This document shows, in pieces, positions 1 to 35,535 of a stretch of DNA of 35,535 nt (position 1 is its first letter; each line of letters begins with the position of its first letter). Under the pieces are notes generated by a model. The model saw only the letters and a list, made by a program, of their open reading frames with translations, searched no databases and had not been told where the DNA came from. Source of the DNA: Thermodesulfobacteriota bacterium (lineage in GTDB: Bacteria > Desulfobacterota > WTBG01 > CAIYCZ01 > CAIRTM01). The DNA lies in contig JANQGV010000151.1 of NCBI GenBank assembly GCA_028282925.1, forward strand, positions 1-35,535, read 5' to 3'. A program made the position numbers and the translations under genes.

Positions 1-1
1 G

Positions 2-175
2 AAAAGTGCGGTAAAGATCCATCGAACACTAGGCAACAAGCGGGTAACAGGTTTGCACTTTTGGGCAACCGGGTATTGTGTCAGCACCGTTGGTCTTGAA
101 GAAGAAACGATTAAAGAATACATACGCAAACAGGAAAAGACTGAATTAAATCAACTGGAACTTGATATGGAATAA
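2..175 (+). CDS. tnpA: IS200/IS605-family transposase TnpA, C-terminal part (5' end outside window)
   Basis: The reading frame is open from base 2 to a TAA at 173-175 and gives 57 residues. The segment FWATGYCVSTVG followed by EYIRKQE matches the C-terminal end of Y1 (HUH) transposases of the IS200/IS605 family. In that family the Tyr of the YIxxQ helix is the catalytic nucleophile that cuts single-stranded transposon ends; the HUH motif itself would lie upstream of the window. The protein ends normally, in ELDME. Small hairpins follow directly, as expected for the right end of such an element. Because the N-terminus is not visible, it cannot be said whether the copy is intact. Confidence 0.85.
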   Translation, partial: KSAVKIHRTLGNKRVTGLHFWATGYCVSTVGLEEETIKEYIRKQEKTELNQLELDME

Positions 176-178
176 CAC

Positions 179-250
179 AGCCCCAGCGGGGCTATCCCTG
201 AGTGAACACCCCCCTATGGGGGGTTGTCTAAAGCCTCGCCCTATGAGGCT
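179..250. repeat. Three consecutive hairpins, probable right end of the IS200/IS605 element
   Basis: Three short palindromes follow the TnpA stop: 179-184/188-193 (AGCCCC/GGGGCT, loop AGC), 208-214/218-224 (ACCCCCC/GGGGGGT, loop TAT) and 232-237/245-250 (AGCCTC/GAGGCT, 7-nt loop). IS200/IS605 transposases recognise subterminal hairpins, so at least one of these may be the right-end recognition structure. Alternatively they are terminators. The right arm of the third hairpin is also the first six bases of the neighbouring IS1182 inverted repeat, so the two elements abut or overlap exactly here. Confidence 0.5.
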
Positions 251-290
251 GTGTCATATTAGTTTTTGAGACTGATCTTTGACAATAAAA
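245..290 (+). repeat. IS1182 left terminal inverted repeat
   Basis: These 46 bases, starting GAGGCTGTGTCATATTAG, are the exact reverse complement of 1877-1922. After one mismatch the similarity continues for a few more bases (AGAG, then AAA). The repeat is long for an IS of this size. Confidence 0.9.
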
Positions 291-304
291 CAGAGTAAAC
301 ACAG

Positions 305-333
305 TTAGAAGCTCTCCGAAGATATGTTATACT
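305..333 (+). promoter_or_regulatory. Possible promoter of the IS1182 transposase
   Basis: A TATACT -10-like hexamer at 328-333 lies 17 bp downstream of a poor -35 match (TTAGAA, 305-310). Transcription would begin around 340, just before the AAAGGAGA ribosome-binding site at 341-348. The -35 is weak, so this is tentative. Confidence 0.3.
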
Positions 334-354
334 GCCCGGGAAAGGAGACAGGTT

Positions 355-1806
355 ATGGCATATCGAATTGGGAACCGCCATCAAATGGCAATACTCCCAC
401 AAAGGATTGAAGAGTTTGTGGCCGAAAATGATCCGGTGCGTGCGTATGATGCTTTTGTAGAAGCACTGGATTTTGATCAACTTGGGATCGTTGTAAACCC
501 CTACAAAGTCGGCAACTCAGAATATCATCCCAAAGCTATGCTGAAGCTTTTGGTGTATGGTCCATCTTATGGGACACGCAGCAGCCGTAAGCTGGAACGG
601 GAAACCTATCATAACATGTCCTTCATATGGCTGATGGGTGGATTAAAGCCTGACCATAAAACCATATCCGAGTTCAGGCGCAAGAACAAGAAAGCGTTGA
701 AGATAGTGCTCAGGCTGAGTGCTCGCATGTGTATAAAACTTGATTTAATAGCCGGCAATGTTCTTTTTGTTGATGGCACTAAAATTCGTGCCAATGCCTC
801 GACTTCACGCACTCATGATAAGCACTGGTACGAAGAAAAGCTTCATGAAGTCGACAAGCGCATAGATCAACTGCTGGTAGAAAGTGAAAAACAGGATCAG
901 CAGGAGGCCCATCTGGAATCATTTGTTTCAATGGAAAAAGAATATGTCAACGCCGAAAGACTCAAAAGCCGCATTGAAGATGTCCTGGCAGAGTTTAGTG
1001 AAACCGAAAAGAAAAAGATTAACCAAACAGATCCGGATTGTGCAAATATGCGAAGCATCCAGGGCAAGCACGCAAGTTATAATGTGCAAAGCGTAGTTGA
1101 TGATAAAAAAGGCCTGATCATTCATGCTGAAGCAGTCAGTGACAATACGGATATCAATCAGTTTGCCAAACAGATTCAACAGGCTTCTGAGGTGCTTGAG
1201 AAACCCTGTGAAGTTGCCTGTGCGGATGCTGGATACGCAGATGCTGAAGAGTTGGGAAGAATTGATAGCAACAACACAAAGGTCATTGTTCCGTGTCAAC
1301 CACAACCATTACATGAAGAACAGGAACCATTCAGCAAGCAACGTTTCACCTATGACAAAGAGAAAGACTGTTATTATTGTCCAGAGGGGCACTGCCTGGC
1401 ACATGTGGGTACCGAGAGAAAAGATGGTAAAAAACGGTACCAAATAACGGACAAACACCTGTGTTTTAGCTGCAAGCACTGGGGCCAGTGTACAAAAAGC
1501 AGAGCCTGTGGCCGAAGGACGCTTCGATTGCGTAATGAAGATACAAGAGAGCGACTGGAAAAACAGTACAAGGATCCTGAATCTCAGGAAATTTATTCCC
1601 GGCGCAAAACACGTGTTGAGCATCCCTTCGGGCATCTGAAGCGAAATCTCAAGATGGATGGTTTTTTGCTTCGGGGGCGAGACGGTGTAAATGCAGAAAC
1701 ATCACTTCTGTGTACGTGCTTTAACATTGCCCGGATGATTACATTGCTGGGTGGTGTTCCTAAACTGGTAAAAACACTCCAGGCAATAACACCAAAACCA
1801 GCCTGA
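355..1806 (+). CDS. IS1182-family DDE transposase
   Basis: This 483-residue protein is full length for the IS1182 family. The catalytic triad can be assigned to D140 (in VLFVDGTKIRAN), D291 (in ACADAGYAD) and E422 (in RVEHPFGHLKRN). An N-terminal region (about 10-110) with the ...RSSRKLERETYHN... stretch corresponds to the family's N-terminal transposase domain. The segment between the second Asp and the Glu carries a cysteine cluster (C339, C342, C347, C370, C373, C379, C385) typical of the family's insertion domain. A good ribosome-binding site (AAAGGAGA) stands 6 bp before the ATG. The frame is intact, so the copy could be active. It catalyses cut-and-paste or replicative movement of the element. 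Confidence 0.95.
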   Translation: MAYRIGNRHQMAILPQRIEEFVAENDPVRAYDAFVEALDFDQLGIVVNPYKVGNSEYHPKAMLKLLVYGPSYGTRSSRKLERETYHNMSFIWLMGGLKPDHKTISEFRRKNKKALKIVLRLSARMCIKLDLIAGNVLFVDGTKIRANASTSRTHDKHWYEEKLHEVDKRIDQLLVESEKQDQQEAHLESFVSMEKEYVNAERLKSRIEDVLAEFSETEKKKINQTDPDCANMRSIQGKHASYNVQSVVDDKKGLIIHAEAVSDNTDINQFAKQIQQASEVLEKPCEVACADAGYADAEELGRIDSNNTKVIVPCQPQPLHEEQEPFSKQRFTYDKEKDCYYCPEGHCLAHVGTERKDGKKRYQITDKHLCFSCKHWGQCTKSRACGRRTLRLRNEDTRERLEKQYKDPESQEIYSRRKTRVEHPFGHLKRNLKMDGFLLRGRDGVNAETSLLCTCFNIARMITLLGGVPKLVKTLQAITPKPA

Positions 1807-1876
1807 TAATCAGCAGCAGTGCCGGTTTCAACATGATTTTGAACTAGCTTTCGACTAGCCGATCGCATTTGCTCTT

Positions 1877-1922
1877 TTTTATTGTCAAAGATCAGTCTCA
1901 AAAACTAATATGACACAGCCTC
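1877..1922 (-). repeat. IS1182 right terminal inverted repeat
   Basis: This is an exact reverse complement of 245-290. Read on the minus strand it supplies the last eight codons and the stop of the truncated DUF3795 frame, so that protein now ends in IS-derived residues. Confidence 0.9.
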
Positions 1923-2197
1923 GAAAGGCGTGGATAATTACTCCGGTAGCGTTTGTCCAGTTGCTTCTGTCTTTTGCAGGGGAATGTGTCGCACTGGAAA
2001 CAGTATTTCGTTTTTTTTTCGCAATTGGCTATTGTGCAGACAATGCAGTAACGGGGCTTGTTGTTGTCTGCACTGTTGCAACCGGGACACGTGTTCTTTT
2101 TCCGCAGGTGCGCGTAGCAGAGCCCGCAGTTCATACCGCAAGGGGTGATCATAGCCATTTTTATCGTTTTTGATGGAAGTGCAGGTTTTGTCGGCAT
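1898..2197 (-). pseudogene. DUF3795 protein, 3' end replaced by the IS1182 insertion
   Basis: The N-terminal part is a recognisable DUF3795 domain: ITPCGMNCGLCYAHLRKK, then CPGC, then YCFQCDTFPC, eleven cysteines in all, suggesting a metal- or cluster-binding fold of unknown function. From about the IS end the frame runs through the inverted repeat (RLCHISF) and stops. Family members are usually longer by several tens of residues beyond the RYRxxY segment, so the gene is probably inactivated. The frame opens with an ATG only 4 bp after the stop of the upstream paralogue; an internal ATG (MAMITPCG) is also possible. The missing 3' part is not found on the far side of the IS (bases 1-244), which argues for a deletion or rearrangement as well as an insertion. 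Confidence 0.75.
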
Positions 2198-2201
2198 GCT
2201 C

Positions 2202-2543
2202 TCAACCGGCAGGTTTTTCTTTCAGCCAGGCTTCCGTTCCTATTTCAGTCCTTCTCCGTAATTCTTTTTGGCGAGCGTTAAGAGATTTCCTGAATTCAAC
2301 ATCGCTCATGTTCGGGTCCCGCAGTTCAAGGAATGTTTTGCATGGAAAGTCTTTACACAACCCACAATGCTCCAGTTGCTTCCGGTTTTTGCAGCAATCA
2401 TGTAAAGGACAGATCGGCATATTCATCAAAGACGTCCAAAACGGTTTTCCAGCAGCGCTAACGCACCCTGTGCACTCTTTACCTAAAAAAGCGCATCCGC
2501 CGCAATAGGTGCCGCATACCGTCACATAGTTGAGATTTTTCAT
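2202..2543 (-). CDS. DUF3795 cysteine-rich protein (intact paralogue)
   Basis: A small protein of 113 residues (120 if a GTG at 2564 is used). It carries the cysteine pattern of the DUF3795 family: CGTYCGGCAFL, CTGC, CPLHDCC, then EHCGLCKDFPC. The twelve or so cysteines suggest binding of zinc or an iron-sulfur cluster; the biochemical role of the family is not known to me. The start at 2543 was chosen because a GAGG lies upstream of it and the conserved domain begins at once. It forms a tandem pair with the truncated paralogue immediately downstream (4-bp spacing), so the two were probably co-transcribed. Such genes often occur singly or in pairs in anaerobes. Confidence 0.75.
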   Translation of the reverse strand: MKNLNYVTVCGTYCGGCAFLGKECTGCVSAAGKPFWTSLMNMPICPLHDCCKNRKQLEHCGLCKDFPCKTFLELRDPNMSDVEFRKSLNARQKELRRRTEIGTEAWLKEKPAG

Positions 2544-2579
2544 TTTAAATGCCGTGATCCTCACATGAATAGGGTATCA

Positions 2580-3119
2580 TTATTCGCGCCAGTATTCAGG
2601 CCTTTTAAATGCATCGGCGCACATGACCATGCCGGAAACTGCGTCGATTACGCCTTCTTTTAGGGCCTGAACCATCCAGGCCCATGCATTTTTCTCCAGT
2701 ATGGGATAGGGTGCCTCAAAACCGAGTCGGCCTGCCGGCTGGAAACCATGACGCGGATAATAGTCGGGGTGCCCAAGGACGAACACAAGTTCTACCCCTT
2801 TTTCGGTCAACATCTGTAATCCTTTTTCAATCAGTTTGCCGCCGATGCCCTGCTTCTGGACATCGGGTACAACTGCCAGGGGTCCCAGGAGAGCAATAGT
2901 CGCCGGGACTTCAGTTCTCAGCAGGTGCGCGGCGGTGAACAAAATATGTCCCACGGGCCGGTCCTGTAAAAAAGCCAGCAGGGATACGGCAGGTTGCGCG
3001 CTGGGGTCCTGCAACAGGTTGCGCACAAGTTCTTCGATTGTATCGTCATCTACGAATGCGGTGCGTTCAACAAAGAGTATATCATTCAGGTCTGAGTCTT
3101 GGGTTTCACGTATAAGCAT
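2580..3119 (-). CDS. GNAT-family N-acetyltransferase (YhbS-like)
   Basis: This 179-residue protein has the GNAT fold. The acetyl-CoA pyrophosphate-binding motif VQKQGIGGKLI follows the core strand LLGPLAVVPD, and VLGHPDYYPRHGF is the segment typical of the COG3153 (YhbS) subgroup of predicted acetyltransferases. It should transfer an acetyl group from acetyl-CoA to an amine; the substrate cannot be told from sequence. A GGAAG ribosome-binding site precedes the ATG. The gene lies 43 bp after the ribonuclease gene on the same strand, so it may be a distal member of that transcription unit. Confidence 0.85.
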   Translation of the reverse strand: MLIRETQDSDLNDILFVERTAFVDDDTIEELVRNLLQDPSAQPAVSLLAFLQDRPVGHILFTAAHLLRTEVPATIALLGPLAVVPDVQKQGIGGKLIEKGLQMLTEKGVELVFVLGHPDYYPRHGFQPAGRLGFEAPYPILEKNAWAWMVQALKEGVIDAVSGMVMCADAFKRPEYWRE

Positions 3120-3162
3120 GGGCGTATCTTCCTTATGGGTGTTAGTGTTTTAGGGTTATAGG

Positions 3163-5145
3163 TCAGGCCAGGCGCACCCGCAGTGTGCGGTTGAAAAGAT
3201 CGACATGTTCAATAATAACGACGGCCAGATCGCCGGGATTGATGTCGGCTGAAGAAGAGGCTTTCATGTTGACTTCGAACAGGTAGTCGGTGAGCACAAT
3301 GCGCCAGTATCTAGATTTTTTCTCGAGCACCAGCGCTTCAATTTTTTTACCCCGGCGCTTTTTGAGAAGTTTCAGCACCCAGTAGCGCTTGCGCTCCTGT
3401 TCAACAAGAGCGACTTTGGTCAGCACCGGTTGCAGGTCCATGGATATTTTTTTCAGGTCGCCTGCGCTGTATAGTGGTGGTGCGCCACGGAGCAGGGCTG
3501 CCAACTGGCGCTGGGTAACAAGGTCGAGGTATTTCCGTAATGGTGAGGTAATGGTGGTATAGCAGGTCAGGCCGAGACCGCTGTGAAGTCCCGGTCTGGT
3601 GTTGATATCGATTCGGCTGAAATGTTTTCGGCGGGTGAGTGTCTGCAACAGGGTCGGCTCTTCCTCATGGTTGATCTTTTGAGACGGCTTGGATTGTTTG
3701 CGGTACAGGGCCGGGTATTCCTTTTCTTTCAGAAGCAGGGCCGCGCAGTGGTTTGCGAGGATCATGCATTCAGCCACCAGTAACTGGCTGGGTGTTTCCC
3801 GGTCGCGAATGGTATAGGTGATGCGTTTGTTTCGGTTGACCCGCACCAGTAGTTCCGGGACAAGGGTAGAAGAAGCGCCGGCGGCAAGGCGCCGGTCACG
3901 GAGATTTAGAGCAAGTGAATACAAATTTTTGAATTTTCCGCCCCTGGCTATCTCGGTATCAACGGTTTGATACGTTAATTTGCGTGAAACCCTCACGGTG
4001 CTTGCGGTTCCTCGAAATCCGGTTGCTTCACCTTCCGGTGAAAGTGATATGAGAAAAGAAATTGCGGGTTTTGTTTCCCGGGCCCGCAAGCTGGCAATGT
4101 CTTCTGAGAGATCCTGAGGAATCATGGGTATTTTGCCGTCGGGTGTATAGAGAGAAGCTCCCCGGCGGGCGGCTTCACGGTCGATAGGGCATCCCGGTGC
4201 AATATAGGCGGATGCATCGGTAATATGAACCCCCAGCTCCGCTCCATCTGCATGGGGGGTAAAGCTGACAGCGTCATCAATATCGCGGGTAAACGGCTCG
4301 TCTATGCTGTAGCAGGTCAGGTGCGTCAGGTCCTCGCGGTCCCGGCTGCAGGGAAGGTCTTCCACTGCGGAAAAAGCCGCAGCCTGCTCGGAGACATCCG
4401 GCGGCCATTGATGCGCAATGCCATGCCGCTCGATCAGAAGGTTTTGATCGGCCTGCCAGATGCTGAGCTTGACCAGCAGTTCAAAACAGGCATTTCGGTC
4501 GAACAGGTCGACGGCGGTAAGCACCTCCTTGCAATCCTGCGCGCGAGGAGCATCTGTGCCGAATACGGCAAAATCTTTCAGGAGTTCGATGCAAAGGCTG
4601 TTGTTGGTACGGGGGGCTTTTTTGTTGCGCACTGCGGCTTTCAGCCAGTCGGTGCATTCTTTGATTTCCCGGCGGCGCTTCCGTTCAAGGCGGGCTTTTG
4701 CCTTCAGTCGGTCGACTTGCTCTTGAGAATGTACCACAAACTGTGTGCCCTGAAGTTTGAAAAAGATACGGTCCTGCATAATGGCGGTGATGACGGCGGC
4801 TTCGTGATCGGATTCGGCCGCTGTGCCGAACATGCATTCGGCAAGCTGTACACCTCTCATGGTTTTGTTTCGGCCGATAACCTTTTTCCAGAGATCTTCA
4901 AGCGCCACTTCTTTTTGCAGCTTGCGCAGGTGCACCGCTTTTTTGTGCAGCATGTCGAGCAGCGCTTTGCGGGAGATGTCGAGTGGGAAGGTGTAGGAAC
5001 CTGCATGCAAAGCCCGGGAAGGGGGCAGCGAACCCTCTTTGCCGTCTTCCCGCAGAACATGCAGCTTTCTCTCGGTCTCTTTGAGACAGACTGCTCGAAC
5101 AAGCTCGTTGTGTTCAAAAAAAAGTATAAGTTTCCCGGTATGCAT
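3163..5145 (-). CDS. RNB-domain exoribonuclease (RNase II/R family)
   Basis: A predicted 3'-to-5' exoribonuclease that degrades RNA processively. Counted from the upstream ATG at 5184, the RNB signature SIDEPFTRDIDDAVSF holds the four metal-binding Asp residues (D295, D301, D303, D304; 13 less from the chosen start). The RNB catalytic domain covers roughly residues 280-600. A short S1-like barrel closes the C-terminus (IEALVLEKKSRYW...). The N-terminal 270 residues are not classical cold-shock domains: they hold a basic, probably coiled-coil stretch (LKAKARLERKRRREIK). This architecture resembles the RNase-II-like proteins of Deltaproteobacteria and Cyanobacteria rather than E. coli RNase R. 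The ATG at 5145 gives the usual family N-terminus (GKLILFFEHNELVRAVC); the ATG at 5184, 9 bp after the helicase stop, is an alternative. Confidence 0.85.
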   Translation of the reverse strand: MHTGKLILFFEHNELVRAVCLKETERKLHVLREDGKEGSLPPSRALHAGSYTFPLDISRKALLDMLHKKAVHLRKLQKEVALEDLWKKVIGRNKTMRGVQLAECMFGTAAESDHEAAVITAIMQDRIFFKLQGTQFVVHSQEQVDRLKAKARLERKRRREIKECTDWLKAAVRNKKAPRTNNSLCIELLKDFAVFGTDAPRAQDCKEVLTAVDLFDRNACFELLVKLSIWQADQNLLIERHGIAHQWPPDVSEQAAAFSAVEDLPCSRDREDLTHLTCYSIDEPFTRDIDDAVSFTPHADGAELGVHITDASAYIAPGCPIDREAARRGASLYTPDGKIPMIPQDLSEDIASLRARETKPAISFLISLSPEGEATGFRGTASTVRVSRKLTYQTVDTEIARGGKFKNLYSLALNLRDRRLAAGASSTLVPELLVRVNRNKRITYTIRDRETPSQLLVAECMILANHCAALLLKEKEYPALYRKQSKPSQKINHEEEPTLLQTLTRRKHFSRIDINTRPGLHSGLGLTCYTTITSPLRKYLDLVTQRQLAALLRGAPPLYSAGDLKKISMDLQPVLTKVALVEQERKRYWVLKLLKKRRGKKIEALVLEKKSRYWRIVLTDYLFEVNMKASSSADINPGDLAVVIIEHVDLFNRTLRVRLA

Positions 5146-5193
5146 CACTCTGTGACTGTAGAAAGGAAAAACATCAACAAACATTTACGGCCG

Positions 5194-7161
5194 TCAATAG
5201 GAAGAACCATAGCCGGAATGCATTTCTATTTTTTCAACATGACCGTCGCCGATTTCCCGCAAAAAACGGGAAGGTTTCATGACCGATGTATAGCCCGTAT
5301 TATCTTTAGCATAAATAGGAGAACACAGGAATAAAATATCCTTGGCCCGTGTGACGGCAACATAAAAAAGACGCCGTTCCTCTTCTTCGTCTTCCAGGCT
5401 GTCAAAGTTGTGAGGATTGGGAAAGCGCCCCTCCACAAGTGAAATAATAAAGACAACCGACCATTCAAGCCCCTTAGCCTGGTGTATGGTGCTGAGTTTG
5501 ATTCTCTCGCGGGCATCCGTGTCCTGTACGCCGTCGGCTTCGTTGCCGGTCATCAGGGCGAGTTCGCTCAGGAAGTCATGTAAAGAGTTATACTGCCAGG
5601 CAAACTCCATAAACTGGTCGATATCCTCTCCCCGGCTGCGGGCATCGGTATATTTGGAACGCATGAAGGTCCGATACCCGTTTTCAAGAATGGCTTTTAT
5701 AAGAGCGGCCGGCGACACATCGGTGCCGGTGGATATCAGGGCGGATATGATGTCCTGCACGCTGCTCCAATGGGGCTTGGCCCCTTTGGGAACCTTTTTT
5801 GCCGTAGATTCATCGAGGCAGGCCCGCAACGGGTCGGGGGCAGCCGCGAGGTGGTCGAATATTTTCTGGGCGGTTTTCTTGCCGATGCCGGGCAGGAGTT
5901 GCAGGATTCGTTTCCAGGCAATTTCATCGGAAGGATTTGCCACGATTTTAATGTAGGAAACGATATCCTTAATGTGGGCCTGCTCAAAAAAACGGATGCC
6001 GGAACGAATCTCAAAGGCAATGTTGCGGCGGCTGAGCTCCATTTGCAGTTCCATGGAGTGGTAATGAGCCCGATACAAAACGGCAATATTATCGGCTTCA
6101 AGTCCGTTGTAAACCAGTTCCTGAATGCGGTCGGCCACAAAGGCCGCCTGCTGCTGCATGGTTGAGGGCATGACCATATACGGCTGGGTGCCGCCCTCTT
6201 TGACGGGCTGGAGCTCCTTGCGAAACTGGTTCTGGTTGTATGTAATACTTTCGTTCGCCAGGGTAAGGATGTGGGGTGACGAGCGGTAGTTGTATTCGAG
6301 TTTGTAGATGTCTGCATCGGGGTAACGCTCGGGAAACTGCATGATGTTGGCAAAATTGGCACCGCGGAAGGCATAGATGCTCTGGGAATCGTCGCCGACC
6401 ACCATGACGTTGCGGTGCCGGGACGCCATGAGATCAATGATATCGGCCTGCAGCTTGTTGGTGTCCTGGTACTCGTCTACCAATACGAATTCGAAACGTC
6501 CGGCATAAAAGTCGCAAACAGTTGGATGCTCTTCAAGAATCTGCAGCCACAGGCACAGCAGGTCGTCAAAATCAAGAAGGTTCAGCCGTCGTTTTTTATC
6601 GCGGTAATGCTGTTCCACCTCCTCGATTTGTTCACAGTAGTCGAAAAAATAGGGGTAGCGCTGCTCGAGGACCTCCTCGGTGGTGACCCTGGTATTGCGG
6701 GCCAGGCTGATAATGCTTACCAGCACCGAGCCCTGGGGCAACATGCCGTCTTTACGTTTGTGTCCCAGTTCGTCAAGGCAGGAATTTATCAAATCGATTG
6801 AATCTGTCTGGTCGAGAATCGTAAAGTCGGGGTCGTAGCCGATGCGGTGAATATGGGATCGGAGAATACGGTTGCCGATGTGGTGAAACGTTCCGCCCCA
6901 TATTTTTTTTACATCAAAAGGAACAATGGATTCAACCCGGAAAAGCATTTCGCGGGCAGCTTTGTTGGTAAAGGTGAGCAGAAGAATCGAATGGGGATCT
7001 ACGCCCTGTTCGATGAGATAGGCTACCCGGTAGGTCAGGGTGCGGGTTTTGCCGCTTCCGGCGCCTGCCAGCACCAGCATGGGGCCCCGGCCTGAAGTAA
7101 CAACCTGTAACTGCTGCTGATTGAGCTCATCTTCGAAAGCAATCGGCTGCCGATCAGACAT
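5194..7161 (-). CDS. ATP-dependent 3'-5' DNA helicase, UvrD/PcrA/Rep family
   Basis: An SF1A helicase of 655 residues that unwinds DNA 3' to 5' using ATP, in repair or replication restart. All signature motifs are visible: Q-motif (LNQQQLQVV), Walker A GAGSGKT (33-39), motif Ia TFTNKAAREM, Walker B VDEYQD (228-233), motif III GDDSQSIYAFRGA (256-268), motif IV EYNYRSS, motif V STIHQAKGLEW and motif VI VAVTRAKD. It is somewhat shorter than E. coli UvrD (720) and lacks the long C-terminal tail, so a specific name (uvrD, pcrA or rep) is not assigned. The AGAGGGAAA ribosome-binding site lies just before the ATG. The stop is 9 bp before the first possible start of the ribonuclease gene, so the two genes are probably one operon. 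Confidence 0.93.
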   Translation of the reverse strand: MSDRQPIAFEDELNQQQLQVVTSGRGPMLVLAGAGSGKTRTLTYRVAYLIEQGVDPHSILLLTFTNKAAREMLFRVESIVPFDVKKIWGGTFHHIGNRILRSHIHRIGYDPDFTILDQTDSIDLINSCLDELGHKRKDGMLPQGSVLVSIISLARNTRVTTEEVLEQRYPYFFDYCEQIEEVEQHYRDKKRRLNLLDFDDLLCLWLQILEEHPTVCDFYAGRFEFVLVDEYQDTNKLQADIIDLMASRHRNVMVVGDDSQSIYAFRGANFANIMQFPERYPDADIYKLEYNYRSSPHILTLANESITYNQNQFRKELQPVKEGGTQPYMVMPSTMQQQAAFVADRIQELVYNGLEADNIAVLYRAHYHSMELQMELSRRNIAFEIRSGIRFFEQAHIKDIVSYIKIVANPSDEIAWKRILQLLPGIGKKTAQKIFDHLAAAPDPLRACLDESTAKKVPKGAKPHWSSVQDIISALISTGTDVSPAALIKAILENGYRTFMRSKYTDARSRGEDIDQFMEFAWQYNSLHDFLSELALMTGNEADGVQDTDARERIKLSTIHQAKGLEWSVVFIISLVEGRFPNPHNFDSLEDEEEERRLFYVAVTRAKDILFLCSPIYAKDNTGYTSVMKPSRFLREIGDGHVEKIEMHSGYGSSY

Positions 7162-7181
7162 GTATTTCCCTCTATAAGTAC

Positions 7182-7208
7182 AAAAAGGGATTCAGCTTCC
7201 GAATCCCT
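7182..7208 (-). terminator. Intrinsic terminator after the lpxK / PagL-like genes
   Basis: On the minus strand, AGGGATTC (complement of 7201-7208) pairs with GAATCCCT (complement of 7186-7193) around a 7-nt loop and is followed by TTTTTG. This perfect 8-bp stem with a U-tract should end the envelope operon. It sits just 20 bases upstream of the helicase ATG, so it could also act as a leader attenuator for that gene. Confidence 0.7.
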
Positions 7209-7316
7209 CATTCGTTGAATTGTTGTTTGCGGGAGACTGTCTGAGAACGTCAATCTCCTGTGTTGTGGTCACCCTTCGTCGTTGCAGTGTTGGTGCAAAG
7301 GTATTCCGGCCGCATT

Positions 7317-7923
7317 CTAGAACACCCTGGAAAACCCGATATAGAAGTTGTTCATATTCAGTCCTGAATTGGCGTCTTTAAGACCCGCATTGGACGCATA
7401 GAATGCCCGCCATTCCAAGCTGAAGGAATTTGTAGGGTTGAAAAAATATTGCAGGCCCGCAGGCCGTATTGCTGACAAAATTGAGTTTGGAGCCGAAGCC
7501 GTGCATGTCAAGATTGGTAAGCATCAGGCCGAAGCCGCCCTGCACATAGGGCCGCAGTTTTTCAGAGCCGGGGATAAAATTGTATCGTAAAAAGGCATTG
7601 CCGTCGCCGGCATATTTATGCTGGTTTTTAAATACAAAATTGAAGGCACCTTCAACAATTCCTTCCACGGTACCACGATACCAGCCCTTGCCGACCGGAT
7701 CGGTCAGCACTTTGCCGAAATACGGGTGCAGGCCGGCAAAACGCACATCGCGGTTGGAACCGAATGAGTAACCGTAGCCGATATTTAAGCCGAACTGTTT
7801 TTCGCCTTTTTGGGACAGCGGCCCCAAATCGCCTGCAAGGGCAGAGCTGCAAAAAAGTAATAGTGTACTGAGAATAACATGTGTGATTACCGGTTTCGAA
7901 AGTGTGCGGATTAAAGATGTCAT
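7317..7923 (-). pseudogene. PagL-like outer-membrane beta-barrel (acyloxyacyl hydrolase family), frameshifted
   Basis: The first frame (start 7923) has a signal peptide (hydrophobic core VILSTLLLFCSSALA, cleavage before GDLG). It continues as a small beta-barrel: GLNIGYGYSFG..., LRPYVQGGFGLMLTNL. At about 7461-7465 the protein stops resembling the family. The neighbouring frame continues it perfectly as GLQYFFNPTNSFSLEWR, then ASNAGLKD, ending at 7317 in ...YIGFSRVF with the C-terminal Phe of outer-membrane barrels. Removing one C (minus strand) restores a protein of about 201 residues. The family removes 3-O-linked acyl chains from lipid A, using a His-x-Ser pair and a Glu. Here Glu (SLEW) and Ser (ASNAG) are kept but the His position appears to be Tyr (FYASN), so even the repaired protein may be inactive. 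A clear AGGAG site and the position after lpxK fit a lipid A role. A sequencing error is possible. Confidence 0.7.
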
Positions 7924-7951
7924 GTCTTCTCCTAGTGTCGTAAACAGCGGC

Positions 7952-9049
7952 TCAGATTCCTGCCAGCGTCTTGAGGGTCTGAAAAAAAACAGCTTCCCTT
8001 TCTATGGTTTGTTCAACTTCTAAAGTTATTAATTTATCTTTGTTTATCATATTCTTGTCGATTTTTGCAACATCTTTTTCAGTGGTAAGGAGATATGCGC
8101 CTTCTTCGGCACAGGTGTTTAACCGTCGATAATCGGCGGCGATGAAGGCATGATGATCGGGAAACGAGACCTGTTGCTCCGGGATGATCCCGAGGCCTTT
8201 TACCATGCTGAAAAAATGTTCCGGATCGCCAATGCTGCAAAAGGCAACCACCCTGTTTTTCTGCAGGATATCGGTATGTATCTCTTCACCGGTAACGGCA
8301 TTGCAGCATGTCGTGGGTTTGAGCCGGGCTGAGAACAGTGCGGCATCGGGATGGTGCTCTTTAATGATTTCCTGTAATGCGGTTAGTGCTTCGCCGGTTA
8401 TGGTATCGGCTTTTGTGATCAGCACGATACCGGCCCTTCTCAAGGCCCGGGGCGGTTCCCGCAGGGTACCGCGGGGCAGCAGGTATCCGTTTCCAAAAGG
8501 GTCACGGGCGTTTACCAGGACTATGTCCAGATCGCGCTTGAGACGCAGGTGTTGAAATCCGTCGTCAAGAATAACAATTTCGGCCCCGGCATTTTTAAAC
8601 GCCATGCTGCAGGCGGCAACCCGGTCCCTGCCGGCTACAACGCCAACACCATTGAGCTTCTCAGCGAGCATGCGGGCCTCGTCCCCGACTGCCTCGGCTG
8701 AGGACAGAACCCACTCGCCGTCGGATACAAGCTGCGGGGTCCCAGTTGCGCGCCCGCGGTACCCGCGGTTGACCACGGCTACGCGGTGGCCTTCCTTGTG
8801 AAGGTGGTCGGCAAGGTAACATACCGTCGGGGTTTTTCCGGTGCCTCCCACGGTTATGTTGCCCACCGTGATTATTTTGCAGGGGGATCGATAACTGCGC
8901 AGAACCTGTTTTTGATAGAGACGGGCCCGGATGTGCATGGCAACGGCGTAGGCATGGGAACAGAGCGCCAGCGGCAGGAGCAGCAATTGGGCAAGCATGC
9001 CGGGTTTTTTGATCTGCAGCAGGTGTTCAACGGCAGCACGGAGGTTCAT
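7952..9049 (-). CDS. lpxK: Tetraacyldisaccharide 4'-kinase
   Basis: LpxK phosphorylates the 4' position of the tetraacyl-disaccharide-1-phosphate to give lipid IVA, at the inner face of the cytoplasmic membrane. The 365-residue protein is of normal length. It has the amphipathic/hydrophobic N-terminal helix (residues 18-40), the P-loop VGNITVGGTGKTP (GGTGKT at 68-73) and the conserved DDGFQHLRL motif (162-170) that belongs to the Walker-B/catalytic region of this family. A GGAG site precedes the ATG. It follows waaA by 27 bp and precedes the PagL-like gene by 28 bp, in the order waaA-lpxK common in Proteobacteria. Confidence 0.95.
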   Translation of the reverse strand: MNLRAAVEHLLQIKKPGMLAQLLLLPLALCSHAYAVAMHIRARLYQKQVLRSYRSPCKIITVGNITVGGTGKTPTVCYLADHLHKEGHRVAVVNRGYRGRATGTPQLVSDGEWVLSSAEAVGDEARMLAEKLNGVGVVAGRDRVAACSMAFKNAGAEIVILDDGFQHLRLKRDLDIVLVNARDPFGNGYLLPRGTLREPPRALRRAGIVLITKADTITGEALTALQEIIKEHHPDAALFSARLKPTTCCNAVTGEEIHTDILQKNRVVAFCSIGDPEHFFSMVKGLGIIPEQQVSFPDHHAFIAADYRRLNTCAEEGAYLLTTEKDVAKIDKNMINKDKLITLEVEQTIEREAVFFQTLKTLAGI

Positions 9050-9076
9050 GGAATTGTCTCCACTTGCTAAGGCTGT

Positions 9077-10399
9077 TTATCGCTTTGATGCTTCAAACGC
9101 CTGGTTGCTTTTCAGGAGCGGCTCAATTACGCCCATGCACCTGTTTACGGCCCCGCTGTTGTCTTCGATTGCTTTGAAGGCGGTTGCGCCGATGTCCCTG
9201 CCGCGGCCGGGGTCGTCGAACAGGTTCAGGGCGGTAGTGATAAACTCCTCTTTGTCGGTAACCTGCACAGCACCCCCCTGGCCGGTCAAAATGGCGGCTA
9301 TTTCAGCAAAGTTGGACATGTTGGCCCCGAAAAGTACGGGCTTGCTGAATACGGCCGGCTCAAGGACGTTGTGGCCGCCGATGCCGGGCACCAGGCTGCC
9401 GCCGATAACAATCACGGTCCCTATGCTGTAAATCTTAGACAGTTCGCCTATGGTATCCAGCAGAATGATGTCCCGGGTTGTTTCGGGCGTACCGGCCTGC
9501 AGGGCGGTTTTTTTTATGTAATTACATCCGTATTGCTTCAGCAGCTCTTCTGCTTCGGCAAAACGCTCGGGATGCCGGGGGGCCAGGATCAGCACCAGGT
9601 CGGGGTGCTTTTTCTTTAGCGACTGGAATACATCAAGTACAATTTCCTCTTCTCCGCGGTGGGTGCTGCCGGCGATGAGTATTTTTTGGTCCGGGCTGAT
9701 ATGCAGTCGTTTGTAAATATCGGCTTTTTCTTTTTCGGTAATGGGGGGCACCTGCTGGTCGAATTTGATGTTGCCGGAGACGGTAACTCTTTCGGGTGCC
9801 GCTCCGATACCGATGATCCTTTGAGCATCGGTATCGGTCTGCATACAGAAGGAATGGATGTGTGCCAGTACCTTCTTGAAAAAGAAGCCGAATGATGTAT
9901 AGCTCTTATAGGAGCTGCTGGAAATACGACCGCTGACAATAATGGACGGTATCGACTGTTTGCTCAGGGCGCGCAGGAAGTTGGGCCATATTTCGGTTTC
10001 AAGGGTTATAAAGGCACGGGGACTGATTTTTTCAACAACCCGGTTGACGATGAACGGGTAGTCAAAGGGGAAGAAAAGAATGTGGTCCGCAACTTTGGCG
10101 TTGCGGTGAGCCGTCTGGTGCCCGGTTTCGGTGACGGTTGAAAGCAGGATAGGGATGCCCGGTAACCGCTTCTTCATTTCCTTTAAAAGCGGTACGGCCG
10201 CCATAACCTCTCCCACCGATACGGCATGCACCCAGATCGGCGGGTTCTCTTCGCATGCCTCCACCACTCGGGCGGGAAGCATTCCGCATTTCTCAAAAAA
10301 ACCGCAGCGATATTTGCGTCGTACCGCCAGTATAATGCCGATAAGCGGTGAGAGCACAACCGTAAGGCACATCAGAATGAGATTATAAACCGTATACAT
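9077..10399 (-). CDS. waaA: 3-deoxy-D-manno-octulosonic acid (Kdo) transferase
   Basis: WaaA (KdtA) adds Kdo from CMP-Kdo to lipid IVA; it is an inner-membrane GT-B glycosyltransferase (family GT30). The 440-residue protein starts with a membrane anchor (residues 5-26, LILMCLTVVLSPLIGIILAV) and has the acceptor-domain motif HAVSVGEVMAAVPLL, in which E64 corresponds to the catalytic base of the family. Other hallmarks are STVTETGHQTA, the second-domain AGSTHRGEEEI and the CMP-binding GGHNVLEPA. Whether it adds one, two or more Kdo units cannot be read from the sequence. It starts 5 bp after the msbA stop, so translation is probably coupled. Confidence 0.95.
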   Translation of the reverse strand: MYTVYNLILMCLTVVLSPLIGIILAVRRKYRCGFFEKCGMLPARVVEACEENPPIWVHAVSVGEVMAAVPLLKEMKKRLPGIPILLSTVTETGHQTAHRNAKVADHILFFPFDYPFIVNRVVEKISPRAFITLETEIWPNFLRALSKQSIPSIIVSGRISSSSYKSYTSFGFFFKKVLAHIHSFCMQTDTDAQRIIGIGAAPERVTVSGNIKFDQQVPPITEKEKADIYKRLHISPDQKILIAGSTHRGEEEIVLDVFQSLKKKHPDLVLILAPRHPERFAEAEELLKQYGCNYIKKTALQAGTPETTRDIILLDTIGELSKIYSIGTVIVIGGSLVPGIGGHNVLEPAVFSKPVLFGANMSNFAEIAAILTGQGGAVQVTDKEEFITTALNLFDDPGRGRDIGATAFKAIEDNSGAVNRCMGVIEPLLKSNQAFEASKR

Positions 10400-10404
10400 T
10401 TCCG

Positions 10405-12162
10405 TTACCCCCCTGCTGCCTGTTGCTGTGTGTCCTGGAGATAAATGGAATAGAGCCGGGCGTATTCACCACCCCGGGAAAAAAGCTCGTCATGACTGCC
10501 GTCTTCAACAATATTGCCACCTGACAGCACCAGTATTCTGCCCGCGTTTTTTATGGTTGAGAGGCGATGGGAAATGATAAATGTCGTGCGCCCCTGAATA
10601 AGCTTGTCGAGAGATTTCTGTATTTCGTCCTCAAGGCGGCTGTCAAGGGACGAGGTTGCTTCATCCAGGATGATAATGGGAGCATCTTTCAGCACAGCCC
10701 GTGCGATAGCAATGCGCTGTCGCTGTCCGCCCGAAAGCTTCAGTCCCTGTTCCCCGATGAGGGTATCGTAGCCCTCGGGGAGGTCATCGATAAACTCGTG
10801 GGCAAAGGCGGTTTTTGCCGCCTTGACAACGCTTTCGCGGTCCCGCGACGGATCCCCATATGAAATATTGTTGAGCACCGTATCGTTGAATAAAAATGCC
10901 GTCTGGCTGACCAGGGCAATCTGGGACCGCAGCGATGCGAGGCTGTATTCCCGGATGTTGCGGCCGTCAATGCTGATGGTGCCTGTTGCCGGATCGAAAA
11001 AACGGGGGATCAGGTTGACCAGGGTCGTTTTTCCCGAACCGGTGGCCCCGACGATGGCGATGATTTCACCGGGCTTTACCTCAAGGTTGATATTCTTCAG
11101 CACCGGGGTGCCGTCGTATGAAAAGCCGACTCTATTGAAGTTGACGGCACCCTGCGCTGCCGGCAATGCGGGGGCGTTTTCGCGCTCCTGTACGTCCGGG
11201 GCGGTGTCGAGCACTTCAAATACCCGCTTGGCGGCTGCCAGGCCCTCCTGGATGTCCTGATAGGCTGAGCTGATAACGCGGATGGGCCCGTACAGAAGCA
11301 GGAGTGCGGTAACAAATGAAAAAAAGGTGCCCGGGGTTGCATGACCATTGAGCACATTGTAGCCGCCGTAGAAGATGACTCCCGCGCCGGCTATGCCGCC
11401 GATAAGTTCCATGGTGGGGGCGGAGAGAGACCTGATTTTCAGGCGCTTCAGTTTAATACGCAGCAGGCGGTTGTTTTCCTTGGAAAAGCGGTCGTTTTCA
11501 TACTCTTCCATGCCGAAGGCTTTGACAATGCGGCAGCCGGTAATGGTTTCATGCATGAACGTAGCGATTTTACCCACTTTTTCCTGGCCCCGGGTGCTGA
11601 ACTTCCTGCTTTTTTTGCCGAATCGCATAATCGGAAGTATCGCCCAGGGGAACACCACCAGGCAAATACAGCCGAGCTTGAAATCCCTTTGCAGCAGAAC
11701 GCCGATAAGCCAGATGAACGTGAAAAACTCTTTAAAAATATTTGTTACATCGGTGTTGACGGAACGCTGGACCATGTTGACATCGTTGGTGATGCGGGAC
11801 ATGAGCACACCGGTGGGATTTTTGATAAAATATGAGAGAGAAAGTGCGCTGAGATGGGTATATATCCTGTTGCGAAAATCGTTAATGATACAGCTGCCGG
11901 TATATCCCAGCAGATAATTGTAGAAATATTCAAGGACCCCTTTTACGGTGTAGAGCAACATAATGGCCACCGGTATGATCAGCAGCATCTTGAGATCTTT
12001 TTTAATGAACACTTCGTCAAGGGCCGGTTTTACCAGATAGGCGATTCCGGCCGTACAGAAAGAAAGGGGCAGCATGCAGACAAATGCCAGTGCAATCTGT
12101 TTCCAGTAGGGCAGAATGTTAGGCAATAATCTTTTATAGAGTTTAACGCTTTCTTTTAGCAT
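10405..12162 (-). CDS. msbA: Lipid A export ABC transporter (flippase) MsbA
   Basis: A 585-residue half-transporter that dimerises in the inner membrane and flips lipid A-core from the inner to the outer leaflet. The transmembrane domain (about 1-320) is followed by the nucleotide-binding domain with Walker A VGATGSGKTT, Q-loop SQTAFLFNDT, signature LSGGQRQRIAIARA, Walker B IIILDEATSSLD and H-loop ISHRLST. General multidrug half-transporters have the same architecture, but the position between lpxB and waaA/lpxK makes MsbA by far the best reading. The ATG has only a weak ribosome-binding site. About 235 bp separate it from lpxB, and that gap holds a palindromic repeat. Confidence 0.92.
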   Translation of the reverse strand: MLKESVKLYKRLLPNILPYWKQIALAFVCMLPLSFCTAGIAYLVKPALDEVFIKKDLKMLLIIPVAIMLLYTVKGVLEYFYNYLLGYTGSCIINDFRNRIYTHLSALSLSYFIKNPTGVLMSRITNDVNMVQRSVNTDVTNIFKEFFTFIWLIGVLLQRDFKLGCICLVVFPWAILPIMRFGKKSRKFSTRGQEKVGKIATFMHETITGCRIVKAFGMEEYENDRFSKENNRLLRIKLKRLKIRSLSAPTMELIGGIAGAGVIFYGGYNVLNGHATPGTFFSFVTALLLLYGPIRVISSAYQDIQEGLAAAKRVFEVLDTAPDVQERENAPALPAAQGAVNFNRVGFSYDGTPVLKNINLEVKPGEIIAIVGATGSGKTTLVNLIPRFFDPATGTISIDGRNIREYSLASLRSQIALVSQTAFLFNDTVLNNISYGDPSRDRESVVKAAKTAFAHEFIDDLPEGYDTLIGEQGLKLSGGQRQRIAIARAVLKDAPIIILDEATSSLDSRLEDEIQKSLDKLIQGRTTFIISHRLSTIKNAGRILVLSGGNIVEDGSHDELFSRGGEYARLYSIYLQDTQQQAAGG

Positions 12163-12182
12163 AGAGATCTGGTTTTAAGCGA

Positions 12183-12300
12183 CTTCCTAAAAAGTCCATC
12201 TGCTGTGTTGCGCTGCATCCTCAATCACTGCGGCGTACAGACAAGTACGCCTCATTCTTTCGGATTTGCGCGCCTTGCATCTGGAGCTTTTTATTTTGTC
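12183..12300. repeat. Palindromic REP/MITE-like repeat between lpxB and msbA
   Basis: The lpxB-msbA gap is not coding. It has a perfect internal hairpin GGCGTAC/GTACGCC (12232-12238/12245-12251, loop AGACAA). The outer arms are imperfectly inverted: CTAAAAAGTCCATCTGC at the left, and GCATCTGGAGCTTTTTA at the right. A 16-base piece (12268-12283) recurs with one mismatch at 13593-13608, upstream of lpxB. The features fit a dispersed palindromic element about 110 bp long. The remaining part of the gap (12301-12397) is AT-rich and shows nothing further. Confidence 0.6.
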
Positions 12301-12397
12301 GTCCGTTTTTTTGTTTGCTGAATTATACCAGAAAAAACCGTTTTTTTTATATCTGTAATACTGCTCACAAGCTCGGTAAAAAATGCAATTCGACACG

Positions 12398-13552
12398 TCA
12401 GGGCGCCTCGCCGAGCATTTCGGAAATAATTTCCGCCACCCGCAGGGATGCGCCTTTGCTGCCCAGCTTTTTCTTAATGGCACCCAGTTCGCTTTTAATC
12501 GACCGGTATCGTTCCGGATCCTGCAGCAGAGCGATGGCCTCCCCGGCGAGCCGGTCGGGAGAGGCTTCGTGCTGAATCAGCTCGGGAACAATTTTTTTTC
12601 CGGCTACGATATTAGCCAGACCGATGGAATCAACCCGAATCAACAATCGGCCGATAAGATAGGTAAGGCCGAATACTTTGTACAGAATGACCATGGGCGT
12701 TTCCATGATTGCACATTGCAGGGTCGCTGTTCCCGAGGCGACCAGCGCCAGGTCGCAGGTGTCCAGCACCTGATAAAAGTCGTCGTCGACCAGGGCCACC
12801 GGAAGGTCCTGTGCATCGACATACCGCTGCACAACGCTGCGGTCGATTCCCGGTGCAACGGGAAGAATGTACTGTGCTTCAGGAAACTGTTTTGAGATTT
12901 CTTTTGCCGCCGACAGCATGGTGGGCAGCAGCCCTTCTATTTCCTTGGATCTGCTGCCGGGCAGCAAACCGATAACCGGCGTTTTTTCCTTAAGTCCGAA
13001 ACGGGCGCGAGCCTTTGCGGGCTCTTCAAGCTGGTGGTCCTGGTCCAAAAGCGGATGCCCTACAAACTCGGCATCGAGCCCGACCTTTTCATAAAAGGAA
13101 ACCTCGAAGGGGAAAATAACCGCCATCTTGTCCACCAGCCTCGCAATTTTTTTTGCACGGCCCCTGCGCCAGGCCCACAACTGAGGGCTTATATAATACA
13201 GGACGGGCACGTTGCATTTTTTTGCAAGCCCGGCAATGCGGAGGTTGAACTCCGGATAATCGATCAGCATGAGCAGGGAAGGGGGGCGGTTGCGAAGCTC
13301 ATCGCGGATGAGGCGATAGGCTTTCAGGATCTGGGATGACCGGGACAATACCTCCAGCAGTCCCACAACCGACAGTTCACGGGAGTGGTAGAGTATCTGC
13401 ATGCCGGCTTTGTGCAGTTCGTCGCCCCCGACGCCGCTGACCTGCAGGTCCGGTACCAGCTTTTTGAGATTCTGTGCCACCAGAGCCCCGTGATGGTCTC
13501 CGGAAGCCTCGCCGGTTACAATCATCAATTTTTTTCTATCATGATCAGACAT
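12398..13552 (-). CDS. lpxB: Lipid-A-disaccharide synthase
   Basis: LpxB (family GT19) joins UDP-2,3-diacylglucosamine and lipid X into the beta-1,6-linked disaccharide-1-phosphate at the membrane surface. The start at 13552 gives 384 residues beginning MSDHDRKKLMIVTGEASGDHHG; this is the conserved N-terminal motif, so the longer upstream frame is discarded. Further hallmarks are GVGGDELHKAG, DYPEFNLRIA, YYISPQLWAWRRGRAKKI, the FVGHPLLD stretch, GLLPGSRSKEI and the nucleotide-binding VASGTATLQCAIMETPMVILYK. An AGGA lies about 13 bp before the ATG. The gene sits about 120 bp after the oxidoreductase gene and that gap carries a piece of the dispersed repeat. Confidence 0.95.
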   Translation of the reverse strand: MSDHDRKKLMIVTGEASGDHHGALVAQNLKKLVPDLQVSGVGGDELHKAGMQILYHSRELSVVGLLEVLSRSSQILKAYRLIRDELRNRPPSLLMLIDYPEFNLRIAGLAKKCNVPVLYYISPQLWAWRRGRAKKIARLVDKMAVIFPFEVSFYEKVGLDAEFVGHPLLDQDHQLEEPAKARARFGLKEKTPVIGLLPGSRSKEIEGLLPTMLSAAKEISKQFPEAQYILPVAPGIDRSVVQRYVDAQDLPVALVDDDFYQVLDTCDLALVASGTATLQCAIMETPMVILYKVFGLTYLIGRLLIRVDSIGLANIVAGKKIVPELIQHEASPDRLAGEAIALLQDPERYRSIKSELGAIKKKLGSKGASLRVAEIISEMLGEAP

Positions 13553-13587
13553 ATGCGTGCCTGGTTCCTTTTGGGAGCGACTGCCGG

Positions 13588-13616
13588 AAATCGCGCGCCT
13601 TGTATCTGAACATTTT
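13588..13616. repeat. Fragment of the same dispersed repeat, upstream of lpxB
   Basis: GCGCGCCTTGTATCTG (13593-13608) matches 12268-12283 at 15 of 16 positions and in the same orientation, followed in both by a T-rich stretch. The rest of the 120-bp gap (13553-13672) does not align clearly, so this looks like a decayed or partial copy. Confidence 0.45.
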
Positions 13617-13672
13617 CCACCAGTCTTTCGAGTACTCAAGTATTCCGAATGAATCCCGACTCAACGTCAACT

Positions 13673-14632
13673 TCAGAGGTTTAAAGCTGCTTTTTTAGCT
13701 TCGCTTTGTTTTACGATTTCAAGAGCTACTTTTAGAGCATCCCGGCCGGCTTCACCGGGCACTGCCGGAGTGCTGCGGTTCTGCACTGAGGAAATAAAGG
13801 CCTTGATTTCCTCGTTGAGGGAATCGCCCTGGGTGATGTCAATCTGCTCGTAGGTGATCTGCGGCATTTCATCGTCATCGGCCGATCCTAATTTGCGGTA
13901 GATCTCGGCCTGCTGGTCGGCATAATCGATTGACAGGTAGGCATCCTGCTGGAATATCCTGATTTTGCGCATCTCTTTTACCGAAATTCTGCTGGCGGTT
14001 ACGTTTGCTATGCACCCGGTGGCAAACTCAAGCCGCACATTGGCAATGTCGTTTTTCTCGGTTGACACCACCGGTACACCGACGGCGTGTATGGATGTGA
14101 CCGGGGCTCCCACAATGTTCAGTATAATATCGATGTCGTGAATCATGATGTCGAGAATAACATCGACATCGGTTCCGCGGGCCTTGAAAGGCGCCAGGCG
14201 GTGTGATTCTATGAACATCGGTTTTTGCAGAATCCCGTCAAGGGCAAGCACCGCCGCATTAAAGCGTTCGAGGTGCCCTACTTGCAGCAAAGCCTTGTTT
14301 TTATGTGCTGCGGCAATTAAATCATCAGCTTCGTCCAGCGTGGTGGTTATGGGTTTTTCCACCAGGACGTCAATGCCGTGTTCCAGGCAGTCCAGCGCTA
14401 TTTTGTGATGCAGTTCGGTGGGAACAACGATGCTGACGGCGTCGACCTTTGACAGTAACTCCCGGTAGTCGCTGTGCAGCGGAACCGAAAACCGTTCTGC
14501 GATCTCCCCTGCGGTTTCAGTGTTTGTGTCGGCAATGCCCACCAGGTCCGCCTGGGGGAGTGCTGCGTATTTTTCCGCGTGGAACTTGCCGAGATATCCT
14601 ACACCTATAACACCTACTTTAACCGGTTTCAT
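13673..14632 (-). CDS. Gfo/Idh/MocA-family NAD-dependent oxidoreductase, GnnA-like
   Basis: A 319-residue sugar dehydrogenase with an N-terminal Rossmann fold (VGVIGVGYLGKFHAEKY, 5-21), the nicotinamide/sugar site EKP (E92-K93-P94) and the C-terminal alpha/beta domain motif DIMIHDIDII (161-170). GHLERFNAAV is typical of homologues found in lpx clusters. In Acidithiobacillus the homologue GnnA oxidises the 3-OH of UDP-GlcNAc; GnnB then transaminates it, giving UDP-GlcNAc3N and amide-linked lipid A acyl chains. The 4-bp ATGA overlap with lpxA, which acts on the same sugar nucleotide, supports such a role. No aminotransferase gene is seen in the window, so the GnnA assignment is an inference and another sugar oxidation is possible. 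Confidence 0.75.
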   Translation of the reverse strand: MKPVKVGVIGVGYLGKFHAEKYAALPQADLVGIADTNTETAGEIAERFSVPLHSDYRELLSKVDAVSIVVPTELHHKIALDCLEHGIDVLVEKPITTTLDEADDLIAAAHKNKALLQVGHLERFNAAVLALDGILQKPMFIESHRLAPFKARGTDVDVILDIMIHDIDIILNIVGAPVTSIHAVGVPVVSTEKNDIANVRLEFATGCIANVTASRISVKEMRKIRIFQQDAYLSIDYADQQAEIYRKLGSADDDEMPQITYEQIDITQGDSLNEEIKAFISSVQNRSTPAVPGEAGRDALKVALEIVKQSEAKKAALNL

Positions 14633-15402
14633 TCGCGAATAACTCCCCGCTCTGAATGTTTAATAAAATCAACCATATGTTGCGCTTCGGGAGCGGTGAG
14701 ATTTGCCTCGCCGAACTGTTCATATGCTTTTTGCAGTGTAAGGCCGGAGCGGAAAACAATTTTATAGGCCTCCTTCAACTGCTTGATCGATTCGGCCGGC
14801 ATCTGGTGACGTTTCAGCCCTTCCAGGTTGAGGCCGTGAAGTTTTGCCCGCTGGCCGACCGCCATGGTGTAGGGAGGCACGTCTTTTGAAACGCCGGAGA
14901 GCCCGCCGATCATGGCGTATGAGCCGATACGTGTGAACTGGTGGACGCCTACGAAGCCGCCCAGAATCGCATGGTCTTCAATCTGTATGTGTCCGGCCAG
15001 GCTGGCGCTGTTTGCCAGGATAACATGATTGCCGATCCGGCAGTCATGGGCCACATGGGAATATGCCATGATGAAGTTATTGCTGCCGAGAACGGTTTTT
15101 CCGCCGCCGCCCTCGGTGCCGCGATTTACGGTAACGCATTCGCGGAGGGTGTTGTTGTCGCCGATAACCAGTTCCGAGCGTTCACCTTTGAACTTCAGGT
15201 CCTGTGGCGGCGCGCCGATGGAACAGAACTGGAAAATTCTGCAGTTGCTGCCGATGGTGGTGGGGCCCTCAATGACGACATGGGGGCCTATCACAGTATT
15301 GTTGCCGATGGTTACGTCGTCGCTGATAACGGCATAGGGTCCTATTTCAACCCCTTCGCCGATAACAGCGTTATTGCTTATGATTGCGGTGGTATGAATC
15401 AT
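14629..15402 (-). CDS. lpxA: Acyl-ACP--UDP-N-acetylglucosamine O-acyltransferase
   Basis: LpxA transfers a 3-hydroxyacyl chain from ACP to position 3 of UDP-GlcNAc (or UDP-GlcNAc3N), the first lipid A step, in the cytoplasm. The start at 15402 (MIHTTAIISNNAVIGEG) follows an AGGA at proper spacing and gives 257 residues, the normal length; the frame upstream of it is not coding. The left-handed beta-helix hexapeptide repeats fill residues 2-185. H119 in SHVAHD corresponds to E. coli H125, the catalytic base. G167 corresponds to E. coli G173 of the hydrocarbon ruler; Gly there permits long (C14-type) acyl chains in E. coli. The C-terminal helical domain begins at GLNLEGLKR. Confidence 0.95.
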   Translation of the reverse strand: MIHTTAIISNNAVIGEGVEIGPYAVISDDVTIGNNTVIGPHVVIEGPTTIGSNCRIFQFCSIGAPPQDLKFKGERSELVIGDNNTLRECVTVNRGTEGGGGKTVLGSNNFIMAYSHVAHDCRIGNHVILANSASLAGHIQIEDHAILGGFVGVHQFTRIGSYAMIGGLSGVSKDVPPYTMAVGQRAKLHGLNLEGLKRHQMPAESIKQLKEAYKIVFRSGLTLQKAYEQFGEANLTAPEAQHMVDFIKHSERGVIRE

Positions 15403-15440
15403 CGTGTGTCCTGTATCTGTGAGTTCATTATTACCGGAAC

Positions 15441-15465
15441 GTGTCCCGATGAAAAATCGGGACAC
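15441..15465. repeat. Perfect 10-bp hairpin in the fabZ-lpxA gap
   Basis: GTGTCCCGAT (15441-15450) pairs with ATCGGGACAC (15456-15465) around GAAAA. No T-run follows on either strand, so it is not a classic terminator. It may stabilise or process the polycistronic mRNA, or belong to a small mobile repeat together with the next hairpin. Confidence 0.55.
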
Positions 15466-15493
15466 AATTACTAAAATCAATATTCTTTGTCGG

Positions 15494-15522
15494 GATGCCC
15501 CGCCTTGTAGGCGGGGAGCATC
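15494..15522. repeat. GC-rich hairpin touching the fabZ stop codon
   Basis: GATGC-CCCGCC (15494-15504) pairs with GGCGGG-GCATC (15510-15522, with a 2-base bulge) around TTGTA. Its right arm overlaps the fabZ stop codon (15521-15523). With the hairpin at 15441-15465 it fills most of the 118-bp gap before lpxA. Confidence 0.5.
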
Positions 15523-15943
15523 ACATTGTCGCCATGAGTTCTGCTTCTGCAACTACGGCACCGTCGACCAGCGCCTTGCCACTGAATTTCCAGATGGTGC
15601 GCTTTTTGGAAATGCCTTCAAGCTCAAAACGGATCTGGTCGCCGGGAACCACCGGCTTGCGGAAGCGGCATTTATCGATACCCAGAAACCGTACATCGGA
15701 ATTATTTTTATCCGCCGGGGCGTCATGCATTGCAAGGATGCCCCAACTCTGGGCCATGGCTTCAATAATAAGCACGCCCGGCATGATCGGCTCGCCGGGA
15801 AAATGACCCTGGAAAAACGGTTCATTTATGGTTACGTTTTTAATGGTTACAATGCTCTTTTCCCCCGTCTCAAGCACCCGGTCAACCAAAAGGAAAGGGT
15901 AGCGGTGCGGGAGATAGTTCATAATCTCTTTAATTGAAATCAT
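15521..15943 (-). CDS. fabZ: 3-hydroxyacyl-ACP dehydratase
   Basis: FabZ dehydrates (3R)-hydroxyacyl-ACP to trans-2-enoyl-ACP in fatty-acid elongation, competing with LpxA/LpxD for the same hydroxyacyl-ACP pool; hence its usual place in lpx clusters. The 140-residue hot-dog protein has [13 protein letters not shown] and the active-site helix [20 protein letters not shown], with catalytic H47 and E61. It lies 5 bp after lpxD. It is the only dehydratase gene in the window; the fatty-acid operon at 25-31 kb has none. Confidence 0.95.
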
Positions 15944-15948
15944 CGGTC

Positions 15949-16995
15949 TCAGCCTCCTCGATTGTTGTGTAAAGCATCTTCAAGCTGTGCAAGTTTTTTT
16001 TCAAGTTCAGTGATCTTTTTGCGCATTTCGGGCAGCTTTGGAAAGGTGCTGGTTGCTTTGAGCCACGTTTTATGCGGCATGTGCGGTGCGCCGGAATATA
16101 CCTGTTTTCCGGACGGGATGTCGGAGGAAGCCGCACCGCGGGCGGCAATGATGACATCGTCGCCGATGGTGATGTGCCCCACCGTGGCGGCCTGTCCGGC
16201 AAGTGTTACCCGGTTGCCGACACGGGTGCTGCCGGAAATGCCGACCTGGGCTACCAAGAGCGAATCTTCACCAATCGTCACATTATGGGCTATGTGGACA
16301 AGGTTGTCCGTTTTAGTGCCGCGTTTGATCCAGGTGCGGTCCATCACAGCCCGGTCTATGGTATTGCCGGAGCCGATTTCCACGTCGTCGTCGATCTGGA
16401 CAATGCCGAGCTGGGGTATTTTATAGTGGCGGTCACCGTCCTGGGCAAAGCCGAAGCCGTCGCATCCGATAACCGTGCCGGAATGGATAATGACCCTTTT
16501 GCCGATAATACAGCCTTCCCTGACGGTGACATTGGGATGAATGAAAGTGTCTTCCCCGATGGTAACCCCGTTGCCGATAAAGCTGTTGGGATAAACGGTA
16601 ACCCCGTCTGCGATGGTACAGTTGTCGCCGATGTAGACCAGGGGATATATGGTAACGTTTTTGCCAAGGGTCACCTTCTCCCCGACAACGGCCCGTTCAT
16701 CCACTGTGCAGGGCTCGGCCGGGGGCGGATTGAAACAGCTGATCAGCTTTGCATAGGCCAGGTACGGGTTGTCGACCAGCAGCAGGTTCCGGGTTTCGCT
16801 GGTTACGTCCGGGGAGCAGATGACGGCCGATGCGTTTGTACTGTCGATATGTTTTGCATATTTGGGGTTTGCAATAAAGGTGAGGTCGCCTTCTCCCGCC
16901 TCTTCGATGCCTGCGAGGTTGTGTATCCTGGTTTCAGGGTCTCCCTTGATCGTGCCGCCGGTTATTTCTGCAATTTGTTGTAGAGTGATTTCCAT
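15949..16995 (-). CDS. lpxD: UDP-3-O-acylglucosamine N-acyltransferase
   Basis: LpxD adds the second 3-hydroxyacyl chain, to the 2-amino group, from acyl-ACP. The 348-residue protein starts with the uridine-binding domain ([33 protein letters not shown]), followed by a long hexapeptide beta-helix (about 100-310). The catalytic His lies in [12 protein letters not shown], matching E. coli H239. The C-terminal helix ([21 protein letters not shown]) is the ACP-recognition and trimer segment. Start and stop are unambiguous, and fabZ follows after 5 bp. Confidence 0.95.
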
Positions 16996-17041
16996 GTTGC
17001 CTTTACTTGAAAATATCCTTTGTGCCGTGGAGCCTGGAAAA

Positions 17042-17575
17042 TTAATTTTTGTTCTTCTGGTACTGCTTGTCGAACAAGGTGATGATTTTATCGGTCAAAT
17101 CAAGGCCCTCGGTAGCGTACAGCAGCACTTTCTCGCTTTTTTCAAAGATGATGGTGTAATTGTTGCCCTTGCCGTGTTTCTGGATAATGGGCAGGAGGTC
17201 TTCAAGGATGTCGTTGGTCAGTTCGGCTTCCTTGATCTGCAGTTCGGTTTTTGAGTCCTTGAGTTGTCGTTCGTAATCGCGCTGGCGCCGGAGCAGTTCT
17301 TTTTCTTTTTCGCGCCGTACACCATCGGTGAGCATCATGCTCTGCTTTTCAAGTATCTCGCCGAGTTTTTCGATCTGTTCCTTTTCGCCGAGAATATCTT
17401 CTTCCATCTTTTTAACTTCGGTCTTGAATTGTTCCATGGCCTCTTTACCGGCCTGGCTGTCTGTTACGGCTTTTTGAATATCCACATACCCGAACTTAAA
17501 GGTTTCGGCTGCGCAAACAGTAGCAAACAGTGCGATGATACTTACCAGTGTTACCGTAATGAGATGCTTTTTCAT
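17042..17575 (-). CDS. skp: Periplasmic chaperone OmpH/Skp family
   Basis: Skp holds unfolded outer-membrane proteins in the periplasm on their way to BamA. The 177-residue precursor has a clear signal peptide ([23 protein letters not shown], cut before ETFKFGYVD); that FGYVD(I/V)QKAV start of the mature protein is the family hallmark. A long charged coiled coil (about 45-135, [19 protein letters not shown]...) forms the tentacle. AGGAGG lies well placed before the ATG. The position between bamA and lpxD is the conserved order in Proteobacteria. Confidence 0.93.
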
Positions 17576-17722
17576 GATTCAATGCCTCCTAATGTTCATT
17601 TCTTACAGATAGTTTTTTTGTTCATGGTTTCTGTATAATTTTTGTGCCTCCTGCTTTAGGCCGCAAGCAGGAAACTCGCCGCTTACATTACATTGTGCCG
17701 GCGGGATGATACATGCCGTTTT
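17576..17722 (-). other. bamA-skp intergenic region with a small hairpin
   Basis: The 147-bp gap holds one recognisable structure: CCTGCTT/AAGCAGG on the minus strand (bases 17660-17690 region). No T-run follows, so termination is unlikely. An AT-rich stretch before the skp ribosome-binding site contains a TATACA hexamer (minus strand), but no convincing -35 is seen. Confidence 0.3.
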
Positions 17723-20476
17723 TTAAAACATGCGTCCCATGGAGAATTCGAAGTTGCTGCTGTCTTCATCATCCTTGGGCGACAGGTTGACACCCCAGAC
17801 GATCCTGAGGGGGCCGAAGGGTGAATACCAGTTGACCCCGACGCCGACACAATGGCGCATGTCGGACAGGAATTGTTCTCCGGAAGCATAGGCGTTTCCG
17901 GTATCGAAAAAGAGCACACCCCGAACTCCGGCTTCCTTCATGATGGGAAACAGGTATTCGAAGTTGAAATAGAGCTGTTTCTTGCCGCCGACCACATCTT
18001 TTTTGCTGCTGTATCCCGGAGGATGGTAAGTGTATTTTTTGCCACCAAGCCAGAATTGACGGGGCCGGTGCGGCCTGCGTTCCCGGGGACCGACGGAACG
18101 GACGTCGAATCCCCGCATGGAGTCAAGCCCGCCCAGAAAGAATTTTTCTGAGATAGGCACGCCTTTGCCGAAATAGGGGAAAATCTGGCCGATGGTACCG
18201 CGCACCGCAAAGGCGGTATCCAGGGGCAGCGGGAACCACTTGCCCATACTGGCAATAACGGTAATAAACTTGCTGTCGCCGCCGAAACCGGCCAGCTCCA
18301 CGGAGAAACTGTTACGTACACCGCTACGCGGCTTCCAGCGGTCGTCGCGGGAGTCCTTGATAATGCTGGCGATAAAACTGCTGACGGTATTATTGCCCTG
18401 CTGCTTTTGAATGTCAAGGGCAACGCCTTCGTCCCAGTCCTCAATTTCAATATCAATGGTTTCATACCGGTAGGTCAGGTAGAAACGGGTGAAGTCGTAG
18501 TATTTGTCCAGGGGCCAGCTGGCGCGCAGGTTGATACCGCTGGAGTCGCGGTCGAACTCTTCGTATTCGCGTTCGATGTTGAAAAGGTCGAACCCGACCG
18601 AGGTGCGGGTGTCCCGAAACCACGGCTCGGTAAACGAAATGTTGTAATAGTTGGAATGGCCGCCGAGTTGGGCCATGAGGCTCAAGTGCTGCCCCTTACC
18701 GAAGAGATTGTTCTGGGATATCTGGAACATACCCACCACGCTGTCGACGGAACTGTATCCGGCACCGATGCTGAACGAGCCGGTGGGCCGTTCCTTGACC
18801 TCGATGGTCAGTTTCACCAGGTTGGGCTTGCTGCCCGGCTCGGAGTTGATGTTGACCTTTTCAAAAAAGCCCAGGTTGTTGATTTCCTGCTTGCTGCGCT
18901 TGATTTCTTCGGAGTTGTAGACGGCGCCTTCGGTCAGGCGAATCTCGCGCCGGATAACGTTGTCGCGGGTTCTGGTGTTGCCGATGATCCTGATTTCTTC
19001 GATGTAGATCATTTCACCCTTAACAATATCGAAAATAAGATTGACTTTTTTCTGCTCGGACTGAATGTCGGTCAGGGGTGAAACGTCGGCAAAAGCGAAA
19101 CCCTTTTCGGCATACATGGCCTTGATGGCGATCAGGTCGTCGTTGAGGATGCGGCCGTTGAAGGTTTCCCCCGAAGCGGATTTGATTTTGTTTTTAAGAA
19201 CCCCGGTGTCGAAAATGAGATCGCCCTTGAAATCGACGGCGCCGATGGTGAACCGGTTGCCTTCCGTAAGGGTGAAGTGCACATAAATGCCGTCGTTTTT
19301 GAAGGTAACCTTGGGTTTGTCGACTTTTACCTGCAGAAAGCCTTTACTGTAGTAGTAGGCCGTGATGCGCTCAAGATCTTTTTCAACGCCCTCGTCTTTG
19401 TAGACGCCGCGGGTGGTGAACAGGGAGAGTATCCAGTGTTTTTCGCGGGTTTCCATGACCCGTTTGATCTCCTTGGCGGGTATGGAGTTGTTGCCGGAAA
19501 AGGTAACCCCTTTCACCTTGACGACGGTACCCTCTTTGATAATAAAATCGATGGAGGTGTAGTTTTCGGAAATGGGGGTGATGCGATGGGATACGGAAAC
19601 TTTGTAGTAGCCTTTCTCCTTATAGGTTTTCCGAATGCGGGCGATATCTCCGTTGACCTTGTTCAAATCGAGTATCGTGCGGGGCTTGACCTCCATGGTT
19701 TTGCGGATATCTTCCAGCTTTACGTTTTTGTTGCCTTTGATCTGGACTGAGCGCACCATGGGTTTTTCTTTAACATGAAACGTGATTTCTTTACCGCTGT
19801 CCGTGTCCTTGCTGGTGATCTGGATGTCTTTAAAGTATCCCATCTGGAAAATTCGCCTGAGGTCTTCCTGGAGAACCGTGGGTGAGAAGACTTCACCTAC
19901 CTTGGTTTGAATGGCGAACAGAACGGCATCTTCCTCAATAAACCGGTTTCCCGAAACGCCGACCGAGGCCACCATTATTTTATCGAGGATGGCAAAGTTG
20001 AGGCGCAGGGCAAGGTCGCGCAGTTTGGCGGGGATGGTTTCAACGCCTTCAGCCGTGAGATAGAGGCGTTTGGCGTCGACGTCCGTTTCAGACAGATTTA
20101 TAACCGTCGTGTCAAGGCTGTATGATTTGCCGAGTTTGGTGAGGCTTCCGGCAATGATGAAATCGGCCCCCAGCCGTTCACCGATGAGGCGGGCCTGTTC
20201 TTCGTTGTACCGGTCCCAGGTGATTTCCTGCAGCACCTGCTGCATCGTGGTTTTTTGTATGGTGTTGATTTCGCCCTTTTTTTCAAGACGGGTTGCAAGC
20301 ATGTCGGGGATGGCCTTTTGCAGGTATCCGATGTTTTCCTGGCTGTGAATAAAAAACGGGAGAATGCCGACCGTTACGCCCTCGGGGGCAGCAGAGACCC
20401 TGCCCGCAAAGAGAACCGCGCATATGATACTGAATGTCAATACAAAGACCGATTTTTTTTGATACCGTTTGAGCAT
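17723..20476 (-). CDS. bamA: Outer-membrane assembly factor BamA with an extra N-terminal periplasmic domain
   Basis: BamA is the Omp85 channel that inserts beta-barrel proteins into the outer membrane. This 917-residue protein is about 100 residues longer than E. coli BamA. Order: signal peptide (1-29), an additional alpha/beta domain (about 33-165), five POTRA domains (about 168-550, beginning at VASVGVSGNRFIEED) and a 16-strand barrel. The barrel has MRGF at 787-790 in place of the usual VRGF, followed by the insertion-loop region. It ends in ...FSMGRMF, with the C-terminal Phe signal. The extra domain (GVTVGILPFFIHSQENIGYL, then RLGADFIIAGSLTKLG) resembles the TolB-N/CsgG/FlgO-type fold, which in other proteins occurs in periplasmic or lipoprotein subunits. 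It lies between lolD and skp, a conserved arrangement. Confidence 0.94.
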   Translation of the reverse strand: MLKRYQKKSVFVLTFSIICAVLFAGRVSAAPEGVTVGILPFFIHSQENIGYLQKAIPDMLATRLEKKGEINTIQKTTMQQVLQEITWDRYNEEQARLIGERLGADFIIAGSLTKLGKSYSLDTTVINLSETDVDAKRLYLTAEGVETIPAKLRDLALRLNFAILDKIMVASVGVSGNRFIEEDAVLFAIQTKVGEVFSPTVLQEDLRRIFQMGYFKDIQITSKDTDSGKEITFHVKEKPMVRSVQIKGNKNVKLEDIRKTMEVKPRTILDLNKVNGDIARIRKTYKEKGYYKVSVSHRITPISENYTSIDFIIKEGTVVKVKGVTFSGNNSIPAKEIKRVMETREKHWILSLFTTRGVYKDEGVEKDLERITAYYYSKGFLQVKVDKPKVTFKNDGIYVHFTLTEGNRFTIGAVDFKGDLIFDTGVLKNKIKSASGETFNGRILNDDLIAIKAMYAEKGFAFADVSPLTDIQSEQKKVNLIFDIVKGEMIYIEEIRIIGNTRTRDNVIRREIRLTEGAVYNSEEIKRSKQEINNLGFFEKVNINSEPGSKPNLVKLTIEVKERPTGSFSIGAGYSSVDSVVGMFQISQNNLFGKGQHLSLMAQLGGHSNYYNISFTEPWFRDTRTSVGFDLFNIEREYEEFDRDSSGINLRASWPLDKYYDFTRFYLTYRYETIDIEIEDWDEGVALDIQKQQGNNTVSSFIASIIKDSRDDRWKPRSGVRNSFSVELAGFGGDSKFITVIASMGKWFPLPLDTAFAVRGTIGQIFPYFGKGVPISEKFFLGGLDSMRGFDVRSVGPRERRPHRPRQFWLGGKKYTYHPPGYSSKKDVVGGKKQLYFNFEYLFPIMKEAGVRGVLFFDTGNAYASGEQFLSDMRHCVGVGVNWYSPFGPLRIVWGVNLSPKDDEDSSNFEFSMGRMF

Positions 20477-20505
20477 TCTGCTGTCCTGTGGTTGGTTGTT
20501 TATAT

Positions 20506-21240
20506 TTATTGCTCAGTTGCTTGAGATACATTGTTGTCGATTATGCTGCCGTCCACCAGGGTGATGCAGCGGGGCAGTTTTCGTGCAAAATCCATATTAT
20601 GGGTTACCACAATCAGGGTCATGTTCAATTCCCGATTAATTTCCAGCATCAGGTCGAAAACATCCCGGCCGGTATGGGTGTCCAGGTTGCCGGTGGGCTC
20701 GTCGGCCAGAACCACTTCCGGCTCCATTACAAGCGCACGGGCCACGGCCACCCGCTGCTGCTCACCGCCCGAGAGTTCGCCCTGTTTGTGGGTAAGGCGT
20801 TTGTCGAGTCCGAGCCTGCCGAGCAATTGCCGGGCCTTTTTTTCGGCCGCATCCGGGTCGATACCGGCGATACGGGCCGGCATCATTACGTTTTCCAGGG
20901 CGGTAAATTCCGGGAGCAGATGATGAAACTGAAACACGAAACCCAGTTTGCGGTTGCGAAATTCCGCCAGGGCTTTTTCATCGCGTGCGAACAGGTCTTC
21001 GCCCCGGTACTTGATCGTGCCGCTTGATGGATGATCAAGGGTTCCCAGTATGTTGAGCAGGGTGCTTTTGCCGGCCCCGCTGGGGCCCACGATCGACATG
21101 GTCTCACCCCGGTCCACGTTGAACGTGACACCGTTCAGCACATTGGTTATGGTGCTGTCGGCAAGATATGATTTGCCGATGCTTTCGACCCGGAGCAGGC
21201 GCTCCTGCACGGTCTCCGTTTGTGCGCCGGCACTATTCAT
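20506..21240 (-). CDS. lolD: Lipoprotein-releasing system ATP-binding protein
   Basis: LolD powers extraction of outer-membrane lipoproteins from the inner membrane by the LolC/E permease and their hand-off to LolA. The protein has the MacB/LolD-type nucleotide-binding domain: Walker A GPSGAGKST, Q-loop FQFHHLLPEFTALENVMMPA (the LLPEFTALEN stretch is characteristic of LolD), signature LSGGEQQRVAVARAL, Walker B VVLADEPTGNLD and H-loop VVTHNMDFA. The ATG at 21240 is chosen; it overlaps the last codons of the permease gene (stop at 21233-21235), which indicates coupling. A TTG at 21255 is an alternative. The product is 244 residues. Confidence 0.93.
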   Translation of the reverse strand: MNSAGAQTETVQERLLRVESIGKSYLADSTITNVLNGVTFNVDRGETMSIVGPSGAGKSTLLNILGTLDHPSSGTIKYRGEDLFARDEKALAEFRNRKLGFVFQFHHLLPEFTALENVMMPARIAGIDPDAAEKKARQLLGRLGLDKRLTHKQGELSGGEQQRVAVARALVMEPEVVLADEPTGNLDTHTGRDVFDLMLEINRELNMTLIVVTHNMDFARKLPRCITLVDGSIIDNNVSQATEQ

Positions 21241-22480
21241 AACGCATTGCCTCAACCGGATCGAGTATTGCAGCCTGCCGCGACGGATAAATGGTTGCCA
21301 GGAAGCTGATCAGTATGGCGCAAAAAGCCACCCAGAACGTATCCCACAGGCTGATTTTTACCGTGAGCGCCGCTATATAGTACACGTCGCCCGAGAGTTT
21401 GACGATCTCGTAATTGTTTTGCAGGAATGCAAGGGTAAACCCTGCCGCCAGCCCCAGCGCCGTGCCGAAACATCCGATGACCAGCCCCTGGAGCATGAAT
21501 ATTTTCATTATCGCGCCCGACGTGGCCCCCATGGACTTGAGAACCGCGATTTCCCTGTTTTTGTCGTTAACCATCATGACCAGTGACGCTACGATACTGA
21601 ATGCCGCTACAATGATGATGAGCGTCAAAATGACGAACATCGCCGTTTTTTCCAGTTTCAAAGCAGAGTAGAGATTGCGGTGCATCTCTTTCCAGTCGCG
21701 AACCTGATAGGTAGCGCTTATGACGCCACGGATACTGCTTACCGTGCGACCGGTATTGTATATGTCGCCGACCTTAACCGCTATGCCGGAGACCTCGTCG
21801 GACATTTTGAGAAATTTCTGTATATCGGCAATGGTTATATAGGCATTGGATGTATCGTACTCATACATGCCCGACTCAAAAATGCCGACAATGAGAAATT
21901 TTTTCCACCGGGGCATCATGCCGGCGGGCGACATCATTCCCGTGGGGGACAGCACGGTTACCGAAACGCCGGGATAGACCCCGAGCACTTTGGCAAGCTC
22001 GCTGCCGATGACAATGCCGGGCAGTTCCGGCCCGTCGTCCCGGGGGCGGCTGCGCTCAAGCTCGGCCAGCGAGCCTTCCACCATGGATTCCTCTATATTG
22101 ATAACCGAGGGTGCCGTGCCGGGGTCGATACCCCAGAGCCGAACGCCCGAAACATTGGACCCGGAAGAAAGCATTACCTGGCTGAGCATGAACGGCGTTA
22201 CGGCAACCACGTCCGGGACGGTGCTTACCTGCTGCATGACGTCTCTGTAGTCCTTCATGCCAGCGCCGAACCGAGATATCACTATGTGCGAATTGGTGCC
22301 GAGGATTTTATCGCGCAGGTCGTCGGTAAAGCCGGTCATGACTCCCAGCACCAGTATGAGAGCCATAACCCCGATGCCGACGCCGATGATCGATATCAGG
22401 GTTATAATTGATATAAACGCCTGTTTCCTTTTAGCCCGCAGGTATCGCAGGGCTATGAAAATTTCAAACGGAAGTTTCAT
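21233..22480 (-). CDS. lolC: Lipoprotein-releasing permease LolC/LolE family
   Basis: This inner-membrane permease of the Lol ABC transporter has 415 residues. The N-terminal region FEIFIALRYLRAKRKQAFISIIT is the family hallmark, followed by the first membrane helix, a large periplasmic domain (about 50-260, MacB-type) and three C-terminal helices (FtsX domain) ending ...DPVEAMRYE, the typical terminus. Only one LolC/E gene is present, so it probably works as a homodimer (LolF-like arrangement) unless a second copy lies elsewhere; lolC versus lolE cannot be decided. It begins 6 bp after the lysS stop. Confidence 0.9.
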   Translation of the reverse strand: MKLPFEIFIALRYLRAKRKQAFISIITLISIIGVGIGVMALILVLGVMTGFTDDLRDKILGTNSHIVISRFGAGMKDYRDVMQQVSTVPDVVAVTPFMLSQVMLSSGSNVSGVRLWGIDPGTAPSVINIEESMVEGSLAELERSRPRDDGPELPGIVIGSELAKVLGVYPGVSVTVLSPTGMMSPAGMMPRWKKFLIVGIFESGMYEYDTSNAYITIADIQKFLKMSDEVSGIAVKVGDIYNTGRTVSSIRGVISATYQVRDWKEMHRNLYSALKLEKTAMFVILTLIIIVAAFSIVASLVMMVNDKNREIAVLKSMGATSGAIMKIFMLQGLVIGCFGTALGLAAGFTLAFLQNNYEIVKLSGDVYYIAALTVKISLWDTFWVAFCAILISFLATIYPSRQAAILDPVEAMRYE

Positions 22481-22486
22481 TCTTTT

Positions 22487-23974
22487 TTATTCGGCCCTTT
22501 CAGAGCGAAACAGCGGAAAAAGAATAACATCGCGAATTGAAGCCGCATCGGTCAGCAGCATTACAAGCCGGTCGATGCCGATGCCTTCGCCGGCCGCGGG
22601 CGGCATACCGTATTCAAGGGCCAGCAGATAGTCTTCATCTATTTCTACCGGCCTGCCTTCGGCGGTCTCCTTGGCGGACGACTGTTCTTCAAACCGCTTC
22701 CGCTGGTCTTCAGGATCGTTCAACTCTGAAAACGCATTGGCAATTTCCCTGCCGGCAATATAGAGCTCGAACCTGTCGGTTACCGTCGGGTCCTGTTCGT
22801 TCTTGCGGGCAAGGGGGGATACTTCTACCGGAAAATGGGTGATAAAGGTCGGCTGCACAAGATGCTCCTCGGCAACCTCTTCGAAAATTTCGGTAACGAT
22901 TTCACCCAGGGCTTCATGCCCTTCCAGTTCCAGGCCGAGCCGCTTGGCGTGAGCGCGGGTTTTTTCCAGGTCGCCAAGATCGGCCGGGTCGATTTTTCCA
23001 TATTTTGCGGCGGCTTCCTTGAGCGTGAGCCGCTGCCAGGGAGGTGAAAAGTCGAGGTCGGTGTCCTGGTAGGGAACGGTGTATGTCTGCAGCACCTCCT
23101 GGGCGATGGAGCAGAACATTTCTTCAGTCAGGTCCATCAGGTCTTCATAGTCGGCGTAGGCCTGGTAAAATTCAACCATGGTAAACTCGGGGTTATGCTG
23201 GGTCGAGATTCCCTCGTTGCGAAAGTTGCGGTTTATCTCAAACACGCGGTCCATGCCGCCGACCAGCAACCGTTTCAGGTAGAGCTCAGGCGCGATGCGC
23301 ATAAACAGATCCATATGCAGGGTATTGTGGTGCGTCTTGAACGGCTGGGCCGCGGCGCCCCCGGGGATGGGATGCATCATGGGTGTTTCAACTTCCATGA
23401 AACCGCGGGTCTCGAGGAACTGCCGGATATGGGTAATAATACGTGAGCGGGTGAGAAATGTCCGGCGTACATGTTCATTGGCGATCAGGTCGAGATAGCG
23501 CTGACGGTAGCGCGTTTCAACATCCTGCAGGCCGTGCCATTTCTCAGGCAGCGGACGCATCGATTTCGTCAGAAACATAAAACTGTCGGCCAGGACGGTC
23601 AACTCGTCTGATTTCGTCAGAAAGGCCCGCCCGTCCACCCCGATGAAGTCGCCGATGTCGACTTTCTTGAACAGGTCGTAGCTGTCGGCGCCGACCTTGT
23701 TTTTTTGAATGTATATCTGCATGCGGCCGGTGCGGTCCTGGACATGCAGAAAGGCCGCCTTGCCGAAACTGCGCAGGGACACGACCCGTCCGGCAATGGA
23801 AAAAACGTCTTCACACGCTTCGATTTCTTCCTTTGTTTTGCCGTTGAACCGGTCCCGGATGTCCTGTGAGGTGTGTCGTGATTTGAACGTGTTGGCATAG
23901 GGGTTGATGCCGGCTCCACGCATCTCATCAATTTTTTCCCGTCGATGTATTAAAAAGTTTTTCTTGTCTTCCAT
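22487..23974 (-). CDS. lysS: Lysyl-tRNA synthetase, class II
   Basis: LysS charges tRNA-Lys. At 495 residues it is normal for the bacterial class II enzyme: an N-terminal helix (RREKIDEMRGAGINPYANTF), an OB-fold anticodon-binding domain (about 55-150, VSLRSFGKAAFLHVQDRTGRMQ) and the catalytic domain. Motif 1 is near VETPMMHPIPGGAAAQPF, motif 2 is FRNEGISTQHNPEFTMVE, and motif 3 is GIGIDRLVMLLT. GGAGG stands upstream of the ATG. It is the first gene of the minus-strand envelope cluster; a lysS-lolCE-lolD order is common in Proteobacteria. Confidence 0.96.
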   Translation of the reverse strand: MEDKKNFLIHRREKIDEMRGAGINPYANTFKSRHTSQDIRDRFNGKTKEEIEACEDVFSIAGRVVSLRSFGKAAFLHVQDRTGRMQIYIQKNKVGADSYDLFKKVDIGDFIGVDGRAFLTKSDELTVLADSFMFLTKSMRPLPEKWHGLQDVETRYRQRYLDLIANEHVRRTFLTRSRIITHIRQFLETRGFMEVETPMMHPIPGGAAAQPFKTHHNTLHMDLFMRIAPELYLKRLLVGGMDRVFEINRNFRNEGISTQHNPEFTMVEFYQAYADYEDLMDLTEEMFCSIAQEVLQTYTVPYQDTDLDFSPPWQRLTLKEAAAKYGKIDPADLGDLEKTRAHAKRLGLELEGHEALGEIVTEIFEEVAEEHLVQPTFITHFPVEVSPLARKNEQDPTVTDRFELYIAGREIANAFSELNDPEDQRKRFEEQSSAKETAEGRPVEIDEDYLLALEYGMPPAAGEGIGIDRLVMLLTDAASIRDVILFPLFRSERAE

Positions 23975-24400
23975 TCAAGCAGCCTCCGCATCTATTACAC
24001 CCATGGTATCAGGATATCCGCACGTCTGTTTTTTGATGTCTTTGAGGTGAGGACGAACCCCACCCCTTCGGGTTGTTTAACGCTCGGTCCGGCGACCTGT
24101 GTCCGTATGGTGGTAACGTAACCCGTGGTGCGCGTTGTCATATTCCGCCGGTGTATCAGTATAGGTATGGCATTATACTGAAAAGCTGCACAATACCTTA
24201 CCTTTTCTTTTTAGTCAAGGTAAAAGCAGCAACTGCGGCCCGCCAAAGCGCAAAGCCCTTTCGTTGTCTGTCGAGAGTGAAAAGCCGGTGCTGCTGCGGC
24301 CACATTTTTTCTTACCTTTCGGGGGTATCTGTGATATATGAATAACCCTTTTGAAGGCGTACTTATTCAAGAATCACATCAACAAGGAGAACGTGGAGAC
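23975..24400. other. Divergent non-coding region between lysS and the flavin-binding protein gene
   Basis: A 426-bp stretch with no supportable gene; the plus-strand frame starting at 24073 has no family resemblance. It must hold the promoters for both directions. A short hairpin AACCC/GGGTT with a CACCCCTTC-type loop lies near 24056-24076. A -10-like sequence with a palindrome lies at 24157-24180. If that is the lysS promoter, lysS has a leader of about 190 nt. No riboswitch or T-box was recognised. Confidence 0.45.
24157..24180 (-). promoter_or_regulatory. Candidate lysS promoter -10 overlapped by a palindrome
   Basis: The minus strand reads TATAAT at 24177-24172. The same bases lie in an inverted repeat CAGTATA (24157-24163) / TATACTG (24174-24180) with a 10-base spacer, which could be an operator. 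No good -35 lies at 16-18 bp, so the promoter would be weak or activator-dependent. Tentative. Confidence 0.3.
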
Positions 24401-24826
24401 ATGGAACAGGCAGCATTGCGTCAGACAATAGTCGATTTTTTCAAGTCCTATGAGTATTCGAACCTTATTACCATTGATGAAAGCGAGTGTCCCAAGGGCC
24501 GCATGATGGAAAACCTGCCCTTTGGCGACGATCTGGTCTGCTGGTTCGCCACCGGCGCCCAGTCCAGCAAGGTCCAGGAAATCAAGAACAATTCAGCCGC
24601 CAGCGTTTTTCTGTACCGGCCGGAAGACCACAGCAGCATTTCCCTGCAGGGAGAGGCCCAGGTGGTTACGGATGATGCGGTCAGAAAAGAAAAATGGAAC
24701 GACAAATGGGCGGCGTACTGGCCCGCGGGACCTGCCGATGAGCAGTATGCGCTTATAAAGATCGTGCCTAAAAAGGTCGTGTATCTCGATTGGCCCAACC
24801 ACAGCCAGGACGTGCTGGATTTGTAA
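24401..24826 (+). CDS. Pyridoxamine 5'-phosphate oxidase-family (FMN-binding split barrel) protein
   Basis: The 141-residue product starts MEQAALRQTIVDFFKSYEYSN. Start 24401 is preferred because AAGGAG lies 11 bp upstream and the domain begins directly; an earlier in-frame ATG at 24338 has no ribosome-binding site. The protein resembles the general-stress-protein-26 group of flavin-binding split barrels: LITIDESECPKGRMM, then LVCWFATGAQSSKVQEIKNN, then AASVFLYRP and ISLQGEAQVV, followed by KWAAYWPAGPADEQYALIKIVPKKV. These usually bind FMN or F420-like cofactors as dimers; the reaction is unknown for most. It is a single-gene unit between the divergent region and the AT-rich region. Confidence 0.82.
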   Translation: MEQAALRQTIVDFFKSYEYSNLITIDESECPKGRMMENLPFGDDLVCWFATGAQSSKVQEIKNNSAASVFLYRPEDHSSISLQGEAQVVTDDAVRKEKWNDKWAAYWPAGPADEQYALIKIVPKKVVYLDWPNHSQDVLDL

Positions 24827-24976
24827 TGTTTAAGATGCTTTTGATTTTTTTTGATTAAATATATATAATTAACATTATATTGTTTTGCTTAGTTTGCTTT
24901 AGTTTTTATTTGTACTATCATGTGCAAACTTGGCTTGATATTGTTCTTTGAACATGATACAGTTAATAAATTTTGA

Positions 24977-25005
24977 TTGACAAAGTTTGATTATACTAAT
25001 ATACA
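24977..25005 (+). promoter_or_regulatory. Sigma-70 promoter for yceD-rpmF-fabH
   Basis: A perfect -35 TTGACA (24977-24982), a 17-bp spacer and -10 TATACA (25000-25005; four of six match TATAAT). Upstream sequence is A/T-rich. Transcription should start near 25012, leaving a 5' leader of about 145 nt before yceD. Confidence 0.7.
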
Positions 25006-25100
25006 AGTACGCTTAACTAAAACTGCATGCGGCTCCGACAGGGAACAAGGCGGGGCTGTACGGCAGTTCTGGCAGTTCTTTTTAAGAAGACAGTATAATC

Positions 25101-25136
25101 ATGGTGCGCACCGGCAGTAACATCCCCGGGCACCAT
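25101..25136 (+). promoter_or_regulatory. Stem-loop in the 5' leader of yceD-rpmF
   Basis: ATGGTGC (25101-25107) pairs with GCACCAT (25130-25136). An inner CCGG/CCGG (25111-25114/25126-25129) closes an 11-base loop, with a GCA bulge. It ends 21 bases before the yceD ATG, which lacks a clear ribosome-binding site, so the structure could influence translation. Confidence 0.4.
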
Positions 25137-25157
25137 CAGTATCCATAAATAAGCAGT

Positions 25158-25709
25158 ATGGGGAACTTTTTTTCAGTACGGATTCAAGATATTCCACGGG
25201 AAGGTCTTCAGCTTGAAACCGAGTGGAAAGCCGAAACACTTGATGACATGCTGGAAGAGAAGACTCGGATCGGCCACATTTGTTCGCCATTACATCTTGA
25301 GGTGTCCTTTTCTCCCACAGGTGATAAAGTCATCCTCGAGGGTGCATGTGCTGTGGAGATGCAGTTGACATGTGTCCGTTGCCTTGATGATTTCAAATGG
25401 CCTTTGCAGAACCGGTTTCGCTACCTGCTCTGGCCGCAGTTGAAAGCATCGGTATCGAAAGAAAAGGAACTTCAGCAGGACGACCTGGAAGTGTTCTATT
25501 TCGAAGGTGAATATATTGATCTTCGGCCGCTCGTCAGAGAGCAGATCTATCTCAATCTGCCCCAGTATCCCCATTGTAAAGAAGACTGTTTGGGGATGTG
25601 TTCCCGGTGTGGGGAGAACTTGAACACCACGCCGTGTGCCTGTCCGCAGGACAGCCGCAGGCAATCACCTTTCAGTGTTTTGCAAAACCTGAAAGACAAG
25701 ACAGACTAA
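25158..25709 (+). CDS. yceD: YceD (DUF177) family protein, 23S rRNA accumulation protein
   Basis: A 183-residue protein with the DUF177 pattern: CVRCLDDF (CxxC) in the middle, then FYFEGEYIDLRPLVREQIYLNLPQ and the C-terminal DCLGMCSRCGENLN...CAC. The YceD family is conserved next to rpmF in bacteria and plants and is required for normal 23S rRNA accumulation; the mechanism is not established. The extra cysteine pairs (CxxC, then CKEDCLGMCSRCGxNL) suggest zinc binding. rpmF follows after 23 bp. The start at 25158 has no good Shine-Dalgarno sequence; no better start is seen because the conserved part begins at once (FFSVRIQDIPREG). Confidence 0.88.
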   Translation: MGNFFSVRIQDIPREGLQLETEWKAETLDDMLEEKTRIGHICSPLHLEVSFSPTGDKVILEGACAVEMQLTCVRCLDDFKWPLQNRFRYLLWPQLKASVSKEKELQQDDLEVFYFEGEYIDLRPLVREQIYLNLPQYPHCKEDCLGMCSRCGENLNTTPCACPQDSRRQSPFSVLQNLKDKTD

Positions 25710-25732
25710 AGCAAAAAAGGAATGTAGGAAAA

Positions 25733-25915
25733 ATGGCAGTACCAGTTAAAAAAATATCAAAGTCCCGTAAAGGGAGCCGCAGGGCTCATGACAGCCTTGC
25801 ATCCGTTAACCTGTCGACCTGCCCGCAGTGCAGTGAGCCGAGAAAGCCGCACCATGCATGTCCCAAGTGTGGATATTACAAAGGCCGGGAAGTTGTTTCC
25901 GTTTCTGAAGAATAA
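25733..25915 (+). CDS. rpmF: 50S ribosomal protein L32
   Basis: A 60-residue L32: MAVPVKKISKSRKGSRRAHD is the canonical N-terminus, followed by a zinc ribbon CPQC (30-33) ... CPKC (43-46). This is therefore the cysteine-containing (C+) form. The start is fixed by the conserved MAVP; the frame extending upstream of it is not part of the gene. A GGAA stretch precedes the ATG. In most bacteria plsX follows rpmF, but here the next gene is fabH after 50 bp. Confidence 0.96.
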   Translation: MAVPVKKISKSRKGSRRAHDSLASVNLSTCPQCSEPRKPHHACPKCGYYKGREVVSVSEE

Positions 25916-25965
25916 GGACATTTAAACGAGATATCCATTTCACCGGACAGGGGAACGAAACGATA

Positions 25966-26946
25966 ATGCACAGGACGAGAATCATCGGTACGGGGTCGAG
26001 TACCCCCCAGAAAGTTCTCAGCAACAGCGACCTGGCAGCGATTGTGGACACCAGTGATGACTGGATTGTGACTAGATCCGGCATAAAAGAGCGACGGATA
26101 GCTTCAAACGGTGAGGCGTCATCAACCTTTGCCTATCGTGCGGCGTTAAATGCTCTGGAAATGGCGGAAGTTGCTCCGCAAGAGCTGGATATGATCGTCG
26201 TGGCAACCATCACGCCCGACATGCCGACGCCTTCCGTTGCGTGCCTGCTGCAGAACAAGCTGAAGACCCGCAGCATTCCGGCATTCGACATATCCGCCGG
26301 TTGTACGGGTTTTATTTATGCGCTTGCGGTCGCAGACAACTGTATCAAAAGCGGCGCCAATAACAAAGTTCTGGTCGTCGGGGTGGAAACACTGTCGAAA
26401 ATCACCGACTATCAGGACCGGTCCACATGTGTTCTCTTCGGGGACGGGTCCGGGGCCGTGGTGTTGACGGGGGAAACCGGAGACCGGGGAATTCTTTCAA
26501 CCCATCTGTACTCCGACGGATCCTGCGGCAAACTGCTGTACCAGCCCGGCGGCGGCTCACAGTGCCCTGCGTCACATGAGTCGGTGGACAACCGTGAACA
26601 CTATCTCAAGATGGACGGCAACAAGGTTTTCAAAATTGCGGTCAAGTCTCTTGAAGACGCTGCGCTGACGGCCTTGCAGTACAATGATGTGGACGGCGAT
26701 GCGCTCGATTTGCTCATTTCACATCAGGCAAACTCGCGTATCATCCAGGCCATTGCCAAGCGGTTGGGCCTGCCGCAGGAAAAAGTTTTTATGAATATTC
26801 AAAAGTATGGCAACACATCCTCAGCATCGGTACCTATTGCGATGGATGAGGCAAACCGACAGAAGAGAATAAAAAAGAATGATTTGGTTTTGTTAGATGC
26901 ATTCGGGGCGGGTTTCACCTGGGGATCAGCCCTGGTTAGATGGTAA
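25966..26946 (+). CDS. fabH: 3-oxoacyl-ACP synthase III (beta-ketoacyl-ACP synthase III)
   Basis: FabH starts fatty-acid synthesis by condensing acetyl-CoA (or another short acyl-CoA) with malonyl-ACP. The 326-residue protein has the Cys-His-Asn triad: C113 in DISAGCTGFIYAL, H253 in LISHQANSRI and N283 in YGNTSSAS. Other family signs are GTGSSTPQKVLSN and SGIKERR near the N-terminus and the terminal GAGFTWGSALVRW. The start lies after AGGGGAAC. Here fabH directly follows rpmF and is followed, 25 bp later, by an acyl-CoA dehydrogenase gene instead of fabD. Confidence 0.96.
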   Translation: MHRTRIIGTGSSTPQKVLSNSDLAAIVDTSDDWIVTRSGIKERRIASNGEASSTFAYRAALNALEMAEVAPQELDMIVVATITPDMPTPSVACLLQNKLKTRSIPAFDISAGCTGFIYALAVADNCIKSGANNKVLVVGVETLSKITDYQDRSTCVLFGDGSGAVVLTGETGDRGILSTHLYSDGSCGKLLYQPGGGSQCPASHESVDNREHYLKMDGNKVFKIAVKSLEDAALTALQYNDVDGDALDLLISHQANSRIIQAIAKRLGLPQEKVFMNIQKYGNTSSASVPIAMDEANRQKRIKKNDLVLLDAFGAGFTWGSALVRW

Positions 26947-26971
26947 CTAACAACATAGAGGTGGAGAGGTT

Positions 26972-28138
26972 ATGTTAGACTACAACTTAGACGAAACACA
27001 GATACAGATGGTTGAACTGGCGCGCAAGATCGCCAAGGAAAAGATCCTGCCCAAACGGGCGGAACTGGACGAAAGCGGGGAATTCCCCTGGGAAATTTTG
27101 AAAGTGCTGGCAGACGCAGGACTGTTCGGGATTTATATCCCCGAAGAGTACGGCGGCATGGGCTTTGGAAACTTTGAGAACAACCTGGTGGTTGAAGAGC
27201 TCAGCAAGATCTGCATCGGGGTGTCGGTGAGCTTTGCAGCCAGCGGACTGGGCGCCTATCCCATCCTGCTGTTCGGCAGCCACGAGCAGAAGCTGAAATA
27301 CCTGCCCGATATCGCCGCCGGAAAGAAACTGGCTGCTTTCGGTATTACCGAGTCGGGCGCGGGAAGTGATGCCGGCTCCATCAGAACCACCGCACGCAAG
27401 GACGGCGACAACTATATCGTCGACGGTGTTAAGCAGTGGATTACCAACGGCGGAGAGGCCGAAACCTATTCCTTTATCGCAAAAACGGACAAATCCAAAG
27501 GCGCCCGCGGTGCCAGCGGTTTTATCGTCGAGAAGGGCGCACCGGGTTTCAGCTTCGGGAAAAAGGAAAACAAGCTGGGTATCCGGGCTTCGGCCACCCG
27601 TGAGCTGGTGTTTGAAGAGTGCGCGGTTCCCAAAGAAAACCTGCTCGGCAAAGAGGGTATGGGTTTTATCATCGCCATGAAAACATTCGACATGACCCGT
27701 ACCGGTATTGCCGCCCAGGCAGTCGGCCTGGCCCAGGGCGCGCTGAATGAAGCAATGCTGTATGCCCACGAGCGCAAAACGTTCGGTAAACCGATTATTG
27801 CCCACCAGGCCGTGCAGCATATGCTGGCTGAAATGGCAACCCAGATTGAAGCATCCCGGGCCCTGACCTACCAGGCCGCCCGTTACTGTGACTCCGGTGC
27901 CAAGGACATGTCCAAGTACTCCGCCATGGCCAAGCTGATTTCATCGGAAACCGCAATGAAGGTTACTACCGATGCCGTTCAGATCTTCGGCGGATACGGC
28001 TACATGAGAGAATACCCGGTAGAAAAGATGATGCGCGATGCGAAAATTCTGACCATCTACGAAGGCACCAGCCAGATCCAGAAGAACGTTATCGGCCAGT
28101 TCCTGATCAAGGAATGTGCATCCAAAAAGGTTATGTAA
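26972..28138 (+). CDS. Acyl-CoA dehydrogenase family flavoprotein in the fatty-acid synthase operon
   Basis: This 388-residue protein has the normal length and all domains of the acyl-CoA dehydrogenase family: an N-terminal helical domain (1-120), a middle beta domain with the FAD/substrate motif FGITESGAGSDAG, and a C-terminal helical domain with FGGYGYMREYPVEKMMRD. The catalytic base is E364 in TIYEGTSQIQ, the position used by short- and medium-chain enzymes. It normally oxidises acyl-CoA to trans-2-enoyl-CoA with an electron-transfer flavoprotein; no etf gene is near. Its place between fabH and fabG suggests a carrier-protein-bound or ketoacid-derived substrate. A GGAGAGG site precedes the ATG. 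A terminator-like hairpin follows. The family assignment is certain; the role is not. Confidence 0.93.
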   Translation: MLDYNLDETQIQMVELARKIAKEKILPKRAELDESGEFPWEILKVLADAGLFGIYIPEEYGGMGFGNFENNLVVEELSKICIGVSVSFAASGLGAYPILLFGSHEQKLKYLPDIAAGKKLAAFGITESGAGSDAGSIRTTARKDGDNYIVDGVKQWITNGGEAETYSFIAKTDKSKGARGASGFIVEKGAPGFSFGKKENKLGIRASATRELVFEECAVPKENLLGKEGMGFIIAMKTFDMTRTGIAAQAVGLAQGALNEAMLYAHERKTFGKPIIAHQAVQHMLAEMATQIEASRALTYQAARYCDSGAKDMSKYSAMAKLISSETAMKVTTDAVQIFGGYGYMREYPVEKMMRDAKILTIYEGTSQIQKNVIGQFLIKECASKKVM

Positions 28139-28149
28139 GGCCTTTGCCA

Positions 28150-28176
28150 ACTCACTGTAATCAGTGAGTATTTTAT
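28150..28176 (+). terminator. Terminator-like hairpin between the acyl-CoA dehydrogenase gene and fabG
   Basis: ACTCACTG (28150-28157) pairs perfectly with CAGTGAGT (28162-28169) around TAAT, followed by ATTTTAT. It would reduce or end read-through into fabG. The remaining 87 bp before fabG hold a doubled GGTCCGG and an AT-rich segment, but no convincing promoter (the best pair is spaced 15 bp and too close to the start codon). Confidence 0.55.
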
Positions 28177-28263
28177 GTGGTCCGGGGTCCGGTTTTCATC
28201 GTGGTTTCCGGCAAATAAAAACATTGCAGAATCGTCACAGTTAGTATAAAAGAAGGGTTTACA

Positions 28264-29004
28264 ATGAATGTACAGGATAAAGTTGCACTCGTAACCGGAG
28301 CCGCCCAGGGAATCGGACGGGTTATAGCCACAGCGCTTGCCCGGCAAGGCGCAGATGTTGCGGTCTGTGACATTAACGAAGAGAGTCTGCAGGATGTTTG
28401 CAAGGACATTGAAGCCGCCGGGCGCAAGGCGCTCCCGATTCGGGTGGACGTGTCCCAACTGAGCGAATGTGACGCAATGATTAAACAGGCGGTTGATTCG
28501 CTCGGAAAGCTTGATATTCTTGTCAACAATGCCGGGATTACCCGCGATACCGTTCTGCTCAGGATGAAAGAGGAGCAGTGGGACCAGGTTATGCAGGTTA
28601 ACCTGAAGGGAACGTTCAATTGCACCAAAGCCGCAATCCGGACCATGTTCAAGCAGAAAGGGGGACGGATTATTAACATATCGTCGGTAACCGGTGCGAT
28701 GGGAAATCCGGGCCAGGCAAACTATTCTGCATCCAAGGCGGCGGTTATGGGGTTTACCAAGGCCGTTGCCCGTGAATACGCCCACTGCGGCATCACCGTC
28801 AACGCGGTTGCCCCCGGGTTTATTCAGACGGCCATGACCGATGCGATTCCTGAAAAGGAACGTGAGGCCATGATTTCCCAGATACCGGCCAAACAGCTCG
28901 GCACACCTGAGGATGTTGCCAATACGGTCTGTTTTCTGGCGAGTGATCTTGCAGGCTACATTACCGGTCAGGTAATACATATCAACGGCGGGCTGTACAT
29001 GTAG
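28264..29004 (+). CDS. fabG: 3-oxoacyl-ACP reductase
   Basis: FabG reduces 3-ketoacyl-ACP to (3R)-hydroxyacyl-ACP. It is a 246-residue short-chain dehydrogenase with VTGAAQGIGR (10-19), NNAG (88-91), the catalytic S141, Y154 and K158 (YSASK), and the VAPGFI(Q)T segment. The end of strand beta-2 carries an Asp (D36 in AVCDINEE), which in this superfamily usually marks NADH rather than NADPH preference; E. coli FabG lacks it. The ribosome-binding site is GAAGGG. The gene lies before acpP, so a fatty-acid role is preferred over other short-chain dehydrogenase functions. Confidence 0.92.
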   Translation: MNVQDKVALVTGAAQGIGRVIATALARQGADVAVCDINEESLQDVCKDIEAAGRKALPIRVDVSQLSECDAMIKQAVDSLGKLDILVNNAGITRDTVLLRMKEEQWDQVMQVNLKGTFNCTKAAIRTMFKQKGGRIINISSVTGAMGNPGQANYSASKAAVMGFTKAVAREYAHCGITVNAVAPGFIQTAMTDAIPEKEREAMISQIPAKQLGTPEDVANTVCFLASDLAGYITGQVIHINGGLYM

Positions 29005-29064
29005 CCCTGCCGAAAGTGTTTACTTAATAAAGAAGAAAAAAACGAGTTTAAGGAGGTAGCAGGT

Positions 29065-29307
29065 ATGTCAGATAAGTCAATAGAAGAACAGGTAAAAGAC
29101 ATTATTGTTGAGCAGTTGTCCGTAAGCGCCGAAGAAGTTGTTCCCGAAGCTTCTTTTGTCGATGATCTTGGAGCGGATTCTCTGGATCTGGTTGAGCTTA
29201 TCATGGTTATGGAAGAAAAGTTCGGCCAGGAAATTCCCGATGAAGACGCTGAAAAAATTCAGACGGTCAATGATGCCATCAGCTACATTAAAGACAAATC
29301 CAACTAA
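29065..29307 (+). CDS. acpP: Acyl carrier protein
   Basis: An 80-residue acidic carrier. S39 in [12 protein letters not shown] is the 4'-phosphopantetheine attachment site. Helix I ([14 protein letters not shown]), the DSL motif and helix III ([16 protein letters not shown]) are standard. A strong Shine-Dalgarno AAGGAGGT precedes the ATG. It carries the growing chain for the Fab enzymes and the hydroxyacyl donors for LpxA/LpxD in the other half of the window. It is separated from fabF by a strong hairpin. Confidence 0.97.
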
Positions 29308-29360
29308 GGACGCATCTGGATCGTCGTGCAGTAACGCATGGAATCAACCATAACAATAAT

Positions 29361-29392
29361 GAAAGCCTTCCCGGTTCTGCGGGAGGGCTTTC
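29361..29392 (+). terminator. Strong hairpin between acpP and fabF
   Basis: GAAAGCCTTCCCG (29361-29373) pairs with CGGGAGGGCTTTC (29380-29392) over 13 bp with one G-U pair and a 6-base loop. The following AAAACATTTTA has no clean U-tract, so it may be a partial terminator or a 3' stabiliser that lets acpP mRNA accumulate above fabF. The rest of the gap shows nothing else. Confidence 0.55.
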
Positions 29393-29422
29393 AAAACATT
29401 TTACTATAGGGGATATAGAGGT

Positions 29423-30670
29423 TTGGAAAAAAGAAGAGTTGCAGTAACAGGGCTTGGCGTAATCTCCCCCCTGGGAATAGGGATTGAGCAAAACTGGGCG
29501 GCAGCCTGTGCCGGCACATCGGGCATCGGGCCGATAACCCGCTTTGATGCTTCGGCCTTTCCGGCCAGAATCGCGGGCGAGGTGAAGGGCTTTGATCCGG
29601 AAGAGTACATTGAGAAAAAAGAGATCAAAAAGATGGACACCTTTCTCCACTATGCCCTGGCTGCCGGTAAAATGGCGGTTGAAGATTCCGGGCTTGTTAT
29701 CACGGATGAAAATGCCGAACGTGTCGGTGTTGTCGTGGGATCAGGCCTCGGCGGTCTGGCCACCATCGAAAAGTATCACAGCCTGTACCTGGAGAATGGG
29801 CCCAAGAAGATTTCACCTTTTTTTGTGCCCATGTTGATCGTCAACCTTGCGCCGGGCCAGATTTCCATGCATTTCGGCTGTAAAGGACCCAACACCAGTC
29901 TGGTTACCGCCTGTGCAACGGGAAATCACTCCATCGGAGAGGCATTCAAGATTATTCAGCGCGGCGACGCCGATGCAATTATCGCCGGTGGGGTCGAGTC
30001 GACCATAACGCCCCTGGCAGTAGGCGGGTTCTGTTCCATGAAAGCGCTGACCTCTACCCACAACGATGATCCCCAGCGGGGAAGCCGGCCGTTTGAGAAA
30101 GACCGCGACGGATTTGTTATGGCCGAAGGCGCCGGCATCATTATCCTTGAAGAGCTGGAACAGGCCCAAAAACGAGGTGCCGATATTTATGCTGAAATAG
30201 TAGGCTTCGGGTGTAATGCGGATGCATATCATATCACAGCCCCCTCTCCCAACGGAGAAGGAGCCGCCCGCTGCATGAACCTGGCCCTGAAAGACGCCGG
30301 ACTCAACCCGGAGGATATCGACTATATCAATGCCCACGGTACATCCACTCCGATGAACGACATGTCGGAAACCCAGGCCATGAAGTCGGTCTATAAAGAC
30401 CATGCCAAGAAAATCGCGGTCAGCTCGACCAAGTCGATGACCGGACATTTGCTCGGCGCGGCCGGCGGGGTCGAGTCGGTGTTCAGCGCGCTGACCATCA
30501 AGAACGGTGTTATCCCGCCAACCATCAATTATGACACACCTGATCCCGAATGCGACCTTGACTATGTTCCGAACCAGGCCCGGGAGCAGAAGGTGAAAAC
30601 GGTTATGAGTAATTCATTCGGGTTCGGCGGAACAAACGCCACCCTGATTTTTAAAAAGCTGGAAGGATAG
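29423..30670 (+). CDS. fabF: 3-oxoacyl-ACP synthase II
   Basis: FabF elongates acyl-ACP with malonyl-ACP. The 415-residue ketosynthase has the Cys-His-His triad C164 ([10 protein letters not shown]), H305 (INAHGTSTP) and H342 ([15 protein letters not shown], with K337), and ends ...[16 protein letters not shown]. The start is a TTG at 29423 (TTG GAA AAA AGA AGA GTT), because the family-typical [13 protein letters not shown] follows directly and no in-frame ATG exists before residue 71. A GGGGAT/GAGG stretch precedes it. rpiB begins 3 bp after the stop. Confidence 0.95.
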
Positions 30671-30673
30671 ACC

Positions 30674-31126
30674 GTGAGTGAGAAGGTAGCCATTGGGTCG
30701 GATCATCGTGGTTTTGCGTTAAAAGAGTTTTTAAAGGGTGAACTTGACCGGCTGGGTAAAGCCGTCGACGACAAGGGTGCCCATTCAACCGATTCGGTTG
30801 ATTATCCGGAATTTGCCGCCAAGGTTGCAGGAGCCGTATCCGACGGCTCCTGTGATCGCGGCATACTCATATGCGGTTCCGGTATCGGCATGTCGGTCGC
30901 CGCGAATAAATTTGCGGGAGTACGGGCGGCCCTGTGTCAGAATGCTCACATGGCCAAGATGAGCCGGCTCCATAATAACGCCAATGTCCTGGTTATGGGA
31001 GAGTCCGTAGAGCAGGGCGCTGCACGTGAGATGGTGCAGGTGTGGTTTCAAACGGCATTTGAGGGAGGGCGGCACCAAAAAAGACTCGATTTAATAACAG
31101 CAATTGAAAAAGATCAATGTAAATAA
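30674..31126 (+). CDS. rpiB: Ribose-5-phosphate isomerase B
   Basis: RpiB interconverts ribose-5-phosphate and ribulose-5-phosphate, the latter a direct substrate of the riboflavin branch (RibB) further downstream. The 150-residue protein has IGSDHRGFALKEFL (7-20), the catalytic C67 in CGSGIGMSVAANK and NNANVLVMG. The start is GTG at 30674, right after the fabF stop, with the ribosome-binding site GGAAGG inside fabF. The tight spacing indicates co-transcription with fabF. The start and the 96-bp gap after it show no terminator. Confidence 0.94.
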   Translation: MSEKVAIGSDHRGFALKEFLKGELDRLGKAVDDKGAHSTDSVDYPEFAAKVAGAVSDGSCDRGILICGSGIGMSVAANKFAGVRAALCQNAHMAKMSRLHNNANVLVMGESVEQGAAREMVQVWFQTAFEGGRHQKRLDLITAIEKDQCK

Positions 31127-31222
31127 CGGCATTGTTTATTTCGGCGTGGTCCTTCAGGTTTTTGTATACGAACCGTCCTTCCTTACACTGTCAGACTAAT
31201 AATATCCTCAATAACTACTGCC

Positions 31223-31699
31223 ATGTCCTCTGCTGATGAAAAACGTCCCAAGTGGGAAGAATATTTCATGGATATCGCCCGGCTGGTATCGCGGCGCTCC
31301 ACCTGTATGCGGCGCCGGGTCGGTGCCGTGCTGGTGAAAGACAAAAGAATACTTGCTTCAGGATATAACGGCGCCCCGACGGGCCTGACCCATTGTGAAT
31401 CGGTGGGCTGTCTGCGCGAGGAAAAGGGGATCCCCTCGGGCCAGCGGCATGAATTGTGCCGGGGGCTGCACGCAGAGCAGAATGCCATTATCCAGGCCGC
31501 CTATCACGGCATATCCATTGCAGGTTCGACCCTTTTCTGTACGACCCTGCCGTGCAGTATCTGCTTTAAAATGCTTGTCAATGCCGGGATTCATGAGGTA
31601 GTATATGAAGAAGGGTATCCGGATGAGCTGACGGAAAGCTTTATGAAAGAGGCAGAAATCATTATGACCAAATTTCACGAAAAGGGGGATCAGTTATGA
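31223..31699 (+). CDS. dCMP deaminase-family protein (ComEB-like)
   Basis: A 158-residue zinc cytidine/deoxycytidylate deaminase. H83-A-E85 ([10 protein letters not shown]) and C111-x2-C114 ([11 protein letters not shown]) form the catalytic zinc site; C80 in RHELCRGLH and the upstream [13 protein letters not shown] are typical of the ComEB/dCMP deaminase group. It probably converts dCMP to dUMP for thymidylate synthesis. The ATG has no clear Shine-Dalgarno sequence. The stop overlaps the nrdR ATG by 4 bp (ATGA), linking deoxynucleotide metabolism to the regulator of ribonucleotide reductase. Confidence 0.9.
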
Positions 31700-32154
31700 A
31701 GTGTCCATACTGCAACAACCTTGAAGATAAGGTAATAGACTCCCGGATCAGCAAGGACGGTGAAACAATCAGACGCCGCAGAGAGTGCCTCGACTGCCAG
31801 AAACGATTCACCACCCATGAGCGCATTGAGGACACACTGCCTGCCATCATAAAGAAAGACAACCGGCGTGAACCTTACGACCGCAGGAAAATACTGGAGG
31901 GTTTGAAAAAGGCCTGTCAGAAACGCGACATCAGCATCGAACAACTGGAAGAAACGGCAGATACCATTGAACACAGCCTGCTGGAGCGCGGGATCAAAGA
32001 GATCCCCAGTACGGAAATCGGCGAAAAGGTGATGCATGCTCTGCACGGCCTGGATGATGTCGCCTATGTCAGATTTGCATCCGTGTACCGGTCGTTTACC
32101 GATATTACGGATTTTATGGAAGAAGTTAAAGCCGTTTTGGAGAAAAAGGGCTGA
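31696..32154 (+). CDS. nrdR: Transcriptional repressor NrdR
   Basis: NrdR senses ATP/dATP through its ATP-cone and represses ribonucleotide-reductase genes. The 152-residue protein is typical: a zinc ribbon with C3-x2-C6 and C31-x2-C34 (MKCPYC...[16 protein letters not shown]), then the ATP-cone (about 50-140, starting [14 protein letters not shown]). The AAGGGGG ribosome-binding site lies within the preceding gene. It stands ahead of ribD, a widespread arrangement. No NrdR box was recognised in the window, so its targets are elsewhere. Confidence 0.96.
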
Positions 32155-32170
32155 TTTGCCGTATCAACAT

Positions 32171-33292
32171 ATGCCCTCACATGTACAACAAGAAACGTAT
32201 ATGCAGCAGGCCCTTGAGCTTGCGCGGAAAGGTGCCGGACAGGTAAGCCCCAATCCCATGGTTGGGGCTGTGCTTGTCAAGGGAGGGCAGGTAGTCGGTG
32301 AAGGGTACCACGAGCAGCTCGGCGGCCCGCACGCCGAGGTGAACGCCCTGAACCTGGCCGGGGACAGTGCTCAGGGAGCCGACCTGTACGTTACCCTTGA
32401 GCCCTGCAGCCATCACGGAAAGACGCCCCCGTGCGTCGATGCGGTCATCAAGGCGGGTGTCGGCCGGGTATTTGTGGGAATGGTAGACCCCAACCCTGCG
32501 GTGAGCGGAGAGGGTGTCCGGAAGATGCGTGAGGCAGGCATCAGTGTTGAAGTCGGGCTGCTTGAGGATACCTGCCGGCGGCTGAATGAAGCTTTTATAA
32601 AGTATATTACCGGAAAGACCCCGTTTGTTCTTTTAAAGGCGGCCTTGACCCTGGACGGCAAGATTGCAACCTATACCGGTGATTCAAAATGGATTACCTG
32701 TGAGGAGTCACGCAGGCGGGTCCACCGGATACGGGCTGAAGTGGATGCAGTGATTGTGGGTGTGGGGACGGTTATTGCGGACGACCCGCAACTGACCGTC
32801 CGGATGTATGAAGGACCCTATACAAATCCGTTGCGAGTGGTGATAGACAGCAGCCTGCGGATTCCGGTTACAAGCAGGATGCTGCAACCGGACATGGCCG
32901 CGGAAACGCTTATAGTAACGGCCCCCCAGAAGGCCGAGTCGAAGAAAGCCCTGGGGCTCATCAAAAGAGGGGCCCGTGTTATCGGGGTGCCCGAGGCCGA
33001 AAAGGGTATTGATCTGGCTGCTTTAATGCTCCGACTGGGCGAAGAAGGGATCGCCAGCGCACTGCTTGAAGGCGGGGCTGAAATCAATGCTTCGGCCCTG
33101 GCAAGCGGTATTGTCGACAAGGTGATGCTTTTTTATGCTCCCAAGATTGCCGGTGGAAAAGATGCAATCAGCTTTGTGGGCGGCGAAGGCGTGGAAAAGA
33201 TTGCCGATTCAATAACCCTGAACGGTATCACCGTCAGCAGAAGCGAGTGTGATGTGGTGATAGAAGGCTATGTAGAAAACCAAAAACCTTAA
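32171..33292 (+). CDS. ribD: Bifunctional riboflavin deaminase/reductase
   Basis: RibD deaminates the pyrimidine intermediate of riboflavin synthesis and then reduces its ribosyl side chain. The 373-residue protein has an N-terminal zinc deaminase domain (H54-A-E56; C79 and C88 in LEPCSHHGKTPPC) and a C-terminal NADPH reductase domain (from about 145; LLKAALTLDGKIATYTGDSKWIT). Both active-site sets are intact. The start at 32171 is an ATG without a clear ribosome-binding site; a TTG at 32156, two bases after the nrdR stop, has a better purine-rich site and could be the true start. ribE follows after 13 bp. Confidence 0.94.
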   Translation: MPSHVQQETYMQQALELARKGAGQVSPNPMVGAVLVKGGQVVGEGYHEQLGGPHAEVNALNLAGDSAQGADLYVTLEPCSHHGKTPPCVDAVIKAGVGRVFVGMVDPNPAVSGEGVRKMREAGISVEVGLLEDTCRRLNEAFIKYITGKTPFVLLKAALTLDGKIATYTGDSKWITCEESRRRVHRIRAEVDAVIVGVGTVIADDPQLTVRMYEGPYTNPLRVVIDSSLRIPVTSRMLQPDMAAETLIVTAPQKAESKKALGLIKRGARVIGVPEAEKGIDLAALMLRLGEEGIASALLEGGAEINASALASGIVDKVMLFYAPKIAGGKDAISFVGGEGVEKIADSITLNGITVSRSECDVVIEGYVENQKP

Positions 33293-33305
33293 CGTGACGA
33301 CAGAT

Positions 33306-33950
33306 ATGTTTACCGGGCTTATCGAGGATGTGGGGAAAATTAAAGGCATTACCCGCAAGGGCAGCGGGCAGGTGCTGTCCATTGATTGCGGACTGCCGCT
33401 GGAGGAGATTGTCCTGGGCGAAAGTATTGCCGTTGACGGGGTCTGTTTAACGGTAACGTCCCTCGTTTCCGGAGGATTTACCGTTGACGTTTCGCCTGAG
33501 AGCCTGCAGCGAACCACGCTGGGCTCAAAACGTCCGGGACATACCGTCAACCTTGAGCGGGCTTTGCGCCTGTCGGATCGACTGGGAGGGCACCTGGTGT
33601 CGGGACATATCGACGGTACGGCGGTGGCGGCATCAATTGAGCCCACGGGAGATTTCATACTCATAGCCTTTACAGCACCTGATACGTTATTAAAATATAT
33701 TATAGATAAAGGCTCTGTGGCGATTGACGGCATCAGCCTTACCGTGAATGAATGCACCGACCGGGGTTTTTCAGTTATGATTATACCCCATACCTTTGCG
33801 CATACAACCCTGAGTACCCGCAAAGCGGGGGACCGGGTGAATATAGAAAATGATATTATCGGTAAATATGTGGAAAAACTCCTGACCACGGAAGATACGA
33901 AAAACGGTGGGATCACGCGGGATTTTTTGGAGAAGTTTAATTTTACCTAA
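33306..33950 (+). CDS. ribE: Riboflavin synthase, alpha subunit
   Basis: RibE dismutates two molecules of 6,7-dimethyl-8-ribityllumazine to riboflavin. The 214-residue protein starts with the canonical [10 protein letters not shown] (ATG at 33306; a GTG 12 bases upstream is less likely) and has two lumazine-binding repeats: the first with [12 protein letters not shown] and [21 protein letters not shown], the second with [12 protein letters not shown]. The C-terminus is slightly extended ([18 protein letters not shown]). The next gene lies 39 bp downstream. Confidence 0.95.
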
Positions 33951-33989
33951 GGGTGTTTCTGCAAACCCCCTTTTAGAAGTGAGGAAGTC

Positions 33990-35210
33990 ATGCCAATCAG
34001 TAGAGTTGAAAAAGCAATAGAAGAGATCAAAAAAGGCAAAATGGTCATCCTGTGTGATGATGAAGATCGCGAAAATGAAGGCGATCTGACCATGGCCGCT
34101 GAAATGGTAACCCCGGAAGCCATCAATTTTATGGCAAAATACGGCCGCGGGCTTATTTGCCTGTCGCTGACCGATGAACGCTGCAGGCAGCTTGAGTTGC
34201 CCCTGATGGTGCAGGACAATACATCGTCTTTTCAGACCGCCTTTACCGTTTCCATTGATGCAACCCATGGTACCACAACCGGTATCTCCGCCTCCGACCG
34301 GTCCCATACCATCCTGACCGCGGTTAAAGATGATGCCAAGCCGGAAGAACTCGGCCGGCCGGGCCACATCTTTCCCCTGCGGGCCATGCCGGGCGGTGTT
34401 CTCAGGCGGGCCGGACAAACCGAAGGCTCTGTAGATCTGTGCCGCCTTGCGGGACTGAAGTCGGCCGGAATTATCTGTGAAATCATGAATGACGACGGCA
34501 CCATGTCCCGCATGCCCGATCTGGAAAAATTTGCCGAAGAACATGATATGCATATCGTCACCATTGCCGACATCATCAAATATATGCTGGCAAAAGAGTC
34601 CCTGGTGAAGCGGATGGTGGAAACCAACCTGCCGTCGCGCTTCGGCGGTGATTTTAGAATGATTATTTATGAAAACGTCATGGATACCCATCATCATATC
34701 GCCCTGATCAAAGGGGAGTGGGAACCGGATGAACCGGTGATGGTGCGGGTGCATTCAGAATGCCTGACCGGAGATGCCCTGGGGTCCATGCGCTGTGACT
34801 GCGGCGAGCAACTGGAACATGCCATGGAATCAATTGCCCGGGAGGGTAAGGGCGTTGTGGTGTATATGCGCCAGGAAGGCCGCGGCATCGGTTTCCTGAA
34901 CAAAATGAAAGCCTATGCCCTGCAGGACAAGGGGCGCGATACAGTTGAGGCCAACGTGGAGTTGGGGTTTGAGCCGGATCTGCGCGATTACGGCGTGGGC
35001 GCACAGGTGCTGCGGGACCTGGGGATTACCAAAATACGCCTGCTGACAAACAACCCCAAGAAAATTATCGGCCTGGAAGGGTACGGCCTGGAAATCGTGG
35101 AGCGGGTTTCCATTGAGATGAAGCCCAAAGACAACAATGTAAAATACCTCTCCACGAAGAAAGAGAAAATGGGTCATATCCTGGAAAAGGTCGAAGACGA
35201 AAAAAGTTGA
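33990..35210 (+). CDS. ribBA: Bifunctional 3,4-dihydroxy-2-butanone 4-phosphate synthase / GTP cyclohydrolase II
   Basis: The fused enzyme makes the two precursors of riboflavin, from ribulose-5-phosphate (RibB half) and GTP (RibA half). The 406-residue protein has the RibB metal site [11 protein letters not shown], the [14 protein letters not shown] loop and [20 protein letters not shown] (residues 1-200). The RibA half has the zinc-binding [18 protein letters not shown], then [14 protein letters not shown] and [16 protein letters not shown]. Both sites appear complete, so both activities are likely. A GAGGAAG ribosome-binding site precedes the ATG. Confidence 0.96.
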
Positions 35211-35235
35211 ATATTAATACAGGAAGGTAGCCGTT

Positions 35236-35535
35236 ATGAGTAAAACACTCGAGGGAAAGTTAGATGCCAGAAACGTTCGGGTTGCCGTTATCGTCAGCCG
35301 CTTTAATGATTTTATCGTCAACCGGCTGCTGGGTGGGGCCATGGATGCCATGCTGCGTCATGGCGCCGAAGAGTCCCAGGTTGCCGTCATCAAAGTGCCG
35401 GGCGCTTTTGAGATACCGCTGGCCGCCAAAATGGCCGCCAAGGCCGGAAAGTATGATGCTGTTATCTGCCTGGGTGCGGTTATCCGGGGGGCCACCCCGC
35501 ATTTCGACTATGTGGCGGCAGAGGTTTCAAAGGGA
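35236..35535 (+). CDS. ribH: 6,7-dimethyl-8-ribityllumazine synthase, 5' part (runs off window)
   Basis: RibH condenses the RibB and RibD products to lumazine, the substrate of RibE. The first 100 residues are visible. [17 protein letters not shown] is the N-terminal signature, [12 protein letters not shown] and [16 protein letters not shown] line the active site. GGAAGGTAG stands just before the ATG, 25 bp after the ribBA stop. No stop codon is reached at the window end; the family usually has about 155 residues. Confidence 0.95.

Follow-up and report, generated by a model that had tools for sequence, protein, structure and literature searches.

A TolB-N-like Domain ahead of POTRA 1 in BamA of Thermodesulfobacteriota, with Relatives on LptA and a Propeller Protein, as a Possible Periplasmic Docking Module

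Introduction

BamA is generally described as beginning with POTRA 1 directly after its signal peptide. The bamA gene examined here departs from that description. It lies in a window of 35,535 nucleotides, by which we mean the whole stretch of DNA that was analyzed (contig JANQGV010000151.1 of assembly GCA_028282925.1, a Thermodesulfobacteriota bacterium), and a sequence-only reading of that window had claimed that a non-POTRA segment, TolB-N/CsgG/FlgO-like in fold, is inserted between the signal peptide and the first POTRA of the encoded protein. Replacement of a BAM lipoprotein, docking to peptidoglycan or Pal/TolB, and a ring had been offered there as possible roles. The locus therefore raises the question of what this segment is, how widely it is found, and what it might do at the end of the POTRA arm. 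The question bears on a complex that is incompletely described in this part of the bacterial tree. The portion of PMC3359395 available to us reports a delta-proteobacterial BAM without evidence of BamB, BamC or BamE, for which other proteins may substitute; that complex is thought to hold BamA, BamD and possibly further parts, and its biochemistry is said to promise new knowledge.

Results

The bamA reading frame, a minus-strand ORF at positions 17723–20476, encodes 917 amino acids from an ATG at 20476, with an AGGA seen by eye 7 bases 5′ of the start codon. The BamA model TIGR03303 matches residues 169–917 with an E value of 3.6e-199 and 663.7 bits, against a curated cut-off of 297.15, and the gene is the sole Omp85-family match in its own genome (5.6 Mb, 324 contigs). 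All parts of the protein are encoded on the minus strand. By eye, a signal peptide covers about residues 1–30 (20387–20476), with a hydrophobic core followed by V-S-A; because the cleavage site has no lipobox Cys, again by eye, BamA is not a lipoprotein. The extra domain spans about residues 32–166 (19979–20383), as delimited by an AlphaFold model, structural matches and profile matches. A Pfam search with the whole BamA gives five POTRA stretches at about residues 168–563 (18788–19975), which start a few residues past the last helix of the extra domain, and the Omp85 β-barrel at residues 590–917 (17726–18709). The segment ahead of POTRA 1 is real, as had been proposed, and both motifs quoted for it, VGILPFF and RLGADFIIAGSLTKLG, are found in the translation.

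The same reading had drawn attention to an MRGF motif in the barrel. The motif is present, but it is not distinctive: in a regular-expression count over 54 relatives, the residue preceding RGF/Y is mostly L, V, I or M, with M in 5, and we rejected MRGF as a notable change because M is simply one of several residues used at that position. Elsewhere in the window, positions 355–1806 hold a transposase-like ORF (by eye) at the edge of the contig that bears the lipid A/BamA/Lol cluster.

Among the 60 PDB matches listed for the BamA query, every chain aligns from query residue 164 or later, so that residues 31–163 have no sequence counterpart in solved BamA. Searched alone against Pfam, the extra domain resembles FlgT_M (4.5e-4), LpoB (1.3e-3) and CsgG (1.4e-3), with scores below the curated gathering cut-offs in each case (20.9 against 31.2 bits, 19.1 against 22.3 and 18.4 against 20.8, respectively). 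PF04052 (TolB_N) is not matched by it at E values up to 10, and is matched at 0.01 or better by two of the 28 members of A3, the domain alignment that includes the window's sequence and served as input for both the AlphaFold model and the profile. The domain profile run against PDB sequences returned only four weak matches, to designed TIM barrels, which were taken as chance.

The structural data are clearer. The AlphaFold model of the extra domain has a mean pLDDT of 91.7 and a pTM of 0.86, and its secondary-structure elements follow the order E-E-H-E-H-H-E-E-E-H. Foldseek finds 39 matches in the PDB at an E value of 0.001 or better, headed by TolB (3iax_A, 6.6e-8) and followed by LpoB, CT253, FlgT, PelC, GNA1162 and CsgG; a family missing from these lists is not thereby excluded. 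VIA-align places TolB 2hqs_B on 124 of the 139 model residues (model residues 3–136) with a Z score of 13.8 and an rmsd of 2.5, whereas the best row other than TolB has a Z of 11.1. The proposed TolB-N/CsgG/FlgO-like fold is therefore borne out, with the TolB N-terminal domain as the best match. The proposal would have failed had the segment turned out to be an additional POTRA, bringing their number to six, or a disordered linker. The confident model and its element order speak against this, as do the lack of any POTRA family match to residues 32–166 alone in Pfam and of any POTRA among the 39 Foldseek matches, and we regard that explanation as effectively dismissed.

A second AlphaFold model, which includes POTRA 1 and 2, has a pLDDT of 88.3 and a pTM of 0.66, so that the relative placement of the domains is not certain. 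In this model the last helix of the extra domain runs from 116 to 134 and the first POTRA 1 strand starts at 139, leaving a gap of four residues; across 34 BamAs the link between the two domains measures 3–20 residues. On this modeling the extra domain is predicted to sit at the periplasmic tip of the POTRA arm, in near-rigid attachment to POTRA 1. Of all parts of BamA it is the least conserved, with a mean identity of 0.39 compared to 0.47–0.64.

The spread of the domain was determined in a sample of 58 genomes, consisting of the window's own genome and relatives up to phylum level, in 54 of which the BamA N-terminus is readable. The TolB-N-like domain is present on BamA in 35 of the 54. The profile was built from 28 clear copies, which match it by construction, and adds seven weaker ones with i-E values from 2.7e-27 to 9.1e-7. 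This frequency, together with the confident fold, argues that the domain is no chance extension of an ORF. The general statement that BamA begins with POTRA 1 thus describes E. coli and fails in this phylum: most of the BamAs sampled here carry the extra domain. In most of the 19 domain-free BamAs only a short stretch separates the signal peptide from POTRA 1, and other or unreadable upstream frames are found in a few; the BamAs of G044 and G048 carry short divergent segments before POTRA 1. The distribution of the domain requires six changes on the BamA tree. Within the window's class it occurs somewhere in all 17 genomes sampled, and on BamA in all 16 with a readable BamA. A contig scan with two peptide patterns gave 32 loci, all from MAGs, whose titles name deltaproteobacterial, Thermodesulfobacteriota (Desulfobacterales and Syntrophaceae included), "Proteobacteria" and "uncultured bacterium" sources. 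One genome, G044, also encodes a 408-residue protein (L207:5073–6296) that joins a TolB-N-like head to a Pro/Tyr/Gln-rich tail and has no Pfam domain.

In the window's own genome the A3 profile finds three proteins: BamA (4.9e-48, G000:C190:19985–20383), a propeller protein (9.5e-29) and LptA (3.8e-19). The next matches fall to 3.6e-12 and 1.9e-8 and are generic CsgG-like proteins; these two (L065:6112–8112 and L064:5365–7065) are larger, envelope-type proteins with distant CsgG-like domains. The headed propeller protein is secreted, roughly 490–670 residues long, and consists of the TolB-N-like domain, a linker and an FG-GAP propeller. Its copy in the window's genome matches PF13517 at 4.9e-16 in a frame truncated by the contig end. 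FG-GAP relatives lacking the head were not encountered in a set that was gathered by domain matches, so that this result is partly built in, and inspection of ten loci by eye shows no shared neighborhood for the gene. A different CsgG/TolB_N-like protein with FG-GAP-looking repeats (by eye) is encoded in G035 (L203:5074–6798). With 25.5 bits, its head scores above the TolB_N cut-off of 22.4, and the pairing of such a head with FG-GAP repeats may therefore have arisen more than once.

The headed LptA of the window's genome is encoded in a row of lptC, lptA, lptB and rpoN (LptC, the LptA domains and an ABC ATPase by Pfam, RpoN by eye). No second LptA was found in this genome, where the sole other PF03968 match is a 780-residue frame that is probably LptD. 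Head and LptA share one frame in 15 of the 16 genomes of the class that have an LptA match, separated by linkers of 77–226 residues with net charges of −2 to −48. The sixteenth, G010 (L124:658–1911), has a single in-frame stop between head and LptA, which reflects either a genuine split or an error in the sequence; in G012 (L132:973–2547), the headed LptA ends in a tail that looks NTF2-like by eye. None of 16 LptA frames from outside the window's class is headed. Being confined to one class, the headed LptA cannot explain the BamA domain elsewhere.

In a domain tree of 88 rows and 137 columns, the copies from the three carriers stand apart from seven CsgG/TolB outgroup rows (98/91); those of LptA fall into a single clade (100/95), and the tree does not resolve the BamA and propeller copies. 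As far as this tree allows, 137 columns being a weak basis, the heads of BamA, LptA and the propeller protein appear to share ancestry. This result has to be set against the idea that a generic TolB-N/CsgG/LpoB-fold adaptor was reused independently, for peptidoglycan synthases, Pal or TolA, on carriers that are not coupled to each other. The fold is indeed frequent in envelope proteins, as the matches to TolB, LpoB, FlgT, PelC, CsgG and GNA1162 illustrate, and TolB_N matches occur in 53 of the 58 genomes, in the window's own genome as a separate gene. The grouping of the three carriers against the phylum's CsgG-like and TolB domains, drawn from the tree just described, speaks against such independent reuse, which we consider rather unlikely. 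Alternatively, the domain could self-assemble at the POTRA face, where it would form rings or clusters in the manner of PelC, CsgG and FlgT. It has its fold in common with these proteins (Z scores of 10.6, 9.3 and 10.8, respectively), but the linkers differ sharply between the carriers, and the best match, TolB, is not known to form rings. Self-assembly at the POTRA face thus seems improbable.

Co-occurrence of the BamA domain with the headed propeller was counted in the 54 genomes: 24 have both, 11 only the BamA domain, 2 only the propeller, and 17 neither, with the propeller of G002 counted from a truncated, unread frame. The 11 domain-bearing BamAs (of 35) for which no headed propeller was found include some from incomplete genomes; G026 and G039 have a headed propeller and a domain-free BamA. 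The pairing is therefore not obligatory. With relatedness controlled, the co-occurrence has a median p of 0.5 in a test that is underpowered, with four starred pairs. For the BamA and LptA heads, the distance correlation over 9 taxa gives a partial r of 0.17 (p 0.19), and it lends no support to co-evolution because an unrelated control pair scores higher, at 0.73.

It had also been suggested to look for separate BAM partners. BamB (TIGR03300) is over the cut-off in none of the 58 genomes, whereas BamD (TIGR03302) is over it in 57, which agrees with the delta-proteobacterial BAM of PMC3359395; the BamD of the window's own genome (G000:C27) matches TIGR03302 at 4.1e-58, over the cut-off, and YfiO at 3.4e-40. 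These counts invite the explanation that the domain replaces a missing BAM lipoprotein as a BamB- or BamE-like scaffold that steers substrates or steadies the POTRA arm, with no link to Lpt. Such a stand-in would agree with a domain that is borne by BamA itself and held nearly rigid, and with the headless LptA frames outside the window's class, where BamA often bears the domain. A genome without BamB need not have the extra domain, however, since BamB over the cut-off is also missing where BamA is domain-free, and a lipoprotein substitute leaves unexplained why LptA carries the same head. We therefore find this explanation unlikely as well.

In some relatives, BamD and LptA/OstA matches fall within one frame. 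Among 148 genomes sampled across the phylum, 141 have BamD at an E value of 1e-40 or better, 33 of them in frames of at least 400 residues. All 33 long frames were read: an OstA domain follows BamD in 26 of them and is absent from 7 (G142 confirmed), and none was present in the 14 shorter BamDs that were read. Pfam confirmed YfiO plus LptD_N in the first seven fusions. The fusions of the BamD lipoprotein to a C-terminal LptA/OstA domain, from 26 genomes of the phylum (L210–L216, L226–L228, L230, L231, L233–L236, L238–L240, L243–L245 and L270–L273), often have a long, Pro- or charge-rich linker between the two parts. One such protein, that of G036 (L212:720–3338), ends in an NTF2-like tail (Cds6_C, 6.2e-20).

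Among the 23 genomes with a fusion and a readable BamA N-terminus, the TolB-N domain is present on BamA in 2, both of family f25, and absent from 21. These 21 form one clade (SH-aLRT 100) and thus count as about one event, which permits no statistics. The phylogeny-controlled test of the pairing between BamD-OstA and the BamA domain is underpowered, with three starred pairs, and the raw Fisher p of 3e-6 over 76 genomes (counted after G098, with a truncated BamA, was dropped) is not usable, as a long BamD was the reason for selecting 22 of these genomes and the fused rows come mostly from one clade.

Discussion

From the architecture, fold and spread established above, we infer a docking role for the extra domain of BamA. 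In the reading that we prefer, to which we give a probability of roughly 0.4, it is a module through which BAM is connected to further machines of the periplasm, the Lpt bridge perhaps among them, by binding between BamA, the propeller protein and the LptA head, while BamD-OstA may act likewise. The BamA head, the TolB-like plan of the propeller protein, the tethered LptA head and the BamD-OstA fusions together suggest such a tie. In a phylum without a recognizable BamB, the TolB-N-like domain would serve as a protein–protein docking module, and the tip of the POTRA arm lends itself to contacts with partners in the periplasm. BamA might bind the propeller protein there and, in the window's class, the LptA head on its tether, whether at a single docking surface or by way of a shared partner. 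Outer-membrane protein assembly, insertion of LptD included, would in this way be kept beside the LPS bridge. In the sister clade that lacks the BamA domain, a similar task may be performed covalently by the fusion of BamD with an LptA/OstA domain. Against this reading stand the restriction of the headed LptA to one class, the non-obligatory pairing with the propeller, the absence of a shared neighborhood around the propeller gene, the low conservation of the BamA domain, and the two controlled tests, neither of which lent support.

A more far-reaching form of this proposal is that outer-membrane protein assembly is physically linked to LPS export in a Bam–Lpt supercomplex, in which the homologous TolB-N heads of BamA and LptA contact one another or meet on a common TolB-like propeller hub and the covalent BamD-LptA-like fusion makes the connection in the sister clade. 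We consider this doubtful. The two pathways are usually treated as separate machines, and the findings raise the possibility that they are joined across the whole phylum. The BamA domain, the LptA and propeller homologues and the BamD-LptA fusions are testable candidates for the possible further parts of the delta-proteobacterial BAM.

E. coli-type BamA has the same five POTRAs and barrel as the protein described here but, judging from the PDB matches listed, no domain before POTRA 1. Non-POTRA additions at the N-terminus of Omp85 proteins are known. In the part of Heinz and Lithgow 2014 (PMC4104836) at hand, WD40-Omp85 is an Omp85 protein with such an N-terminal domain and is read as resembling a BamA-BamB fusion. 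Its extra domain is a propeller, whereas that of the present BamA is of the TolB-N type and Pfam finds no propeller family in the chain. The text of that paper does not mention CsgG or Geobacter, and a 2026 BAM review (PMC13067283) has no mention of Deltaproteobacteria, Desulfo, TolB, an additional domain or an N-terminal extension. A TolB-N-type domain on BamA and LptA appears to be undescribed in the literature searched, outside which most subscription papers lie.

LpoB, CsgG, the FlgT middle domain, PelC and GNA1162 show the same fold with weaker structural similarity, and the first three also a weak Pfam resemblance. These five comprise lipoproteins, ring formers and components of the flagellum. 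The closest known counterpart is the N-terminal domain of TolB (PF04052; PDB 2hqs, 1crz and 3iax), which matches nearly the whole extra domain. In the proteins described here the domain precedes the POTRAs, an FG-GAP propeller or an LptA domain, and TolB itself is a separate gene; the headed propeller protein nevertheless repeats the plan of TolB, a domain of this type followed by a β-propeller.
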